The translations under genes were made by a program, and so were the position numbers. Shown here piece after piece: positions 1 through 64,000 of a stretch of DNA of 64,000 nucleotides. How positions within the stretch are numbered: the first letter of the stretch is position 1; the number at the start of each line of letters is the position of its first letter. The DNA is from Streptomyces sp. NRRL S-87. GTDB taxonomy: Bacteria; Actinomycetota; Actinomycetes; Streptomycetales; Streptomycetaceae. The notes under the pieces are model-generated. The model was not told the origin of the DNA. It did no database searches and saw only the letters and a program-made list of their open reading frames with translations. The stretch is taken from positions 49,214-113,213 of the forward strand of contig NZ_JOGB01000017.1 in the NCBI RefSeq assembly GCF_000719335.1, read 5' to 3'.

Positions 1-193
1 GGCGCCGCGCTCGGTCAGGGCCGCGACGGCGGCGGCGAGCAGGGCGACGGTCCCGGCCACGGTGACGGCGGGGCCCATGCCCGACACGAACGTGTCACGG
101 ACCACCTCCGCCACGGCGCGGGTGACGGTCGCGGGGGTGCCCTCGGGGGACGGCGGGGCGTAGCCCACCTCGACGCCCTTCTTGTATTTCTCC
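1..193 (-). pseudogene. Possible C-terminal fragment of an MFS efflux pump
   Basis: Read on the minus strand, this stretch translates without stops into a hydrophilic segment (GVEVGYAPPSPEGT), an amphipathic helix (AVAEVVRDTFVSGM) and a hydrophobic helix of Ala/Val/Leu that runs off the left edge. That pattern resembles the last loop and last membrane helix of EmrB/QacA-type drug exporters, which often sit beside a TetR gene. The upstream part of such a transporter is absent, because the TetR gene occupies that DNA. The only nearby start is a TTG at 191-193 with no clear ribosome site. It is therefore either a decayed remnant or a short ORF whose end lies outside the window. Confidence 0.35.
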
Positions 194-233
194 AACGGGT
201 CAACGGGTTGGCTGCTGTTGCCTGCATCACAGG
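192..233. promoter_or_regulatory. Candidate TetR operator region
   Basis: Two short symmetric elements lie just ahead of the TetR gene. At 192-211 a directly repeated CAACGGGT is flanked by CCAAC and GTTGG. At 221-233 CCTG and CAGG are separated by five bases. TetR regulators usually bind such elements in their own promoter. Which element, if either, is the operator cannot be told from sequence. Confidence 0.3.
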
Positions 234-276
234 TATCGTGGGCCAGCTCCGGCCGGGAGAGAGGACATACCGGGTG

Positions 277-927
277 ATGACGGAACCGCGCACCGCCCCG
301 GGCGTCACGCCCGGCCTGCGGGAACGCAAGAAGCGGCGGACCAGGGACGCGCTGCTGCGCGCCGCGCTCGTGCTGTTCACCACCAAGGGGTACGAGCAGA
401 CGACCGTGGACGAGATCACCGAGGCCGTCGCCGTCTCCCAGCGCACGTTCTTCCGCTACTTCGCCAACAAGGAAGAGGTCGCCTTCGCCGTCCAGGACGT
501 CGTCGAGTCGCACTTCGTGGCCGCCCTGCGGGCCCGGCCCGCGGAGGAGAACCCCTTCGCCGCGCTGCGCGCCGCCGTGCTCGACGCCTGGGACACCATC
601 GAGGAGGCCATCGCCGACGTGGTCCCCGTCGACCTGCACATGCGGACGTACCAGCTCATCGAGTCCACGCCCGCCCTGCAGTCCGTCCACCTGCGGCGCT
701 CGACGGAGCTCGAGGAGGAGATCGCGCGGCTTGTCGCCGGGAGGGAGGGCCTCGACGTGGACCGCGACCCGCGCCCGCGGGTGGCGGTCGCCGCCTTCTC
801 CGGGGTCATGCGGATGACCGGCCGGATGTGGGGCAGGGGCGAGGACACGAGCGTCGAGGCGATCCGGCGCATGACCGTCGAGTACCTCGACCACCTCGCG
901 CCCGCCCTGGCGTCCGACTGGCGCTGA
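277..927 (+). CDS. TetR/AcrR family transcriptional regulator
   Basis: This 216-residue protein has an N-terminal TetR DNA-binding domain. The helix-turn-helix is at about residues 43-62 (TVDEITEAVAVSQRTFFRYF), and the flanking helices are typical. The C-terminal ligand domain of about 140 residues is not recognisable to a ligand class. The start is ATG at 277, with GAGGA 11 bases upstream. A GTG directly before it at 274 is equally possible. Small symmetric elements upstream suggest autoregulation. The usual partner, a divergent efflux pump, is represented only by a fragment at the left edge, so the regulated gene is unclear. Confidence 0.9.
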   Translation: MTEPRTAPGVTPGLRERKKRRTRDALLRAALVLFTTKGYEQTTVDEITEAVAVSQRTFFRYFANKEEVAFAVQDVVESHFVAALRARPAEENPFAALRAAVLDAWDTIEEAIADVVPVDLHMRTYQLIESTPALQSVHLRRSTELEEEIARLVAGREGLDVDRDPRPRVAVAAFSGVMRMTGRMWGRGEDTSVEAIRRMTVEYLDHLAPALASDWR

Positions 928-1152
928 TCCGCCGCCCTTCCCCTCCTCGCGCGTGCGCCCGGGGAGCGGTGCGCCACCACGGCCCACCCGCGCCGGAGGG
1001 CGCCGCGCGCTCCTCACACCGGCCTCCGGCCAGCGGTGAGTAACGGGCGGCGGACGCGGTGTCAGGAAGCCGCCCCGGGCGCCGTGAGGCTGCTCACGCA
1101 GAGGGCCACCCGGCGTGCCCCGGGGCCCCAACGCCTCCTACAGTGTCCCGAA

Positions 1153-2367
1153 GTGACCTCCACCGACACCCCCGCCGGCACCCTCACCGCCGTGCGCGCC
1201 CTCCTCGCGCTCACGGTGGTCTTCATCATGCTCGCGACGACCGGCTGGACCACCCTGCACCAGTCCGGCCGGGAGCCCTCCGCGCGGGTCGCCGCCCTCG
1301 CCCTGTGGGCCCGCGGCACCGTCGACGGGCGTCGGCTGCCCACCGCCGAGACCCCGGCCCCGGGCATCAGGGCCTTCTTCGCGACCCTCGACGGTGCGCA
1401 GCGGGCCCGGCTCGCCGACCGCTACCCCCTCGTCGTGGGCAACCTCGACGGCGCCCCCGTCACCCTGCGCTACCGCGCCAACCGGCGGGCGATGGTCCAG
1501 GCGCGCGCCGCCGAGCGGGCGCGCGCCAAGGACTACCGGCTCGCCCCGGCCGGGCGCGACGAGGCGTCCCGCCGGGCCCACCGGCTGGACTCCCTGCTGA
1601 CCCCGGACCGCCGGATCCTGGCCTTCGACCCGGCCGGCGGCGGCCGGGTGGCCGAGGTCTTCGGCGATCTCGACACCGCCCGCCGCGTCTCCGTGGTCGT
1701 GCCCGGCGTGGACACCGATCTGCTCACGTTCGAGCGCACCCAGCGCCGCTACTCGGCCCCGGTCGGCATGTCAGAGGCCCTGTACGAGGCCGAGCGCGCG
1801 GCCGACCCGGCGTCCCGCACCGCCGTGATCGCCTGGGCCGACTACACCACTCCCACCGGGGTGGGCATGGACGCCGCCACCGGCCGGCTGGCCGCCGACG
1901 GCGCCGTCCGGCTGCGGTCGATGGTCGCGGGGCTGCCGGGGAACTCCCGGGTGGAGCTGTTCTGCCACAGCTACGGCTCGGTGGTCTGCGGCGTGGCCGC
2001 GCACGGGCTGCCCGCACGGGTGACCGACATCGCGGTGGCCGGCAGCCCCGGCATGCGCAGCCAGTCGGCCGCGGGGCTGGGGACGACGGCCCGGGTGTGG
2101 GCCATGCGCGACCCCGGGGACTGGATCGGGGACGTGCCGTACCTGGAGCTCGGCGGCCTGGGCCACGGGGCGGACCCGGTGTCGCGGGGCTTCGGTGCGC
2201 GCGTGCTGTCCTCCGCCGGCGCCCAGGGCCACACCGGCTACTTCACGCCGGGCACGGTCGCGCTGGCCAACCTCGCCCGGATCGGCGTGGGTTCGTACGC
2301 CTCGGTGGTCTGCCGGACCGGTGGAAGTGCCTGTTCGGAGCCGGTCGACGGGACGGATGGGGCCTGA
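1153..2367 (+). CDS. DUF1023 family alpha/beta hydrolase, membrane-anchored
   Basis: The protein has about 404 residues and starts at GTG 1153. An N-terminal hydrophobic helix (residues about 15-30, ALLALTVVFIMLA) should anchor or export it. The C-terminal half is the DUF1023 alpha/beta-hydrolase fold. The nucleophile elbow is C-H-S-Y-G-S, followed by the conserved AGSPGM and W-A-M-R-D-P-G-D-W segments and a late G-H-x-x-Y. This family is frequent in Streptomyces, but its substrate is unknown. The gene stands alone on its strand segment, with 225 bases of apparently non-coding DNA in front. A start further upstream is open but has no ribosome site and no family-like sequence. Confidence 0.8.
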   Translation: MTSTDTPAGTLTAVRALLALTVVFIMLATTGWTTLHQSGREPSARVAALALWARGTVDGRRLPTAETPAPGIRAFFATLDGAQRARLADRYPLVVGNLDGAPVTLRYRANRRAMVQARAAERARAKDYRLAPAGRDEASRRAHRLDSLLTPDRRILAFDPAGGGRVAEVFGDLDTARRVSVVVPGVDTDLLTFERTQRRYSAPVGMSEALYEAERAADPASRTAVIAWADYTTPTGVGMDAATGRLAADGAVRLRSMVAGLPGNSRVELFCHSYGSVVCGVAAHGLPARVTDIAVAGSPGMRSQSAAGLGTTARVWAMRDPGDWIGDVPYLELGGLGHGADPVSRGFGARVLSSAGAQGHTGYFTPGTVALANLARIGVGSYASVVCRTGGSACSEPVDGTDGA

Positions 2368-2431
2368 CCGGTCCGAAGTGCGGGAAATTCGCCCACGCAG
2401 CGAGGGGACGCCGGAGCGGGCGCCGCTTACG

Positions 2432-3307
2432 ATGAGCCGCATGGGTGACGTACTGGCCGGAAATCATGCCGTCTGGGAGTTCGGTTCGGACTCGGTGGTC
2501 ATCCGCTTCGAACGGGGGATCAGGACACCGCGCCTCTGGGGCGCACTGGGCCAACGACGCGTGCCCTACGCGGCGTTGTCCGACGTCACGCTCACTCCCG
2601 GGAAGCGGGACACGCTCGTGTGGCGCGCCGTGCCGCGTCCGGGTGCCGATCCGCTGGTGGAGGCGGCCGCGGGCCAGCTCAGGGAGACGGGCGACCCGTA
2701 CCGGCTCGTGCTGCCCGCCGACCGGGCCGAACCGGCGGCGGGACTGGCCGAGAACCTGCGCTCCGCCCTGGGGTCCGACCGGGACGAGGCGACGAATCGT
2801 TTCCTCGTCGAACCGCCCGAGGGACCCCGGCAGTTCAAGGGGTACGACGCACGGGCCGCGTTCGACGGCTCCGCCGTGACCCTGCGCTGGTCGCGCACCG
2901 GGGCCTCCAGCACCAAGTGGAAGGCCGGCGACCAGTACGTGCCGCTGGAGGCGCTCTCCGGCGTCGAGTGGCGCTCCCCCGAGGCCCCCGGCGGGCACCT
3001 GCGGCTGGTCCGGCGCGGCGGTCCCGCCGCCGGGGACGCCACCGTCCCGCCCGACCTGGACCCGGACACGGTGCTGTTCGGGATGGGCGGCGGGGCGGTG
3101 CACGAGTCCCTGCCGTTCGCCGCGGCGGTGCTGCACGCGGTACGGGCCAAGGGGCCGGCGCTGCCGGTGGCGGCGGTACGCCCGGGGCGGGGCGACCCGG
3201 CCGACATCGCCGACCGGATCCGCCACCTCGGGGACCTGCACCGCGCGGGGCTGCTCACGGACGACGAGTTCACGGCCAAGAAGGCGGAGCTTCTCGCTTT
3301 GATGTGA
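2432..3307 (+). CDS. DUF4429 and SHOCT domain protein
   Basis: A 291-residue soluble protein with no signal peptide. It holds two DUF4429-type beta-rich repeats, at about residues 4-115 (W-E-F-G-x-D-S-V-V-I-R-F) and 125-230 (K-G-Y-D-A-R-A-A-F-D-G-S-A-V). A short C-terminal SHOCT helix pair follows (I-R-H-L-G-D-L-H-R-A-G-L-L-T-D-D-E-F). SHOCT modules are thought to mediate oligomerisation or membrane and protein contacts. The molecular role is unknown. The start is ATG 2432 or 2441, and neither has a strong ribosome site. The motif MGDVLAGNHA that begins at 2441 looks like the conserved beginning. Confidence 0.8.
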   Translation: MSRMGDVLAGNHAVWEFGSDSVVIRFERGIRTPRLWGALGQRRVPYAALSDVTLTPGKRDTLVWRAVPRPGADPLVEAAAGQLRETGDPYRLVLPADRAEPAAGLAENLRSALGSDRDEATNRFLVEPPEGPRQFKGYDARAAFDGSAVTLRWSRTGASSTKWKAGDQYVPLEALSGVEWRSPEAPGGHLRLVRRGGPAAGDATVPPDLDPDTVLFGMGGGAVHESLPFAAAVLHAVRAKGPALPVAAVRPGRGDPADIADRIRHLGDLHRAGLLTDDEFTAKKAELLALM

Positions 3308-3350
3308 GGGGCCGGGGATCCGGGCGGGCGGACTGGCCGGGTCGAGGGGG

Positions 3351-4400
3351 TCAGCCCTGCTCGCGCGCCAGGGACGTGAACGTCATGTCCGGGTAGCGGG
3401 GGCCCGTGACCTGGTCGGCGACGGGCTCCAGGAGCGCCAGCTCCGCCGCGCTCAGCGTGATGCGGGTCGCGGCCGTGTTCTCCAGCAGGCGGGTGCGCTT
3501 GCGGGTGCCCGGGATCGGTACGACGGCCAGTCCGTGCACCTGCGCCCGCTGCTGCACCCAGGCCAGCGCGATCTGCGCCGGGGTCGCCCCGTGCGCGGCG
3601 GCGACGGTCCGGACCGGCTCGAGCAGGGCGGCGTTGGCCTTCGCGTTCTCCCCCGTGAAACGCGGCTGGCTCCGCCGGAAGTCGCCGGCCGGCAGCTCGG
3701 TGCCGGCGTCGGAGAAGGAGCCGGTCAGGAAGCCCCGGCCGAGCGGCGAGTACGGCACGAGGGCCACGCCCAGCTCCGCCGCCGCGCCCACCGCGCTCAG
3801 CTCCACGTCCCGGCTGAACAGCGACCACTCCGACTGCAGCGCGGCGATCGGGTGCACGGCGTGCGCCTCGCGCAGCTCCGGACCGGTCACCTCGCTCAGA
3901 CCCAGGTGCCGCACCTTGCCCTCGGCCACCAGCTCGGCCATGGCCCCGACCGACTCGGCCAGCGGCACGGCGGGGTCGCGGCGGTGCATGTAGTAGAGGT
4001 CGATGGTGTCGGTACCGAGCCGCTTCAGGCTGGCCTCCACGGCCCGCCGGACGTACGCCCGGTCGTTGCGGACGCCCCGGTACGCGGGGTCGTCGGCGCG
4101 GCGCTCGATGGCGAACTTGGTCGCCAGCACGACCTCGTCGCGGTGCGCGGCGAGGAAGGGCGCCAGGAACTCCTCGTTGGCCCCGAGGCCGTAGGTGTCG
4201 GCCGTGTCGAAGAGGGTGACCCCGACCTCGAGCGCGGCTTCGAGCGTGTCGCGGGCGGCGGTCTCGTCGGTGTCTCCGTAGAACTCGCTCATGCCCATGC
4301 AGCCGAGTCCCTGCACGCCGACCAGCGGGCCGTGCGCGCCGAGCGCGACCCGGCCGATCCCGTTCTGCTCCATCTGCTCCATCTGCTCCGTCCGCTCCAT
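3351..4400 (-). CDS. Aldo/keto reductase
   Basis: This 349-residue NADPH-dependent oxidoreductase has the (beta/alpha)8 AKR fold. Family signatures are G-L-G-C-M-G-M-S near the N-terminus, the catalytic Asp and Tyr in F-D-T-A-D-T-Y-G, the catalytic Lys in A-T-K-F, the His in Y-Y-M-H-R, and the cofactor-binding I-P-G-T-R-K near the C-terminus. It resembles YajO/AKR13-like reductases of small aldehydes and ketones. Its ATG overlaps the stop of the upstream MerR gene by one base, so the two are translationally coupled. The first 13 codons are a 9-base repeat giving M-E-Q units, so Met7 or Met10 could be the true start. Confidence 0.92.
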   Translation of the reverse strand: MERTEQMEQMEQNGIGRVALGAHGPLVGVQGLGCMGMSEFYGDTDETAARDTLEAALEVGVTLFDTADTYGLGANEEFLAPFLAAHRDEVVLATKFAIERRADDPAYRGVRNDRAYVRRAVEASLKRLGTDTIDLYYMHRRDPAVPLAESVGAMAELVAEGKVRHLGLSEVTGPELREAHAVHPIAALQSEWSLFSRDVELSAVGAAAELGVALVPYSPLGRGFLTGSFSDAGTELPAGDFRRSQPRFTGENAKANAALLEPVRTVAAAHGATPAQIALAWVQQRAQVHGLAVVPIPGTRKRTRLLENTAATRITLSAAELALLEPVADQVTGPRYPDMTFTSLAREQG

Positions 4401-4840
4401 CAGGGCCGTGCCTTCCCGTAGATGACGTCGATCTTGTAGTCGAGCGAGGCGAGCGCGTCGGTCAGCTCCGCGATGCGCGCCGTGACGTCCCGGCGGGTCC
4501 GCTCCAGCAGTTCGCGCCGCTCGTCGACGGTGTGCCCGCCCTGGCGGACCAGCTCCGCGTAGCGGACCATGTCGGCCACGGACATGCCGGTGGCGCGCAG
4601 CTTGCCGACGAAGGCGAGCCAGTTCAGGTCCTTGTCGGTGAACCGCCGCTGCCCGGAGTGGGTGCGGTCCACGTGCGGCATCAGGCCGATGCGCTCGTAC
4701 CAGCGCAGGGTGTGCTGGCTCAGTCCGGTGCGCTCGGCCACCTCGCGGATGGTGTAGCGGGCCTCGGTCAGGCCGGCACGGGTCCGGGTCGGGCTGGGAC
4801 GGGTCTCGGTCGGGCTGCGGCGGGTCTCCGTCAGGCTCAT
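4400..4840 (-). CDS. MerR family regulator of the adjacent aldo/keto reductase
   Basis: The protein has 146 residues. The MerR winged helix-turn-helix is at about residues 29-97 (Y-T-I-R-E-V-A-E-R-T-G-L-S, then T-L-R-W-Y-E-R-I-G-L). It is followed by the long dimerisation helix and a short C-terminal segment without metal-binding cysteines. This resembles the aldehyde/electrophile-type MerR proteins (AdhR/NmlR-like) that control reductases. Residues 1-28 are four copies of a seven-residue unit (S-L-T-E-T-R-R type) encoded by a 21-base tandem repeat. A MerR-type promoter lies directly upstream and probably drives a leaderless mRNA for both this gene and the reductase. Confidence 0.93.
   Translation of the reverse strand: MSLTETRRSPTETRPSPTRTRAGLTEARYTIREVAERTGLSQHTLRWYERIGLMPHVDRTHSGQRRFTDKDLNWLAFVGKLRATGMSVADMVRYAELVRQGGHTVDERRELLERTRRDVTARIAELTDALASLDYKIDVIYGKARP
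4758..4840. repeat. 21-bp tandem repeat at the start of the MerR gene
   Basis: Four imperfect 21-base units (4758-4778, 4779-4799, 4800-4820, 4821-4840) form the first 28 codons of the MerR gene. They are in frame and encode a seven-residue Thr/Glu/Arg-rich unit. Confidence 0.8.
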
Positions 4841-4846
4841 GGCTTC

Positions 4847-4877
4847 ACGCTAGATCCCTAGAGCGCACTCCAGGCAA
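4847..4877 (-). promoter_or_regulatory. MerR-type promoter with 19-bp spacer and palindromic operator
   Basis: On the minus strand, a -35 box TTGCCT (4877-4872) is followed by a 19-base spacer and a -10 box TAGCGT (4852-4847). Over the -35 box and spacer lies a near-perfect palindrome, CCTGGAG.TGCG.CTCTAGG. The long spacer with a centred dyad is the hallmark of MerR-activated promoters. Only six bases separate the -10 box from the ATG at 4840, so transcription should begin at or next to the start codon, giving a leaderless mRNA. Confidence 0.85.
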
Positions 4878-4940
4878 GTGCCACCGGCGGGGGATCGGGC
4901 GGGACCTTGCGGGCGCGGGCGAGGAAGTAGGCTCGGCGCC

Positions 4941-5765
4941 ATGGAGAGCCTGCGCATCATCGACACCTGGCCCGTGCCCACCGCCGCCGCGGCCGTCGTC
5001 CGGGCGGACGGGACCGTGGCCGGTCGGCACGGACCGGTCGACCACCGCTTCCCGCTGGCCTCCGTCACCAAGCCGCTGGCCGCGTACGCCGCGCTCGTCG
5101 CGTACGAGGAGGGGGCGATCGAGCTGGACGAGCCGGCCGGCCCCGAGGGCTCCACGGTCCGCCACCTGCTGGCCCACACCAGCGGCCTGGCCTTCGACGA
5201 GCACCGCGCGATGGCCCCGCCCGGAACGCGCCGGCTGTACTCCAACGCCGGCTTCGAGGTGCTGGGTGACCACATCGCCAAGGCCACCGACATCCCCTTC
5301 GCCGAGTACCTGCAGCAGGCGGTGCTGGAGCCGCTCCGCATGACCGCGACGACGCTGGACGGCTCGCCCGCGAAGGACGGCGTCTCGACGGTGTCGGACC
5401 TGGTGCGCTTCGCCGCCGAGCTGCAGGCCCCGCGGCTGCTGGACCCGCGGACGGTGGCCGCGGCCACCACCGTGGTGCACCCGGGCCTGAAGGGCGTCCT
5501 GCCCGGCTACGGCAGCCAGTCCCCCAACGACTGGGGCCTGGGCATGGAGATCCGCGACGGCAAGTCGCCCCACTGGACGGGCGCCGCCTCCTCGCCGCGC
5601 ACGTTCGGGCACTTCGGCCAGGCCGGCACCTTCCTGTGGGTGGACCCGGACGCGCGCGCCGCCTGCGTGGCGCTGGCGGACCGGGCCTTCGGCCCGTGGG
5701 CGGTCGAGGCCTGGCCGCCCTTCACGGACGCGGTCCTCGCCGAACTGCGCTCCGCGGCGCGCTGA
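4941..5765 (+). CDS. Serine hydrolase of the beta-lactamase/DD-peptidase fold
   Basis: A 274-residue protein without an obvious signal peptide. It has the three motifs of the class C beta-lactamase/esterase superfamily: S-V-T-K at residues 41-44 (catalytic Ser41, Lys44), Y-S-N at 100-102, and H-F-G-Q-A-G near residue 222 in place of K-T-G. The H-x-G third motif is usual in esterase-like and DD-peptidase-like members rather than in true beta-lactamases. The predicted cytoplasmic location argues against an antibiotic-resistance role. The substrate is unknown. The start is ATG 4941, with GAGGAAG about 14 bases upstream. It is divergent from the MerR operon. Confidence 0.87.
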   Translation: MESLRIIDTWPVPTAAAAVVRADGTVAGRHGPVDHRFPLASVTKPLAAYAALVAYEEGAIELDEPAGPEGSTVRHLLAHTSGLAFDEHRAMAPPGTRRLYSNAGFEVLGDHIAKATDIPFAEYLQQAVLEPLRMTATTLDGSPAKDGVSTVSDLVRFAAELQAPRLLDPRTVAAATTVVHPGLKGVLPGYGSQSPNDWGLGMEIRDGKSPHWTGAASSPRTFGHFGQAGTFLWVDPDARAACVALADRAFGPWAVEAWPPFTDAVLAELRSAAR

Positions 5766-5869
5766 GGCGGTACGCCCGCGCGTGCGACGGTCCGGCGCTC
5801 CACGTCACGGTGACATAGTTCACACGGTCATCTCCTGACGGTCTGCCGGGTTCCGCCGGAAAAGCCCCA

Positions 5870-5897
5870 TTGCCGCCCACCGACGGATCGCTAGATT
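5870..5897 (+). promoter_or_regulatory. Candidate housekeeping promoter of the secreted amidase gene
   Basis: TTGCCG (5870-5875) and TAGATT (5892-5897) are separated by 16 bases. This fits a vegetative Streptomyces promoter, about 40 bases before the GTG start at 5944. A purine-rich ribosome site (GAGAAAGAGAA) lies just before the start. Confidence 0.45.
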
Positions 5898-5943
5898 CCG
5901 GTTCTCATCAGCCACCCCCCACTGGCCGAGAGAAAGAGAACCG

Positions 5944-8226
5944 GTGCGCACGCGCAGAATCTGGATGACGGCCGCGGCCGTCACGGCAGGGATCACCGGC
6001 GCCCTCACCCTGTACGGGGTGACCGGCACGGGCGGACTCGACGAGGGGCCCGCGGACGCGCGGCCGCCGGTCACCGGGCCCGTGGTGTCCGAGGTGCGCA
6101 CCTCGGCCCTGACCGTCTCGGGCACGGAGGCGTCGTACCGGGACGAGGACACCGCGCCCTTCTCGATGCTCGCGGTCTCCTGGGACGACCCGCACCGCCG
6201 GGTCCCGGGCACCATCAGGGTCCGCGCCCACTCCACGCGCACCGGCCACTGGACGAAGTGGCTCACCCTCGGTTCCGAGGACGGGGCCGCCTCCGACGGC
6301 GCCGGCCGCCCCGGCCTGCGCGGGGTCTCCGAGCCGGCCTGGACCGGACCCTCCGACGGGGTCGAGGTCCGGGTCGCGGGCCGCGGCGGCGCCCTGCCCG
6401 CCGGGCTCCGGCTCGACCTGGTCGACCCGGGCAGCTCCCGCGTCGTACGCGCCGAGCCCGCCGCGTACGCCGTGGACACCGTGGACACCGTGGACACCAC
6501 CGGCGACCCGACCGCCCCGCCGACCGCGGACCAGCCGACCGCACCCACTCCCGACGCCACGGAGACCGCCGGGGCCACGGAGCCGCCCGGGGCGACCGCC
6601 TCCCCCACCGCACCGGAGCCCACCGCGCCCGGGCCGACCGCCACCACCGCGGCGCCCGGCGGCAGCCCGACCCCGACCGCGTCGGCCCCCATCCCCAGCC
6701 CCACGCCCACCGCCCCGGACTCCACCGCCCCGCGCCCGGACATCGTCACCCGCGCCCAGTGGGGCGCCGACGAGACGATGAACGACGAGGCCCCGCAGTA
6801 CGGCTCCGACGTCAAGGTCGTCTTCGTCCACCACACCGCGCAGACCAACGACTACGACTGCGCCGACTCCGCGGCGATCGTCCGCGGCCTGCACACGCTG
6901 CACGTGAAGACCAACGGCTGGAAGGACCTCGGCTACAACTTCGTGGTCGACAAGTGCGGCACGGTCTTCGAGGGCCGCAAGGGCGGCGCCGACCTCCCGG
7001 TCATCGGCGCCCACACCTACGGCTTCAACACCGACACCACCGGCATCGCCGTGATCGGCAACTACACCGACGCCGACGCTCCGTCCCCCGCCAAGGAGGC
7101 CGTCGCCCGCATCGCCGCGTGGAAGCTCGGCCAGTACCGCCACGACCCGCTCGGCACCACGACCATCACCGCGGCCATCGACAACGGCAAGTTCAAGCCT
7201 GGCACGAACGTCGTGTTCCAGCGGATCTCCGGCCACCGCGACGGCTTCGCCACCGAGTGCCCCGGCACCGTCCTGTACGGGCAGCTGCCCGTCGTCCGCA
7301 CCTGGGCCGGGGGCCCCGTGGCGGGCCTGGCCGTCCGCTCCGTGGGCGGCGCGAACCTTTCGGGGAGCACGTACTACACCAGGGGGCAGGTGACGGTCGG
7401 CTGGTCCGCCACCACCCCGGCCGCCCTGGTGTCCGGCTACGAGGTGCTCGTGGACGGCAAGTCCGCCGCCGGCGCGCCCGGTTCGGCCGCCTCCGCGGCC
7501 GTGGCGCTGGCCCCCGGCAGCCACCAGGTGCAGGTCCGCGCCACCCACCTGTCGGGCCGGACCTCCGTCTCCGCCCCGGTCACCGTGGTCGCCGAGACCA
7601 CCGCTCCGACCTTCCCGACCGCCCCGTCCCTCGCGCTGCGCACCGGCACCGTCAACACGACCGCCGTACCGCTCACCCTCGCGTGGAAGGCAGCCGACGA
7701 CGCGGCGCTGCGGTACGTGAAGCTGACCGCCCCCACCGCCGTCACCTACCTCCCGACCACCACGAGTTCGGCCCGCACCGCGCCGGCCGGCACCGCCACC
7801 ACGTTCGCGATGACGGCGTACGACCGGGCCGGCAACACCCGCACGGCCTCGGTCGCCGGCACCCCGGTCGTCCTCCAGGAGACCGCGGCCGTGAAGTCCG
7901 GGAGCTGGAGCAGCCGCGCCAACTCCTCCTACCTGGGCGGCACCTCGCTCTCCTCGGCCACCCCCGGCGCGAGCCTGAGCTGGACCTTCACCGGCCGTTC
8001 GGTGGCGTGGACGGTCTCGCGCGCCACCGGCTCGGGCCAGGCGTACGTGTACGTCGACGGGGTCAAGGCCGCCACGGTCGACCTGCGTTCGGACACCGTG
8101 AAGTACCGGGACGCGCTCTACACCAGGTCCTGGGCCACCAGCGGCACCCACACCTTCAAGGTCGTCGTCGTGGGAACCGCCGGCCGCCCGACCGTCACCA
8201 CCGACGGCATCGTCTACCTGAAATGA
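5944..8226 (+). CDS. Secreted PGRP-type N-acetylmuramoyl-L-alanine amidase
   Basis: This is a 760-residue exported cell-wall hydrolase. It has an Arg-rich n-region and hydrophobic signal segment (residues 1-25), a beta-rich N-terminal region to about 170, a long Thr/Pro/Ala linker (about 180-265), and then the peptidoglycan-recognition amidase domain at about 265-440. Zinc ligands are visible: the first His in V-F-V-H-H-T, a His in G-A-H-T-Y-G-F-N, and a Cys in the A-T-E-C-P-G segment after S-G-H-R-D-G. The C-terminal 300 residues look like Ig/Fn3-type beta domains that could bind the wall. It should cleave the amide bond between MurNAc and the stem peptide. The GTG start has a strong ribosome site. 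Confidence 0.92.
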   Translation: MRTRRIWMTAAAVTAGITGALTLYGVTGTGGLDEGPADARPPVTGPVVSEVRTSALTVSGTEASYRDEDTAPFSMLAVSWDDPHRRVPGTIRVRAHSTRTGHWTKWLTLGSEDGAASDGAGRPGLRGVSEPAWTGPSDGVEVRVAGRGGALPAGLRLDLVDPGSSRVVRAEPAAYAVDTVDTVDTTGDPTAPPTADQPTAPTPDATETAGATEPPGATASPTAPEPTAPGPTATTAAPGGSPTPTASAPIPSPTPTAPDSTAPRPDIVTRAQWGADETMNDEAPQYGSDVKVVFVHHTAQTNDYDCADSAAIVRGLHTLHVKTNGWKDLGYNFVVDKCGTVFEGRKGGADLPVIGAHTYGFNTDTTGIAVIGNYTDADAPSPAKEAVARIAAWKLGQYRHDPLGTTTITAAIDNGKFKPGTNVVFQRISGHRDGFATECPGTVLYGQLPVVRTWAGGPVAGLAVRSVGGANLSGSTYYTRGQVTVGWSATTPAALVSGYEVLVDGKSAAGAPGSAASAAVALAPGSHQVQVRATHLSGRTSVSAPVTVVAETTAPTFPTAPSLALRTGTVNTTAVPLTLAWKAADDAALRYVKLTAPTAVTYLPTTTSSARTAPAGTATTFAMTAYDRAGNTRTASVAGTPVVLQETAAVKSGSWSSRANSSYLGGTSLSSATPGASLSWTFTGRSVAWTVSRATGSGQAYVYVDGVKAATVDLRSDTVKYRDALYTRSWATSGTHTFKVVVVGTAGRPTVTTDGIVYLK

Positions 8227-8260
8227 GCCCCCGGGCTGAAACGAACCCCCGGGCCACCCC

Positions 8261-8914
8261 CTAGGGAAGCTCCCAGACGAGCAGCTCCCCCGCGGACTCC
8301 GCCACGATCTCCAGGCCCTTCCCGCCGGTGATCCGCGCGGAGTCCCCGGGGCCGAGCGGCTCACCGCCCAGCCGGTGCTCCCCGCGCACCACGTGCACGT
8401 AGGCGCGCGGGGCGTCCGGCACCGCCGTGCGCTCGCCCGCCGCGGGCCGCCGCACGTGCAGCACCGCCCCCGCCGCCGGCACGGGGTACGGCGTCCCCTC
8501 CGCGAGGCCGCGCTCGACCGCGTACGAGGGCTCGCCGCCCGGTACCTCGGGGGCGAGCCACATCTGCACGAAGACCAGCGGAGATTCACCGTCGTTGCGC
8601 TCGACGTGCCGCACACCCGCGGCCGAGCCCAGCCGCTGCACGTCGCCCGGGCGCACCTCGGTGGCGTGCCCGGCACTGTCACGGTGCGTGAGCACGCCCT
8701 CGACCACCCACGTCACGATCTCGGTGTGGCTGTGCGGGTGCTCGTCGAACCCGGCGCCCGGCGCCAGCCGCTCCTCGTTGCAGGCCATCAGGGGGCCGAA
8801 GCGGAGGTTGTCCGGGTCGTAGAAGCCTCCGAAGGAGAAGGCGTGCCGGGTGTCGATCCCGGCCTCCCGGTCCCCGCCCGGATACCGTTCCGCACCACGT
8901 CGCACATCAATCAT
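8261..8914 (-). CDS. Pirin family protein
   Basis: A 217-residue bicupin of the pirin family, somewhat shorter than the usual 230-300. The N-terminal cupin holds the metal-binding motif F-D-E-H-P-H-S-H-T-E-I-V-T-W (three His and one Glu). The C-terminal cupin is degenerate. Pirins bind Fe and some have quercetinase or regulatory activity. No substrate can be assigned here. The ATG at 8914 gives the conserved opening MIDVRRGAERYPGG. It is divergent from fasR with only 58 bases between the starts, so the promoters probably overlap. Confidence 0.9.
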   Translation of the reverse strand: MIDVRRGAERYPGGDREAGIDTRHAFSFGGFYDPDNLRFGPLMACNEERLAPGAGFDEHPHSHTEIVTWVVEGVLTHRDSAGHATEVRPGDVQRLGSAAGVRHVERNDGESPLVFVQMWLAPEVPGGEPSYAVERGLAEGTPYPVPAAGAVLHVRRPAAGERTAVPDAPRAYVHVVRGEHRLGGEPLGPGDSARITGGKGLEIVAESAGELLVWELP

Positions 8915-8972
8915 GGGAGCACCGTAGACCCCGGGGCTCCGCCCAGGCGTCCGGATAAGGCAGTCTTGTCCC

Positions 8973-10172
8973 GTGCCAGAACCCGAGCGTGAGCATCTCC
9001 CCGCGCACCCCGCCCATCCCCACGCCGCGACGCTGCGACGGCTCGAGAAGTCGTCCGGCCGCCTCGCCGCGAACGCGATCGCCCGCATGGACGAGACGCT
9101 GCCGTGGTACAGGGCCATGCCGCCGGAGAACCGCTCGTGGATCGGTCTGGTCGCCCAGGCCGGCATCGCGGCCTTCACCGAGTGGTTCCGGCACCCCGAG
9201 ACCCCGCAGGCCATCTCCACCGACGTCTTCGGCACGGCTCCGCGCGAGCTGACCCGGGCCATCACGCTGCGCCAGACCGTGGAGATGGTCCGTACGACGA
9301 TCGAGGTCATGGAGGCCGCGATCGAGGAGGTCGCCGCCCCCGGGGACGAGTCGGTCCTGCGCGAGGCCCTGCTGGTGTACGCCCGCGAGATCGCCTTCGC
9401 CACCGCCCAGGTGTACGCGCAGGCCGCCGAGGCACGCGGCGCCTGGGACGCGCGGCTGGAGTCGCTGGTGGTCAACGCGGTGCTGTCCGGCGAGGCCGAC
9501 GAGGGCGCGCTGTCCCGGGCCGCCGCACTGGGCTGGAACTCGCCCGAACACGTCTGCGTGGTGCTGGGCACGGCGCCCGACGGGGACAGCGAGCTGACCG
9601 TCGAGGCGATCCGGCGGGCCTCCCGGCACGCCAAGCTCCAGGTGCTCACGGGCGTGCTGGGCGACCGGCTGGTGGTCATCGCGGGCGGCAGCGACAACCC
9701 GCTGCAGGTGGCGAAGTCCCTGATCGGCCCGTTCGCGGCCGGTCCCGTGGTGGCCGGCATGGTGGTGCCGGACCTGCTGACGGCCACCCGCTCCGCGCAG
9801 GCCGCGGCCGCGGGCCTCAAGGCCTGCTCGGCGTGGCAGGACGCGCCCCGGCCGGTGTTGGCGGACGATCTGCTGCCGGAGCGCGCGATCGCCGGAGACC
9901 CCTCCGCGCGGGAGCAGCTGGTGGAGGAGATCTACAGACCGCTGGAGGAGGCCGGGTCCGCGCTGCTGGAGACCCTGAGCGTGTACCTGGAGCAGGCGAG
10001 CAGTCTGGAGGGAGCCGCGCGGATGCTGTTCGTGCATCCGAACACCGTGCGCTACCGGCTCCGACGTGTGACGGACGTCACCGGGTGGTCGCCGTCCGAT
10101 GTACGTTCGGCGTTCACGCTGCGGATCGCCCTGATCCTCGGGCGTCTGGCCGAGGGCGACGCCCAACCCTAG
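8973..10172 (+). CDS. fasR: FasR, PucR/CdaR-family activator of the fab operon
   Basis: A 399-residue regulator. A long N-terminal GGDEF-like/sensor region is followed by a C-terminal PucR-type helix-turn-helix (G-A-A-R-M-L-F-V-H-P-N-T-V-R-Y-R-L, about residues 345-370). Its position directly before fabD matches Streptomyces coelicolor FasR, the activator of fabD-fabH-acpP-fabF. An inverted repeat that overlaps its own stop codon is the likely binding site for control of the next genes. It starts at GTG 8973. Whether fatty-acyl intermediates act as its ligand cannot be seen from sequence. Confidence 0.93.
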   Translation: MPEPEREHLPAHPAHPHAATLRRLEKSSGRLAANAIARMDETLPWYRAMPPENRSWIGLVAQAGIAAFTEWFRHPETPQAISTDVFGTAPRELTRAITLRQTVEMVRTTIEVMEAAIEEVAAPGDESVLREALLVYAREIAFATAQVYAQAAEARGAWDARLESLVVNAVLSGEADEGALSRAAALGWNSPEHVCVVLGTAPDGDSELTVEAIRRASRHAKLQVLTGVLGDRLVVIAGGSDNPLQVAKSLIGPFAAGPVVAGMVVPDLLTATRSAQAAAAGLKACSAWQDAPRPVLADDLLPERAIAGDPSAREQLVEEIYRPLEEAGSALLETLSVYLEQASSLEGAARMLFVHPNTVRYRLRRVTDVTGWSPSDVRSAFTLRIALILGRLAEGDAQP

Positions 10173-10176
10173 ACTT

Positions 10177-10193
10177 TTGTTGAACATCAACAA
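10177..10193. promoter_or_regulatory. Probable FasR operator
   Basis: TTGTTGA-ACA-TCAACAA is a perfect 17-base inverted repeat with seven-base arms and a three-base centre. It begins five bases after the fasR stop and lies about 65 bases before the fabD start. It is AT-rich, unlike the terminators nearby. FasR is known to bind an inverted repeat in this promoter. Confidence 0.7.
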
Positions 10194-10255
10194 TTAGCCC
10201 ATCGGTTCTTCGTCCCTGTCCCCACGGGCGGCGGGGACCGTCGACAAGAGAGAGT

Positions 10256-11176
10256 GTGAGAGTGCTCGTACTCGTCGCTCCCGGCCAAGGCGCTCAGACG
10301 CCCGGCTTCCTGACCCCCTGGCTCGAACTGCCCGGCGCCGCCGACCGGCTCGCCGCGTGGTCCGAGGCCATCGGGCTGGACCTCGCCCACTTCGGCACGA
10401 AGGCCGACGCGGACGAGATCCGCGACACCGCCGTGGCCCAGCCGCTGCTCGTGGCGGCCGGCCTGCTCTCGGCCTCCGCCCTGGGCACCCTCCAGCCGGG
10501 CGCGGTCGCCGGCCACAGCGTCGGCGAGATCACCGCGGCCGCTTACGCGGGCGTCCTCGACGACACCACCGCCCTGCGCCTGGTCCGCACCCGCGGTCTG
10601 GCCATGGCCGAGGCGGCCGCCGTCACCGAGACGGGCATGGCCGCGCTGCTCGGCGGCGAGCCCGAGGTCGTGCTCCCGCACCTGGAGAAGCTGGGTCTGA
10701 CCCCGGCGAACGTCAACGGCGCGGGCCAGATCGTGGCCGCCGGCACGGCGGAGCAGCTCGCCGCGCTCGCCGAGGACAAGCCGGAGGGCACCCGCAAGGT
10801 CGTCGCCCTCAAGGTCGCGGGCGCCTTCCACACGCACCACATGGAGCCCGCGGTGGCCGCGCTCGACGCCGCCGCCAAGGAGTTGGCCCCGGCCGACCCG
10901 CGGTTCACGTACGTGTCGAACAAGGACGGCCAGGTCGTGGCCACGGGCGCCGAGGTCGTCGCCCGGCTGGTCGGCCAGGTCGCCAACCCCGTCCGCTGGG
11001 ACCTGTGCATGGACACGTTCAAGGAGCTCGGTGTCACCGGTCTCCTGGAGGTCTGCCCCGGTGGCACCCTGACGGGTCTGGCCAAGCGCGCCCTGCCGGG
11101 CGTCGCGACGCTGGCGCTGAAGACCCCCGACGACCTCGAGAAGGCCGCCGCGTTCGTCGCCGAGCACACGGCCTGA
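10256..11176 (+). CDS. fabD: Malonyl-CoA:ACP transacylase FabD
   Basis: FabD moves the malonyl group from CoA to the acyl carrier protein for fatty acid synthesis. In the 306-residue protein the catalytic Ser88 lies in G-H-S-V-G-E, the oxyanion Gln in G-Q-G-A-Q, and the active-site His in the F-H-T-H-H-M region. It is the first gene of the fab operon, 19 bases before fabH. Start codons GTG 10256 and GTG 10262 both follow a purine-rich AAGAGAGAG site. The later one gives the M-L-V-L-V-A-P-G-type beginning usual for the family. Confidence 0.97.
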   Translation: MRVLVLVAPGQGAQTPGFLTPWLELPGAADRLAAWSEAIGLDLAHFGTKADADEIRDTAVAQPLLVAAGLLSASALGTLQPGAVAGHSVGEITAAAYAGVLDDTTALRLVRTRGLAMAEAAAVTETGMAALLGGEPEVVLPHLEKLGLTPANVNGAGQIVAAGTAEQLAALAEDKPEGTRKVVALKVAGAFHTHHMEPAVAALDAAAKELAPADPRFTYVSNKDGQVVATGAEVVARLVGQVANPVRWDLCMDTFKELGVTGLLEVCPGGTLTGLAKRALPGVATLALKTPDDLEKAAAFVAEHTA

Positions 11177-11195
11177 GACAAGGAGCCCTCACCGC

Positions 11196-12191
11196 ATGTC
11201 GAAGATCAAGCCTGCCAAGGGCTCCCCGTACGCCCGCATCCTCGGTGTCGGCGGCTACCGACCGACCCGTGTGGTGTCCAACGACGTCATCCTCGAGAAG
11301 ATCGACTCGTCCGACGAGTGGATCCGCTCGCGCTCCGGCATCGCGACCCGGCACTGGGCCTCCCCGGAGGAGACCGTCGCGGCGATGTCGGTGGAGGCCT
11401 CCGGCAAGGCCCTGGCGGACGCCGGCGTCTCGGCGGACCAGATCGGCGCCGTCATCGTCTCGACCGTCTCGCACTTCCGGCAGACCCCGGCCGTCGCCAC
11501 GGAGATCGCCGACCGGATCGGCGCCCACAAGCCGGCCGCCTTCGACATCTCCGCCGGCTGCGCCGGCTTCGGCTACGGCCTGACGCTGGCCAAGGGCATG
11601 GTCGTCGAGGGCTCGGCGGAGTACGTACTCGTCATCGGCGTGGAGCGGCTCTCCGACCTGACCGACCTCGAGGACCGCGCGACGGCCTTCCTGTTCGGTG
11701 ACGGCGCGGGCGCCGTGGTCGTCGGCCCCTCGAACGAGCCTGCCATAGGCCCGACCGTCTGGGGTTCCGAGGGCGACAAGTCCGAGACCATCAAGCAGAC
11801 CGTCCCGTGGGACCAGTACAAGACGGGCGACCGCTTCCCGGCCATCACGCAGGAGGGCCAGGCGGTGTTCCGCTGGGCCGTCTTCGAGATGGCCAAGGTG
11901 GCCCAGCAGGCACTGGACGCGGCCGGTCTCACCCCGGACGACCTGGACGTCTTCATCCCGCACCAGGCAAACATGCGGATCATCGACTCGATGGTGAAGA
12001 CTCTGAAGCTGCCGGAGCACGTCACGGTCGCCCGTGACGTGGAGACCACCGGCAACACCTCGGCCGCCTCGATCCCGCTCGCGATGGAGCGGCTCCTGGC
12101 GACCGGAAAGGCGAAGAGCGGGGACACTGCTCTCGTCATCGGCTTCGGGGCGGGTCTCGTGTACGCCGCCACGGTCGTTACTCTCCCCTAG
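11196..12191 (+). CDS. fabH: Beta-ketoacyl-ACP synthase III FabH
   Basis: FabH condenses a short acyl-CoA primer with malonyl-ACP to start fatty acid synthesis. In streptomycetes it accepts branched primers such as isobutyryl-CoA. The 331-residue protein has the Cys-His-Asn triad: Cys122 in S-A-G-C-A-G-F, His256 in P-H-Q-A-N and Asn287 in G-N-T-S-A-A-S. It lies between fabD and acpP in a tight operon, with ACAAGGAG in front of the ATG. Length and motifs match the family fully. Confidence 0.97.
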   Translation: MSKIKPAKGSPYARILGVGGYRPTRVVSNDVILEKIDSSDEWIRSRSGIATRHWASPEETVAAMSVEASGKALADAGVSADQIGAVIVSTVSHFRQTPAVATEIADRIGAHKPAAFDISAGCAGFGYGLTLAKGMVVEGSAEYVLVIGVERLSDLTDLEDRATAFLFGDGAGAVVVGPSNEPAIGPTVWGSEGDKSETIKQTVPWDQYKTGDRFPAITQEGQAVFRWAVFEMAKVAQQALDAAGLTPDDLDVFIPHQANMRIIDSMVKTLKLPEHVTVARDVETTGNTSAASIPLAMERLLATGKAKSGDTALVIGFGAGLVYAATVVTLP

Positions 12192-12262
12192 GCACTCCGG
12201 ATCTTCCGGACTCACGCCACCGCACCACCCTTTTCACACCAGCTAATTCGAAGGAGCGCCAA

Positions 12263-12511
12263 ATGGCCTTCACCCAGGACGAGATCGTCGAGGGTCTCGC
12301 CGAGATCGTGAACGAGATCGCCGGCATCCCGACCGAGGACGTCGCCCTCGAGAAGTCCTTCACGGACGACCTGGACGTCGACTCGCTGTCCATGGTCGAG
12401 GTCGTCGTGGCCGCCGAGGAGCGCTTCGACGTCAAGATCCCCGACGAGGACGTCAAGAACCTGCGCACCGTCGGCGACGCCGCGGACTACATCCTCAAGC
12501 ACCAGGCCTGA
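12263..12511 (+). CDS. acpP: Acyl carrier protein
   Basis: This 82-residue acidic four-helix carrier protein has the phosphopantetheine attachment Ser41 in D-V-D-S-L-S. It carries the growing acyl chain between FabD, FabH and FabF. It is the third gene of the operon, with GAAGGAG upstream of the ATG. The size and the absence of any fused domain point to the primary-metabolic ACP. Confidence 0.97.
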   Translation: MAFTQDEIVEGLAEIVNEIAGIPTEDVALEKSFTDDLDVDSLSMVEVVVAAEERFDVKIPDEDVKNLRTVGDAADYILKHQA

Positions 12512-12587
12512 TCGAGCGCGCTCGTCGCCACCCGGCGGTGACGCCGGGACAATTCAGCACCCCAATACACGTGGAGAAAGAATTCCT

Positions 12588-13850
12588 GTGAGTCCGACCA
12601 ATCGCACCGTGGTCGTCACCGGTATCGGCGCAACCACTCCGCTGGGTGGCGACAGCGCGTCGACCTGGGAAGGCCTGCTCGCCGGCCGTTCCGGGGTCAA
12701 GCCCCTGGAGGGCGAGCGCTTCGCCGACCTGCCGGTCCGCATCGCGGCGCCGGTGGCCGTCGACCCGGGCGAGGTTCTGCCCCGCCCCGTGGCCCGCAAG
12801 CTGGACCGCTCGGCGCAGTTCGCGCTGATCGCGGCCAAGGAAGCCTGGGCCGACGCCGGTTTCACCGCCCCCGCGGGCGAGGACCCGGCCGTGGTCCCCG
12901 AGCGTCTGGGCACCGTCATCGCCTCCGGCATCGGCGGCGTGACCACCCTGCTCGACCAGTACGACGTACTGAAGGAAAAGGGTGTGCGCCGGGTCTCCCC
13001 GCACACCGTCCCCATGCTCATGCCGAACGGCCCGTCCGCGAACGTCGGCCTGGAGGTGAACGCCCAGGCGGGCGTGCACACCCCGGTCAGCGCCTGCGCG
13101 TCCGGCGCCGAGGCCATCGGCTACGCCGTCGAGATGATCCGCACCGGCCGGGCCGACGTGGTCGTCGCCGGCGGCACCGAGGCGGCCATCCACCCGCTGC
13201 CCATCGCCGCGTTCGCCAACATGATGGCGATGTCCAAGAGCAACGACGAGCCGGAGAAGGCCTCGCGCCCGTACGACAAGGGCCGTGACGGCTTCGTCCT
13301 CGGCGAGGGCGCCGGTGTCGTGGTCCTGGAGTCCGCGGAGCACGCGGCCCGCCGCGGTGCCCGCGTCTACTGCGAGGTGCTCGGCCAGGGCCTGTCGGCC
13401 GACAGCCACCACATCGCGCAGCCCGAGCCCACCGGCCGCGGTGTCGCCGCCGCCGTGCAGAACCTGCTCGACAACACCGGTCTGAAGCCGTCCGAGGTGG
13501 TCCACCTCAACGCGCACGCGACCTCCACCCCGCAGGGCGACATCGCCGAGATCAAGGCCCTGCGCAAGGTCTTCGGCGACGACCTCGACCACGTCGCGAT
13601 CTCGGCGACGAAGTCGATGACCGGCCACCTGCTGGGCGGCGCCGGCGGCATCGAGACCGTCGCGACCGTGCTCGCGCTGCACCACCGCCTCGCCCCGCCG
13701 ACCATCAACGTCGACGACATCGACGAGGACATCGACGCCGACGTCGTCACGGGTGAGCCGCGCAAGCTCCCCGAGGGCCAGATCGCCGCGATCAACAACT
13801 CGTTCGGCTTCGGCGGCCACAACGTGGTCCTCGCCTTCCGCACGGTCTGA
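12588..13850 (+). CDS. fabF: Beta-ketoacyl-ACP synthase II FabF
   Basis: FabF is the elongating condensing enzyme of type II fatty acid synthesis. In the 420-residue protein the nucleophile is Cys170 in V-S-A-C-A-S-G-A. The two catalytic His lie in N-A-H-A-T-S-T-P and S-M-T-G-H-L-L-G-G-A-G-G. The C-terminal N-N-S-F-G-F-G-G-H-N is intact. It starts at GTG 12588 with GGAGAAAG upstream. It is the last gene of the fab operon and is followed by a strong hairpin at 13869-13908. Confidence 0.97.
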   Translation: MSPTNRTVVVTGIGATTPLGGDSASTWEGLLAGRSGVKPLEGERFADLPVRIAAPVAVDPGEVLPRPVARKLDRSAQFALIAAKEAWADAGFTAPAGEDPAVVPERLGTVIASGIGGVTTLLDQYDVLKEKGVRRVSPHTVPMLMPNGPSANVGLEVNAQAGVHTPVSACASGAEAIGYAVEMIRTGRADVVVAGGTEAAIHPLPIAAFANMMAMSKSNDEPEKASRPYDKGRDGFVLGEGAGVVVLESAEHAARRGARVYCEVLGQGLSADSHHIAQPEPTGRGVAAAVQNLLDNTGLKPSEVVHLNAHATSTPQGDIAEIKALRKVFGDDLDHVAISATKSMTGHLLGGAGGIETVATVLALHHRLAPPTINVDDIDEDIDADVVTGEPRKLPEGQIAAINNSFGFGGHNVVLAFRTV

Positions 13851-13868
13851 TCCGCGTCCACACGCGCA

Positions 13869-13908
13869 GAAGGGGCCCCGTCCGGCACTCGCCGGGCGGG
13901 GCCCCTTC
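13869..13908. terminator. Terminator after fabF, shared with DUF3145
   Basis: The stem GAAGGGGCCCCG pairs perfectly with CGGGGCCCCTTC over 12 base pairs, around a 16-base loop that itself can pair. It lies between two convergent genes and can work in both directions. There is no long T tract, as is usual for Streptomyces. Confidence 0.85.
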
Positions 13909-13931
13909 GCACGTCGTGGGGCCCGGGCGGG

Positions 13932-14426
13932 TCAGACCACCTGGTGCAGCCAGCGCACCGGGGCCCCCTCGCCCGCGTACCGGAAGGGCTCCAGCTCGTC
14001 GTCCCACGGCTTGCCCAGCAGCCGGGAGATCTCCGCCTCCAGGACGGTCTCGCCGCCGGCCGCCCGGACGAGGGCGGCGCGCAGCCGGTCCTCGGGGATC
14101 AGGATGTCCCCGTGGATGCCCGTGACGGCGTGGAAGATGCCGAGGTCGGGCGTGGAGCTGTAGCGCTCGCCCTCCGCGGTGGCGCAGGGCTCCGCCGTCA
14201 CCTCGAAGCGCAGCATGTGCCAGCCGCGCAGGGCGGAGGCCAGCTTGGCCGCCGTACCCGGTTCGGCCTCCCAGGAGAACTCGGCCCGCCAGGTGCCCGG
14301 CGAGGCGGGCTGTCTGATCCAGTCGAGGTTCACCCGCACCCCGAGCACGCCCGCAACCGCCCATTCCACGTGCGGGCAGAGCGCGCGCGGAGCGGAGTGC
14401 ACGTACAGAACTCCACGTGTCGTCAC
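13932..14426 (-). CDS. DUF3145 family protein
   Basis: This 164-residue soluble protein belongs to the actinobacterial DUF3145 family, which is regularly found just after fabF in Streptomyces. It begins T-T-R-G-V-L-Y-V-H-S-A-P, and has W-R-A-E-F-S-W and the conserved G-I-H-G-D-I-L-I-P-E-D-R-L segment. No catalytic motif is known. The conserved link to the fab cluster suggests a role near lipid metabolism, but that is inference. It is convergent with fabF across a shared terminator. Confidence 0.9.
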   Translation of the reverse strand: MTTRGVLYVHSAPRALCPHVEWAVAGVLGVRVNLDWIRQPASPGTWRAEFSWEAEPGTAAKLASALRGWHMLRFEVTAEPCATAEGERYSSTPDLGIFHAVTGIHGDILIPEDRLRAALVRAAGGETVLEAEISRLLGKPWDDELEPFRYAGEGAPVRWLHQVV

Positions 14427-14741
14427 CGGGACCTCCAGTGTGGGACGAGGTTCGCCTTCCCCAGCGGCCTCGTGCCGGTGCCGCTCCCGAGGTCACCCAT
14501 AGTAAACAGCATCGGGAGTGAATCTCCTGAAAACGGACAGTATGTGACGTGATGTAATTTACGGAACCGCTCGGGCGTCGCGCCACTGGAAGCTGCGGCG
14601 GACTCGCCACTGGGGAAAAGCTACCGTGCGCCGGGCACCCAGGTGTGACGTACGGTCGGTCCAGGAGCCCGGAAACACCGAGCTTTCACTCAGCAGGACG
14701 CCCGCGGAACGCCGTACGCCGGCGGGGGAGGGGAGCACCGC
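14427..14741. other. Intergenic region between divergent DUF3145 and SGNH genes
   Basis: This 315-base region separates two divergent starts. It contains a conspicuously AT-richer block at about 14500-14565 (TAGTAAACAGCATCG and GTGATGTAATTTACGG), which probably holds the promoters. No box pair with correct spacing could be fixed with confidence. No ORF or RNA gene was seen. Confidence 0.5.
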
Positions 14742-15665
14742 ATGCGCAGTCCCGAACGGACCCGGAACGCCCGGAGCGCTCTCGGCAGAGCCGCCGCGGG
14801 GGCGCTCGTGCTGGTCGCGGCGGTGTCGGGCTGCTCCGTGCCGGGGGACGGGGACGGTTCGGGGGCCGGTGGCAGGAGCGCCGCGCGGCCCAGGCCGAAG
14901 GCCACCCCTGAGTGGAAGGCGAATCCTTCCTCCATCGCCGCTGTGGGTGACTCCATCACCCGGGGGTTCGATGCGTGTTCGGTGCTGGCGGACTGCCCCG
15001 AGGCCTCGTGGGCCACCGGGAACGACCCGTTGGTGCACAGTCTCGCCAGCCGGCTGCTGGGGGACGCCCGTGCGGCGGGCCGCAGCTGGAACTTCGCCCG
15101 GACCGGCGCCCGGATGGCTGACCTGCCGGGCCAGATGGAGGAGGCCGCCCAGCAGCGCCCGGAGCTGGTGACGGTGATGGCCGGCTCCAACGACGCCTGC
15201 CGGGCGACCGCGGGGGCGATGACGCCGGTGTCCGATTTCCGGACCGGGTTCGAGCGGGCGCTCAAGGAGCTGCGCGCCCGGTCGCCCAGGACCCAGGTGT
15301 ACGTCTCCAGCGTGCCCGACCTGCTGCGGCTGTGGGAGCAGGGGCGGGGCAGCGCGCTGGGGCGGCGGATCTGGAGCCTCGGGGTGTGCCCGTCGATGCT
15401 GGCCGATCCCCAGGCGCTGGACGCGCCGGCGGTGACGCGGCGCCAGAGGGTGCGCGAGCGGGTGGTGGCGTACAACGACGTGCTGCGGGACGTGTGCGGG
15501 AAGGACCCGCTGTGCCGGTACGACGGCGGAGCGGTCTTCCGGTACCCGTTCACGGCGGAGCAGCTCAGCCGCTGGGACTGGTTCCATCCGGGCAAGGACG
15601 GGCAGGCGCGGCTGGCGGAGCTGGCGCACCGGCAGGTGACGGCGGCCGCGCCGCCGAAGCCGTAG
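14742..15665 (+). CDS. SGNH/GDSL hydrolase lipoprotein
   Basis: A 307-residue secreted esterase/lipase-like protein. Residues 1-31 form a lipoprotein signal ending in V-S-G-C, so Cys31 is probably lipidated and the enzyme faces outward. The SGNH blocks are all present: G-D-S-I-T-R-G (nucleophile Ser), the Gly in R-T-G-A-R-M, Asn in A-G-S-N-D-A-C, and the Asp/His pair in W-D-W-F-H-P-G. Extra Cys residues suggest disulfides, as in Streptomyces SGNH lipases. The substrate is unknown. A strong hairpin follows the gene. Confidence 0.92.
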   Translation: MRSPERTRNARSALGRAAAGALVLVAAVSGCSVPGDGDGSGAGGRSAARPRPKATPEWKANPSSIAAVGDSITRGFDACSVLADCPEASWATGNDPLVHSLASRLLGDARAAGRSWNFARTGARMADLPGQMEEAAQQRPELVTVMAGSNDACRATAGAMTPVSDFRTGFERALKELRARSPRTQVYVSSVPDLLRLWEQGRGSALGRRIWSLGVCPSMLADPQALDAPAVTRRQRVRERVVAYNDVLRDVCGKDPLCRYDGGAVFRYPFTAEQLSRWDWFHPGKDGQARLAELAHRQVTAAAPPKP

Positions 15666-15668
15666 CGG

Positions 15669-15706
15669 GGAAGCCGGGGCGGGTGTCAGGGCCCGCCCCG
15701 GCTTCC
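15669..15706. terminator. Bidirectional terminator between SGNH and GH3 genes
   Basis: GGAAGCCGGGGCGGG and CCCGCCCCGGCTTCC form a perfect 15-bp stem around an 8-base loop. It lies in the 56-base gap between two convergent genes. Confidence 0.85.
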
Positions 15707-15721
15707 GGTCTCGGGGGTCGG

Positions 15722-18196
15722 CTACGCGATGTCGATGCGGGCGGTCAGGCGGGCGTCCGCGAGGGAGTGGGCGGCCTGGATCTCGTACGCCCCGGGGATG
15801 CGGGTCCAGGCGTACGCCTCCTCGTCCCAGATCTCGAACGTCCGGGCCGGCAGCGGGATCTCCACCTCGGCGCTCTCGCCTGGCCCGGCCTCGACCCCGG
15901 CGAAGGCGGCCAGCCAGCGCGCCGGGCGCTCGACCGGGTCTCCGACGGGCGCGGCGTACAACTGGACCACCTCGCGGCCGGGGCGGCTGCCGGTGTTGCG
16001 GATGCGGACCCGGACCGCCGTGGCGGTGACCTCCAGGGACTCGTACGCCCAGGCCGTGTAGCCCAGTCCGTGCCCGAAGGGGTACGCGGGCGCGGTGCCG
16101 GTGCGGTCCCAGGCGCGGTAGCCGATGAAGAGGCCCTCGGCGTAGTCGAGCCGGCCGCCGGTGGGGACGGCCCCGGTGACGGGCGCGTCGGCGAGCGCCA
16201 CCGGCCAGGTGGTGGGCAGCCGGCCGCCGGGCTCGGCGTCCCCGAGGAGCACGTCGGCCAGCGCGGCCCCGCCCTCCTGCCCGGGGAACCAGCTCAGCAG
16301 CACCGCCGCGACGTCCTCGCGCCAGGGCAGTTCGACCGGGGAGCCGGCGTTGACGACCACGACGGTGTTCGGGTTCGCGGCGGCCACGGCACGCACCAGG
16401 TCGTCCTGGCGGCCCGGCAGGCGCAGGTCGGTCCGGTCGAAGCCCTCGGACTCGACGCGCTCGGTGGTGGCGACGACCACGACGGCGGTGTCGGCGGCCC
16501 GGGCGGCGGCCACGGCCTCGGCGATCAGGGTGTCGGGGTCCTGGCGCGGGCCGAGGTGCAGCAGGGAGAACATGAGGGCCTTGAGCGGGGCTCCGGACAG
16601 GTCGGGGGCCTGGTAGCGCAGCGAGACCTCGACGGGCTCGCCGGCGGTGAGGTGCAGCCGGGCACGCTCGCTGGGGGCGCCGAAGAAGGCCTCGAAGGGG
16701 TCGGCCTCGTCGCCCATGAGCTGGACGCCGTCCCACAGTTCGGTGCCGTCGACGGTCAGGGTGAAGGCGCCGAGCCCGCGGGTGCCGAAGGCGTGCTCGC
16801 CGCTCTCGCGGGGCACGAAGGTGCCGGTGACCTCGATCTCGGCGAGGGTGGCGTACGAGACGCCGGCCGGCAGGTCGTCGCCGATCCACTGGACCTGGCC
16901 GCTGGGCAGGGAGTCCTCGCCGAGCACGTTCCCGGCGGCGTCGCGGCAGACCGCGCGCAGTTCGAAGCCCTGGTCGGCGGGGGCGAGCTCGTCGCTGGGG
17001 TCGGCGCCGACGGCGAAGGTCAGGGCCCCGTCGGGCAGGGCGGCGGTGAGTCCGTCGAGCGGGGAGACCACGCGCGCGGGGAAGACCGTGGCGGAGCCGC
17101 CGCCGAGGACGCGGGCGTCGCGGGCGGCGGCGCCGAGCAGCGCGACCGTACCGCCGGGGGCCAGCGGGAGGGCCTCGCCCTCGTTCCGTACCAGGACGAA
17201 GGAGCGGGCGGCCAGTTCGCGGGCCAGGGCCTCGCCGTCGAGGGCGGCGGGCGGCTCGGCGACCACCGGTGGGGCGCCTTCCAGGGCCCCGACGCGGGCG
17301 GCCAGCCGCAGGACGTTGCGGACGGCGGCGTCGACCTCGGCCTCGTCGGCCTCGCCGGCGCGGACGGCGGCGGCGAGCGCGGGACCGTAGACCGTCTGCG
17401 GGCCGGGCATGGCCACGTCGAGGCCGCCGGCGAGGCCGCCGGTGGTGGAGCGGGCGGCCATCCAGTCGGAGACGTTGAAGCCGTCGAAGCCCCACTCGCC
17501 GCGCAGGACCTCGTTCACGAGGTGGCGGTGCTCGGTCATCGTGGTGCCGTTGACCTTGTTGTAGGCCGTCATGATGCCCCAGGGGTGGGCGTTCTCGACG
17601 ATGGCCTCGAACGGGGCGAGGTAGAGCTCGCGCAGCGGGCGCGGGGCGATGGCGTTGTCGACGGTGAAGCGGTCGGTCTCGGCGTCGTTGCCGACGAAGT
17701 GCTTGACCGTGGTGCCGACCCCGCCCTCCTGGACGCCGCGGACGTAGCCGGTGCCGATCAGGCCGGTGAGGTACGGGTCCTCGGAGTAGCACTCGAAGTG
17801 GCGGCCGCCGAGCGGGGTGCGGTGCAGGTTGACGGTGGGGGCGAGCAGGACGTGCACGCCCTTGCGGCGGGCCTCCTGGGCGAGCAGCCGGCCGGCGCGG
17901 CGGGCGAGCTCGGGGTCCCAGGTGGCGGCCAGGGCGGTCGGGGAGGGCAGGGCGACGGAGGGGTCGTCGGCGGTCCAGCGCACGCCGCGGACGCCGATGG
18001 GGCCGTCGGACATGACGACGGAGGCGAGCCCGATCTCGGGGAGGGCGGGCAGGCTCCACATGTCCTGGCCGGCGAGCAGCCGGGCCTTGGAGTCGAGGTC
18101 GAGCTCGGCGAGGGCCGCTTCGACGGCGTCGGTGCGGGCCTGATCGGCCGCGGCCTGCGCGGCTGCAGGGGTCGTGGGGTGTGCGGTGCCGGCCAC
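15722..18196 (-). CDS. Glycoside hydrolase family 3 beta-glucosidase with PA14 insert
   Basis: This 824-residue enzyme is predicted to hydrolyse beta-glucosides. It has the GH3 N-terminal barrel (K-H-F-V-G-N-D, then the nucleophile Asp in G-F-N-V-S-D-W near residue 240) and the alpha/beta sandwich (about 350-660). A PA14-like insertion follows at about 395-530 (E-S-G-E-H-A-F-G-T-R-G-L-G-A-F). The C-terminal Fn3-like domain ends the protein. There is no signal peptide, so it should act on imported oligosaccharides. It starts at GTG 18196 with GAGGAGG eight bases away. A divergent TetR gene and a symmetric element between them suggest local control. Confidence 0.94.
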   Translation of the reverse strand: MAGTAHPTTPAAAQAAADQARTDAVEAALAELDLDSKARLLAGQDMWSLPALPEIGLASVVMSDGPIGVRGVRWTADDPSVALPSPTALAATWDPELARRAGRLLAQEARRKGVHVLLAPTVNLHRTPLGGRHFECYSEDPYLTGLIGTGYVRGVQEGGVGTTVKHFVGNDAETDRFTVDNAIAPRPLRELYLAPFEAIVENAHPWGIMTAYNKVNGTTMTEHRHLVNEVLRGEWGFDGFNVSDWMAARSTTGGLAGGLDVAMPGPQTVYGPALAAAVRAGEADEAEVDAAVRNVLRLAARVGALEGAPPVVAEPPAALDGEALARELAARSFVLVRNEGEALPLAPGGTVALLGAAARDARVLGGGSATVFPARVVSPLDGLTAALPDGALTFAVGADPSDELAPADQGFELRAVCRDAAGNVLGEDSLPSGQVQWIGDDLPAGVSYATLAEIEVTGTFVPRESGEHAFGTRGLGAFTLTVDGTELWDGVQLMGDEADPFEAFFGAPSERARLHLTAGEPVEVSLRYQAPDLSGAPLKALMFSLLHLGPRQDPDTLIAEAVAAARAADTAVVVVATTERVESEGFDRTDLRLPGRQDDLVRAVAAANPNTVVVVNAGSPVELPWREDVAAVLLSWFPGQEGGAALADVLLGDAEPGGRLPTTWPVALADAPVTGAVPTGGRLDYAEGLFIGYRAWDRTGTAPAYPFGHGLGYTAWAYESLEVTATAVRVRIRNTGSRPGREVVQLYAAPVGDPVERPARWLAAFAGVEAGPGESAEVEIPLPARTFEIWDEEAYAWTRIPGAYEIQAAHSLADARLTARIDIA

Positions 18197-18249
18197 GGGT
18201 CGTACCTCCTCGTTGGCGTCCTGGTGGTGGCCCCCATGGTGCAGCGATT

Positions 18250-18267
18250 ACCTGTAGACCGGTAGGT
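18250..18267. promoter_or_regulatory. Candidate TetR operator between GH3 and TetR genes
   Basis: ACCT and AGGT flank a GTAGACCGGT core in the 147-base divergent region. The imperfect symmetry and location fit a TetR operator acting on both genes. The match is suggestive only. Confidence 0.4.
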
Positions 18268-18343
18268 GACGTCATCATTCCGTGATCTTCGGGATGCCGT
18301 ACGGTCCTCCGTGACGGACGGACGGACGACGGGAGCGGGGACG

Positions 18344-18925
18344 ATGGCCAGGGCCAGGAGCGAGGAGCGGCGCGGGGAGATCCTGCACGCCGCCGTCGAG
18401 GTGATCGCCGAGCGCGGGTACCGGGGCGCGTCGCTCGGTGCCGTGGCCGAGCGGGTAGGGCTGACGCAGCAGGGCGTGCTGCACTACTTCCCGACCAAGG
18501 AGGCGCTGCTGGTGGCGGTCCTGGAGGAGCGCGACCGCTGGGACACCGGCGGCGGTACCCGGTCCGCGGGCGCGTGGCGACTGGACCTGCTGGCCTCGCT
18601 GGTGGACTACAACGCGATGCGGCCGGGGATCGTGCAGACCTTCTCGGCGCTCCTCGGCGAGAGCGTGACGGAGGACCACCCGGCCCGGGAGTTCTTCACC
18701 GAGCGGTACGGGCAGGTGCGGGCCGAGATGGCGACGGTGCTGCGCGCCGAGTTCGGCCCCCGGCTGCCGTCCGGCCTCACCCCCGAGCAGGCCGCCCCGC
18801 TGCTGGTGGCGGTGATGGACGGCCTGCAGTACCAGTGGCTGCTGGACCCGGAGTCGGTGGACATGCCGGGGGCGTTCCGCAGCTTCCTGGTACTGCTGCA
18901 CGGGGGCGGGGCGGGGGCGGGCTGA
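18344..18925 (+). CDS. TetR/AcrR family regulator
   Basis: A 193-residue protein with an N-terminal TetR helix-turn-helix (about residues 31-50, L-G-A-V-A-E-R-V-G-L-T-Q-Q-G-V-L-H-Y-F) and a C-terminal sensor domain. The ATG at 18344 has GGGAG eight bases upstream. An upstream extension of the frame to 18266 would read through the promoter and operator, so it is rejected. It is divergent from the GH3 beta-glucosidase gene, which it probably represses. Confidence 0.9.
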   Translation: MARARSEERRGEILHAAVEVIAERGYRGASLGAVAERVGLTQQGVLHYFPTKEALLVAVLEERDRWDTGGGTRSAGAWRLDLLASLVDYNAMRPGIVQTFSALLGESVTEDHPAREFFTERYGQVRAEMATVLRAEFGPRLPSGLTPEQAAPLLVAVMDGLQYQWLLDPESVDMPGAFRSFLVLLHGGGAGAG

Positions 18926-18985
18926 CCGCCGGGGACGGCGGTGCGGGGGGACGGCGGGGGCGGGCGTCGCGGACCCGGCGCGACG

Positions 18986-19369
18986 TCAACCGGGCAGGCT
19001 GAATGAGAGCTCGAACTTCCCCTCGTGGCCCGGGATCTTGCTGCGGAAGACGGCCGTCTGCGGGATCGTCGATTCGTTGTGCAGGACGGCGAGCTTCAAG
19101 GCGTCGTGGAACTCGATGTGGAACGGGTCCACGATCTCCTCGTACAGGAAGTTGCGGAACGGGCCGGTGGGGTTTCCCAGGCCGTCGATGTCGCTGGTCC
19201 CCAGCTCGACCTTCATGGTCACGATCGGCATCCTCACGTCGACCTCGAGGGTTTCGCCCGGCCCGATGTTCCCGTTGAAGATCACTTCCTCTTCCACGCG
19301 GAGGACGATCGGTTCGAACACGGCGGCCATGCCGGGACAGTGCACGCTCCAGAACTTGATGTGAGTCAT
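18986..19369 (-). CDS. Unknown protein, second gene of the AbfB cassette
   Basis: This 127-residue protein is not recognised. It is beta-rich, with alternating hydrophobic stretches such as M-P-I-V-T-M-K-V-E-L and F-E-L-S-F-S-L-P at the end. It has no signal peptide, no membrane helix and a single Cys near the N-terminus (V-H-C-P-G-M). It lies 17 bases after the AbfB-domain gene on the same strand and is surely co-transcribed. Base composition is clearly less GC-rich than the neighbours, with many A/T third positions for a Streptomyces gene, which suggests later acquisition. A role as partner or accessory of the sugar-binding protein is inference. Confidence 0.75.
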   Translation of the reverse strand: MTHIKFWSVHCPGMAAVFEPIVLRVEEEVIFNGNIGPGETLEVDVRMPIVTMKVELGTSDIDGLGNPTGPFRNFLYEEIVDPFHIEFHDALKLAVLHNESTIPQTAVFRSKIPGHEGKFELSFSLPG

Positions 19370-19386
19370 CTCGGTTCTCCTGCGCC

Positions 19387-19866
19387 CTAGAACTCCGCCG
19401 GATGGAGTGGAGCGTGGATCCTGAAGCATGCGGACTGGAGGTCGGAAATCGTCACCAGCGGCTCGGCGAAGAGCTGGAAGCCCCTGTGCCGGATGAAACG
19501 GTCCGGGAACTTGACGGACCGGAACGAGGCCTGGTTCGGGTCGATCTCCGCCGCTTCGAAGGTGAAGGTCGACTCCTCGATGACCTGCGCCTTGACCTGG
19601 GGGTCCGTGATCCCGGTGAAGAACTTGGTCTCGATGCGGAAGTCCTCGAACGTCGCGATGCGCAGACAGAACCCCGGCGGGGCCACCGCCCGCACCAGCA
19701 TCCCGGTTCCGCCGAAGGTCGCCAGACTGGGGCCGGTCCACTGGAACGTGGCGTCACGGCGGTCCTGTTCGGTCTCGATCTTGGCGATGTCGGCGAAGCC
19801 GTCGCGGTCGATGATGAAGAAATCGGGGAGGTCGTTCGAGAACAGCGAAAGCTTGAGAACGGCCAC
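19387..19866 (-). CDS. AbfB-like beta-trefoil protein
   Basis: A 159-residue stand-alone beta-trefoil that resembles the arabinose-binding AbfB domain normally attached to arabinofuranosidases. The repeated core shows as K-F-P-D-R-F-I-R-H-R-G-F, followed by an acidic segment and S-A-C-F-R-I-H at the end of the last trefoil repeat. There is no catalytic domain and no signal peptide, which is odd for a secreted carbohydrate-binding module. It starts at GTG 19866, with GGAAGGGCGG upstream. It is the first gene of a two-gene unit with 18986-19369 and shares that gene's lower GC content. Function and ligand are unproven. Confidence 0.75.
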   Translation of the reverse strand: MAVLKLSLFSNDLPDFFIIDRDGFADIAKIETEQDRRDATFQWTGPSLATFGGTGMLVRAVAPPGFCLRIATFEDFRIETKFFTGITDPQVKAQVIEESTFTFEAAEIDPNQASFRSVKFPDRFIRHRGFQLFAEPLVTISDLQSACFRIHAPLHPAEF

Positions 19867-20148
19867 GATTCCGCCCTTCCGTGATGCGTCCGCCTGCGTG
19901 CCCGAGGGGGTGCACCACTCGATCCAGCATCAACCACCCCATGCGGGGGACGGGCGCGAGAGCCGGGAAGGGCCGTCGCGTTTCAGCGTCCATGGCGGTG
20001 GGAGCACTTACGTCCATCATGCGCCGCCGGACGGGTGGCTGCCACTGCTCCCCGGCGGTTACGGCTTCAACCACACGACGGCGTCGGGGTGTTGTGCGGA
20101 TGCCGGCGCTACGGGCGGACGGCGATCGCGCTCGGAAGGCGCGGACAT

Positions 20149-20178
20149 GCCATGCGACAAGCGGATGTCTAGCATGGC
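20149..20178. promoter_or_regulatory. Inverted repeat at the LysR start
   Basis: GCCATGC (20149-20155) and GCATGGC (20172-20178) are perfect seven-base arms with 16 bases between. LysR regulators commonly bind such spaced dyads at their own promoters. The repeat overlaps the first possible start codons (20165, 20174), which would favour ATG 20183 as the real start. Confidence 0.4.
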
Positions 20179-21094
20179 GGCCATGCCCGAACCGCATGCA
20201 CCGCACGGCCTGTACGAGGTCTTCCTGCGCGTGGCCCAGGACGGCTCCTTCACCGCGGCCGGCCGGTCCCTCGGCTACACCCAGTCCGCCGTCTCCCGGC
20301 AGATCCAGACGCTGGAGGACGAGTGGGGCTCGACGCTCTTCGACCGGCTGCCGCGCGGGGTGCGGCTGACGGCCGCGGGCCGGGCCCTGCTGCCGCACGC
20401 CGAGGCCGTGCGGGACCGGATGCGGGCCGCCCGGGCGGAGCTGGACGCGCTGCGCTCGCTGGGCGGGGGCGTGCTGCGGGTCGGGGCGTTCGCCGCGGCG
20501 GACATGACGCTCGTACCGCGGGCGGTGGCGCAGTTCCGGGAGCGCCATCCGGACGTCTGCGTGCAGCACACCGAGGGGCCGACGGCCCGGCACGTGGCGC
20601 TGCTCGCGGAGGGTCGGCTCGACGTCGCCGTGGTCAGCGCCCCGGCCGGCGGGCCGCTGTCGGGGCCCGAGCTGCACCCGCTGCTGGAGGAGCCGATGTA
20701 CGTGGCCCTGCCGCGCGGGCACCGGTTCGCCGGGCGGCGGGCGCCCCTGCGGCTGGCGGAGTTGGCCGACGAACGGTGGATCGAGGGCGACGTACGGCCC
20801 GAGCAGACCCTCCTGGCCCCGGCGCTGGCCGCCGGTTTCCGCCCCGCGGTGGCCTTCCGGGTCAACGACTGGACGGCCAAGCAGGGGTTCGTGGCCGCGG
20901 GGCTCGGCATCACGGTGCTGCCCGCGCTGGCCGCCGCGGCCGTGCGGCCGGACCTGGCACTGGTACGGGTCTCGCGCCGCGACCTGCCCTGCCGCCACGT
21001 GTATGCCGCCACCCCGCGCGGCCCCTCCCCCACCCCGGCCGCGGAGGCCCTGCTGGGCATGCTCCGGGAGGCAGCTGCCGCGCTGGTGCCGTAG
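20165..21094 (+). CDS. LysR family regulator
   Basis: A protein of about 309 residues. The N-terminal winged helix-turn-helix (F-L-R-V-A-Q-D-G-S-F-T-A-A-G-R-S-L-G-Y-T followed by S-A-V-S-R-Q-I-Q-T-L-E) and the periplasmic-binding-protein-like effector domain (about 95-290) are both complete. Met codons at 20165, 20174 and 20183 are all possible starts. The DNA-binding domain fits best with the last. The nearest divergent genes are the AbfB cassette 300 bases away, which may be its target. The metabolite sensed is unknown. Confidence 0.9.
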   Translation: MSSMAAMPEPHAPHGLYEVFLRVAQDGSFTAAGRSLGYTQSAVSRQIQTLEDEWGSTLFDRLPRGVRLTAAGRALLPHAEAVRDRMRAARAELDALRSLGGGVLRVGAFAAADMTLVPRAVAQFRERHPDVCVQHTEGPTARHVALLAEGRLDVAVVSAPAGGPLSGPELHPLLEEPMYVALPRGHRFAGRRAPLRLAELADERWIEGDVRPEQTLLAPALAAGFRPAVAFRVNDWTAKQGFVAAGLGITVLPALAAAAVRPDLALVRVSRRDLPCRHVYAATPRGPSPTPAAEALLGMLREAAAALVP

Positions 21095-21128
21095 GGCGGC
21101 CGTCGCGCAGGACGGGGCCGCGCCGGCG

Positions 21129-21196
21129 GAGCACGGCGGGGCGCAGCACGGCAGGGCACGGCAGGGCAGGGCAGGGCAGGGCACGGCACGGCACGG
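21129..21196. repeat. Pentameric GGCAC/GGCAG tandem repeat
   Basis: About 13 imperfect copies of a five-base unit (GGCAC, GGCAG, GGGCA) lie between the LysR gene and the small membrane-protein gene. This is a slippage-prone microsatellite without coding potential. Confidence 0.7.
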
Positions 21197-21294
21197 ATCA
21201 TGACGCGAAGACGCCTGTCGCCGCGGCCCGGCGCTCGTTACGCTCGGGGCGGGCGGCCCGCCGACCTCGGGGTCCGCCGCACGAGGGGGATGGC

Positions 21295-21510
21295 ATGACG
21301 GAGATGATCGTGTTCTGGGGAGTCCTGGCGGCCGTGTCCGGGGCGGCCGCCGCGGTCCTGCTGCGCCGACGGAACGGGCGCACGCGCAACGCGGACGGCC
21401 TGCTGGTCGAGCGCGCCGCGCGGGACGCGGCGGTGGACTACCGCTCCGCCGACAACGGCCTCGCGGTGCACCGGGTCACGCCGCCCATGGGCGACGGCTT
21501 CCGCGGCTGA
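21295..21510 (+). CDS. Small single-pass membrane protein
   Basis: This 71-residue protein has one N-terminal membrane helix (I-V-F-W-G-V-L-A-A-V-S-G-A-A-A-A-V-L-L) followed by R-R-R-N-G-R, so the tail should be cytoplasmic. It ends in a short polar region. GAGGGGG five bases before the ATG is an excellent ribosome site and supports a real gene despite its size. No family was recognised. It is convergent with the EI24 gene. Confidence 0.7.
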   Translation: MTEMIVFWGVLAAVSGAAAAVLLRRRNGRTRNADGLLVERAARDAAVDYRSADNGLAVHRVTPPMGDGFRG

Positions 21511-21533
21511 GCGGCCGACCGCCCCGGGGAGAC

Positions 21534-22436
21534 CTACTTGCGGCCGGCCGGGTCGAAGGAGGCCGGCGGCGGACCGAAGGCGGACGGGGGCGGGCCGAAG
21601 CCGGCGGCCGGGCCCGCGTGCCCGGCCGGGGCGGGGGCCCCGGCATCGCCGGCGGCGGCGTCGCTGTCGGAATCGGCGTCGGAACCGGTGTCCGCGTCCG
21701 GATCGGCCGTGAGGTCGCGGACCATCAGCGTCGCGCCGGCGACGGCTCCCGGCATCAGGAACACGGCGACGAGCGGGACCAGGAACGCGAGGACCAGCGG
21801 CACGCCGAAGCCCAGCGCGAGCATCCGGTGCCGGCGCATCAGGGCGAGCTGCTCGGTGAGGCCCGTGCGGCGGCGCTGGAGCGCGACCGCGGTCAACTCC
21901 TGGGTGAGGAAGTACCCCGACACGCAGAAGCCGATCGCCGGCACCACGGTCTGCCCGATCACCGGTACGAACCCGAGGGCGAAGAGCAGGATCCCGTACA
22001 GCGCCACCCGCGCCAGGATCCGCAGGCTGTCCCGGGCCGAGATCCACAGCTCGCGCCACAGCGGCAGGCCGGACTCCGGCACCTCGCCGCCCTCGGCACG
22101 GTCGACCTGCTCGGAGAGCGACTCGTAGAAGGGCTGCCCGATGAGCAGGGTGACCGCGGTGAAGGTGATCACGGCCAGGAACAGGCCGAGGGCGATCACC
22201 AGGAAGGTCATGAAGCCGCGGAAGAGCCCGATCCAGGGCGAGGACCAGTCGTCGGCGAACGGCGTGGCCCAGGCGACCAGGTCGTCGGCGCCGAAGCCGA
22301 GGCCGGTCAGCGCGCCCGCGTACACCGCGAGCGATACCAGTCCGGGCAGCAGCCCGAAGCCCAGCCACCGGCCGTGGCCGACGACCCAGCGCTGTCCGGC
22401 CGCCAGGTACCGGAGTCCCCCCACAAGATCTCGCAT
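21534..22436 (-). CDS. EI24/CysZ-like membrane protein
   Basis: The 300-residue integral membrane protein is of the EI24 domain family, which includes bacterial CysZ sulfate permeases. Several hydrophobic segments are visible (about residues 25-45, 65-100, 140-165, 205-235), with the family-type G-Q-P-F-Y-E-S-L-S-E and an R-R-R-T-G-L-T-E stretch. The C-terminal 65 residues are an Asp/Ser/Pro/Gly-rich cytosolic tail with F-G-P-P repeats. No cysteine biosynthesis genes are adjacent, so transport of sulfate is uncertain. Confidence 0.85.
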   Translation of the reverse strand: MRDLVGGLRYLAAGQRWVVGHGRWLGFGLLPGLVSLAVYAGALTGLGFGADDLVAWATPFADDWSSPWIGLFRGFMTFLVIALGLFLAVITFTAVTLLIGQPFYESLSEQVDRAEGGEVPESGLPLWRELWISARDSLRILARVALYGILLFALGFVPVIGQTVVPAIGFCVSGYFLTQELTAVALQRRRTGLTEQLALMRRHRMLALGFGVPLVLAFLVPLVAVFLMPGAVAGATLMVRDLTADPDADTGSDADSDSDAAAGDAGAPAPAGHAGPAAGFGPPPSAFGPPPASFDPAGRK

Positions 22437-22507
22437 GGGCCCAGGGTAGCGAGGGGGTGGGACAGGCCGGCGACCGAGGGCGGCGTCCCGGAGGGGCGGA
22501 CGACCGG

Positions 22508-22537
22508 GGGCCGCACCCCCTGGACGGGGTGCGGCCC
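22508..22537 (-). terminator. Terminator after ohr
   Basis: GGGCCGCACCCC pairs perfectly with GGGGTGCGGCCC over 12 bp around a six-base loop, 18 bases past the ohr stop codon. Confidence 0.8.
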
Positions 22538-22555
22538 TCGGATGGGACGCGGGGA

Positions 22556-22978
22556 TCAGACCGCGAGCTCGACCGTGATGTTGCCGCGGGTCGCCTTGGA
22601 GTACGGGCAGACCTGGTGGGCCTTCTCGATGAGCTCCTTGGCCTTGGCCTCGTCCACGTTCGGGATGGTGGCCGAGATCTTGACGATCAGGCCGAAGCCG
22701 TCGTCGTTCTTGCCGATGCCCACCTCGGCGGTGACGGTGGAGCCGGAGATGTCGGCGTTCTCGTTGCGGGCGACCACGCCGAGGGCGCCCTGGAAGCAGG
22801 CGCTGTAGCCGGCCGCGAAGAGCTGCTCCGGGTTGGTGCCGGCGCCGTTGCCTCCGAGGGCCTTGGGCGGGTTGACGACGACGTCGAGCTGGCCGTCGTC
22901 GGTGGCGACGCGACCGTCGCGGCCGTTCTCGGCGGTGGCGACGGCGGTGTAGAGAACGTCGGACTGCTGGATGGACAT
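22556..22978 (-). CDS. ohr: Organic hydroperoxide resistance protein Ohr
   Basis: This 140-residue OsmC/Ohr-family peroxidase reduces organic hydroperoxides with a lipoyl or thiol partner. The two reactive cysteines are present: Cys61 in G-Y-S-A-C-F and Cys124 in H-Q-V-C-P-Y-S. The catalytic Arg region lies near residue 20. The ATG at 22978 follows AAGGAT. It lies 66 bases downstream of the CurA-like reductase on the same strand, and a MarR gene is divergent from that reductase. The set therefore looks like one peroxide/electrophile defence module. Confidence 0.95.
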   Translation of the reverse strand: MSIQQSDVLYTAVATAENGRDGRVATDDGQLDVVVNPPKALGGNGAGTNPEQLFAAGYSACFQGALGVVARNENADISGSTVTAEVGIGKNDDGFGLIVKISATIPNVDEAKAKELIEKAHQVCPYSKATRGNITVELAV

Positions 22979-23044
22979 GAAGCCGTGATCCTTCTGGTCG
23001 GCGCCGCGACTCGCGCCCACGATTCGCGACGGTCTGCGGTGAGC

Positions 23045-24076
23045 CTACCGGGTGAAGGAAACGATCATCTTTCCGGTGTTCTCGCCGCGCAGCATGCCCA
23101 GGAACGCGTCGACGGCGTTGTCCACGCCCTCGACGACCGTCTCGTCGTACGACAGCTCGCCCGAGCGAAGCCAGCCGGAGACGTCCTTCACGAACTGCTG
23201 CTGGAGTCCGAAGTACTCGCTGACGCGCATGCCCTGCAGGCGCAGCAGCTTCACGATCGCGAGCGCGAGGTTGCGCGGGCCGGGGGCCGGGGTGGTGTCG
23301 TTGTACTGGGAGATCGCGCCGCAGAGGGTGGCGCGGCCGTGCACGTTCAGCGCGCCGATCGCGGCCTCCAGGTGCTCGCCGCCGACGTTGTCGAAGTAGA
23401 CGTCGATGCCGTCGGGGGCGGCTTCCTTGAGCTGCGGGGCCACCGGGCCGTTCTTGTAGTTGAAGGCGGCGTCGAAGCCGTACTTGCCGGTGAGCGTCTT
23501 GACCTTGTCCTCGGAGCCGGCCGAGCCGATCACCCGGGAGGCGCCCTTGATGCGCGCGAACTGGCCGACGAGGCTGCCGACGGCACCGGCGGCGCCCGAG
23601 ACGAAGACCGCGTCGCCCTCCTTGAAGGAGGCCGTCTCGAAGAGGCCCGCGTACGCCGTCAGGCCCGGCATGCCGAGGACGCCGAGGTAGTACGAGAGCG
23701 GAGCGAGGGAGCCGTCGACCTTGGTGGCGCCCTTGGCGTCGAGCTCGGCGTACTCCCGCCAGCCCAGACCGTGCAGGACGTGGTCGCCCACCTCGAAGCC
23801 CTCGGCGGTGGAGGCCACGACCTCGCCGACCGCGCCGCCGTCCATCGGGCGGTCGAGCTGGAACGGCGGGATGTAGGACTTCACGTCGTTCATGCGGCCG
23901 CGCATGTAGGGGTCCACGGACATGTGGAGGTTGCGGACCAGGATCCGGCCGGGCTCGGTCGGGGCGGCGAGGGGCACCTCGCGCAGGGCGAAGTCCTCGG
24001 CGGTCGGCCAGCCCTGCGGGCGGCGGACCAGGTGCCATTCGCGGCTGACGGCGGGGAGGGCGACGGTCTCGGTCAT
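23045..24076 (-). CDS. CurA-like NADP-dependent oxidoreductase
   Basis: A 343-residue zinc-independent medium-chain reductase of the leukotriene B4 dehydrogenase/CurA group. These enzymes reduce the double bond of alpha,beta-unsaturated ketones and aldehydes. Family features are S-V-D-P-Y-M-R-G-R-M near residue 55, the Rossmann motif G-A-A-G-A-V-G-S near 160, and V-Y-F-D-N-V-G-G. Zinc-binding Cys are absent. It is divergent from a MarR gene across a region with duplicated 14-base elements, so electrophile-induced derepression is likely. It probably forms an operon with ohr. Confidence 0.92.
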   Translation of the reverse strand: MTETVALPAVSREWHLVRRPQGWPTAEDFALREVPLAAPTEPGRILVRNLHMSVDPYMRGRMNDVKSYIPPFQLDRPMDGGAVGEVVASTAEGFEVGDHVLHGLGWREYAELDAKGATKVDGSLAPLSYYLGVLGMPGLTAYAGLFETASFKEGDAVFVSGAAGAVGSLVGQFARIKGASRVIGSAGSEDKVKTLTGKYGFDAAFNYKNGPVAPQLKEAAPDGIDVYFDNVGGEHLEAAIGALNVHGRATLCGAISQYNDTTPAPGPRNLALAIVKLLRLQGMRVSEYFGLQQQFVKDVSGWLRSGELSYDETVVEGVDNAVDAFLGMLRGENTGKMIVSFTR

Positions 24077-24091
24077 GATTATTTCATCCTC

Positions 24092-24181
24092 TGAATGGTT
24101 TCCGGATGAATGGTTTCCGGTCTGAAACAACCATGCGCCTAGATATTTCAGGTTGTCAAGTAAACCGGTACGCTGGGTGCC
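24092..24181. promoter_or_regulatory. Control region between curA-like and marR genes
   Basis: TGAATGGTTTCCGG occurs twice in tandem (24092-24105 and 24107-24120). The second copy continues into GAAACAACC, making an inverted repeat with its own GGTTTC. Further on, GGTTGTCAAGTAAACC is an imperfect dyad. On the plus strand TACGCT lies seven bases before the marR ATG, which suggests a leaderless marR mRNA. On the minus strand TTGACA with CATGGT 18 bases later could serve the reductase gene. Confidence 0.6.
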
Positions 24182-24601
24182 ATGGCCAGTTCCACAGACC
24201 CCCTCACCCTCGAGGTCGTCGAGCTCATCGGCTCCGTCGTGGCCCGCTACCACGACGAGTACGAGCACGCCGCCGCGAACCACCAGCTGACCGGCGCCCA
24301 GGCGCGGGTCCTCGGGCTGCTCGCCCGCGATCCGATGCCGATGCGGCACATCGCGCAGAAGCTCAAGTGCGAGCCCTCGAACGTCACCGGGATCATCGAC
24401 CGCCTCGAGGGCCGCGGCCTCGTCGAGCGGCGCCCGGACCCGGCGGACCGTCGCGTCAAGCTCGCGGCCGCCACGGAGGAGGGCGCCCGGACGGCGACCC
24501 TGCTCCGCGAGTCCCTCGACTTCGCGCGCGAGCCGCTGGCGGCCCTCACGACGGAGGAGCGCACGACGCTGCGGGACCTGCTGCAGAGGATGGTGGGCTA
24601 G
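24182..24601 (+). CDS. MarR family regulator
   Basis: This 139-residue winged-helix protein has the MarR recognition helix at S-N-V-T-G-I-I-D-R-L-E and the wing at R-R-P-D-P-A-D-R-R-V-K-L. Its one notable Cys (L-K-C-E-P-S) is in the helix-turn-helix and not at the N-terminal position used by OhrR to sense peroxide. It is therefore not a classical OhrR, although ohr is nearby. It very likely represses itself and the divergent CurA-like reductase. Confidence 0.92.
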   Translation: MASSTDPLTLEVVELIGSVVARYHDEYEHAAANHQLTGAQARVLGLLARDPMPMRHIAQKLKCEPSNVTGIIDRLEGRGLVERRPDPADRRVKLAAATEEGARTATLLRESLDFAREPLAALTTEERTTLRDLLQRMVG

Positions 24602-24779
24602 CCGCAGGACGCCGCCGCCCTTCCGGGGCCCCGTGCACCGGAAGAGCCGTGCCCGGGCCGGGGCCTGCGCAGAGCAGGCCCGGACGGTCCGGTCTCGGAG
24701 GGGGTGCGCGCGCGGGCGCGCCGGGACAGTCGCGTCCGGACGGCCTACCGGCCGCGGAGGCGACCGCCGCGGGGCGCCG

Positions 24780-25982
24780 TCAGAAGCACCAGAACAGGAA
24801 GCAGTCCTCCGTCGGCGACGGGTCGGGGCTCGGGCTGGGCGAGGGGCCCCCGGTCCCGCCGCCGCTCGACGGTCCGTCGCTCGGCCCGGGGGTGGCCGGG
24901 CGGCGGGTCGAGCGGGGCTTCTTGCCGGTGTGCCGGGGCGCGGGGGCCGTGGCGTCCGGGGCCACCGTGTCCGTGGGACCGGGGTCCGGCTCCTCCGTCG
25001 TGGGGTCCGCGTCCGCGGGGGTGGGGTCGCCCGTGGCCGCGGGACCGCCGGAAGCCTGCGGCTCGCCCTCGCCCGCACCCTGGGCGGAGCCGCCTCCCGA
25101 GCCGGACGCGCGGCTGGGCAGGGCCGACGGGGCGGCAGCGCCCTGCGTGTCGTCGGTGACGGGCTGGTCGGCGCCCAGGTCCTGCTGCTGGACCACCGTG
25201 GAGGCGCGGGCGGCGGGGCGGTCGTCGGAGGTCAGGCGGGCCAGGACGAAGGTGCCGGCGATCGCGCAGAGGAGGCCCGCGCCGGCCACCAGGGCGGTAC
25301 GGCGGCGCCTGCGGTCGACGGACCTGCGGCGCCTGGCGGCGCGCGCCTGGTGGTCGCCGAAGGAGTACGCGCCCAGCTCCGGCGCGTCCGGGTCGGTGGC
25401 GGGAGCGGACGCGCCGGGGCCGTACTCGTCAGGGGCGTACCCGTCCCGGCCGTACCCGCCCGGGCCATACCCGGCCCGGCCGTACCCGTCCGGGCCGGAT
25501 CCGTCCCGACCGGACCCGTCCGCGGAGAGGTCGGCGGCCGGGCTGCCGCCGGGGCGCATGAAGGCGGCGGCGGGCACCTGGGGGGCGTCCGTGTCGGAGG
25601 CGGCGGCCGCCCCGGGGCCGGGCCAGGCCGTGGAGGCGTACGGGGTCCCGTGGGCGGGGGCGGTGCCCGGGCGCATGAACGCTTCCGCACCGGGCGGCGC
25701 GAACGCTTCCGCGCCCGGCCGCATGAACGTTTCCCCGCCGGGTGGCGCGTAGGCCTCCGACCCGGCGGGCGGGGGTGCGTACCCGGCCGGGGACCCGGTC
25801 GCGTACGCGCCGGACGGTCCAGGGCCGTACACCCCGGTGGACGACGGCTGCGCCTGGGCCTGCGGGGGCGGCTGCGCGGCGCGGTCCGCAGGGCTGGGGG
25901 TGAGGTGCTCGGCGGGGGTCCCGCAGCCGGCGCACGCCAGTGCGCCGTTGAGGTGTCGTCGGCAGGCGTTGCAGTAGTCCAT
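24780..25982 (-). CDS. Zinc-ribbon, Pro/Gly-rich single-pass membrane protein
   Basis: A 400-residue protein of unknown function. Residues 1-22 form a zinc ribbon (C-N-A-C, then C-A-G-C). A disordered Pro/Gly/Ala region with repeats of E-A-F-M-R-P-G and D-G-Y-G-R type runs to about 215. A basic stretch (A-R-R-R-R-S-V-D-R-R-R-R-R) precedes one membrane helix (T-A-L-V-A-G-A-G-L-L-C-A-I-A-G-T). A Ser/Pro/Thr-rich outer tail follows and ends in the hydrophobic C-F-L-F-W-C-F. This is the layout of an inside-to-outside connector, with an RNA/protein-binding ribbon in the cytosol. The aromatic, two-cysteine tail is unusual. Confidence 0.8.
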   Translation of the reverse strand: MDYCNACRRHLNGALACAGCGTPAEHLTPSPADRAAQPPPQAQAQPSSTGVYGPGPSGAYATGSPAGYAPPPAGSEAYAPPGGETFMRPGAEAFAPPGAEAFMRPGTAPAHGTPYASTAWPGPGAAAASDTDAPQVPAAAFMRPGGSPAADLSADGSGRDGSGPDGYGRAGYGPGGYGRDGYAPDEYGPGASAPATDPDAPELGAYSFGDHQARAARRRRSVDRRRRRTALVAGAGLLCAIAGTFVLARLTSDDRPAARASTVVQQQDLGADQPVTDDTQGAAAPSALPSRASGSGGGSAQGAGEGEPQASGGPAATGDPTPADADPTTEEPDPGPTDTVAPDATAPAPRHTGKKPRSTRRPATPGPSDGPSSGGGTGGPSPSPSPDPSPTEDCFLFWCF

Positions 25983-26122
25983 GGCTGCCGCAGGCTATGC
26001 CGCCCGCGGCAACATCGGAGTCCCGGACCTGTAAGGATCCTGTGTGGAATTGCCTGCTCCGGGTCGGCGCGGGCGCTCGGCGGCGTGGCGGCCCGTCCGG
26101 TGCGGATGGCAGCCTGTCCGGC

Positions 26123-26707
26123 ATGAGTGGCATGACCCCGTTCGGCCCCGCCGCGTTCCAACTCGTCCTGCTCCGCCGCATGGCGGACTTCCAGCCCGAG
26201 CTCGTCGAGGAGGCGCGGCGGGCCCTCGGCGCGTCGCTCGCCGACCAGCGCGAGGCCAACAAGCGCTGGCAGGCCATGGTCCGGTCGCCGCGGGCGCGCG
26301 GGGCCCTGGCGCGGTACCGGTCGGTGCTGGGACCGCCGGAGTCGACCGGCCGGCGACGGATCGGGGACCTGGAGTGCGAGGCCCTGCTGTGGCCGGTGCC
26401 GCTGTGGCCGACGCTGCGGTTCGAGGTGCTGGCCGCGCCGGACGGGGCGGTGTGGAACGAGTGGCTGGTACGGGCGCCCGGCGAGGCGGGCCCGGAACTC
26501 GACGGCCTGGCGGACCTCACCCCCTGGTCGTGCACCGTGGACGAGGTGGCGCGGGCGTTCGCGCCGGTCCGCCCCCTGGAGGGGACGGCGCCGACGCGGT
26601 GGCGGCTGGACTTCCGCGGCCGGGACGCGGCGGGGGCGGAGCGGCGCTGCGTGGCGGAGTTCACGTGGGGGCTGCTGCAGCGCCTCTCCTTCCCGGACAC
26701 CGCCTAG
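26123..26707 (+). CDS. Hypothetical protein
   Basis: This 194-residue soluble protein is not recognised. It opens M-S-G-M-T-P-F-G-P-A-A-F-Q-L-V-L-L-R-R-M-A-D-F and is rich in Trp (for example L-W-P-V-P-L-W-P and P-W-S-C-T). The start is ATG 26123 or 26132. An open frame extends upstream to 25997 but overlaps the divergent zinc-ribbon gene's promoter. Its last five codons (F-P-D-T-A) and stop are part of a tandem DNA repeat that continues into the next, convergent gene. Confidence 0.7.
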   Translation: MSGMTPFGPAAFQLVLLRRMADFQPELVEEARRALGASLADQREANKRWQAMVRSPRARGALARYRSVLGPPESTGRRRIGDLECEALLWPVPLWPTLRFEVLAAPDGAVWNEWLVRAPGEAGPELDGLADLTPWSCTVDEVARAFAPVRPLEGTAPTRWRLDFRGRDAAGAERRCVAEFTWGLLQRLSFPDTA

Positions 26708-26780
26708 CCAGGCAGCGCCCCGCCTTCCCGGACACCACTTAGCCGGCCAGGCAGCGCCCCGTCTTCCCGGCCACCGCCTA
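26690..26780. repeat. 35-39 bp tandem repeat across two convergent gene ends
   Basis: TTCCCGGACACC...TAGCCAGGCAGCGCCCCG begins at 26690, recurs at 26725 with a four-base insertion, and a third partial copy begins at 26764. The first copy contains the stop of the plus-strand gene. The third supplies the stop (CTA, 26778-26780) of the minus-strand lipase gene. Confidence 0.8.
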
Positions 26781-27473
26781 GGACGCCAGGAACTCCTGGA
26801 CGCCGCGGGCGACCGACGCATCGCCCAGCAGGTCGTTGTGCTTGAGGCAGCCGACCGCGACGTTCGTCGCGCCCGTGAGCGCGACGCTGCCGTCCGGGTT
26901 GACGACCTCGTCGCAGTCGGACCAGAAGGTGGCGTACGCGACCGCGCCCGGGGTCTCGTCGCCCTCGGCGAGGTGGCCGACCACCCATGACCCCGGGGTC
27001 ATGTCACGGCACGCCTGGTCCCACAGGGCGCAGGCCCACGCCGTGGAGGTGCCGTGGTTGGGGCCGGCGAGGGAGACCCAGTGGCCGACCGTGGCCGTGC
27101 CGCCGCCGAACTTCGCGTACCAGCGCGCAACCAGGGACCCGAAGGAGTGGGACACCAGGTCGACGCGGGCGGCGCCGGTCTGCCGGCGGACCTGGTCGAC
27201 GTACGAGGAGAGGCGGCCGGAGAGGACCTCGTTGACCGACTGGTGCGTGTCGTAGCCCCACGAGAAGAGCTCGGCGTCGGTGTAGCCGGCGGTCTTGAGG
27301 CGGCCGCGCAGCGTGCCCCAGACGCCGGGGTCGGCGTTGTAGCCGTGCACGAAGACCACCGGATTTCGGGATACGGCCTGGTCAGCGGCGTGCGCCGGGG
27401 CGGGCGCGAGGAGCTCGGCCAGCACGGCGACCGGGGCGAGGAGGGCTGCCAGTTTCTGGCGGGCCGTCAGCAT
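26778..27473 (-). CDS. Secreted triacylglycerol lipase/esterase
   Basis: A 231-residue exported alpha/beta hydrolase of the Streptomyces LipA type. A signal peptide ends in A-P-A-H-A-A. The oxyanion motif is V-F-V-H-G-Y-N. The nucleophile elbow is V-S-H-S-F-G-S, a variant of G-H-S-x-G with Ser in the first position. S-L-A-G-P-N-H-G-T follows, and a late His in L-K-H-N-D-L-L probably completes the triad. Four Cys suggest disulfides. The ATG at 27473 has AAGGGGG six bases upstream. A longer frame to 27530 lacks a ribosome site. Confidence 0.9.
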   Translation of the reverse strand: MLTARQKLAALLAPVAVLAELLAPAPAHAADQAVSRNPVVFVHGYNADPGVWGTLRGRLKTAGYTDAELFSWGYDTHQSVNEVLSGRLSSYVDQVRRQTGAARVDLVSHSFGSLVARWYAKFGGGTATVGHWVSLAGPNHGTSTAWACALWDQACRDMTPGSWVVGHLAEGDETPGAVAYATFWSDCDEVVNPDGSVALTGATNVAVGCLKHNDLLGDASVARGVQEFLAS

Positions 27474-27667
27474 GGGGGACCCCCTTACCTTGTTACGCGC
27501 GAGTAGTGGGGGCATGGTGCGGCCCGACACGGCAGAAGACCACCCTTGTGCAGCACCCCCCGACGGCTCAGCCAGAGATGGCGGATGTCTTAAATGCCCG
27601 AGAAAGTATGAATTGTGACCGACACTCGGCCGGTCACCTTGCGCCAGCGCACTCGGGAGGACCTGCC

Positions 27668-28705
27668 GTGACCGTCAGTCTTGAGCAGTTGCGTCGCTGC
27701 CACGTCGCCGTCGATCTGGGGGCGGCCCGGACGCGCGTCTACGTGAAGGGGCAGGGCCTCGTCGTCGACGAGCCCAGCGTCGCCGCCGTGAACACCCGGA
27801 CCGGTGCCCTGATCGCCGTCGGCTCGTTCGCCGAGCGGATGACGGGCCGCACGCCCGACTACATCAGGGTCGTCCGCCCCGTCACCGGCGGCACCGTGGT
27901 CGACATCGAGATGGCCCAGCGCATGCTGCGCCACCTGCTCGGCGAGAAGCTGCGGCGCGCACTGCGCCGCAAGCCCCGGCTGCGCGCGGCGGCCTGCACC
28001 CCGCACGACGCCGACCCGCTGGCCCAGCGGGCGGCGGTGGAGACCATGGTCGGACTCGGCGCCCGGCGGGTGGAGCTCGTCGACACCCTGATCGCCGCGG
28101 CCGTCGGCTGCGGACTTCCGGTCGAGCAGCCGACCGCGACGATGATCATGGTGTGCGGGGCCGCGGCCACCCAGGTCGCCGTGCTCTCGCTGGGCTCGAT
28201 CGTCACCGCCGAACGGGTGGCGGTGGGCGGCGACGCGGTGGACCACGCCATCGTCCAGCACCTGCGCCACCAGCACGAGCTGATGCTGCCGAGCCAGGCC
28301 GTGCGCCCGCTCCAGCTGGCGCTGCACGGCAACGGCATCACCGCGAACGGCCCGGCCGTCACCGAGATCCACGGCCGCGACGTCGCCACCGGCCTCGCCC
28401 GCTCGGTCCGGGTGGACACGGCCGCGGTGCGCAACGCCATCCACACCCCCCTGACCGCCGTGCTCGACGCGATCGGCAAGGTGCTGCGCGAGTGCCCGCC
28501 CGACCTGGTCGCGGACCTGACGGACCGGGGGATCATGATGGTGGGAGGCAGCGCCCTGCTGCCGGGGCTGGACCAGATGCTGCGGGACGCCACCGGGATG
28601 CCCGTCGCCATCGCGGAACGGCCCGACGTGTGCGCCGTGATGGGTCTCGGCGCCATGCTGGAAGGGAAGATCGCCCCGATGGTCCTCAACCCGCTGTCCG
28701 AGTGA
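27668..28705 (+). CDS. mbl: MreB-like protein Mbl
   Basis: The 345-residue protein has the actin/MreB fold, with nucleotide-binding segments V-A-V-D-L-G-A-A-R-T-R-V (phosphate 1), M-V-C-G-A-A-A-T-Q-V (phosphate 2, atypical) and M-M-V-G-G-S-A-L-L-P-G (adenosine). The usual G-x-D-I-G-G-G-T-T of phosphate 2 is degenerate, as in the divergent Mbl paralogue of Streptomyces coelicolor, which contributes to spore-wall synthesis. The GTG start has GGAGGA six bases upstream. Its stop overlaps the next gene (GTGA), a GAF protein, so the two products are made together. Confidence 0.88.
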   Translation: MTVSLEQLRRCHVAVDLGAARTRVYVKGQGLVVDEPSVAAVNTRTGALIAVGSFAERMTGRTPDYIRVVRPVTGGTVVDIEMAQRMLRHLLGEKLRRALRRKPRLRAAACTPHDADPLAQRAAVETMVGLGARRVELVDTLIAAAVGCGLPVEQPTATMIMVCGAAATQVAVLSLGSIVTAERVAVGGDAVDHAIVQHLRHQHELMLPSQAVRPLQLALHGNGITANGPAVTEIHGRDVATGLARSVRVDTAAVRNAIHTPLTAVLDAIGKVLRECPPDLVADLTDRGIMMVGGSALLPGLDQMLRDATGMPVAIAERPDVCAVMGLGAMLEGKIAPMVLNPLSE

Positions 28706-30291
28706 ACCCCGCCCCGGGCGGCGCGGAAGCCGGCGGCACCGAGGAGGTGCCCCAGCTCCCCGCGCTGCTCGAAGCGGTCCTCAGCGTCGGCTCCGAGCCC
28801 GAGCTGCACGCCACCCTCCAGCACATCGTGGACTCCGCCACCGAACTGTGCGACGCCCGCTACGGCGCCCTCGGCGTCATCGACCCCGACCGCGAACACG
28901 GCAGCCGGGTCACCGACCTGTTCACCGCCGGCCTGACCGACGAGGAGCGCGCCCGCATCCCGTACCTGCCCGACGGCCGGTCCGGCGTGCTGGGCGCGCT
29001 CCTCAGCGACCCCCGCCCGGTGGTCCTCGACGACCTGGCGCAGGACCCGCGCTCGGCCGGCTTCCCGCCCGGCCACCCGCCGATGAAGAACTTCCTCGGC
29101 GTCCCCATCCGGGTCCACACCGAGATCTTCGGCAACCTCTACCTCACCGAGAAGCGCGGCGGCCCGTTCACCGACGAGGACCTCGCGCTGCTGCGGGTGC
29201 TGGGCTCGCAGGCCGGGATAGCGATCGGCAACGCCCGGCTGTACGAGACCGCGCGCCGCCGGGAGCGCTGGATCGAGGGCGCGGCCGCGGTGACCACCAC
29301 CCTGCTGGCCGGCCGCCCGGCCGCCGACGCGCTCATGTGCGTGGCCGAACGCGCCCGGCTGCTCGCCGACGCCGCCGCCGGCGTCGTCCTCCAGCCCACC
29401 CCCGAGGGCGGCATGGAGATCGTCGCGGCCTCCACCCGCGACGACCCCGGCGATCTCGTCGGTACGACGATCGCACCGGGCAGTGCCGTTCTGGAGCAGC
29501 TGCTCGGCGGCGAGCCGGTGTTCATCGAGGACTCGGCCACCGACCCGCGCATGACCACGCACGTGCGCAAGCGCTTCGGGCCCAGCATGATGCTGCCGCT
29601 GCAGAGCGGCGGCCAGCTGATCGGTACCCTCGCGCTGCCGCGGCACCGCGGCGGCCGCCCGTACGACGCCGTGGACCGGCTGCTGGCAGGCCAGTTCGCC
29701 TCGCAGGCAGCGCTGGCCCTGGTGCTGGCGGACGCTCAGCACGACCGCGAGCAGCTCGCGGTGTACGAGGACCGCGACCGCATCGCGCGCGACCTGCACG
29801 ACCTGGTCGTCCAACGGCTGTTCGCCACCGAGATGATGCTGGACGCCACGCGGCGGCGGTCGGCGGCGGCCGCCGTGCCGGACACCGTCGGCGACGAGCT
29901 GGGCCGGGCCGTGGACGAACTGGACTCCACCATCCAGGAGGTCCGCACCGCGATCTTCGCCCTCCAGCAGCCGCCGACCGACGCCCCGGCCACCTTCCGC
30001 GGCCGGGTGCTGCGCGAGACTGGCGGTGCGGCGGTGCTGCTCGGCTTCCAGCCCTCGGTGCAGTTCGCGGGGGCGGTGGACGCGCTGGTGCCGGAGGACG
30101 TGGCGGGCGAGCTGCTGGCGGCGCTGCGCGGCGCGCTGGCCGCGGCGTACCGGCGTACGGAGGTGGGCGCGATCGAGGTGGAGGTGGACGCGCGGGCGGA
30201 CGAGGGCCTGGTCCGGCTCACCGTCACGGACGACGGCCGGACGGCGGCCGGCGACCGCGGTACGACGGTGACGTGGGAGTCGCCGCTGTAG
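28702..30291 (+). CDS. Dual-GAF histidine-kinase-like protein with degenerate ATPase domain
   Basis: A 529-residue cytoplasmic protein with two GAF domains (about 20-170 and 195-345) and a HisKA_3-type dimerisation helix holding R-D-L-H-D-L-V-V-Q-R-L-F. This is the DevS/DosT-like architecture. The C-terminal region should be the ATP-binding domain. However, the N-box is replaced by R-G-A-L-A-A-A-Y-R-R, the D-x-G-x-G box reads D-D-G-R-T, and the G2 box is absent because the protein ends soon after. Autophosphorylation therefore looks impossible or very weak, and no response regulator is adjacent. Its start overlaps the mbl stop (GTGA). A role in sensing for Mbl is inference. Confidence 0.88.
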   Translation: MNPAPGGAEAGGTEEVPQLPALLEAVLSVGSEPELHATLQHIVDSATELCDARYGALGVIDPDREHGSRVTDLFTAGLTDEERARIPYLPDGRSGVLGALLSDPRPVVLDDLAQDPRSAGFPPGHPPMKNFLGVPIRVHTEIFGNLYLTEKRGGPFTDEDLALLRVLGSQAGIAIGNARLYETARRRERWIEGAAAVTTTLLAGRPAADALMCVAERARLLADAAAGVVLQPTPEGGMEIVAASTRDDPGDLVGTTIAPGSAVLEQLLGGEPVFIEDSATDPRMTTHVRKRFGPSMMLPLQSGGQLIGTLALPRHRGGRPYDAVDRLLAGQFASQAALALVLADAQHDREQLAVYEDRDRIARDLHDLVVQRLFATEMMLDATRRRSAAAAVPDTVGDELGRAVDELDSTIQEVRTAIFALQQPPTDAPATFRGRVLRETGGAAVLLGFQPSVQFAGAVDALVPEDVAGELLAALRGALAAAYRRTEVGAIEVEVDARADEGLVRLTVTDDGRTAAGDRGTTVTWESPL

Positions 30292-30321
30292 CCGCGGCCG
30301 GGGCGGTCGCCCGGCCGCGGC
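30291..30321. terminator. Bidirectional terminator after the GAF gene
   Basis: GCCGCGGCCGGG and CCCGGCCGCGGC form a perfect 12-bp stem around a seven-base loop between convergent genes. The stem begins at the last base of the stop codon. Confidence 0.75.
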
Positions 30322-30330
30322 CCGCGACCG

Positions 30331-31551
30331 TCAGACCGGCGCCGTGCACGCCTTCGCCGCGGCCCGGTCGCAGCCGGGCGCGGCGACGGAGCGGTACGCG
30401 CCCCAGCCGGAGTCCACCGTGCGCTTCCGGGCCGCGAACGGGGTCGCGCCCGCGCCCGGGTGCAGCCACGGGACGCCGGAGGCGTCGCGCCGGCGCTTGA
30501 CGGCGGGGCGCTCGGGGTCGCCGGTGCCGTCCGGCTCCACGGGCCGGCCCGACCGGTCGCGCGCGTACGGCCGGTGCCGGTCGCGGACCTTGCGGAGGCT
30601 GTCCACCCGGAAGGAGGCCACGGCTGTGGGGTTGCCGTCGCCGGTCGTCCATACCTGGTACTCGGCCCGGGCGTCCAGGTGCCAGGCCTGCAGGTCACGG
30701 TGGCCGGTCACGGTGTAGGCGAGGGTGTAGTCGCCGGGCCGCTCCACGTCGCACGCCAGGCCCGGTCCCCGGACCGAGTGGAGTTCGCAGGACAGTCCCG
30801 GGTCGGTCTCGGTGTCGCCGACCGAGTAGCGGAGTTCGAGGAACTCGGCGCGCCGCTCGGTGGCGGGCAGGGCGGACTGGCCGATGTCGACCAGCAGCCG
30901 CCCCGGGTCCCCGGCGTGCAGGGTGACGGTGTGCTTCACCGCGGCCCCGGCCTTCACCCGGGGCGCCGAGAGGGCGACACGGCTGCGCGCGCCGTGCTCG
31001 GGCGTGCGCACGGTGACGGTGCGGGCGGCGTGGCGGGTGTCCGCGGGGCGCGACCCGGCGGTCCGCGCCTCCCGCACGGCCTCGTCCACGTCGCCCCCCG
31101 GCGGTACGTGGACCACGGCGTAGTGGACGGCGGCGCCGTCGGCGGTGTCCGCGGCCGCCGCCAGCCGCGGCGACGGGACGTAGCCCAGACCCTTGCCCGA
31201 GCACACGACGACGTCGGTGCTCCGGGGCGGGCGGGTGCAGTCCATGAAGGTGTCCGGCGACACGGACAGCCCGGCGGGCAGTGCGGTGGTCCCGCCCTGC
31301 GGGTCGGTGAGCGGTGCGCCGCTCAGGGCGTAGACGAAGGTGCCGTCGCTCTCGCCGCCGAGCCGCGTCTCGGGCGAGAGCCAGGTGGCGCCGCCGGGCT
31401 TGATGGCGAGGTCGGCCACCCGCTCGAACTCGAGCGGCCACCCCGCGGCGCCCGCGGGGCCCGGGGTGGCGGTGGCGATGGCTGCGGTCAGCGTGCCGGT
31501 GGCGAGCAGGGCCACGGACGTGCCGAGCGCGGTGAGGATGCGCGTACGCAT
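30331..31551 (-). CDS. Secreted protein of unknown function
   Basis: A 406-residue protein with a clear Sec signal (M-R-T-R-I-L-T-A-L-G-T-S-V-A-L-L-A, cleavage near A-G-A-A-G). The mature part is beta-rich and carries six Cys, including pairs in M-D-C-T-R, V-V-C-S-G, S-C-E-L-H, A-C-D-V-E, G-C-D-R and A-C-T-A. It looks like tandem Ig-like folds (for example V-K-H-T-V-T-L-H-A-G-D-P-G-R-L-L-V-D-I-G). No catalytic motif or cell-wall anchor was found. It is probably an extracellular or wall-associated structural or binding protein. Confidence 0.78.
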   Translation of the reverse strand: MRTRILTALGTSVALLATGTLTAAIATATPGPAGAAGWPLEFERVADLAIKPGGATWLSPETRLGGESDGTFVYALSGAPLTDPQGGTTALPAGLSVSPDTFMDCTRPPRSTDVVVCSGKGLGYVPSPRLAAAADTADGAAVHYAVVHVPPGGDVDEAVREARTAGSRPADTRHAARTVTVRTPEHGARSRVALSAPRVKAGAAVKHTVTLHAGDPGRLLVDIGQSALPATERRAEFLELRYSVGDTETDPGLSCELHSVRGPGLACDVERPGDYTLAYTVTGHRDLQAWHLDARAEYQVWTTGDGNPTAVASFRVDSLRKVRDRHRPYARDRSGRPVEPDGTGDPERPAVKRRRDASGVPWLHPGAGATPFAARKRTVDSGWGAYRSVAAPGCDRAAAKACTAPV

Positions 31552-31702
31552 GGTCGGTTTCAGTTCCCCCAGAATGAACGGCCTGGTCAGGGCCGGAAGT
31601 TCAGGACGCCGCCGTCCCCCGTCGGCGCCGTTTCGGAACCTACACGACAGTCCGGGCGATCAGGACTTCAGGGGCGCCGAGGTGGCATCAGGGGCACCGG
31701 CC

Positions 31703-32146
31703 CTACGGCTGGGTGGGCGGCCGGGTCGCGGCGCGCAGGGCGATGCGGGTGTTGGAGTGCGCGACCCCGGCCTCCCTCTTGAGGCGGCGCAACAGGGCGT
31801 CCAGGGCGGCCGGGTCCGCCGCCCGCGCCCGCACCAGGTAGTCGTGCTCACCGGTCACGTGCACCACCTCGGTGATGCCGGGGAGCCGGGCGACGGCGGC
31901 CTCGAACTCCTCGTTGGTGGTGTCGAGGCGGAGGGTCACGTCGATGAAGACCACCAGCCCGGCGCCGGAGTCCGCGGCCGGGTCGACCAGGACCGTGAAG
32001 GCCCGGATCACCCCGTCGCGACGCAGCCGGCGCACCCGGTCGGCGGCCGCGTTGGCGCTCAGCCCGACCCGCACACCCAGGTCGCGGTACGAGATCCGCG
32101 CATCCCGCTGCAGGATGCCGAGGATTTCCCTGTCGAGCCGGTCCAT
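31703..32146 (-). CDS. Lrp/AsnC family regulator
   Basis: This 147-residue protein has the N-terminal AsnC helix-turn-helix (L-D-R-E-I-L-G-I-L-Q-R-D-A-R-I-S-Y-R-D-L) and a C-terminal RAM/ligand domain (F-I-D-V-T-L-R, G-E-H-D-Y-L-V-R-A-R). It is divergent from a LysE exporter gene, the classic pairing in which the regulator senses an amino acid and switches on export. A 15-bp perfect palindrome overlaps its -10 box, and the -10 box lies six bases before the ATG, so a leaderless autoregulated mRNA is likely. Extensions upstream of ATG 32146 would read through that operator. Confidence 0.92.
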   Translation of the reverse strand: MDRLDREILGILQRDARISYRDLGVRVGLSANAAADRVRRLRRDGVIRAFTVLVDPAADSGAGLVVFIDVTLRLDTTNEEFEAAVARLPGITEVVHVTGEHDYLVRARAADPAALDALLRRLKREAGVAHSNTRIALRAATRPPTQP

Positions 32147-32147
32147 G

Positions 32148-32162
32148 CCGCGATTATCGCGG
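32148..32162. promoter_or_regulatory. 15-bp palindrome and -10 box between lrp and lysE
   Basis: CCGCGAT-T-ATCGCGG is a perfect palindrome one base upstream of the lrp ATG. On the minus strand it contains GATAAT, a good -10 hexamer, exactly six bases before the start codon. Binding of Lrp here would block its own promoter and could affect the divergent lysE. Confidence 0.7.
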
Positions 32163-32216
32163 TCGCGGCCGGTATCCGCTGCCGGTGCGGGGCGCGGGCG
32201 GGCGAGAGTCCCGTCC

Positions 32217-33140
32217 ATGAGCGAAATGCTGACGACGGCCGTATCGGGTGCGGCGGCGGGCCTGGGCGTGGCCATGCCGGTCGGGGCCATCGGCGTACTG
32301 CTGCTCCAGGAGAGCATGCGGGCCCGACGCCCCGCGATCGCCGCGGCGGCGGCCGTCGCGACGGTCGACCTCGGCTACGCCGCCCTGGCCACGGCCCTCG
32401 GCCCCCTGGTCGCCACCGCCCTGACCCCGGTCGAGGCCTGGGTCCGCCTCGTCGCGTCCCTGATCCTCCTCACCCTCGCCGCCCACGGCCTGTGGCGCTC
32501 GAGACCTTCGACTTCCCGGGCGGGAGACCACATTCCGGCCCCGCTGGCGCTTGCGGGCCACACTCCAGCCCCGCCGGCGCTTGAGGCGCGGGGCCACACT
32601 CCAGCCCCGCCGGCGTTTGAGGCGCGGGGTCCGGGGCGGAGCCCCGGGAAGGCCGGCGCGGAGCGCCCGGCGGGGGTCCGGGGCGCAGCCCAGGGAAACG
32701 GTGAAAGGGCGGGGAGGGGACCGGCCCCGCAGGGCAACGGCCCGCACCCGGCGGACGGCGGCCCCACCCGCACAACACCTGCACCCGCACCCGCACCGGC
32801 ACCGGCATCCGCACCGGCACCCCGCCCGACCAACACCACCCCCACCACCCCCACCCGCACATTCCTCCGCTTCGCCGCCCTCACCGCCGTGAACCCCGCC
32901 ACCGCCCTGTACTTCGCCGCCCTCACCACCGCCCAGGGCCGCACCCTCGCCCACGGCACGACCGGCGCCGTGTTCGTGGCCGCGGCCGGCCTCGCGAGCC
33001 TCGCCTGGCAGCAACTCCTGGTGTTCGCAGGCTCCTTCGCCGGCTCGCGCATCTCGGACACGGCCCGCGCCTGGACGTTCCGAGCCGGCTACGGACTGGT
33101 CGCGCTCTACGCCGTGAAGATCGCCCTGCCCCTCCCGTGA
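32217..33140 (+). CDS. LysE family exporter with an inserted repeat-derived linker
   Basis: The protein has 307 residues, while LysE/RhtB exporters usually have about 200-220. The N-terminal half (residues 1-95) has three membrane helices, with the family feature V-A-M-P-V-G-A-I-G-V-L-L near residue 20. The C-terminal half (about 218-307) has the remaining helices with N-P-A-T-A-L-Y-F. Between them about 115 Pro/Ala/Gly-rich residues interrupt the loop. The first part of that loop is encoded by three copies of the common Streptomyces dispersed repeat (32528-32695). The ends are intact, so the gene may still make a working transporter. Confidence 0.82.
   Translation: MSEMLTTAVSGAAAGLGVAMPVGAIGVLLLQESMRARRPAIAAAAAVATVDLGYAALATALGPLVATALTPVEAWVRLVASLILLTLAAHGLWRSRPSTSRAGDHIPAPLALAGHTPAPPALEARGHTPAPPAFEARGPGRSPGKAGAERPAGVRGAAQGNGERAGRGPAPQGNGPHPADGGPTRTTPAPAPAPAPASAPAPRPTNTTPTTPTRTFLRFAALTAVNPATALYFAALTTAQGRTLAHGTTGAVFVAAAGLASLAWQQLLVFAGSFAGSRISDTARAWTFRAGYGLVALYAVKIALPLP
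32528..32695. repeat. Dispersed Streptomyces GC-rich repeat inside the lysE gene
   Basis: Three head-to-tail copies of a CCACACTCCAGCCCCGCCGG-type unit start at 32528, 32558 and 32594. The last continues with GTTTGAGGCGCGGGGTCCGG and GGAGCCCC, a sequence recognisable as the intergenic repeat scattered through Streptomyces genomes. The insertion keeps the reading frame. Confidence 0.75.
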
Positions 33141-33157
33141 GCCCGTAGGGTACGCGC

Positions 33158-36100
33158 GTGGCCACCCTCTTCCCCGCGCTGGAAGCGCCCTCCGACCGCA
33201 CCGCCGCGCGCAGCGGCGACCGCACCCTCAGCTACCGCGAACTCGCCGCCGCAGCAGGCGGGCTGGCGGCCCGCGTCAAGGACGCCGGACGGGTCGCCCT
33301 GTGGGCCACCCCCACCCTCGAGACCGCTGTCGGGGCGGTCGCCTGCCTCCTGGCGGGCGTACCCGTCGTACCGCTGAACCCGAAGACCGGCCGGCAGGAA
33401 CTCGCGCACATCCTGACCGACAGCACACCCTCGCTCGTACTCGCGGAGAGCGACGCTCGACTCCCGCTCGAACTGGCCGCGCTGCCCCGCATCGACGTGA
33501 CGGCCGACGCCCGGCCCCCCGCGGAACCCCACCCGCACCCGCACCCGCACGCCGACCCCGACATCCCCGACGAGGCCCCGGCCCTCGTCATCTACACCTC
33601 CGGCACGACGGGCCCCCCGAAGGGCGCCGTCCTCCCCCGCCGCGCCGTCGCCGCCACCCTCGACGCGCTCGCCGACGCCTGGGGCTGGACCGCCGCCGAC
33701 ACCGTCGTGCACGCGCTCCCCCTCTTCCACGTCCACGGCCTGGTCCTGGGCACCCTCGGCCCGCTCCGCCACGGCGGCGCCTTCCACCACCTGGGCCGGT
33801 TCTCGGCCGAGGCGGTGGCCCGCGCCCTCGGCGAGCCGGCCGTGCCCGGCGGTACGACGATGCTGTTCGGCGTGCCGACGATGTACCACCGGCTCGCGGA
33901 GGCCGTGGCCGCCGACCCGGCCCTGGCCAAGGCCCTGGCCGGCGCCCGGCTGCTGGTCTCCGGATCCGCCGGGCTGCCGCTCCACGACCACGAGCGGCTC
34001 GCCGCCGCCACCGGCCGCCGCGTCATCGAGCGCTACGGCATGACCGAGACCCTGATGAACACCAGCGTGCGCGCCGACGACACCACCACCGCGCCCGGCA
34101 CGGTCGGCGTCCCGGTGCGCGGCGTGGAGCTCCGCCTGGTCGACGAGTCCGGCGCCGAGATCACGGGCCCGGCGGCGTACGACGGCGAGACGATCGGCGA
34201 GATCCAGGTGCGCGGGGCGAACCTGTTCACGGAGTACCTGAACCGCCCCGGAGCCACGGCCGACGCTCACACGCCGGACGGCTGGTTCCGCACCGGCGAC
34301 ATGGCCACCCGCGACGCGACCGGCCAGGTGCGGATCGTGGGCCGCAAGGCGACCGACCTGATCAAGAGCGGCGGATTCAAGATCGGCGCGGGCGAGATCG
34401 AGAACGCGCTCCTCGACCACCCCGGGGTGCGTGAGGCCGCCGTCACCGGCGAGCCCGATCCCGACCTCGGGGAGCGGATCGTGGCGTGGATCGTGGCCGC
34501 CGACGAGCAGGCGCCGCCCGCCGCCGAGGAACTGGCCGACCACGTCGCCCGCCGACTGGCCCCGCACAAGCGGCCGCGCGAGGTCCGCTTCCTGGCCGCC
34601 CTCCCGCGCAACGACCTCGGCAAGATCATGAAGCGCGCCCTGACCGGCGCCACCGCCGACCGCACCGAACCCACCGCCGCACCCACGCCCGCGCCCACCC
34701 CCACAGCCGCGCCCCGAGCCGAACCCGCCGCAGCCACGGCCGGAGCCGGACCCGATGCGGCACCCGCACACCCCCTCGCCCCCGCACCCCCCACCCGCCT
34801 CACCGCCCGCGAGGCCGTCGCCGCCGTCGCCGACCCCGACAGCTTCGCCGAACTCCCCGTTCCCGCCCGGACCGTACGCCCCGACGGCCCCCTCGCCTGG
34901 CAGGGCTACGACGACGCGCACGCCCGCGCCGCCCGCCGGACCGGCGAGGCCGAGTCCGTCGTGTGCGGCACCGCGCGCGTGCGTGGCCGCGAAGCCGTCC
35001 TGATCTCCTTCGAGTTCGGCTTCCTCGGCGGTTCCCTCGGCGAACGCACCGGCGACCGGCTGGAGGCGGCGTACGCGTACGCGCGCGAGCACCGCCTCCC
35101 GCTGGTCTCCCTGATCGCCACCGGCGGCTCGCGCATGCAGGAGGGCATGCTCGCACTGACCCAACTGCAGCGCGTGGCACGCCAGTCGGCGCTCACCCGG
35201 GCCGCCGGGCTGCCGCAGCTGGCCGTGCTGCGCGATCCGACCACGGGCGGCGGCTGGGCCACGCTCGGCGCCGGTGCCGACGTGGTGCTGGCCCTCCCGG
35301 GCGCCCAGGTCGGCTTCGCCGGCTCCCGGGTCCGCCCCGCCGACGCCGATCCCGCCGCGTACACGGCGGAGGGTCAGTTCGCGGCCGGTCACGTGGACGC
35401 GGTGGTGCCGGCGCCGGAGCTCCCGGAGGTCCTCGGCGGCTGGCTGCACCTGCTGTCCGGCGTACCCGCCGCCGCAGGAACCACAGGGACCGCAGGAACC
35501 GCAGGAACCGCAGGAACCGCAGGAACCCCAGTAACAGCAGGCACCGCAGAAACCACAGAGACCGCACCCGCCCCATCCGCCCCACACCCCGACACGGCGC
35601 CCACCCCCGCCGACGCCCTGCCGGCCGGCCGGGATACGGACGCCCCGGCACCCGTGGCCCCCGCCGAACCCCCGGCCGCCCTGGCCGCCGCCGACCCCGC
35701 GCCCACCGGCTGGGACGCGGTACGGCGGGCCCGCGACCCGCGCCGGCCGCGCGCGGCCGCCTACCTGGACGCGTACTTCGACCTCCGCCTGCCGCTCTCC
35801 GGCGACCGGGCCGGCGGCACCGACCCCGGCATGCTCTGCGGCTTCGGGCTCCGCGGGGGCCGGACCATCGCGTACGCCGCCCAGTGCGGCACCGCCACCC
35901 GCCCCGCCGGCTACCGCACCGCCGCCCGGCTGGTCCGGCTCGCGGACCGGCTCGGCGTCCCGGTGCTGACCCTGGTGGACACGCCGGGGGCCGCGAACGA
36001 CGCCGCCGCGGAGCGGGCCGGCGCGGGGGCCGCCATCGCGGAGACCTTCGCCGCCGTCGCCGACGCGACCGTACCCGTGACGACGCTCGTGGTGGGCGAG

Positions 36101-36322
36101 GGCGGCTCGGGCGGCGCGCTGGCCCTGGCGGCGCCGGACAACACGTGGGTGACGCCCGACAGCTACTTCTCCGTCATCGCCCCCGAGCTGGCGGCGGCCA
36201 TCCTCAAGCGCCCCGCGGACCAGGCCCCCGCCACCGCCGACCAGCTCCGGCTGCGCCCGCAGGACCTGGTGGACCTGGGCGTGGCCCGCGGCATCGTCCG
36301 CCCGGCGGCCGACCGGGGCTGA
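33158..36322 (+). CDS. matB: Malonyl-CoA synthetase (MatB)-carboxyltransferase fusion
   Basis: This single 1054-residue frame joins two enzymes. Residues 1-495 are a MatB-type acyl-CoA synthetase: P-loop Y-T-S-G-T-T-G-P-P-K-G at 146-156, R-Y-G-M-T-E-T-L-M-N-T-S, G-R-K-A-T-D-L-I-K-S-G-G and the C-terminal K-I-M-K-R catalytic Lys. It should make malonyl- or methylmalonyl-CoA from the diacid, ATP and CoA. A Pro/Ala/Thr linker (about 495-545) leads to a carboxyltransferase beta-like half (about 545-770, E-F-G-F-L-G-G-S, A-T-G-G-S-R-M-Q-E-G). A second linker and an alpha-like half follow (about 845-1054, D-T-P-G-A, G-E-G-G-S-G-G-A). In S. coelicolor these are neighbouring separate genes. No zinc ribbon and no biotin domain are present. 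Confidence 0.9.
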   Translation: MATLFPALEAPSDRTAARSGDRTLSYRELAAAAGGLAARVKDAGRVALWATPTLETAVGAVACLLAGVPVVPLNPKTGRQELAHILTDSTPSLVLAESDARLPLELAALPRIDVTADARPPAEPHPHPHPHADPDIPDEAPALVIYTSGTTGPPKGAVLPRRAVAATLDALADAWGWTAADTVVHALPLFHVHGLVLGTLGPLRHGGAFHHLGRFSAEAVARALGEPAVPGGTTMLFGVPTMYHRLAEAVAADPALAKALAGARLLVSGSAGLPLHDHERLAAATGRRVIERYGMTETLMNTSVRADDTTTAPGTVGVPVRGVELRLVDESGAEITGPAAYDGETIGEIQVRGANLFTEYLNRPGATADAHTPDGWFRTGDMATRDATGQVRIVGRKATDLIKSGGFKIGAGEIENALLDHPGVREAAVTGEPDPDLGERIVAWIVAADEQAPPAAEELADHVARRLAPHKRPREVRFLAALPRNDLGKIMKRALTGATADRTEPTAAPTPAPTPTAAPRAEPAAATAGAGPDAAPAHPLAPAPPTRLTAREAVAAVADPDSFAELPVPARTVRPDGPLAWQGYDDAHARAARRTGEAESVVCGTARVRGREAVLISFEFGFLGGSLGERTGDRLEAAYAYAREHRLPLVSLIATGGSRMQEGMLALTQLQRVARQSALTRAAGLPQLAVLRDPTTGGGWATLGAGADVVLALPGAQVGFAGSRVRPADADPAAYTAEGQFAAGHVDAVVPAPELPEVLGGWLHLLSGVPAAAGTTGTAGTAGTAGTAGTPVTAGTAETTETAPAPSAPHPDTAPTPADALPAGRDTDAPAPVAPAEPPAALAAADPAPTGWDAVRRARDPRRPRAAAYLDAYFDLRLPLSGDRAGGTDPGMLCGFGLRGGRTIAYAAQCGTATRPAGYRTAARLVRLADRLGVPVLTLVDTPGAANDAAAERAGAGAAIAETFAAVADATVPVTTLVVGEGGSGGALALAAPDNTWVTPDSYFSVIAPELAAAILKRPADQAPATADQLRLRPQDLVDLGVARGIVRPAADRG
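35474..35527. repeat. 9-bp tandem repeat in the carboxyltransferase linker
   Basis: Six units of GCAGGAACC (one variant ACAGGGACC) are in frame and encode Ala-Gly-Thr repeats in the linker between the two carboxyltransferase halves. Confidence 0.8.
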
Positions 36323-36371
36323 TCGCGGAACCGCGATCCCCCGCCGGACACCGTCCCGCCCCGCACGCGCC

Positions 36372-36406
36372 GAGCGCCCGTACCGCTGATCGCGGTACGG
36401 GCGCTC
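36372..36406. terminator. Strong terminator between the matB fusion and metG
   Basis: GAGCGCCCGTACCGC and GCGGTACGGGCGCTC form a perfect 15-bp stem around the five-base loop TGATC. It is shared by two convergent genes. Confidence 0.9.
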
Positions 36407-36464
36407 AAGCGCTCAAGCCGTCGGCCGGCCCTCAGGCCCCCAAACCCTCAAGCCTCGGAGCGGA

Positions 36465-38186
36465 TCAGCCCTCCGACCCGCCGAACCGGGTGCGGTAGCC
36501 CTCCAGGTCCTCGTCGGCGATCTTCGCGAAGAGCACCGGCGGAACCGTGAACGGCGTGCCCGCCGGCACCGCGTCCAGGGCCTTGGCCTGCTCGGCCGTG
36601 ACCCAGCTCGCGGTGTCGTCCGCCAGCGTGAAGGCACCGCGCATGGCGGCGGCCGTCGCCGGGATGAACGGCTCGGAGACCACCGCGTACAGGTGGATGA
36701 GGTTCATCGCCGTGCGCAGGGTCAGGGCCGCCCCCTCCTGGTCGGTCTTGATCTCCAGCCAGGGGGCCTTCTCCTCCAGGTACGAGTTGCCCGCCGACCA
36801 CAGCGCGCGCAGCGCGGCCGCGGCCTTGCGGAACTGGAGCGCGTCCATGTGCTCCTCGTACTCGGCGAGCAGGCGGGCGATCTCCTCGCCCAGGCGCGCC
36901 TCGGCCTCGCCGGCGGGGTTGCCGGCCGGGACCTCGTCGCCGAACCGCTTGCGGGAGAAGGACAGCACGCGGTTGACGAAGTTGCCCAGCGTGTCGGCGA
37001 GGTCCTTGTTGACCGTGGCGGTGAAGTGCTCCCACGTGAAGGACGAGTCGTCGGACTCGGGGGCGTTGGCGATCAGGAAGTAGCGCCAGTAGTCGGCGGG
37101 AAGGGTCTCCAGCGCCTGGTCGGTGAAGACGCCGCGCTTCTGGGAGGTGGAGAACTTGCCGCCGTAGTACGTCAGCCAGTTGAAGCCCTTGACGACGTCG
37201 ACCTTCTTCCACGGCTCGCGCACGCCCAGCTCGGTGGCCGGGAACATGACGGTGTGGAACGGGACGTTGTCCTTGGCCATGAACTGGGTGTAGCGGACCG
37301 CGTCGTCGGCCTCGTACCACCAGGACTTCCAGTCGCGGGTCTCGCCGTCGGCGGCGGCGTCGGCCCACTCCTTCGTCGCGCCGATGTACTCGATGGGCGC
37401 GTCGAACCAGACGTAGAAGACCTTGCCCTCGGCGGCGAGCTCCGGCCAGGTGTCGGCCGGGACCGGGACGCCCCAGTCGAGGTCGCGGGTGATCGCGCGG
37501 TCGTGCAGGCCCTCGGTCAGCCACTTGCGGGCGATGGAGGAGGACAGCTGCGGCCACTGGTCCTCGTGGCGGGAGACCCACTCCTCGACCTCGTGCTGCA
37601 GCTTGGACTGCAGGAGGAAGAGGTGCTTGGTCTCCCGGACCTCGAGGTCGGTCGACCCGCTGATGGCGCTGCGCGGGTCGATCAGGTCGGTCGGGTCGAG
37701 CACGCGGGTGCAGTTCTCGCACTGGTCGCCGCGGGCCTTGTCGTAGCCGCAGTGGGGGCAGGTGCCCTCGACGTAGCGGTCCGGCAGGAAGCGGCCGTCG
37801 ACCGGCGAGTAGACCTGGCGGATCGCCCGCTCCTCGATGAACCCGTTGGCGTGCAGCTGGCGGGCGAAGTGCTGGGTGATCTCGCGGTTCTGCTGCGAGG
37901 AGCTGCGGCCGAAGTGGTCGAAGGACAGCTCGAAGCCGTCGTAGATCGCCTTCTGGGCGTCGTGCGCCTGCGCGCAGAACTCGGCCACGGACAGGCCGGC
38001 CTCCTTGGCGGCGAGCTCGGCCGGGGTGCCGTGCTCGTCCGTCGCGCAGATGTAGAGGACGTCGTGGCCGGTCTGGCGCAGGTACCGGGCGTACACGTCC
38101 GCCGGGAGCATGGACCCGACCATGTTGCCCAGGTGCTTGATCCCGTTGATGTAGGGAAGCGCGCTGGTTACCAGGTGTCGAGCCAT
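36465..38186 (-). CDS. metG: Methionyl-tRNA synthetase
   Basis: A 573-residue class I synthetase that charges tRNA-Met. The HIGH motif appears as K-H-L-G-N near residue 20. A zinc knuckle follows (C-P-H-C-G-Y...C-E-N-C, about 140-160). The KMSKS loop is K-F-S-T-S-Q near residue 335, and an anticodon-binding helical domain follows. There is no C-terminal EMAP/dimerisation domain, as usual in actinobacteria. The start is ATG 38186, with GGAG nine bases upstream. An in-frame ATG at 38201 would add five residues. No T-box structure was recognised upstream. Confidence 0.96.
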
Positions 38187-38596
38187 CCTTGGATGCTCCA
38201 TTTCGTACGTTCGGCGCCGATGGCGGTGCCACGGCGGGCCAAGTTCGATGAGGCCGCAGCCGGTCTCCCGCCCGTCGCTCACGGTGACGGGCCGGGGACT
38301 GCGGACCGCCGTTCATCGTAGCGAACAGCACCCCCTCCCCCGCGATCCGTTTCCCCCCTCGGACACCGACCCCCTGCACTCTCCACCCGAGCCCCCCGGG
38401 CCGAGCCCCCGACGAGCCCCCGCCCGCGGCCCACGCAACCCCCCGCCCGGGCGCATCCCGCCCCACCACGAGCGCCCCGTGGTCAACAGCCTCCCCCGGA
38501 TCACCGGGTCGGGCCGACCTGCCTGCGCACCGATAACCGACCGCGGCACGACCCGGTCGTCAAAGGGACAGGAACTGCTCATCGGAAGGTCGGAAC
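38187..38596. other. Intergenic region between metG and a small secreted-protein gene
   Basis: This 410-base divergent region is C-rich with runs of CCCCC at about 38330-38480. No ORF with Streptomyces-like codon use, RNA gene or clear riboswitch was found. A GGAAGG ribosome site for the plus-strand gene is at 38584-38589. Confidence 0.5.
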
Positions 38597-39061
38597 ATGA
38601 CCATGCGACGCGTCTTACGCTTCGGAACGGCCCCCGCCGCGGCCTGCGGCCTGACGCTGGCGGGCGCCACGCAGGCCGCCGCCGGCGCCATCGGCTCGAC
38701 GCCTGTACAGAGCTTCGAGTACAGCGTGGGCGGGGCGACGGTGAAGATCCCCACCGGCTGCATGTTCACGCACGCCATCCGGGGCGAGGGCAAGCGGATC
38801 ACGTACCAGAACGCAGGAGTGGACTGCGCCTTCCTGGGGGCGCTGAGCACCGGCTTCTGCAACTGGCGGATCGACTTCACGTACGCCGACACCGAGAACC
38901 GGACGTACCGCACCTCGCGCGGCGCCACGCACAACGAGTGCGAGATCCACCCGATGCGGAACAACGCTCCCCAGACTTTGCCCCGTTACGGAAAGGCCTG
39001 CGCGCACCTGCATGTGAACGGGGTGCGGCGGGTCAGTCAGTGCCACAGCATCACCAGGTGA
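38597..39061 (+). CDS. Small secreted cysteine-containing protein
   Basis: A 154-residue protein with a signal peptide (M-T-M-R-R-V-L-R-F-G..., cleavage near A-T-Q-A-A-A). The mature part of about 125 residues has six Cys (T-G-C-M, V-D-C-A, G-F-C-N-W, N-E-C-E-I, K-A-C-A, S-Q-C-H) that could form three disulfides. Its mixed charge and Y-x-Y-x-N motifs suggest a compact extracellular beta protein. No family is recognised. GGAAGG seven bases before the ATG supports the start. Slightly lower GC than the neighbours is visible. Confidence 0.75.
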   Translation: MTMRRVLRFGTAPAAACGLTLAGATQAAAGAIGSTPVQSFEYSVGGATVKIPTGCMFTHAIRGEGKRITYQNAGVDCAFLGALSTGFCNWRIDFTYADTENRTYRTSRGATHNECEIHPMRNNAPQTLPRYGKACAHLHVNGVRRVSQCHSITR

Positions 39062-39069
39062 GGGGCGGC

Positions 39070-39287
39070 ATGGACGAGCAGGAACCGTCGGTGGCGGCGG
39101 CCGCGCGGGTGCGCCGGGAGGAATCGCGGCCTTCGTCGGCGGTGTAGTAGTCACCCTCGCGTTCTTCGGGTACTGGCCCGGGCTGCCGCACGTCATCGAC
39201 TGGGGGGCCGTCCTCGTGGCGCTGGGGGTGGGGGCGATGGCCCGCTGGTCCTGGCGCGCCTGGGCGTCTCGGCATACGAGCGGCTAG
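39070..39287 (+). pseudogene. Frameshifted small membrane protein gene
   Basis: Starting at ATG 39070 the frame reads M-D-E-Q-E-P-S-V-A-A-A-A-R-V-R-R-E and soon stops at 39145-39147. A second frame, open from before 39100 to TAG 39285-39287 and without its own start, reads G-I-A-A-F-V-G-G-V-V-V-T-L-A-F-F-G-Y-W-P-G-L-P-H, then a second hydrophobic helix and W-S-W-R-A-W. Joined by a frameshift near 39115-39125 they make a plausible protein of about 72 residues with two membrane helices. The total of 218 bases is not a multiple of three. It may be a true pseudogene, programmed shifting or a sequencing error. Confidence 0.6.
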
Positions 39288-39519
39288 CCGTACGACCGGC
39301 CCGGGTCGGCCCGGGTCGGGGCTGCCCCCGCGCCCCCGCTCGGGCGCGCCGCCGTCTGCGACGGCTGACCCCGGCCGGGAGCAGCGCCGACCCGGGCGGC
39401 GTCCAAGGATCCGTCCTGGGCCGGGCCGGTCAGGGGCCGCCTCCGACGGGAAGGCGAGCCCGGACCGGCCCGGTCGGGTCGACGGGCCCGGCCCCGGACA
39501 GGGGCGAACCGGGGCGGAT

Positions 39520-39592
39520 CAAGGAACCCGGAGCAAGGGATCCGGCCCAAGGAATCCGGCCCCAAGGGATCCGGAGCAGGGGAGCCGGATCC
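39520..39592. repeat. Short direct repeats in the gap before the MFS gene
   Basis: Four or five imperfect copies of AAGGGATCCGG/AAGGAATCCGG at about 15-17-base spacing lie in the 318-base gap 39288-39605. Nothing else recognisable is in that gap. Confidence 0.6.
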
Positions 39593-39605
39593 GGGCCCGG
39601 TGGGG

Positions 39606-40913
39606 TCACGGGGTCGGGGTGCGGGAGTCGTAGCGGGCGAAGGCGGGCCAGCGGAGGGCCAGGAGGGCTACGGCGGCGACGCAGGCGAGGCCGCCGCCGG
39701 TGATGGCGAGGGCCGGGGAGGTCAGGTCGGCGACGGTACCGGCGAGGAAGTCGCCGGCCCGCGGGCCGCCCGCGACCACCACGATGAAGACGCCCTGGAG
39801 CCGCCCCCGCATGTCGTCCGGCGTCGCTGTCTGCAGCATCGTCGTGCGGAAGATCATCGATACCGTGTCCGAGGCTCCGGCCAGGGCGAGGAAGAGCAAC
39901 CCGAGCCACAGGTTGCGGGTCAGGCCGAAGACGGCGACCGCCGTCCCCCAGGAGGCCACGGACAGGAGTACCGCCAGCCCGTGCCGGCGGATCCGGCCGA
40001 GCCAGCCCGAGAAGAGCCCGCCCAGCAGCGCCCCCACGGCCGGGGCCGCCACCAGCAGGCCGACCGTCTTCGCGTCGCCGCCGAACCACAGCCCCGCCAC
40101 CGCCGGGAACAGCGCCCGCGGATGGGCGAGCACCATCGCGCACATGTCGGTGAAGAACGTCATGCGGACGTTCGGCGTGGTGGCCAGGAACCTGAACCCG
40201 TCCACCACCGGGGCCCGCCCCCGCTTGCCCTCGTCCCGCTCGGGACGCATCGCCGGCAGCCGCCACATCGCGTACAGCGCGGCGCCGAAGGTGACCACGT
40301 CGATCAGGTACGCCGCCTGGTAGCCCCACAGCCCGACGAAGAACCCGCCCAGCATGGGGCCGACCATCGCGCCGGAGGTGTTGGTCATGGAGGTCAGGGC
40401 GTTGGCGGCGGGCAGGTGCTCGGCCGGCAGCAGCTTGGGGATCATGGCCGAGCGGGCCGGCGAGTTCAGCGCGAAGCAGACGGCCTGGAGGGCCACGACG
40501 GCGTACAGGAACCAGACCCGGTGGTAGCCGGCGAAGGCCGCCGCCGCCAGCGCCACCGACAGCAGGCACGCGCCGACCGAGCTGTAGAGACCGAGCTTGC
40601 GGCGGTCGACGGTGTCCGCGATGGCACCGCCGTACAGGCCGAAGAGGACGAGGGGTACGAGCGAGAACACCCCCACGAGGCCCACCGAGAAGCTGGAGCC
40701 GGTGATGTCGTAGACCTGGAGGGAGATCGCGAGGGCGGTCATGGCCTGACCGAGCCAGGAGATGGTGCTGCCGAACCACAGCCGCCGGTAGTCGGCGGAG
40801 ATCCGCAGCGGGGTCAGGTCCGCGAAGATCCGCCGTTTGGCAGGGGGATCACCGGGGGCCACGCCCTCCCGGTCCGGTTGCTCGTGCTGCGCTTGCGAGG
40901 CTGTTCGGGTCAC
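39606..40913 (-). CDS. MFS exporter
   Basis: A major facilitator protein of about 435 residues with 12 predicted membrane helices. It is of the MFS_3/EntS-like type (Y-R-R-L-W-F-G-S-T-I-S-W-L-G at the start of helix 1, G-G-A-I-A-D-T-V-D-R-R-K in the loop 2-3 signature). It should expel small molecules such as drugs or siderophores in exchange for protons, but no substrate can be assigned. The GTG start at 40913 lies five bases after a TAGCAT -10-like box, so a leaderless mRNA is possible. Longer frames upstream are low-complexity and rejected. Confidence 0.88.
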   Translation of the reverse strand: MTRTASQAQHEQPDREGVAPGDPPAKRRIFADLTPLRISADYRRLWFGSTISWLGQAMTALAISLQVYDITGSSFSVGLVGVFSLVPLVLFGLYGGAIADTVDRRKLGLYSSVGACLLSVALAAAAFAGYHRVWFLYAVVALQAVCFALNSPARSAMIPKLLPAEHLPAANALTSMTNTSGAMVGPMLGGFFVGLWGYQAAYLIDVVTFGAALYAMWRLPAMRPERDEGKRGRAPVVDGFRFLATTPNVRMTFFTDMCAMVLAHPRALFPAVAGLWFGGDAKTVGLLVAAPAVGALLGGLFSGWLGRIRRHGLAVLLSVASWGTAVAVFGLTRNLWLGLLFLALAGASDTVSMIFRTTMLQTATPDDMRGRLQGVFIVVVAGGPRAGDFLAGTVADLTSPALAITGGGLACVAAVALLALRWPAFARYDSRTPTP

Positions 40914-41268
40914 ACGGGATGCTAAATCGTTTCTCGTTGTACCGACCACGGATTTCGTCTGGCGGACACGGCCGGATACCACCGCCCGCCCCCGGATCCC
41001 CGCGGCGCGCGGGACCGGCGGGCGCACGCGGCGGCACGCCGCGGCACGGGGCCGCGCACGGTGGCACGGGGCGGCACGCGGCGCCCCGCGGCCGCACCTG
41101 CCCAGGCACTGCCGGACACCCGTGCCCCGGGCGCCCCACGGGGGCGCCGGGCAGGGGCGAGTACCCGCCACGCCCGGCCCGTTCACCCGCGATTGACCGA
41201 AAGGACGTTCGCCACGCCCCCGCGGGTCGGCCCACCATGAAGGCGACTCGTATGTCCGGGGAGGCGTA

Positions 41269-42447
41269 GTGATCGAACCTGGCAAGAGCACTTCGGGCAC
41301 ATCGCGCACGTGGTCCCCCGCGCCGGACGACGGCGACCGGGGCACCGTTCCGGGACCCCTGCTCACCCTCGGAGTCGAGGAGGAGTTCCTGCTGGTCGAC
41401 GCTCGTACGTGGCGGGTCGTCCCGGCCGCCCCGCAGGTGCTGTCGGCCGTCGCCACCCGGCCGCAGGTGCACGCGGAGGGCACCCGCTACCAGGTGGAGA
41501 TCGCGACTCCGGTGGCCGACACGGCCGACCGGCTGCGCGACGAGCTGGCCGCGCTGCGCCGCATGCTGGCCAAGGAGGCGCGGGCCCAGGGCTGCCGGCT
41601 GCTGGCCAGCCCCTCACCCGTCCTGCCGGTCCGGACGCCACCGCACCTGAACGACGACGAACCGCGCCAGCGCGAGCAGTTCCGGCGGTTCGGCGCCCTG
41701 ACCGACAACCTCGTGGGCTGCGGGCGGCACGTGCACGTCGGCACCCTCGACACGGACACCGCGGTGGCCGTGGCCAACCGGGTGCGGCCCTGGCTGCCGA
41801 CCCTCATCGCCATCGGGGCCAACTCGCCCTTCTGGAACGGCCGGGACACCGGGCACGCCAGCTGGCGCGCGATGGCGTGGGGCACCTGGCCGTCCGCCGG
41901 GCTGCCGCCGCACTTCGCGTCGACCGCGCACTACCGGAACGCGGTCGAGCTGCTGCTCACCTCCGGCGCCGCGCTCGACACGAAGATGGTCTATTGGGAC
42001 ATGCGGCCCTCGGGGACGTGGCCGACGCTCGAGATCCGGGCGCCCGACATGTCCCCGGAGCTGGACGTGGCGGTGCTCCAGGCGGCGCTCGGACGCGCCC
42101 TGGTCGCCGCCTCGCTGCACGCCCTGGCGGCCGGCGAACCGGCCCCGCAGGTCTCCGACGACGTGCTGCGCCTGGCCCGCTGGCGCGCCGCGCACGACGG
42201 CCTGGAGGGCTACGCGATCGACCCGTTCACCGGTACGGAGCTCCCGGCGGCCACCCTCGCCGAGACCCTGCTGGACCTGCTGGCCCCCGAACTCGCGGCG
42301 GCCGGCGACCTGGAGCACACGTCGGCCACCCTGACAGCCCTGTTCCGCGACGGCTCGGGCGCGCATCGCCAACGCGCGATCTTCGCCCGCCGCGAGAACC
42401 TCTCGGACGTCCTCCACCACCTGGCGGACGCCACCGAGTCCGTCTGA
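41269..42447 (+). CDS. Glutamate-cysteine ligase-like carboxylate-amine ligase (YbdK/GCS2 family)
   Basis: This 392-residue ATP-dependent ligase of the GCS2 family has the opening motif T-L-G-V-E-E-E-F-L-L-V-D. R-Y-Q-V-E-I-A-T-P follows, and H-V-H-V-G marks the active site. W-P-T-L-E-I-R-A-P-D is the C-terminal motif. Such enzymes form gamma-glutamyl amides. In actinobacteria related proteins make gamma-glutamylcysteine for ergothioneine (EgtA), but no egtB-D genes are nearby, so the substrate stays open. The GTG start follows GGGGAGG. Confidence 0.9.
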   Translation: MIEPGKSTSGTSRTWSPAPDDGDRGTVPGPLLTLGVEEEFLLVDARTWRVVPAAPQVLSAVATRPQVHAEGTRYQVEIATPVADTADRLRDELAALRRMLAKEARAQGCRLLASPSPVLPVRTPPHLNDDEPRQREQFRRFGALTDNLVGCGRHVHVGTLDTDTAVAVANRVRPWLPTLIAIGANSPFWNGRDTGHASWRAMAWGTWPSAGLPPHFASTAHYRNAVELLLTSGAALDTKMVYWDMRPSGTWPTLEIRAPDMSPELDVAVLQAALGRALVAASLHALAAGEPAPQVSDDVLRLARWRAAHDGLEGYAIDPFTGTELPAATLAETLLDLLAPELAAAGDLEHTSATLTALFRDGSGAHRQRAIFARRENLSDVLHHLADATESV

Positions 42448-42531
42448 CGCCCCGACCCGGCCCGGCCCCAGAGCTGCCCCGCCGAAGCCGCAGGTGCACC
42501 ACCCCCGCGCCTGCGGCCGCGGCAGCGCCGG

Positions 42532-42684
42532 TCAGCGCCGTGCCAGGTACGCGCGCAGCCCGGCGTCGTCCGTTCCCTCCAGCTCGGCGAGCCGGCCCAG
42601 CCCGGCGAGGAAGCCGACGAACTCCGTCAGGTACCGGCGGTCGTCCAGGACGCAGAGCGCTTCGGCGAACCGCCGTGACCGCCA
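42532..42684 (-). pseudogene. Possible 3' remnant of a gene
   Basis: On the minus strand, 50 codons of Streptomyces-like composition (R-F-A-E-A-L-C-V-L-D-D-R-R-Y-L-T, then F-L-A-G-L-G-R-L-A-E-L-E-G) end in TGA. They are preceded in frame by a stop codon and contain no start. The fragment looks like the C-terminal helices of a lost protein. The rest of the gap 42448-42798 holds only a terminator. Confidence 0.35.
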
Positions 42685-42724
42685 TCACACCACGCCTTCG
42701 GGCACGGTGCCCCGGAAACAAAAA

Positions 42725-42757
42725 GGTGCCCGGCCCGTCAACTCCGGGCGGGGCACC
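42725..42757 (-). terminator. Terminator after the CAU tRNA gene
   Basis: GGTGCCC/GGGCACC and an inner GCCCG/CGGGC form a hairpin with one mismatch. On the minus strand it is followed by TTTTTGTTT, a rare T-tract terminator in this genome. Confidence 0.85.
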
Positions 42758-42798
42758 GAGTGGGCTGGTCGCATCGTTTCTGCGTGCCAGCCCTGCGG

Positions 42799-42872
42799 TG
42801 GGGCGGGTGGGACTCGAACCCACGGCCGACGGATTATGAGTCCGCTGCTCTAACCGGCTGAGCTACCGCCCC
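42799..42872 (-). tRNA. tRNA with CAU anticodon, probably tRNA-Ile2
   Basis: A 74-base cloverleaf: acceptor GGGGCGG/CCGCCCC, D-arm AGCTCAGCCGGTTAGAGC, anticodon loop CTCATAA, and T-arm GTGGG-TTCGAGT-CCCAC. The CCA end is not encoded. The CAU anticodon fits elongator Met or the lysidine-modified tRNA-Ile2 that reads AUA. The G-U pair at the foot of the anticodon stem and the variable loop resemble tRNA-Ile2. An eight-base inverted repeat (CGCGCACA-TT-TGTGCGCG, 42884-42901) lies just upstream in the precursor. Confidence 0.9.
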
Positions 42873-43028
42873 CAACGGCGCGTCGCGCACATTTGTGCGC
42901 GCCGTCTGCCGCAGCATAGCCGCTCATACGATCTCCTGCTCCGGATGCCTCGCGTGATCGGCTTCGCTCGTTCATGGAGACCGCGCCGCACGCTGCCCGG
43001 TTCCCGATGACGCCCGCGAACACGCGAA

Positions 43029-43051
43029 AGAGGACCCACCTGGGGTCCTCT
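43029..43051 (-). terminator. Terminator after the tRNA-Asn pair
   Basis: AGAGGACCC and GGGTCCTCT form a perfect nine-base-pair stem with a five-base loop, seven bases beyond the downstream tRNA-Asn. On the minus strand the sequence continues TTCGCG. Confidence 0.75.
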
Positions 43052-43057
43052 CTCGTC

Positions 43058-43133
43058 TGGCTCCCCCGGCTGGACTCGAACCAGCAACCCTCCGGTTAAC
43101 AGCCGAATGCTCTGCCAATTGAGCTACAGGGGA
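43058..43133 (-). tRNA. tRNA-Asn (GTT), copy with encoded CCA
   Basis: The cloverleaf has acceptor TCCCCTG/CGGGGGA, D-arm AGCTCAATTGGCAGAGC, anticodon loop CTGTTAA with GTT, and T-arm GCTGG/CCAGC. Unlike the copy immediately upstream, the CCA terminus is encoded (43058-43060). It is processed from one precursor with the neighbouring tRNA-Asn. Confidence 0.95.
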
Positions 43134-43138
43134 TCGCG

Positions 43139-43211
43139 CTCCCCCGACTGGACTCGAACCAGTAACCTGCCGGTTAACAGCCGGCTGCTCTGCCAATTGA
43201 GCTACAGGGGA
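43139..43211 (-). tRNA. tRNA-Asn (GTT), first copy
   Basis: A 73-base cloverleaf with anticodon GTT, five bases upstream of the second tRNA-Asn. The acceptor and D-arms are identical to that copy. The anticodon stem (CCGGC/GCCGG-like) and T-arm (ACTGG/CCAGT) differ. CCA is not encoded. Confidence 0.95.
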
Positions 43212-43422
43212 TTGCTGCGTTGCACCGAACAGTCTCACCACCGGCCTTGCCAGGGGGCGACCGCCCGTTGCGAGACATACATTAGCGCAAGCAGGGGGGT
43301 GCTCCGCCAATCGGTATCGCCCCGGGTGCTCCCGGCCCCCCAGGCGGCCGGCAAGGCACCGACGCAGCAGGCAGACAGCGACGCGGCACCGCGACGCAGA
43401 GCGATGCAGAAGGGTGGCAGGG

Positions 43423-43707
43423 ATGCGCTACAGGATCACGTTCTTCGCCGGACTGGCCATCGGTTACGTCCTGGGCACGGCCGCCGGGCGGGAGCGCTAC
43501 GAGCAGCTGAAGAAGTCCGCCAACCGGGTCGCCCAGAACCCGGCGGTGCGCAACGCCGCCGAGTCGGCCGCGCAGCACGGGCGGCAGTACGCGGGCAAGG
43601 CGTTCGTGGCGGTGGGCGACCACCTGCCCGAGCGCCTGCACCGGGTCATGGGCAACGGGAAGGGCTCCGCCTCCGCGGAGGACGACTGGGGCACCAGCAA
43701 CACCTGA
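43423..43707 (+). CDS. Small YtxH-like membrane-associated protein
   Basis: This 94-residue protein begins with a membrane helix (I-T-F-F-A-G-L-A-I-G-Y-V-L-G-T-A-A-G) directly followed by the family-typical G-R-E-R-Y-E-Q-L-K-K. A polar amphipathic helical region with Ala/Gln/Arg follows. YtxH-type proteins are small stress- or envelope-related proteins of unknown mechanism. AGAAGG nine bases before the ATG supports the start. The nearest gene downstream is a separate sugar kinase. Confidence 0.8.
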   Translation: MRYRITFFAGLAIGYVLGTAAGRERYEQLKKSANRVAQNPAVRNAAESAAQHGRQYAGKAFVAVGDHLPERLHRVMGNGKGSASAEDDWGTSNT

Positions 43708-43788
43708 GGGACGCCCGTACGCCACGCGCCGTTCGCCCGGCGCCCGCCCGTCCCGTGACCTGGCCGCATGTGCGGCAGAATCGTTCCC

Positions 43789-45225
43789 ATGGGGATAGTC
43801 GCCGGGCTGGACAGCTCTTCCGCCTTCACTCGCATCGTCGTCTGCGACACCGACACCGGTGCCGTACTGCGCCAGGGGTACGCGGCCCATCCGCAGCCCG
43901 CGGGCGAGGCGAAGCCGACCGAGACCGACCCGCAGTCCTGGCTGCTCTCGCTGGGCGAGGCGGCCGGGGGCGGGCTGCTGGAGGGCGTCCAGGCGATCGG
44001 CGTCTCCGCCCAGCAGCACGGCCTGCTCCCGCTCGACGCGCAGGGCGCCCTGGTGCGCCCCGCGCTGCTGGGCAGCAAGCGCGCCCAGGTGGCCGCGGCC
44101 GAGCTGATCGACGAGCTCGGCGGCCGGCAGGCCTGGGCCGAGGCGGTGGGCTGCGTACCGCAGTCCGCCCAGCCGGTCGCGAAGCTGCGCTGGCTGGCGA
44201 AGAACGAGCCCGAGGCCGCCCGCCGCACCGCCGCGCTCATGCAGCCGCACGACTGGCTGGTCTGGCAGCTGCTGGGCCGCCCCGCCCGCCGCACCACCGA
44301 CCGCGGCGCGGCCTCCGGCACCGGCTACTGGTCGGCGGCAACCGGATCCTGGCGCCCGGACCTCGTCGAGCTGGCGCTGGGCCACGGCGCCGCGCTGCCC
44401 GAGGTGCTGGGCCCGGCCGACGCCGCGGGCACCACGCCCGAGGGGCTGCTGATCTCCGCCGGCACGGGCGAGACCCAGGCGGCCGCGCTCGGCCTCGGGC
44501 TGGGCCCGGGCGACGCCGTGGTCTCCCTGGGCGCCTCCGGGTCGGTGATGGCGGTCCACCACGAGGCCCTGTCCGAGCCGAACGGCCTGATCACCTCCCT
44601 CGCCGACGCCGCCGGCATGCACCTTCCGGTCGTGTACACGTCGAACGCGGTACGGACCCTGCGCGGCACCGCCGAGCTCCTCGGCACCGACCTCGAAGGC
44701 CTGAACGACCTGGCCCTGAAGTCCACCCCCGGCGCCCACGGCCTGGTGCTGCTGCCCTACCTGGAGGGCGAGCGGACCCCCGCGCTGCCGAACGCCGCCG
44801 GCACCCTCACCGGCCTGCGCCGCGACTCGATGAAGCCCGAGCACCTGGCGCGGGCGGCGTTCGAGGGCATGCTGTGCGGGCTCGCGGACGCGCTGGACGT
44901 GCTGCGCGGCCGCGGTGCCGAGATCCGGCGGATCTTCCTGCTGGGTGCGGCCGCCGAGCTGCCCGCCGTGCAGGCGGCGGCCCCGGCGCTGTTCGGCACG
45001 CAGGTCGTCGTCCCGCAGCCGGCCGACTACGCGGCGCTGGGCGCGGCCCGGCAGGCCGCCTGGGCCCTGGGGGTCCAGCAGGGCACGCTCGCCCCGCACA
45101 CCCCGCCGGCCTGGCAGGGCGCCGTGGCGCAGGTCTTCGAGCCGGGCGACGATCTCGCGGCCGGCCGGGCGGTGCGCCAGCAGTACGTCGCCACGCGGGA
45201 GCAGGTCCACCCCGGCGCCTTCTGA
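43789..45225 (+). CDS. FGGY family carbohydrate kinase, xylulokinase-like
   Basis: A 478-residue sugar kinase. FGGY features are M-G-I-V-A-G-L-D-S-S-S near the start (phosphate loop), S-A-Q-Q-H-G-L-L-P-L-D, P-H-D-W-L-V-W-Q-L-L-G, and the ATP-binding S-L-G-A-S-G-S-V in the C-terminal half. The best guess is D-xylulose or a related pentulose as substrate. No xylose isomerase or transporter is adjacent, so it may act in scavenging. CAGAAT lies seven bases before the ATG, so a leaderless transcript is possible. A branched terminator hairpin follows. Confidence 0.85.
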   Translation: MGIVAGLDSSSAFTRIVVCDTDTGAVLRQGYAAHPQPAGEAKPTETDPQSWLLSLGEAAGGGLLEGVQAIGVSAQQHGLLPLDAQGALVRPALLGSKRAQVAAAELIDELGGRQAWAEAVGCVPQSAQPVAKLRWLAKNEPEAARRTAALMQPHDWLVWQLLGRPARRTTDRGAASGTGYWSAATGSWRPDLVELALGHGAALPEVLGPADAAGTTPEGLLISAGTGETQAAALGLGLGPGDAVVSLGASGSVMAVHHEALSEPNGLITSLADAAGMHLPVVYTSNAVRTLRGTAELLGTDLEGLNDLALKSTPGAHGLVLLPYLEGERTPALPNAAGTLTGLRRDSMKPEHLARAAFEGMLCGLADALDVLRGRGAEIRRIFLLGAAAELPAVQAAAPALFGTQVVVPQPADYAALGAARQAAWALGVQQGTLAPHTPPAWQGAVAQVFEPGDDLAAGRAVRQQYVATREQVHPGAF

Positions 45226-45277
45226 GGCGCCCGGGAAGGGCGCCTGCGGACGCCGGCGGACGCCGGCGGGTGGCGGT

Positions 45278-45323
45278 GGAGGTCGGTTGCGGCGGGTCCT
45301 AGGACCATCGGCGACCGACCTCC
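45278..45323. terminator. Branched hairpin after the sugar kinase
   Basis: GGAGGTCGGT and ACCGACCTCC are perfect 10-base arms. They enclose a second perfect palindrome, GGTCCTAGGACC (45295-45306), and are followed by GGCTTTT. It can end kinase transcription or act as an attenuator for the downstream ABC genes. Confidence 0.75.
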
Positions 45324-45352
45324 GGCTTTTGAAGCGCTTTTACGAAAACCGG

Positions 45353-45408
45353 TGGGGATCACCCCATGCGGTGACGCAAGATGATGGGTCGACCCCCCCG
45401 ATCTTGCG
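45353..45408. promoter_or_regulatory. Nested inverted repeats upstream of the ABC exporter
   Basis: TGGGG-ATCA-CCCCA (45353-45366) is followed by CGCAAGAT (45375-45382) and its exact complement ATCTTGCG (45401-45408). Inside these arms lies a perfect 10-base palindrome, GGGTCGACCC (45386-45395). The outer arms end 15 bases before the GTG start, so the element could be an operator or a translation-controlling hairpin. Confidence 0.65.
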
Positions 45409-45423
45409 ACCCGGAGCCTGCGC

Positions 45424-47157
45424 GTGCTCATAAGACTTCTACGGACCCACCTCGGCCCGTACCGGAAACCCATCGCCCTGCTGGTGCTGCTCACGCTCCT
45501 GCAGACCAGCGCGACCCTGTACCTGCCGACCCTCAACGCCGACATCATCGACAACGGTGTCGTCAACGGGGACACCGGCTACATCCTGACCTTCGGCGCC
45601 CTCATGCTGGGGATCAGCCTCGTCCAGCTGGTGTGCAACATCGGCGCGGTGTACTTCGGCGCGCGCACCGCGGCATCCCTGGGCCGGGACGTCCGGGCCG
45701 CCGTCTTCGCGCGCGTGCAGAGCTTCTCCGCGCGCGAACTCGGCCAGTTCGGGGCGCCCTCGCTGATCACCCGGACGACGAACGACGTCCAGCAGGTCCA
45801 GATGCTGGCGCTGATGGCCTTCACCCTGATGGTGTCCGCGCCGATCATGTGCGTGGGCGGCATCATCATGGCGCTCTCCCTGGACCTGCAGCTCTCGCTG
45901 GTCCTCGTCGCGGTGGTCCCGGTGCTGGGCCTGGCCGTGGGGGCGATCGTCTGGAAGACGCGGCCGCTGTTCCGGTCGATGCAGACCCGCCTCGACACCG
46001 TGAACCGGGTGCTGCGCGAGCAGATCTCCGGCAACCGCGTGATCCGCGCCTTCACCCGCGACGCGTACGAGCAGAAGCGTTTCGGCCGGTCCAACACGGA
46101 GCTGACCGAGGTCTCGCTGTCCGCCGGGCGCCTGATGGCGCTGATGTTCCCGACCGTGCTCGTGGTCATCAACGTCTCGAGCGTGGCGGTCATCTGGTTC
46201 GGCGCGATCCGCATCGACAGCGGTGGCATGGAGATCGGTGCGCTGACCGCGTTCCTCGCCTACCTGATGCAGATCGTGATGTCCGTGATGATGGCCACCT
46301 TCATGTTCATGATGGTGCCGCGCGCCGAGGTCTGCGCCGAGCGGATCCAGGAGGTGCTCGGCACCGAGTCCTCGCTCACGCCGCCGGCCGCGCCGGTGCG
46401 CGAGCTGGCCGGCCGCGGCTCGCTGGAGCTGCGCGGCACCGACTTCCGCTACCCCGGCGCCGAGGCGCCCGTACTCCACGGCGTGGACCTGGTGGCCCGC
46501 CCGGGCGAGACCACCGCCGTCATCGGCTCCACGGGCAGCGGCAAGTCGACCCTGCTCGGGCTCGTGCCCCGGCTGTTCGACGTGACCGGCGGCGAGGTGC
46601 TGGTCAACGGGGCGGACGTGCGCCGCATCGACGAGGCGCTGCTGGCCCGCACGGTCGGCCTGGTGCCGCAGAAGCCGTACCTGTTCTCCGGGACCGTGGC
46701 GACGAACCTGAGGTACGGGCGCCCCGACGCGACCGACGAGGACCTGTGGCGGGCTCTGGAGGTGGCCCAGGCGAAGGAGTTCGTCTCCGCGCTGGAGGGC
46801 GGCCTGAACGCGCCGATCACCCAGGGCGGCACGAACGTCTCCGGCGGCCAGCGCCAGCGCCTGGCGATCGCCCGCACGCTCGTCCAGCGCCCCGAGATCT
46901 ACCTGTTCGACGACTCGTTCTCGGCCCTGGACTACGCGACCGACGCGGCGCTGCGCTCGGCGCTGTCCCGGGAGACCGAGGACGCGACGGTCGTCATCGT
47001 CGCCCAGCGCGTGTCGACCATCCGCGACGCCGACCGGATCGTGGTCCTGGACGAGGGCCGGGTCGTGGGCGTCGGCCGCCACCACGAGCTGATGGCGGAC
47101 AACGAGACCTACCGGGAGATCGTCCTCTCCCAGCTGACGGAGGCGGAAGCCGCATGA
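45424..47157 (+). CDS. ABC exporter subunit with degenerate catalytic site
   Basis: A 577-residue half transporter with six membrane helices (about 15-310) fused to a nucleotide-binding domain. Walker A is G-S-T-G-S-G-K-S-T and the signature is V-S-G-G-Q-R-Q-R. Walker B ends in Asp (L-F-D-D-S-F-S-A-L-D) where the catalytic Glu is expected. That change is typical of the NBD1 partner in heterodimeric exporters such as LmrCD or TM287/288. Its stop overlaps the ATG of the next half transporter (ATGA), so the subunits are made in equal amounts. The substrate is probably a hydrophobic drug or lipid, which is not provable here. Confidence 0.94.
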   Translation: MLIRLLRTHLGPYRKPIALLVLLTLLQTSATLYLPTLNADIIDNGVVNGDTGYILTFGALMLGISLVQLVCNIGAVYFGARTAASLGRDVRAAVFARVQSFSARELGQFGAPSLITRTTNDVQQVQMLALMAFTLMVSAPIMCVGGIIMALSLDLQLSLVLVAVVPVLGLAVGAIVWKTRPLFRSMQTRLDTVNRVLREQISGNRVIRAFTRDAYEQKRFGRSNTELTEVSLSAGRLMALMFPTVLVVINVSSVAVIWFGAIRIDSGGMEIGALTAFLAYLMQIVMSVMMATFMFMMVPRAEVCAERIQEVLGTESSLTPPAAPVRELAGRGSLELRGTDFRYPGAEAPVLHGVDLVARPGETTAVIGSTGSGKSTLLGLVPRLFDVTGGEVLVNGADVRRIDEALLARTVGLVPQKPYLFSGTVATNLRYGRPDATDEDLWRALEVAQAKEFVSALEGGLNAPITQGGTNVSGGQRQRLAIARTLVQRPEIYLFDDSFSALDYATDAALRSALSRETEDATVVIVAQRVSTIRDADRIVVLDEGRVVGVGRHHELMADNETYREIVLSQLTEAEAA

Positions 47158-49076
47158 GCGGGCCCGGCGGACGGATGATGATGGGACCGACCCAGCGGTC
47201 CATGGACTTCAAGGGGTCCGGGAAGCGGCTGCTGGGGCAGCTGGCCGCGGACCGGCCCCGGCTGTGGGGCATGGTCGCCGCGGTCGTGGGCAGCGTCGCG
47301 GCCAGCGTCCTCGGCCCGAAGATCCTCGGGCAGGCCACCGACCTGGTCTTCGCGGGCATCGTGGGCCGCAGGATGCCGGCCGGGCTCACCAAGGAGCAGG
47401 CCCTGGAGGGCCTGCGCGCACGGGGCCAGGGCGGCACGGCCGACATGCTGGCGGGCACCGACTTCACCCCGGGGCAGGGCATCGACTTCGCCGCGGTGGG
47501 CCGGGTCGCACTGCTGGCGCTGGCGGTGTTCGCGGCGGCGGCCCTGCTGATGCTGGTCGCCACGCGGCTGTCGAACCGCGTGATGAACGGCATGGTCTTC
47601 CGGCTGCGCGAGGAGCTGCAGGCGAAGCTGTCGCGGCTGCCGCTGTCGTACTTCGACCAGCAGAAGCGCGGCGAGGTGCTGAGCCGGGCGACGAACGACA
47701 TCGACAACATCGGGCAGACGCTCCAGCAGACCATGGGGCAGCTGCTGAACTCCCTGCTGACGATCGTCGGCGTGCTGGTGATGATGTTCTGGATCTCGCC
47801 GCTGCTGGCGCTGGTCGCGCTGGTGACCGTGCCGCTGTCGGTGGTGGTCGCGACGAAGATCGGCAAGCGGTCGCAGCCGCAGTTCGTGGCGCAGTGGAAG
47901 TCCACGGGCGCGCTGAACGCGCACGTGGAGGAGATGTACTCGGGCCACACGCTGGTGAAGGTCTTCGGTCGCCAGAAGGAGTCCGCGGACCTCTTCGCCG
48001 AGCAGAACGAGGCGCTGTACAGGGCCACGTTCAGGGCGCAGTTCGTCAGCGGCCTGATGCAGCCGGTGATGCTCTTCATCTCGAACATCAACTACGTGCT
48101 GGTGGCGGTGGTCGGCGGCCTGCGCGTGGCCTCCGGCACCCTGTCGATCGGCGACGTGCAGGCCTTCATCCAGTACTCGCGCCAGTTCTCGATGCCGCTG
48201 ACGCAGGTGGCGTCGATGGCGAACCTGGTGCAGTCCGGCGTGGCCTCCGCGGAGCGGGTGTACGAGCTGCTGGACGCGCCCGAGCAGGAGGCGGAGCCGG
48301 CGGTGCCGGAGCGGCCCGAGGAGCTGCGCGGGCAGGTCACGTTCGAGAAGGTGGCGTTCCGGTACGACGCGGACAAGCCGCTGATCGAGGACCTGTCGCT
48401 GGCCGTCGAGCCGGGCAACACGGTCGCGATCGTGGGTCCGACCGGCGCCGGCAAGACCACGCTGGTCAACCTGCTCATGCGGTTCTACGAGGTGACCGGC
48501 GGGCGGATCGCGCTCGACGGGGTGGACATCGCGAAGATGACGCGCGAGGAGCTGCGTTCGGGCATCGGCATGGTGCTCCAGGACACCTGGCTGTTCGGCG
48601 GCACGATCGCGGAGAACATCGCGTACGGCGCCGCGCGCGAGGTGACCCGGGCCGAGATCGAGGCGGCGGCGCGGGCCGCGCACGCCGACCGGTTCATCCG
48701 GACCCTGCCGGACGGCTACGACACGGTGCTGGACGACGAGGGCCAGGGCGTGAGCGCGGGCGAGAAGCAGCTCGTCACGATCGCCCGGGCGTTCCTGTCG
48801 GACCCGGTGATCCTGGTGCTGGACGAGGCGACGAGCTCCGTCGACACCCGTACCGAAGTGCTCATCCAGAAAGCCATGGCGCGGCTGGCGGCCGGCCGGA
48901 CCTCGTTCGTGATCGCGCACCGGCTGTCCACGATCCGCGACGCGGACGTGATCCTGGTGATGGAGAGCGGCGCGATCGTGGAGCAGGGCACGCACGAGGA
49001 GCTGCTGGCGGCGGACGGCGCGTACGCGCGCCTGTACGCGGCCCAGTTCGCGCAGGCGGTCGCCGAGGTCGACTGA
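47154..49076 (+). CDS. ABC exporter subunit, catalytic partner
   Basis: A 640-residue half transporter. A Met/Gly-rich cytosolic start leads into six membrane helices. An extra segment between helices 1 and 2 (about residues 70-110, with G-L-T-K-E-Q-A-L-E-G) is typical of the LmrD-like partner. The nucleotide-binding domain has Walker A G-P-T-G-A-G-K-T-T and a canonical Walker B with Glu (L-D-E-A-T-S-S-V-D). Its signature is altered to V-S-A-G-E-K-Q. That signature completes the degenerate site of the first subunit, so one consensus ATP site per heterodimer is expected. Confidence 0.95.
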   Translation: MSGPGGRMMMGPTQRSMDFKGSGKRLLGQLAADRPRLWGMVAAVVGSVAASVLGPKILGQATDLVFAGIVGRRMPAGLTKEQALEGLRARGQGGTADMLAGTDFTPGQGIDFAAVGRVALLALAVFAAAALLMLVATRLSNRVMNGMVFRLREELQAKLSRLPLSYFDQQKRGEVLSRATNDIDNIGQTLQQTMGQLLNSLLTIVGVLVMMFWISPLLALVALVTVPLSVVVATKIGKRSQPQFVAQWKSTGALNAHVEEMYSGHTLVKVFGRQKESADLFAEQNEALYRATFRAQFVSGLMQPVMLFISNINYVLVAVVGGLRVASGTLSIGDVQAFIQYSRQFSMPLTQVASMANLVQSGVASAERVYELLDAPEQEAEPAVPERPEELRGQVTFEKVAFRYDADKPLIEDLSLAVEPGNTVAIVGPTGAGKTTLVNLLMRFYEVTGGRIALDGVDIAKMTREELRSGIGMVLQDTWLFGGTIAENIAYGAAREVTRAEIEAAARAAHADRFIRTLPDGYDTVLDDEGQGVSAGEKQLVTIARAFLSDPVILVLDEATSSVDTRTEVLIQKAMARLAAGRTSFVIAHRLSTIRDADVILVMESGAIVEQGTHEELLAADGAYARLYAAQFAQAVAEVD

Positions 49077-49094
49077 GCCGGGCGGCAGGCAGGA

Positions 49095-49140
49095 GGGCCG
49101 CGGCGCGGACTCCCCGGGAGGGAGGCCGGTGCCGCGGCCC
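49095..49140. terminator. Terminator after the ABC exporter operon
   Basis: GGGCCGCGGC and GCCGCGGCCC are perfect 10-base arms around a 26-base loop that can pair further, 18 bases after the stop. Confidence 0.6.
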
Positions 49141-49163
49141 TTCGCGTTCCGTCGGTCGTGTCC

Positions 49164-49285
49164 CGGTGGCCGTGGCCGCCTTCGGGCGGTCGCCTTCGCG
49201 GTGGCCGTGTTCGGGTGGTCGCCTTCGCGGTGGCCGTGTTCGGGTGGTCGCCTTCGCGGTGGCCCTGTTCGGGTGGTCGTGTCCC
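49164..49285. repeat. 29-bp tandem repeat between ABC operon and hrdA
   Basis: CGGTGGCCGTGTTCGGGTGG-type units start at 49164, 49199, 49228 and 49257. The last three are at exact 29-base spacing, and the first is six bases longer. It runs up to the hrdA stop. There are no spacers, so it is not CRISPR. Confidence 0.85.
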
Positions 49286-49286
49286 G

Positions 49287-50474
49287 TCAGTCGAGGTAGC
49301 CGCGCAGCTGGTCGGCGAAGGCGTGGTCGCGGAGCTTGTTGAGGGTCTTGGACTCGATCTGGCGGATCCGCTCGCGCGTCACGCCGAAGATGCGGCCGAT
49401 CTCCTCCAGGGTGCGCGGCCGCCCGTCCATCAACCCGTACCGCAGTTGGACGACCTTGCGCTCGCGCTCGCCGAGGGTGGACAGCACCGCCTCCAGGTGC
49501 TCGCGCAGCAGGAAGAAGGCGGCGGACTCCACGGGCGAGGCGGCGTCCCCGTCCTCGATGAGGTCGCCGAGGGCGACGTCGTCCTCCTCGCCGACGGGCG
49601 CGTGCAGGGACACCGGTTCCTGGGCGAGCCGGAGCACCTCGCTGACCCGCTCGGGAGGCAGTTCCAGGTGGCCGGCGACCTCCTCGGCGGTGGGCTCGTA
49701 GCCGCGCTCCTGGAGCATCCGGCGCTGCACGCGGATGACGCGGTTGATCAGCTCCACGACGTGGACGGGGACGCGTATGGTGCGGGCCTGGTCGGCGAGG
49801 GCGCGGGACATGGCCTGCCGGATCCACCAGGTGGCGTAGGTGGAGAACTTGAAGCCGCGGGCGTAGTCGAACTTCTCCACGGCCCGGATCAGGCCCAGGT
49901 TGCCCTCCTGGACCAGGTCGAGCATGGTCAGGCCGCGGCCCACGTACCGTTTGGCGACGGAGACCACCAGCCGCAGGTTGGCCTCGATGAGGCGGCGCTT
50001 GGCCATCCGGCCCATGACGACCAGCCGGTCGAGGTCGTGGGCGAGCTGGCTGTCGAGGTCGGGGGTGCTGCCGAGCTTCTCCTCGGCGAACAGGCCCGCC
50101 TCGACGCGGCGCGCGAGCTCCACCTCCTCCTCGGCGGTGAGCAGGGGTATCCGGCCTATTTCGCGCAGGTACTGGCGGAACAGGTCCGAGCCGGGCCCGC
50201 TGCCGTCACCGCCGCCACTGGCGCGCTGCACGGGGAGGGCGGCCTCGCCGTAGGGTGCGTCGGGTCCGTCGAGAGCCCCGCTTCCGGCCGGCCCGTCGGG
50301 CCCGCCCGGCTCCTCGGCACCGCCGGGTCCGTCCGGCTCGCCCGCCTCGTCGTACACCGCTGCGCCGGGCTCGTCGCCCGGCGTCCCGGGACCCGCTTCG
50401 TGGTGCTCCTCGGCCCGGCTCTGCGGGGACACGGCTTCACTCAGGGTCTGGGTCTGCACGGGGGCGACCTCCAC
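49287..50474 (-). CDS. hrdA: RpoD-family sigma factor HrdA
   Basis: This 395-residue group 2 sigma-70 factor has a variable acidic, Pro/Gly-rich N-terminus (1-95) and region 1.2 ([11 protein letters not shown]). Region 2 ([25 protein letters not shown]) binds the -10 box. Region 3 follows, and region 4.2 ([16 protein letters not shown]) binds the -35 box. Its place next to dnaG fits HrdA rather than the essential HrdB, which has a much longer N-terminus. It starts at GTG 50474. In S. coelicolor hrdA is dispensable. Confidence 0.88.
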
Positions 50475-50635
50475 GGCTCCGAATCCTCAGGCACCGCGAC
50501 TCAGTGTGGGGTACGACACATCACCGCCACGAGGGGCGTGCGAGCACTTTTTGAGTCCGGTGCGTGACCGGATGGTTACCCCCCGCCGGAGTGGGCGAAG
50601 CAGATCGCACGCATGTCCGGCCGCGGAGGGGCCCT

Positions 50636-52537
50636 TCAGAGCGCCGCGGCGCCGTTGTTGCGCAGGGACTGGCGGTACTGCTGGAGGACCCACAGCTCCT
50701 GCTCCACCGCCGCGATCCGGTCCGGCGGGGCGTGGCCGCCCATGCGGGCCATCGAGCCCTGGACCTCGTGGATGCGGCGGTCGACCGCGCGCAGCCGGAC
50801 CTGGACGAGCTGGATGCCCGCGTAGGTCTCGTCCACGGTCTTGGCGCGGATGGCCTCCACGGCCAGCTCGGTGACCAGGGCGCGGACGGTGTCGTCGGGC
50901 GCGGCGTCGCGGACCTTCGCGAGGTAGTCGTCCCCGCCCTGGGCGGCGCCGCCCGCGTCGGAGATGGCCTGGCGGACGGTCGCGTAGGGCGGGGCCGTGA
51001 ACTCGTCGACCCCGTACGCGTCGAAGGTCGGCGAGACCAGCTCCGGCCGCTGGAGGGCGAGTTTGAGCAGTTCGCGCTCGGTCAGGTGGACCGGGTTGCG
51101 CAGGTTCAGCGCGGGTCCCGGGGTGCGTACGGCCGGCGCGGGCACGTTCTCGTACGCGGCCTGCGCGTTCCGCGGGGCGGACTGCGGCTTCGTGCCGCGC
51201 TCGCGCGCCCAGCGGGCCAGCTGGGCGACCCGCTTGACCACGAACTGGGTGTCGAGGATGCCGAGCATGCCGGCGAGCTGGACCGCGGACTCGTGCTGGA
51301 TGGCGATGTTCTTGATGTTCGCGACGACCGGGGCGGCCTCGTCCAGGGCCGCGGCCCGGCCGGCCGGAGTCTCCAGGTTGTGCCGCTGCACGATGTGCCG
51401 GAGGGCGAACTCGAAGAGCGGGGTACGGGACTCCACGAGGGCGCTGACGGCCGTGTCGCCCTCGGCGAGGCGCAGCTCGCACGGGTCCATGCCGCCCGGG
51501 GTGATGGCGATGGAGGTCTCGGCGGCGAACTTCTGGTCGTCCTCGAAGGCCCGCAGGGCGGCCTTCTGGCCGGCCGCGTCGCCGTCGAAGGTGAAGACCA
51601 CCTCGGCGCTCGCGTTGTCCATCAGGAGGCGGCGGAGGATCTTGATGTGCTCGCCGCCGAAGGCGGTGCCGCAGGTGGCGATCGCGGTGGTCACCCCGGC
51701 CAGGTGGCAGGCCATGACGTCGGTGTAGCCCTCGACGACCACGGCCCGGGAGGTCTTGGCGATCTCCTTCTTGGCCAGGTCGATGCCGTACAGCACCTGG
51801 GACTTCTTGTAGATCGCCGTTTCGGGGGTGTTGAGGTACTTCGGGCCGTTGTCGTCCTCGCGCAGCTTGCGCGCGCCGAAGCCGACGACCTCGCCGCTGA
51901 TGTCGCGGATGGGCCACATCAGGCGGCCGCGGAAGCGGTCGATGGGCTTGCCGCTGCGGCTGTCCTGGGCCAGTCCGGAGAGCAGCACCTCCTTGTCGGA
52001 GAAGCCGCGGCCGCGCAGGAAGCGGGTGAGGTGGTCCCAGCCGGCCGGGCTGTAGCCGACGCCGAAGTGGGCCGCCGCGGCCTGGTCGAAGCCGCGCTCG
52101 GCGAGGAAGCGGCGGGCGATCTCCGCCTCGGGGCTCTCCAGCTGCTCGACGTAGTACTGGGCGGCGGCCTTGTGCGCCTCGACCAGCCGGATGCGCTCGC
52201 CGCGCCCGCTCTGGCCGGGGGTGTAGCCGCCCTCCTCGTAGCGCAGGGTGATGCCGGCGAGGCCGGCGAGCCGCTCGACCGCCTCCGCGAAGGAGAGGTG
52301 GTCGATCTTCATGACGAAGTCGAGGGTGTCGCCACCCGCCTGGCAGCCGAAGCAGTGGTAGAGGCCCTTGCTCGGGCTGACCTGGAAGGAGGGGGACTTC
52401 TCGTCGTGGAAGGGGCACAGGCCCTTGAGGTTGCCGCCGCCGGCGTTGCGCAGCTGGAGGTACTCGGACACCACGGCGTCGATCGGGACCGCGTCCCGGA
52501 CCGCCTTCACGTCGTCGTCGTTGATCCTGCCTGCCAC
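50636..52537 (-). CDS. dnaG: DNA primase
   Basis: DnaG makes RNA primers at the replication fork. The 633-residue protein has the CHC2 zinc finger (Cys41, His44, Cys62, Cys65), the catalytic TOPRIM core (V-V-E-G-Y-T-D-V-M near residue 270, F-D-G-D-A-A-G-Q near 320) and a C-terminal DnaB-binding helical domain. The GTG start is at 52537. It is upstream of hrdA on the same strand with 161 bases between. Primase and RpoD-type genes are often adjacent in bacteria (the macromolecular synthesis operon). Confidence 0.97.
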   Translation of the reverse strand: MAGRINDDDVKAVRDAVPIDAVVSEYLQLRNAGGGNLKGLCPFHDEKSPSFQVSPSKGLYHCFGCQAGGDTLDFVMKIDHLSFAEAVERLAGLAGITLRYEEGGYTPGQSGRGERIRLVEAHKAAAQYYVEQLESPEAEIARRFLAERGFDQAAAAHFGVGYSPAGWDHLTRFLRGRGFSDKEVLLSGLAQDSRSGKPIDRFRGRLMWPIRDISGEVVGFGARKLREDDNGPKYLNTPETAIYKKSQVLYGIDLAKKEIAKTSRAVVVEGYTDVMACHLAGVTTAIATCGTAFGGEHIKILRRLLMDNASAEVVFTFDGDAAGQKAALRAFEDDQKFAAETSIAITPGGMDPCELRLAEGDTAVSALVESRTPLFEFALRHIVQRHNLETPAGRAAALDEAAPVVANIKNIAIQHESAVQLAGMLGILDTQFVVKRVAQLARWARERGTKPQSAPRNAQAAYENVPAPAVRTPGPALNLRNPVHLTERELLKLALQRPELVSPTFDAYGVDEFTAPPYATVRQAISDAGGAAQGGDDYLAKVRDAAPDDTVRALVTELAVEAIRAKTVDETYAGIQLVQVRLRAVDRRIHEVQGSMARMGGHAPPDRIAAVEQELWVLQQYRQSLRNNGAAAL

Positions 52538-52649
52538 GCGTGAAGTCTACGGCCGGGGTCGGACGATCCCCGCAGCGGTGGCACCCGTCCGGATCCTTCC
52601 CGGCGCGGGCGGGGACGGATCCGGACGGGACGGCCTACGCGACGCGGTG

Positions 52650-52733
52650 ACGCCGGGGGCGCCGGGGGCGCCGGGGGCGCCGGGGGCGCCGGGGGCGCCG
52701 GGGGCGCCGGGGGCGCCGGTGACGCCGGGGGCG
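52650..52733. repeat. 9-bp GGGGGCGCC tandem repeat
   Basis: About nine units, the central ones perfect, lie between dnaG and the reductase gene. Open frames through it spell Gly-Ala-Pro collagen-like repeats on both strands, but no start, ribosome site or flanking domain supports a gene. Confidence 0.8.
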
Positions 52734-52824
52734 ACGAACCGCCGGTGCAGGGGTGGAAGGCGCTCTCCGGCCGGCCGGACAGCCGGGCCTTCCGCGGGCC
52801 TCTGCCGTCCTCCCGAGCGCTCGC

Positions 52825-54099
52825 CTAGCCCTCGGTCGGCGGGACCAGCGAGGTCAGCGGTACGGACGGGTCGGCCAGGGCGGTGCGGTCGGGCCGGGCG
52901 CCGGTCCTGATCAGGGTCTGGATCGGCTCGACGACGTCCCACACGTTCATGTTCAGGCCCGCGATCACCCGGCCCCCGGCGAGCCAGAAGGCGACGAACT
53001 CGCGCTTGGCCGCGTCGCCGCGGATCAGCACCTCGTCGTAGGAGCCGGGCGGGGCGTACCCGGAGTACTCCATGCCCATGTCGTACTGGTCGGAGAAGAA
53101 GTACGGCACCCGGTCGTACGAGACGTCCTGCCCGAGCATCGCGCGGGCGGCGGCCGGGCCGCCGTTGAGGGCGTTGGCCCAGTGCTCCACGCGCAGCGGG
53201 TGCCCGAGCAGCGGGTGGTGGGCGGCCGCCACGTCGCCGGCCGCGTGGATGTCGGGGTCGGAGGTGCGCAGGCCCGCGTCGACCGCGATGCCGCCGCCGT
53301 GGCCGCGCTCGGCGAGGGCGAGGCCGGCCGCCTCGGCGAGGGCGGTGCGCGGGACGGCGCCGATGGCGGCCAGGACGGCGTGCGCCGGGTGCTCGTCGCC
53401 GTCGGCGGTCCGGGCGGCCAGCACCATGCCGTCCTGGCCGACGATCTCCGCGAGCTGCGCGCCGAACCGGAACCGCACGCCGTGCTCGGCGTGCAGGTCG
53501 GCGAAGACCTGGCCCAGCTCGGGGCCGAGGACGGCGTACAGCGGGGTGGGCTGGGGCTCGATGACGGTGACCTCGGCGCCGTACCCGCGGGCGGCCGCGG
53601 CCACCTCCAGGCCGATCCAGCCCGCACCGGCGATCACCAGGTGGCCGTTCTCGCGGCCGAGGCCCGTCAGCACCCGGCGCAGCCGCTCGGCGTGCGCGAG
53701 GCGGCGCAGGTGGTGGACGCCGGCCAGGTCGGTGCCGGGGATGTCGAGGCGGCGCGGTTCGGCGCCGGTGGCCAGCAGCAGCTTGTCGTAGTGGACGACC
53801 GTGCCGTCGCCGAGCCGGACGGCCTTGCCGGCCCGGTCGATGTGGACGGCCGGCTGGCCGAGGTGCAGCTCGACGTCGGCCTGCGCGTACCAGGCGGGCT
53901 CGTGGACGAAGACGCTGTCGCGCTCCTCCTTGCCGGTGAGGAAGCCCTTGGACAGCGGTGGCCGTTCGTAGGGATGGTCGCGCTCGTCGCAGATGAGGAT
54001 CACGCGCCCGGTGAAGCCCTCGGACCTGAGAGTCTCGGCCGCCTTGGCCCCGGCCAGCCCTCCGCCGACGATGACGAACGTCCGGTGTGCGTCGACCAC
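52825..54099 (-). CDS. FAD-dependent ferredoxin/rubredoxin-type reductase
   Basis: A 424-residue flavoprotein with two Rossmann motifs, FAD-binding V-I-V-G-G-G-L-A-G-A-K-A-A near the start and NAD(P)-binding I-A-G-A-G-W-I-G-L-E-V near 150. A late A-A-G-D-V-A completes FAD binding. A C-terminal reductase domain follows (F-F-S-D-Q-Y-D-M-G-M-E-Y-S-G). These enzymes pass electrons from NAD(P)H to ferredoxins that serve P450s or Rieske oxygenases, but no partner gene is adjacent. GAGGAGG six bases before GTG 54099 fixes the start and rules out the ATG 15 bases upstream. Confidence 0.92.
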   Translation of the reverse strand: MVDAHRTFVIVGGGLAGAKAAETLRSEGFTGRVILICDERDHPYERPPLSKGFLTGKEERDSVFVHEPAWYAQADVELHLGQPAVHIDRAGKAVRLGDGTVVHYDKLLLATGAEPRRLDIPGTDLAGVHHLRRLAHAERLRRVLTGLGRENGHLVIAGAGWIGLEVAAAARGYGAEVTVIEPQPTPLYAVLGPELGQVFADLHAEHGVRFRFGAQLAEIVGQDGMVLAARTADGDEHPAHAVLAAIGAVPRTALAEAAGLALAERGHGGGIAVDAGLRTSDPDIHAAGDVAAAHHPLLGHPLRVEHWANALNGGPAAARAMLGQDVSYDRVPYFFSDQYDMGMEYSGYAPPGSYDEVLIRGDAAKREFVAFWLAGGRVIAGLNMNVWDVVEPIQTLIRTGARPDRTALADPSVPLTSLVPPTEG

Positions 54100-54305
54100 C
54101 TGATGCCTCCTCATTACCTCTGCGCCATGTGCGGCCTCCTGCGAGCCTCCCGCACCGAGCCGGGCTCGGGAAGAGGGAGTGGCCCGATCAGCCCACCCGG
54201 CAGGATGCGCCGACCGCCCGCACGCCGGGGGCTTTTCGGCCACTTTCGTCCGGCGGGTGGGCGGGTCCGGGCGTTCCCCTCCGCTCCTGCCCGGTCGGCA
54301 CGGTT

Positions 54306-55616
54306 TCAGACGGCCCGGCCGCCCGCCCCGCGGCGCATCGTGAGCCGGGCGTGCAGCGACAGGGCGGAGGCGTCGGTGAGCGACGCGATCTGGTCGATCA
54401 CCGCGCGCTTGCGGGCCCGGTCGTCGGGGGCCGCGTCGAACAGGGCGCGGAACTGCGGGTCGAGGCCCTCGGGTGCCCGGGCCAGCAGCGCCCCGGCGAG
54501 CTCGGCCAGCAGGACGCGCTGCTCGGCGCGCAGCCGCTCCTGCGCGGCGCGCCGCATCACGTAGAGGTCGGCCACGGCCTTGAGGACGGCGCATTCGTTG
54601 CGGGTGGCGCGCGGGACCACGAGCTCGGCCGCGTACCGGGTCAGCCGGTCGGGCCCGTACGCCTCGCGGGTGGCCGTCTCTGCGGCCAGGCAGAACCGGC
54701 CGATGAGCTGGCTGGTGGCGTCCTTCAGGCGGGCCTGGGCCACGGCGGAGCCGTCGTACCCGTGCGGCCACCAGTCCTCCTCCATCAGGCGGTCGAGGGC
54801 CTCGCGCAGCTCCTCGGGGTCGGTGCCGGCGGGCACGTACCGGCCGACGGCGACGGCGAAGATGTCCCGGCGCTCGGGCTCGGCGAACAGGAGGTTGGGG
54901 TCGAGGTGGCCGGCGTGCAGGCCGTCCTCGAAGTCGTGGACGGAGTACGCCACGTCGTCGGACCAGTCCATGACCTGGGCCTCGAAGCACTTGCGCTCGG
55001 CGGGGGCGCCCCGGCGCAGCCACGCGAAGACGGGCAGGTCGTCGTCGTAGACGCCGAACTTGACCGAGTGGGGGTCGGTGGGGTGCCGGCCGCGCGGCCA
55101 GGGGTACTTGGTGGCGGCGTCCAGGGCGGCCCGGGTGAGGTTGAGGCCGACGCTGACGGGGGCGCCGCCGGCCGGGTCGGCCACGAAGCGCTTGGGTTCG
55201 AGGCGGGCGAGCAGGCGCAGGGACTGGGCGTTGCCCTCGAACCCGCCGCAGTCGGCGGCGAAGTCGTTGAGCACCTCCTCGCCGTTGTGGCCGAACGGCG
55301 GGTGGCCCATGTCGTGGGCGAGGCAGGCGGTCTCGACCAGGTCGGGATCGCAGCCGAGGGCGGCGCCGAGCTCGCGGCCGACCTGGGCGCACTCGAGGGA
55401 GTGGGTCAGGCGGGTGCGGGGGCTGGCGTCCCAGTCCTGGGAGCTGCTCCCGGGGGTGACGACCTGGGTCTTCCCGGCGAGTCGGCGCAGCGCGGCCGAG
55501 TGCAGCACGCGCGCCCGGTCGCGTTGGAAGGCGGTGCGGCCGGGGCGCTTGTCGGGCTCGGCCGCCCAGCGTTCGGTGGCGGAGGGGTCGTACGTGTCGT
55601 GCGCGGTGCCTTCCAT
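54306..55616 (-). CDS. dgt: dGTP triphosphohydrolase-like HD-domain protein
   Basis: A 436-residue HD-superfamily enzyme that should split deoxynucleoside triphosphates into deoxynucleoside and tripolyphosphate. The metal ligands are His in R-L-T-H-S-L-E, His-Asp in [15 protein letters not shown], and the later Asp in W-S-D-D-V-A-Y-S. The arrangement matches bacterial dNTPases close to Dgt type 2. The ATG at 55616 is conserved-looking. The promoter region holds two identical 13-base repeats inside a longer inverted repeat, suggesting tight regulation of nucleotide pools. Confidence 0.92.
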
Positions 55617-55629
55617 GCCTCGACGTTAA

Positions 55630-55684
55630 CCGGACAGACCGACAATCCGGGATCAGGCGGACCGACAATCCGAGTTCTGTCCGG
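55630..55684. promoter_or_regulatory. Direct and inverted repeats upstream of dgt
   Basis: GACCGACAATCCG occurs at 55637-55649 and 55660-55672, a 23-base period. The pair is flanked by CCGGACAGA (55630-55638) and its exact complement TCTGTCCGG (55676-55684). The block ends 13 bases before the dgt start codon and is a strong operator candidate. Confidence 0.65.
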
Positions 55685-55801
55685 GACGGGTGGGCCGCGG
55701 CGGGCGGGGCGGGACCGGCACGGGGGCGACCGGCGGAAGGGCGGGTCGGGCGAAGGTGGGGCGGTGCAGGGGCCGGGGCGAGGGCCGGCGCCGGTGTGCG
55801 G

Positions 55802-56524
55802 TCAGGCGGTGGCGAGTTCCGGCCGGGGGGTCGGGCAGGGGCGCGCCAGGGCCTGGTCGTAGCGGTGCAGGACGAGCCGGGCCAGCGCCGGGTGGTCGCC
55901 CAGCGGCTCGGCGGCGATCCCCGGTGCGTCCGCCGCGCTCTGCGCGGCGAACCGGCCGGGAGCGGTGAAGTACGAGGCCACGGCGGCCCGGTGGTGCCCG
56001 CGCGCGGCGAGGGCGCGGGCCGCCTCGGGCACGGTGGGGGCGGCGGCGGAGGCGTACGCGGGGACCACCGGGACCCCGCCGAGCCGCTCGGCGAGCGCGG
56101 CGGCGGTACGGCGGGTGTCGGCGGTGGAGCGGTGGTCGAGGGAGCCGGCCGCCGCCAGCACGACGGCCGTGCCCGGGGTCCAGCCGGCCTCGTCGAGCCG
56201 GTCGTACAGGGCCTCGACGAGCAGCGGGTGCGGGCCGAGCGGGTCGGCGGTGTGCACCTGCAGGTGGGCGGCGGCGACCGCGGCCCGCGGCAGGTCGTGC
56301 GTGACGTGGTAGCCGCGCCCGAGCAGCAGCGGTACGAGCACGGCCGCGCCGCCGGCCGGCAGCCCGGCGAGGACGGGGTCGAGCAGCGGCTCGCTCAGCT
56401 CGAGGTGGGCGAGGCGGGCGTCGAGGCGGGGGCGCAGCTCGCGGACGCGTCGGAGGAGGGCTTCGGCGGTGCGGCGGGCGCGCGGGTCCCGGCTGCCGTG
56501 GGCCACGAGGACGAGGGTGGGCAT
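55802..56524 (-). CDS. CbiX-type sirohydrochlorin chelatase
   Basis: This 240-residue protein has two CbiX/SirB domains in tandem. It opens with L-V-L-V-A-H-G-S-R-D-P, the metal-coordinating His motif of the family. V-P-L-L-L-G-R-G-Y-H-V ends the first half. It should insert Fe2+ (siroheme) or Co2+ into sirohydrochlorin. Siroheme is the cofactor of nitrite and sulfite reductases, so the nearby nitrate reductase gene makes an iron chelatase role plausible. The ATG is at 56524. A second frame that overlaps its start is noted separately. Confidence 0.9.
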   Translation of the reverse strand: MPTLVLVAHGSRDPRARRTAEALLRRVRELRPRLDARLAHLELSEPLLDPVLAGLPAGGAAVLVPLLLGRGYHVTHDLPRAAVAAAHLQVHTADPLGPHPLLVEALYDRLDEAGWTPGTAVVLAAAGSLDHRSTADTRRTAAALAERLGGVPVVPAYASAAAPTVPEAARALAARGHHRAAVASYFTAPGRFAAQSAADAPGIAAEPLGDHPALARLVLHRYDQALARPCPTPRPELATA

Positions 56525-56775
56525 GGGCGTGCTCCGGAAGGCCGGGCCCTCGGCGGACGCAGGCCGCTGAGCCGGGTGCCGAGCTGCGCGGTGATGGTGC
56601 CGAACAGGTCGGCCGCGGTGCCGAGGGGCGGGGAGGGGGGTGGCGGGGCGGGGAGGGCGCCGGGAAGGGCACCGCGGGAGGCGTCGGGAAGGGCGCGGGC
56701 AAGCGTCTGAGGAAGGACGCGGGGGAGGACGTCGGGGAGGGGCAGGGTCTCGGGAGGGTGCACCGGCTCCGTCAT
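56395..56775 (-). CDS. Uncertain short ORF overlapping the chelatase start
   Basis: From ATG 56775 a frame shows high-GC third positions for about 75 codons (M-T-E-P-V-H-P-P-E-T-L-P, many A-L-P repeats, then L-F-G-T-I-T-A-Q-L-G-T-R-L-S-G). It then enters the chelatase gene in a different frame and turns into nonsense. It may be the beginning of an upstream gene broken by a frameshift, or chance. No family is recognised. Confidence 0.3.
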   Translation of the reverse strand: MTEPVHPPETLPLPDVLPRVLPQTLARALPDASRGALPGALPAPPPPSPPLGTAADLFGTITAQLGTRLSGLRPPRARPSGARPCPPSSSWPTAAGTRAPAAPPKPSSDASASCAPASTPASPTSS

Positions 56776-56981
56776 GGACCGATCCTGACGGGCGTACGTT
56801 GCCGGGCCGTTGCGCGGCGGTGACGGCTGTTTTCCAGCCGCTCACCCCGGGGCGTCACCCGCACGTCAGGGGCGGAGGGGGAACCTCCGGACCGGCTCCG
56901 CGCGTCTGATCTTGCGTTCGAACGGTCACGGCGGCGGCGGACGCGGCCACGACGAGCACGGCGGCGGGGGAAGGGGACGGC

Positions 56982-57647
56982 ATGCGCACGTGGCGGCGGA
57001 TGACCCAGCGGGGGCGGCGGCGGGCCGTACAGCTCCTGATGGCGCTGTGCGTGGTGGCGCTGCTGCCCGCGACGTGGACGCACGCGGCGTCCGCCGGGCG
57101 GCTGCGCGACACGGCCGACGCGCCGCCCTCGGACGTGGCGGTGGTCTTCGGCGCGGGCCTGTGGAAGGGCCGCCCCACCCCGTACCTGGCCCGCCGGCTG
57201 GAGGCGGCCGCGGAGCTGTACCGGACCGGCAAGGTGAAGGCCGTGCTGGTCACGGGGGACAACAGCCGTGTCGAGTACGACGAGCCGAACGCGATGCGCG
57301 CGTACCTGGCCCGGCAGGGCGTACCGGACCACCGGATCGTCAGCGACTACGCCGGCTTCGACACCTGGGACTCCTGCGCCCGGGCCCGCCGGATCTTCGA
57401 CGTCCGGCGGGCGGTCCTGGTCACGCAGGGCTTCCACATCCACCGCGCGGTGGCGCTGTGCGAGGCGGCCGGCATCGACGCGTACGGCGTCGGGGTCGAC
57501 GACGTGCACGACGCCACCTGGTACTACGGCGGCGTCCGCGAGGTCTTCGCGGCGGGCAAGGCGGCGGTGGACGCCGTGCTGCGGCCGGACCCGCACTTCC
57601 TGGGGCCGAAGGAGCAGGGCGTCACCACGATCCTCGCGCATTCCTGA
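56982..57647 (+). CDS. YdcF/SanA-like DUF218 membrane protein
   Basis: A 221-residue protein with a basic N-terminus (R-R-R-R-A-V) and one membrane helix (Q-L-L-M-A-L-C-V-V-A-L-L-P-A), followed by an extracytoplasmic DUF218 domain. The family motif V-V-F-G-A-G is near residue 54, with V-L-V-T-G-D and a late T-Q-G-F-H-I-H-R-A. E. coli SanA affects vancomycin permeability at high temperature. The enzyme activity is unknown. The ATG has AAGGGG five bases upstream. Confidence 0.88.
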   Translation: MRTWRRMTQRGRRRAVQLLMALCVVALLPATWTHAASAGRLRDTADAPPSDVAVVFGAGLWKGRPTPYLARRLEAAAELYRTGKVKAVLVTGDNSRVEYDEPNAMRAYLARQGVPDHRIVSDYAGFDTWDSCARARRIFDVRRAVLVTQGFHIHRAVALCEAAGIDAYGVGVDDVHDATWYYGGVREVFAAGKAAVDAVLRPDPHFLGPKEQGVTTILAHS

Positions 57648-57777
57648 GCCGGTTCCGGGCCGGCGGACGTCCCGCCCCTGACGGGATATGACGATCAGCC
57701 GTATCGCCGGTAGCGGTGGAGAGTAGGCGCCGCCCCCGAGAGCCTCACCGTGCCCGCCCCCGGGCTGGGAGGTCGGC

Positions 57778-57816
57778 GTACCCGGGGCGTAACCCGGGGC
57801 CGCGACCAGGCGTAAC
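57778..57816 (+). promoter_or_regulatory. Candidate GlnR binding region
   Basis: Half-site-like words GTACC (57778), GTAAC (57789), GCGAC (57802) and GTAAC (57812) recur at about 10-13-base spacing. This resembles the 11-base-spaced GTnAC/GaAAC half-sites bound by GlnR upstream of nitrogen genes. The block lies 24 bases before the nitrate reductase start. Confidence 0.4.
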
Positions 57817-57839
57817 AGCCCCGCCGCAGGCTGGACGGC

Positions 57840-60005
57840 ATGCACCCCGCGACGGCGACCCCGACCCACTGCCCGTACTGCGCCCTGCAGTGCGGCATGA
57901 ACCTGGCCCCCGGCCGGGGCGAGAGCCCGCTCGCCGTCGAGGAGCGGGCCGACTTCCCCGTCAACCGCGGGGCGCTGTGCGGCAAGGGCCGCACCGCACC
58001 CGCCCTGCTCTCCTCCCGGGTCCGCCTCACCGAGCCCCTGATCCGATCCCACGCCACGGGCAGGCTCGAACCGGCCACCTGGGAGGAGGCCCTCGACACC
58101 GTCGCCGAGGGCCTGGACCGGAACCGCCGCGCCCACGGCGCGGACGCCGTCGCGGTGTTCGGCGGCGGCGGGCTGACGAACGAGAAGGCGTACGCGCTGG
58201 GCAAGTTCGCCCGGGTCGCGCTCGGCACGAGCCAGATCGACTACAACGGCCGCTTCTGCATGTCCTCGGCGGCCGCCGCCCACCAGCGGGCCTTCGGCCT
58301 CGACCGCGGCCTGCCGTTCCCGCTCGCCGACGTCCCCAGGACCGGCTGCGTGATCCTCGTGGGCTCCAACCTCGCCGAGACCATGCCCCCGGCCCTGCGC
58401 TACCTCACCGAACTCAAGGAGAACGGCGGCACCCTGATCGTCGTCGACCCCCGTCGCACCCGGACCGCCGAACAGGCCGACCTGCACCTCGCCCCGCGCC
58501 CCGGCACCGACCTGGCGCTGGCCCTCGGCCTGCTGCACCTGGTCGTCGCGGAGGGGCGCACGGACGAGGAGTTCATCGCCGGGCGCACCACCGGCTGGCC
58601 GGCCGCCCGCGCCGCCGCCATGGCCCACTGGCCCGAGCACGTCGAGCGCGTCACCGGGATCCCCGTGCCCAAGCTCCGCGAGGCGGTACGGATGTTCTGC
58701 GCGCCCGAGTCGGCCATGGTGCTCACCGCCCGCGGCCCCGAGCAGCAGTCCAAGGGCACCGACACGGTGGGGGCGTGGATCAACCTGTGCCTGGCCACCG
58801 GCCGGGCCGGCCGCCCGCTGTCCGGATACGGCTGCCTCACCGGCCAGGGCAACGGCCAGGGCGGCCGCGAGCACGGCCAGAAGGCCGACCAGCTGCCCGG
58901 CTACCGCAAGCTCACCGACCCCGCCGCCCGCGCGCACGTCGCCGAGGTGTGGGGGGTGGACCCGGACACCCTGCCCGGGCCGGGCCGCAGCGCGTACGAG
59001 CTCCTCGACGCCCTCGGTACGGACACCGGGCCGCGCGCCCTGCTGCTGATGGGCTCCAACCCGGTCGTCTCCGCCCCGCGGGCCGGCCACGTCGAGGAGC
59101 GGCTGCGCGCCCTGGACTTCCTCGCGGTCGCCGACGTCGTCCTCTCCGAGACCGCGGCCATGGCGGACGTGGTGCTCCCGGTGACCCAGTGGGCGGAGGA
59201 GACCGGCACCACCACCAACCTGGAGGGCAGGGTGCTGCTGCGCCGCCGGGCGCTGACGCCCCCGCCGGGGGTGCGCAGCGACCTGGACGTGCTGCACGGC
59301 CTCGCCGCCCGGCTCGGGCCGGGACAGGGCCACCCGGACCTGGAGAAGAAGTTCCCCACCGACCCGGCGGAGGTCTTCGCCGAGCTGGGCCGCGCCTCGG
59401 CGGGCGGCCCGGCCGACTACGCGGGCATCGACTACGGGCGCATCGCCCGCGAGGACGGGGTGTTCTGGCCCTGCCCGACCCCCGGGCACCCGGGGACGCC
59501 CCGGCTGTTCCTGGACCGGTTCGCCACCGAGGACGGCCGGGCCCGGTTCGTGCCCGTCGAGCACCGGGCGGCCGGGGAGGAGGCGGACGCCGCGTACCCG
59601 CTGCTGCTCACCACGGGGCGGGTGGTCGCGCAGTACCAGTCCGGGGCCCAGACCCGTCGGGTCGACGAGCTCAACGCGGCCGCGCCCGGGCCGTTCGTGG
59701 AAGTGCACCCGCGGCTCGCCGAGTCGCTGGGCGCCGTGGAGGGGCAGCCGCTCGCGGTGGTCTCGCGGCGCGGGCGGGCGGTGGCACCGGCCCGGATCAC
59801 GGACACGATCCGGGCGGACACGGTGTTCATGCCCTTCCACTGGCCCGGCGAGGGGCGCGCCAACACCTTGACGAACCCCGCGCTCGACCCGGTGTCGCGG
59901 ATGCCGGAGTTCAAGGTGTGCGCGGTGCGGGTGGAGACGGTGGACGCGGCGGGGCGGGACACCACGCCGTCGACGGGCGCCGAGACGGCGGACGCCGCCG
60001 CCTGA
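57840..60005 (+). CDS. nasA: Assimilatory nitrate reductase, molybdopterin type
   Basis: A 721-residue catalytic subunit of the NarB/NasA group that reduces nitrate to nitrite with Mo-bisMGD. Cytoplasmic location is predicted because no Tat signal is present. An N-terminal 4Fe-4S site is bound by C-P-Y-C-A-L-Q-C and C-G-K-G. The Mo-binding region includes N-G-R-F-C-M-S-S, where Cys should ligate molybdenum. The C-terminal dinucleotide-binding domain runs from about 590 (L-L-L-T-T-G-R). A related formate dehydrogenase function cannot be excluded from sequence alone. No nitrite reductase is in the window. Confidence 0.88.
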   Translation: MHPATATPTHCPYCALQCGMNLAPGRGESPLAVEERADFPVNRGALCGKGRTAPALLSSRVRLTEPLIRSHATGRLEPATWEEALDTVAEGLDRNRRAHGADAVAVFGGGGLTNEKAYALGKFARVALGTSQIDYNGRFCMSSAAAAHQRAFGLDRGLPFPLADVPRTGCVILVGSNLAETMPPALRYLTELKENGGTLIVVDPRRTRTAEQADLHLAPRPGTDLALALGLLHLVVAEGRTDEEFIAGRTTGWPAARAAAMAHWPEHVERVTGIPVPKLREAVRMFCAPESAMVLTARGPEQQSKGTDTVGAWINLCLATGRAGRPLSGYGCLTGQGNGQGGREHGQKADQLPGYRKLTDPAARAHVAEVWGVDPDTLPGPGRSAYELLDALGTDTGPRALLLMGSNPVVSAPRAGHVEERLRALDFLAVADVVLSETAAMADVVLPVTQWAEETGTTTNLEGRVLLRRRALTPPPGVRSDLDVLHGLAARLGPGQGHPDLEKKFPTDPAEVFAELGRASAGGPADYAGIDYGRIAREDGVFWPCPTPGHPGTPRLFLDRFATEDGRARFVPVEHRAAGEEADAAYPLLLTTGRVVAQYQSGAQTRRVDELNAAAPGPFVEVHPRLAESLGAVEGQPLAVVSRRGRAVAPARITDTIRADTVFMPFHWPGEGRANTLTNPALDPVSRMPEFKVCAVRVETVDAAGRDTTPSTGAETADAAA

Positions 60006-60087
60006 GCGACCGGTGCCTCAGCGACCGGCGCGCGAGCAGCCGGCGGGCGAGCAGCCGGCACGCGGGCGACCGGCGCCCGAGCAGCCG
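60006..60087. repeat. 15-bp tandem repeat after the nitrate reductase gene
   Basis: Five full units and one partial unit of GCGACCGGCGCGCGA/GCAGCCGGCGGGCGA type lie head to tail. The first begins at the base after the stop codon. On the minus strand an open frame spells L-A-R-R-type repeats but has no support as a gene. Confidence 0.85.
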
Positions 60088-60114
60088 TGTCAACAACGCT
60101 CGTGGTCAATAGAG

Positions 60115-60549
60115 CTAGCGGTCCAGCCAGTCCCCGCTGGCTATCAGCCGCCCGGAGGCCCGCAGCCGCCGGGCGAGCGGCTCCGCGGCGAGGTACACCC
60201 ACGCCTGTGCCGTCGTGCCGTCGGCGCGCACCGCCGGCCGGGGCAGCCGGTCGTACACGTTCTGCGGACGGCCCGGCCCGTAGTAGTCCTCCAGCCGGTC
60301 CAGTACGTCGAGCAGCTCGCCGTACAGCCCCGCCGCGGGCGTGATCAGCGCGCCCACCACCACCGGCCCCGCCGGGTCGTCGGCCGCCGCCTCGACGGCG
60401 TACGGCCAGCCCGGACCCTCGTACAGGACGGCGCCCGGCAGCCGGGCCGGCACCTCGGCGGCGGTGCGGCCGGCCAGGTAGCGGTCGTGGTTGTACTCGC
60501 CCGGGCGCAGCGTCCCGTAGACGAAGAAGGGCAGCTCCGTTCCGGTCAC
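60115..60549 (-). CDS. Gamma-glutamylcyclotransferase (AIG2) family protein
   Basis: The 144-residue protein has the GGCT/AIG2 fold: F-F-V-Y-G-T-L-R-P-G-E-Y-N at the start binds the substrate carboxylate. L-D-R-L-E-D-Y-Y-G is near the active site. A-W-V-Y is the conserved late strand. Such enzymes act on gamma-glutamyl amines, possibly linking to the gamma-glutamyl ligase at 41.3 kb. The GTG start overlaps the CutA stop (GTGA), so both are translated from one message. Confidence 0.88.
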   Translation of the reverse strand: MTGTELPFFVYGTLRPGEYNHDRYLAGRTAAEVPARLPGAVLYEGPGWPYAVEAAADDPAGPVVVGALITPAAGLYGELLDVLDRLEDYYGPGRPQNVYDRLPRPAVRADGTTAQAWVYLAAEPLARRLRASGRLIASGDWLDR

Positions 60550-60881
60550 TCGCCCCGGACCTCCGCCGCCGCCCAGGCCCGGTAGCCGGCCGCGGCCCGC
60601 ACCACGGGGGTGGCGATGACCTCGGGGGTGTCGTACGGGTGCGCGGCCAGCAGGTGCGCCTCCAGCGCCGGGTACGCGTCCTCGGTCGTCTTGAACACGA
60701 CCTGCCACTCCTGGGCGGTCTGCACCTCGCCCTCCCACTGGTAGACGGAGGTCACCGGCGCGCCGATCTGGGCGCAGGCGGCGAGGCGCGCCCCGACCGC
60801 GCCCCGGGCCAGTTCCTGTGCGACCTCCGCCGAATCGACGGTGGTGAGCACGGTCAGGATGGGCCGTTCGACCGGTGTCAC
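60546..60881 (-). CDS. cutA: CutA1 divalent-cation tolerance protein
   Basis: A 111-residue trimeric ferredoxin-like protein. It has the family motifs L-T-T-V-D-S near the start, L-A-A-C-A-Q-I, S-V-Y-Q-W-E-G-E-V and the H-P-Y-D-T-P-E-V metal-site segment. CutA1 is widespread and connected with copper tolerance in E. coli, but the mechanism is unsettled. The GTG at 60881 has GGGAGG six bases upstream. It is coupled to the GGCT gene by a four-base overlap. Confidence 0.94.
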   Translation of the reverse strand: MTPVERPILTVLTTVDSAEVAQELARGAVGARLAACAQIGAPVTSVYQWEGEVQTAQEWQVVFKTTEDAYPALEAHLLAAHPYDTPEVIATPVVRAAAGYRAWAAAEVRGE

Positions 60882-61316
60882 GGGGTGCCTCCCTCGGTTG
60901 TGGTGCGGCAGTGGCGCGTCCGCGGAGTCCGCGGGCGCGCGGAAGCCGGTGCCCCTCGATTGTCGCGGTCGCCCACCCGGACCCGGCACCGGGATCCGCC
61001 CCCGCGCCCGGCACGAGGATCCGGCTCCCGGACCGCGGCTGCCTCGACGACTCCGCGGCCCCCGGCCCACCGCCGGGGGGGCCGCCCGACGCTCCGTCAC
61101 CCGCCCGGGCGGGGCGCACCGGTCGCCGTCACCCGGTTGGGGCGGGCCTCCCCGGGTTGGCGGAACGGGACGTCGGGAAGCCTCTGACGTGCAGGTATGC
61201 GGCGAGGGGCGCGCGACACGCCGAGGTCACGCGACACGGTCGGCCCGGCTCGGCGGGCACGGACGCTCCGGCCGTCCTTTCCTCGGAGGTGACCCACCGC
61301 GGCCCCGAGGAGCGAC

Positions 61317-61961
61317 ATGCGCAGCCCCCGCCTCATCACCGGCACCCTCATCGCCTTCGCCCTGCTCGGCCCCGCCGGCGCCGCGGCCGCGGGGGAGTTC
61401 GCCGATCTGGAGATCAGCCCCCGGTCCGCCGAGCCCGGCGCGACCGTCACCGTCAACACCACGGCCTGCGGCCCGGGCGGGACGGCGGACGGGGACGCCA
61501 CCACGGTCGGCGGCGGCCGGTTCCGGCTGGCCGCGACCACGCACAAGGAGGACGTGGTCGGCCAGTTCAAGGTCGGCCGCGACACCCCGCCGGGCACCTA
61601 CCCCATCGGAGCCACCTGCACGAACGGCAAGTTCGCCACCGGCGACCTGGTCGTCACGGCGGCCAGCCGCGACCCGCAGGGCCACAACCAAGGGCAGGGC
61701 CACAACCAGGGCCACGACCAAGGCCAGGGCCACGACCAGGGCCAGGGACGCGACCAGGGCCAGGGCGGTCACGACCAAGGCCAGGGCCGTGACGAGGGCG
61801 GCGGCCGCCTCCCGCACGGCCACGTCGAGACCGGTGTCGGCGGGGGCACCACCACGGAGACCGACCCCGCCAAGATCGCGGCAGGCGCGGCCCTTCTGGC
61901 CGCGGCCGCCGTCGGCGGTGCCTGGGTCCTGCGTCGCCGGGCGAGCGGCACGCGGACCTGA
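61317..61961 (+). CDS. Repeat-rich surface protein next to a sortase
   Basis: A 214-residue exported protein. A signal peptide ends in G-A-A-A-A-G. A beta-sandwich domain runs from about 27 to 118 (I-S-P-R-S-A-E-P-G-A-T-V-T-V, two Cys). A low-complexity region of G-H-D-Q-G-Q units runs to about 165. A C-terminal membrane helix (I-A-A-G-A-A-L-L-A-A-A-A-V-G-G) is followed by R-R-R. This is the layout of a wall-anchored protein, but no L-P-x-T-G or L-A-x-T-G motif precedes the helix. GAGGAG directly before the ATG supports the start. The sortase gene follows 224 bases later. Confidence 0.82.
   Translation: MRSPRLITGTLIAFALLGPAGAAAAGEFADLEISPRSAEPGATVTVNTTACGPGGTADGDATTVGGGRFRLAATTHKEDVVGQFKVGRDTPPGTYPIGATCTNGKFATGDLVVTAASRDPQGHNQGQGHNQGHDQGQGHDQGQGRDQGQGGHDQGQGRDEGGGRLPHGHVETGVGGGTTTETDPAKIAAGAALLAAAAVGGAWVLRRRASGTRT
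61676..61800. repeat. CAGGGCCACGACCAAGGC-type tandem repeat in a coding region
   Basis: About ten imperfect units of 12-18 bases encode the Gly-His-Asp-Gln-Gly-Gln region of the surface protein. Confidence 0.8.
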
Positions 61962-62185
61962 CGCGGCGGAGCGGCACCGGACCCGCGCGGCCCGGCCGGA
62001 CCCGGCACGGCCGTCCCTGCCCCAGGACAGGGACCGCCCCGCCCCCGGCCCGGCCCGCGGCCCCACGGACCGCTCCCCCGGCACCGTCCCCCGCCGCCCC
62101 GCTCCCGTGCGCGTCCCCGCCGCGGGGGCCGGGCGGCGGCCCAACCCGCCCACCTCATCGAGGCCTCACCGAGGGGGTAGGCCCC

Positions 62186-62821
62186 ATGCACCGCGATCCA
62201 CGCACCGCGCGCCGCGGCGGGCTCCTCGCCATCGCCGCGTGCACCGGGCTCTGGCTGATCAGCAGCGGCTCCGCCGAGACCGTGTCCCCGCCCCAGCCCG
62301 CGCCCGCCGAGGCCCGCGGCTCCGACCCGGCCGCGGCGGCATACGGCCGGACCGTCGCCCCGCTGCCCGCCTCCCCGCCGCTGCGCATCCGGATCCCGGC
62401 CATCCGGGTGGACGCCGCGCTGACCGGGCTAGGGCTGCGGCCCGACGGCCGCCTCGAAGTACCCCCGCCGGAGCGCCGCGACCTGGCCGGCTGGTACCGG
62501 GACGGGACGGCGCCCGGGGCGGCGGGCGCCGCGATCGTGGCCGGCCACGTGGACGACGCGCGCGGGCGGTCGGTCTTCTACGACCTGGGCGCACTGCGCC
62601 GCGGCGCGGCGGTCGAGGTGCCGCGCCGGGACGGGCGTACCGCGGTGTTCACGGTCTACGCCGTCGAGGTGTACGACGCCTCCGCCTTCCCGGACGCGCG
62701 CGTGTACGGGCCGGTCCCGCGCGCCGAGCTGCGCGTGATCACCTGCGGCGGCGGCTTCTCCCCGCGCACCGGCTACCGCGGGAACGTGGTGGTCTTCGCC
62801 CGGCTGACGGGCACGTACTGA
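62186..62821 (+). CDS. Class E/F-type sortase
   Basis: A 211-residue membrane-anchored transpeptidase. A basic N-terminus and one hydrophobic helix (L-L-A-I-A-A-C-T-G-L-W-L-I) are followed by a Pro-rich spacer. The sortase barrel holds the triad His121 (V-A-G-H-V-D), Cys187 (I-T-C-G-G-G) and Arg198 (G-Y-R-G-N-V). The T-C-G-G signature and short length match the actinobacterial class F group. Its likely substrate is the repeat-rich surface protein just upstream, although that protein lacks an obvious sorting motif. GAGGGGG lies upstream of the ATG. Confidence 0.9.
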   Translation: MHRDPRTARRGGLLAIAACTGLWLISSGSAETVSPPQPAPAEARGSDPAAAAYGRTVAPLPASPPLRIRIPAIRVDAALTGLGLRPDGRLEVPPPERRDLAGWYRDGTAPGAAGAAIVAGHVDDARGRSVFYDLGALRRGAAVEVPRRDGRTAVFTVYAVEVYDASAFPDARVYGPVPRAELRVITCGGGFSPRTGYRGNVVVFARLTGTY

Positions 62822-62837
62822 CGCACCGACGGCCGCG

Positions 62838-63659
62838 TCAGCGCCCCGGCACACCCCCGGCGACCTCCGCCGGCTGCCATGCGACCCACTGGTCGTGCCC
62901 CAGCTTGACCACCAGGACGCACACCACCGTCAGCAGCACGACCCGCACGAACCCGCTGCCCTTCTTGAGGGCCATCCGCGCCCCCAGCATCCCGCCGCCC
63001 AGGTTGAACACCGCCATGAGGGCGGCCAGCTTCCACAGCACCACACCCTGGTACGAGAACATCGCCAGGGCGCCGAGGTTGGTGCAGACGTTGACGATCT
63101 TCGTGGTCGCGGAGGCGGTCACGAGGTCGAGGTGCAGCAGGGCGGTCAGCGCGAGCACCAGGAACGTCCCGGTACCCGGCCCGAACAGCCCGTCGTAGAA
63201 CCCGATCCCGCAGCCCGCGAGCAGGATCGCCAGCAGGATCCGCCGCCGCGTCACCGGCCCGCTCGCCGGGGCGGTCCCGAAGGCCGGCTTGAAGATCACG
63301 AACCCGGCGACCAGCACGAGCACCACCATCACCGCGGGTCTCAGCACGTCCTTGCTGATCCCACCCGCGAGCAGCGCCCCGGCCGCCGACCCGAGCAGCG
63401 CCGCACCCCCGATGCGCACGGCGAGCCGGACGTCGACCGGCGCCTTCCGCACGTACGTGATCGCCGCCCCCGTCGTCCCGACGACGCTGACGGCCTTGTT
63501 GGTGGCCAGGGCGTAGGTCGGCGCCAGGTTCCCGGGCAGCCCCACCATCAGCGCGGGCAACTGGATCAACCCGCCCCCGCCGACGACGGCATCGACCCAG
63601 CCGGCTCCCGCGGAAGCCAGGCACAACAACACGATCACGCTCAGCGATATGTCGGGCAT
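62838..63659 (-). CDS. TSUP (TauE/SafE) family membrane transporter
   Basis: This 273-residue permease has about eight membrane helices and the internal duplication of the family. The first half shows A-G-W-V-D-A-V-V-G-G-G-G-L-I-Q-L-P, and the second shows G-I-G-F-Y-D-G-L-F-G-P-G-T-G. TSUP proteins export sulfite, sulfoacetate or related sulfur and organic anions. No sulfur genes lie nearby. It is convergent with the sortase gene, 16 bases apart. Confidence 0.92.
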   Translation of the reverse strand: MPDISLSVIVLLCLASAGAGWVDAVVGGGGLIQLPALMVGLPGNLAPTYALATNKAVSVVGTTGAAITYVRKAPVDVRLAVRIGGAALLGSAAGALLAGGISKDVLRPAVMVVLVLVAGFVIFKPAFGTAPASGPVTRRRILLAILLAGCGIGFYDGLFGPGTGTFLVLALTALLHLDLVTASATTKIVNVCTNLGALAMFSYQGVVLWKLAALMAVFNLGGGMLGARMALKKGSGFVRVVLLTVVCVLVVKLGHDQWVAWQPAEVAGGVPGR

Positions 63660-63728
63660 GACGCGACCCTAGGAAGCAGATGCGTGCACGGTCCATCGAT
63701 TTGCGCGAGTCTTGAGCTTCGCCGCCGC

Positions 63729-63920
63729 CACCCACGTCACCCCCATCCTTGGCGGTGCCGGTGAGTCCCGCGGTGTGCGTCCGCTCCCACCCCCGGCCAC
63801 GTGTATGTCCGCCTCCACCACCGTCCCCGAGGCGTGTGTCCGCCCCTACCACCGTCACCGCGGCGTCCGTCACCCAGGTCACCACATCCTTGGCGTTGCC
63901 GGGTGGGTCCCGTGGTGTGT
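63729..63920. repeat. Degenerate duplicated block at the right edge
   Basis: A CACCCACGTCACCCCCATCC...GGTGTG stretch of about 50 bases (63729-63778) recurs, diverged, at 63871-63920 (CACCCAGGTCACCACATCC...). The region 63660-64000 contains no supported gene. It is low-complexity, with CCACC runs. Confidence 0.55.
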
Positions 63921-64000
63921 GGGGGAGGCGCTTGACAGGGGTGGCAGGCTGGCTCGGAGGCAGGCCCGGGCCGAGGGTGGCCGCAGGCCAGGGCGAAGCC

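Follow-up and report, generated by a model that had tools for sequence, protein, structure and literature searches.

A MatB-Carboxyltransferase Gene in a Single Reading Frame

The window, by which we mean the whole 64,000-nucleotide stretch of Streptomyces sp. NRRL S-87 DNA analyzed here, carries on its plus strand a GTG-started gene of 1054 codons plus stop (33158..36322), which runs from a MatB half through a first linker into the β half and, after a second linker, the α half of a carboxyltransferase (CT). There is no internal stop, confirming the one uninterrupted 1054-codon frame claimed by the sequence-only reading. The domain order that it proposed, MatB followed by β-like and α-like carboxyltransferase domains, holds as well: in a Pfam scan of the fused protein, AMP-binding (residues 11-361, 225.7 bits), AMP-binding_C (residues 413-489, 75.3 bits), Carboxyl_trans (residues 586-742, 96.7 bits) and ACCA (residues 851-1048, 163.7 bits) all score above their cut-offs, and MdcE is sub-threshold (21.6 of 32.7 bits). 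Neither a zinc-ribbon, a biotinyl nor a biotin-carboxylase domain is among the Pfam matches, in agreement with the same reading, nor is the MCD domain (PF05292).

The MatB half (residues 1-496; 33158..34645, plus strand) has the domains of an ANL-superfamily malonyl-CoA synthetase. Its best solved structure is 3nyq, 'Malonyl-CoA Ligase' (E 1.3e-209, aligned over residues 1-496), which we take to be S. coelicolor MatB. The C-terminal Lys motif PRNDxGKIMK is present, and the alignment to 3nyq identifies its lysine as Lys489 (codon at 34622..34624, plus strand, in PRNDLGKIMKRAL), presumably the ANL catalytic lysine by its position. The NCBIfam model NF005858 (acyl-CoA synthetase) gives 689.3 bits against a cut-off of 575; two separate Streptomyces MatBs (from loci L009 and L024) reach 741 and 694.8 bits. 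With NF005702 (malonyl-CoA synthase) the MatB half falls below the cut-off (339.6 of 558), but so do the separate MatBs of L009 and L024 (370.2 and 342.8), and this model therefore seems to cover another MatB branch. Together, the ANL domains, NF005858 and the 3nyq alignment including Lys489 bear out the proposed malonyl-CoA synthetase with its C-terminal catalytic lysine. Judged by homology, this half is of the MatB type, a family that ligates free malonate to CoA.

The AccD-like β half of the CT (residues 547-769; 34796..35464, plus strand; PF01039 at 586-742) is without a zinc ribbon and matches AccD among solved structures (2f9y_B, E 5.9e-28), in an alignment that begins at AccD residue 54. 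The AccA-like α half (residues 849-1054; 35702..36319, plus strand; PF03255 at 851-1048) matches AccA (9m70_B, E 2.1e-34) and carries a GEGGSGGA loop, which we take to be the biotin side in AccA. The tandem crotonase carboxyltransferase fold extends across both halves. AccD and AccA of bacterial acetyl-CoA carboxylase are the nearest solved sequence relatives of the two halves, whereas the CT in the window has no zinc ribbon, no biotin carboxylase (BC) or biotin carrier (BCCP) within the protein and, by an alignment gap, lacks a stretch of about 11 residues of AccA. It also misses the cut-offs of the accD model TIGR00515 (123.7/317.45 bits), of TIGR00513 (136.7/319.3 bits) and of the AccA_sub model NF041504 (174.6/300 bits). 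P0049, an AccDA fusion with a cysteine ribbon, comes nearer to the AccA/AccD cut-offs than the CT, and still misses them. The models of malonate decarboxylase β (TIGR03133, 49.5/278.15 bits) and γ (TIGR03134, 28.5/237.15 bits) are missed too, and membership of the CT in the MdcD/MdcE family was rejected on these two scores. MdcD is found among the solved-structure matches of the CT (E 2.9e-10); MdcE is not, an absence that excludes nothing.

Linker 1 (residues 497-546, 50 residues; 34646..34795, plus strand) is rich in Ala, Pro and Thr, and short tandem repeats lie in its region at 34665-34702 and 34760-34810. Linker 2, between the CT halves (residues 770-848; 35465..35701, plus strand), is expanded by a repeat, a 9-bp unit present in 10.6 copies at 35472-35566. 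GC content by codon position dips in linker 1 (0.84/0.89/0.73), which could suggest a slip of the frame; the same dip occurs in linker 2 (0.80/0.84/0.70), and since linker 2 itself lies inside one conserved protein, the frame through linker 1 is credible and a slip was discarded. A frame that is open by chance or mis-called is ruled out by the open frame, the domain scores, the 3nyq match and codon-position GC. The last in-frame ATG or GTG before codon 602 is the ATG of codon 491 (34628..34630, plus strand), the first codon of MKRAL, and between codons 491 and 602 the frame contains no ATG, GTG or TTG; the CT has thus lost its own start codon. With one frame, a lost CT start codon and a gained linker, matB and a zinc-ribbon-less, AccDA-like CT have become one gene in this Streptomyces lineage. 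The gene would be expected to give a single polypeptide in the cell.

Separate, Overlapping Genes in Streptomyces Relatives

A contig scan confirmed at least 576 CT relatives, of which the best 80 loci were kept (79 Streptomyces and one 'Actinobacteria bacterium'), a set that may omit near relatives of the window and whose CTs are 64-75% identical to the window's (best segment). MatB lies directly upstream of the CT, in another frame, in 61/80 loci, where the two genes overlap by 8 bp (57 loci) or 4 bp (4 loci). The other 19 comprise 18 without an adjacent MatB and one with too little upstream DNA. Thirty-seven further regions, picked as best matches or longest frames (7/37 have the CT core of one of the 80 loci), gave a similar picture: 17 have an adjacent MatB, 19 have none and one is too short, with overlaps of 8 bp in 12, 4 bp in 4 and 11 bp in one, and with the CT always in another frame; a second in-frame start lies nearby in a few loci. 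This constant coupling points to joint work of MatB and CT. The earlier statement that the two are separate neighboring genes therefore stands for the Streptomyces loci examined; S. coelicolor, of which it was made, lies outside that sample. Compared with the Streptomyces matB-CT pair (by number SCO2444/SCO2445 in S. coelicolor, where SCO2444 is presumably MatB), the window has the same two proteins, adjacent and in the same order, but joins in one frame, through a 50-residue linker, what are there two genes in different frames with an overlap of 4-11 bp.

The proposed search for homologues with the same domain order returned no second fused example among the 80 loci and 37 further regions. 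Two protein searches (over 5.8 billion sequences, lengths 580-1844 aa) likewise list no protein that pairs an AMP-binding with a CT domain in their best 120 of 313 and best 120 of 380 matches, where the window's own protein is unlisted too. A DNA search of 392 same-genus genomes matched 44 at E 1e-100, and in the window's own genome alone among the 44 does the match run through the linker. Five long CT frames were considered as possible fusions and set aside: four (G037, G043, G063 and G131) have MatB in another frame, and G004 shows no MatB in the region examined. G289 was also dismissed as a second fusion; its DNA matched across the junction, yet its genes are not fused. As far as sampled, the fusion is confined to one lineage and combines known enzyme kinds in a new architecture.

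In a tree of CTs, the three rows nearest the window are P0122, P0123 and P0124. P0122 and P0123 are the CTs of Streptomyces sp. NPDC101132 and NPDC086023, and the former is 86% identical to the window CT in the alignment. Both have the annotated N-terminus MKRALAAERLTARE, in which MKRAL is the MatB tail, so that a MatB tail peptide and the CT share a frame in two other strains; P0124 begins with MSARE. These kin bear on the view that faulty assembly or base calling created the single frame, or that the cell makes two proteins after all, from an internal start at ATG 34628 or by cleavage in the linker. The assembly is a draft of 255 contigs, no other fusion was met among the loci examined, and the two near kin have their CT annotated from the matching ATG, all of which would fit such a view. 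However, when 344 frame shifts were simulated from 34628 to 34799, only 1/344 yielded a MatB stop together with a CT start, namely the one-base shift directly before ATG 34628, which would create an ATGA overlap. Furthermore, linker 1 resembles the internal CT linker in composition, and MKRAL is in frame with the CT in both other strains. An error or a pair of proteins is thus very improbable, and the single-indel version survives only as a minor rival.

The CT is present in 31/37 same-genus genomes of one sample (E 1e-60). In 20/20 checked genomes that have the CT without an adjacent MatB, no MatB was found at E 1e-120, a search that did find MatB in 3/3 positive controls and in the window's genome; conversely, MatB occurs in 3/8 genomes that lack a match to this CT. 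MatB and CT are therefore not strictly interdependent. For the MatC_N malonate carrier (no match in this genome) and for MCD (0/37 genomes) the controls were silent, and these counts are no evidence of absence.

Outside the Streptomyces CTs, the nearest branches are P0044, P0047 and P0048, metagenomic proteins with a CT 45-50% identical to the window's that is fused to a family III (CaiB-type) CoA-transferase. The CoA-transferase of P0044 is most like succinate--glutarate and CoA:oxalate CoA-transferases, below cut-off. As in the window, a related CT stands behind an enzyme that would make a CoA thioester, with a CoA-transferase where the window has the MatB ligase. By their domain content, then, two unrelated kinds of CoA-thioester maker are joined to one kind of CT. 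These CoA-transferase-CT proteins are few, and long-branched in the tree.

A Proposed Route from Malonate to Acetyl-CoA

We propose, at a chance that we put close to even, that the fused protein is a malonate-disposal enzyme in which MatB makes malonyl-CoA and the CT decarboxylates it to acetyl-CoA without biotin. The MatB half would ligate free malonate to CoA. The CT half would then remove the free carboxyl of malonyl-CoA in the manner of MdcD-MdcE, giving acetyl-CoA and CO2 without biotin, with the thioester presumably bound in the β half and the enolate stabilized at the β/α interface. The Ala/Pro linker may hang the CT on the mobile C-terminal subdomain of MatB, so that both would work side by side. 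The net reaction would be malonate + ATP -> acetyl-CoA + CO2, the job of MatB and MatA done with an unrelated decarboxylase. Rhizobium MatA-MatB (malonyl-CoA decarboxylase plus synthetase) shares this proposed net reaction and has MatB in common; MatA belongs to the MCD family (PF05292), which has another fold than the CT and whose domain is not among the Pfam matches of the fused protein.

Decarboxylation is favored by the conserved MatB-CT coupling, by the lack of partner domains and by the related CTs fused to CoA-transferase-like domains. It is weakened by the scores of the CT, which are much nearer AccA/AccD than MdcD/MdcE, by the retained AccA-type GEGGSGGA loop, by the persistence of the CT in 20/20 checked genomes without a detected MatB, by the modest kcat of MdcD-MdcE on malonyl-CoA beside human MCD, and by the scarcity, metagenomic origin and long branches of the CoA-transferase-CT proteins. 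The chief doubt is the reaction of the CT, which sequence cannot settle.

The sequence-only reading had first suggested two routes to malonyl-CoA, ligation and transcarboxylation, with decarboxylation as an alternative. Converging routes now appear weaker, since the protein holds no biotin partner and the gene associations fit a make-then-remove pair; we favor the decarboxylation alternative as a proposal, even if the CT is more AccA/AccD-like than MdcD/MdcE-like. For the two routes to converge, the CT would have to be a genuine biotin-dependent carboxyltransferase that borrows BC and BCCP from a housekeeping acyl-CoA carboxylase, both halves making malonyl-CoA. This we consider rather unlikely: no partner domain is in the protein, the zinc ribbon is absent, all AccA/AccD cut-offs are missed widely (P0049, nearer with its cysteine ribbon, also misses), and the fusion of related CTs to CoA-transferase-like domains sits badly with a carboxylase.

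Another explanation is that the CT keeps extender-unit pools in order by decarboxylating a different acyl-CoA, for instance methylmalonyl-CoA or some other substituted malonyl-CoA. MatB enzymes also make methylmalonyl-CoA or other substituted malonyl-CoA, and the CT fold is common to CTs that handle methylmalonyl-CoA (1on3). Moreover, MatB cannot be the sole source of the substrate, as the CT is kept in 20/20 checked genomes in which MatB went undetected. The overlap with matB is, by contrast, constant wherever an adjacent MatB is present, and the substrate of the CT is not readable from its sequence; we regard this explanation as unlikely, with a small but real chance.

Returning to malonyl-CoA decarboxylation, a precedent is the biotin-independent malonate decarboxylase MdcD-MdcE (5vip/5vit/5vj1), a CT-like pair that decarboxylates a malonyl thioester without biotin (PMC5534430). 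Its natural substrate is malonyl-ACP made by MdcA, and the window CT misses the curated MdcD/MdcE cut-offs. In vitro, MdcD-MdcE shares with the CT of ACC the ability to decarboxylate malonyl-CoA; it does so without biotin, at a kcat 14-fold below that of human MCD, and Gln100, Tyr102 and Ser142 of MdcE are likely malonyl contacts (PMC5534430).

Carboxyltransferases have been linked to decarboxylation before. PMC6491548 describes some members of the group IV CTs as malonyl-CoA decarboxylases, so that the proposal is partly anticipated. It also treats SACE_3856 as orthologous to the MatA of S. coelicolor and Rhizobium; in the accessible text, the 'MatA' wording cites Rhizobium work and gives no S. 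coelicolor gene number. Naming of SCO2443-2445 is confused in PMC5447737, PMC10302056 and PMC4367926, where the roles of matB and matC are interchanged, the carboxylase subunits are given as 'SCO2445/44', and acetyl-CoA carboxylase is equated with SCO2445. CTs of this kind are labeled carboxyl transferase or acetyl-CoA carboxylase in records, and acetyl-CoA carboxylase in the available text of two papers. In the literature searched (among the titles and abstract starts listed) we found no report of a MatB-CT fusion, which may still be in print, and no assay of a CT of this kind.

Against these labels, the fusion hints at what a widespread enzyme, at present named for acetyl-CoA carboxylase, really does. 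We suggest, tentatively and as a claim that could well fail, that the zinc-ribbon-less AccDA-like CT of most sampled Streptomyces belongs to a class of its own, that of biotin-independent (substituted) malonyl-CoA decarboxylases, rather than being an acetyl-CoA carboxylase, and that the window encodes a self-contained enzyme taking malonate to acetyl-CoA in one polypeptide, which would make it the ligase equivalent of the CoA-transferase-CT fusions. Both kinds of fusion are pointers to the substrate of the CT. If the CT decarboxylates malonyl-CoA, the main antibiotic-producing genus has a mislabeled step that uses up the precursor from which fatty acids and polyketides are made, and the CT could be a deletion target, or a scaffold, for control of malonyl-CoA. 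The question of its function is testable with one purified protein.

Origin of the Fused Gene

Six nucleotides before the GTG start lies TAGGGT, a −10-like hexamer (33146..33151, plus strand) that may be a leaderless promoter of the fused gene. The arrangement TAGGGT, 6 nt, GTG precedes MatB in the window and in S. bambusae (L024); the other 55/56 scored MatB starts are without it. A like motif precedes the CT itself in 17/19 scored MatB-less loci (in one as TAGGCT), and L074, one of the two misses, shows it by eye. TAGGGT stands 4-8 nt upstream of 18/18,470 GTGs in the 80 loci, the motif sites at MatB and CT starts included. A scan for promoters and terminators returned no σ70-type site; on the minus strand it gave one terminator-like match, 0.5 being expected, and this carries no weight.

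In a maximum-likelihood tree of 47 CTs, the window, P0122-P0124, S. bambusae and the MatB-less clade belong to one clade of 21 rows (99/99), within which the branching order is partly open. Since a like motif precedes either MatB or the CT, the S. lavendulae clade seems to have lost MatB by a neat excision that brought promoter/start and CT together, whereas the window lineage joined the two genes. The tree and the layout of S. bambusae L024, where LysE, MatB and CT lie in a row with MatB and CT overlapping by 8 bp, fit a separate matB-CT pair as the prior state. LysE is also found upstream of the CT in 14/19 MatB-less loci of the best 80 and in 9/20 MatB-less ones among the further regions. 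A similar MFS gene lies downstream in both S. bambusae L024 and the window, with metG in between in the window.

The TAGGGT motif upstream of MatB and the carboxyltransferase

Directly 5′ of MatB, at 33146-33160 of the window, lies TAGGGT-6 nt-GTG, a possible leaderless promoter, and the same arrangement precedes MatB in S. bambusae. At loci that lack MatB, the motif stands immediately 5′ of the AccDA-like carboxyltransferase (CT), as in relatives L010, L011, L012, L014, L018, L021, L022, L027, L033, L043 and further loci. From this distribution, MatB appears to have been lost at those loci by a clean excision between promoter and CT.

Joined proteins and the linker between the CT halves

The CTs of two strains near that of the window, Streptomyces sp. 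NPDC101132 (P0122) and NPDC086023 (P0123), have their annotated start at MKRAL, which is the C-terminal peptide of MatB and here shares the reading frame of the CT; they are possibly unrecognised or re-split fusions. The linker between the CT halves differs in length among relatives; in the window it is extended by a 9-bp tandem repeat (10.6 copies, 35472-35566).

Other single proteins combine a CaiB/family III CoA-transferase with a related CT (metagenomic P0044, P0047 and P0048), a CoA-transferase with MatB (P0258), or MatB with a crotonase-like domain (P0256). The latter two look like adjacent genes joined by frame shift; they may point to a broader neighbourhood of malonyl-CoA genes.

For the S. 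coelicolor products SCO2443-SCO2445, passages of PMC5447737, PMC10302056 and PMC4367926 disagree, their versions including matB/matC with roles swapped and SCO2445/44 as carboxylase subunits.
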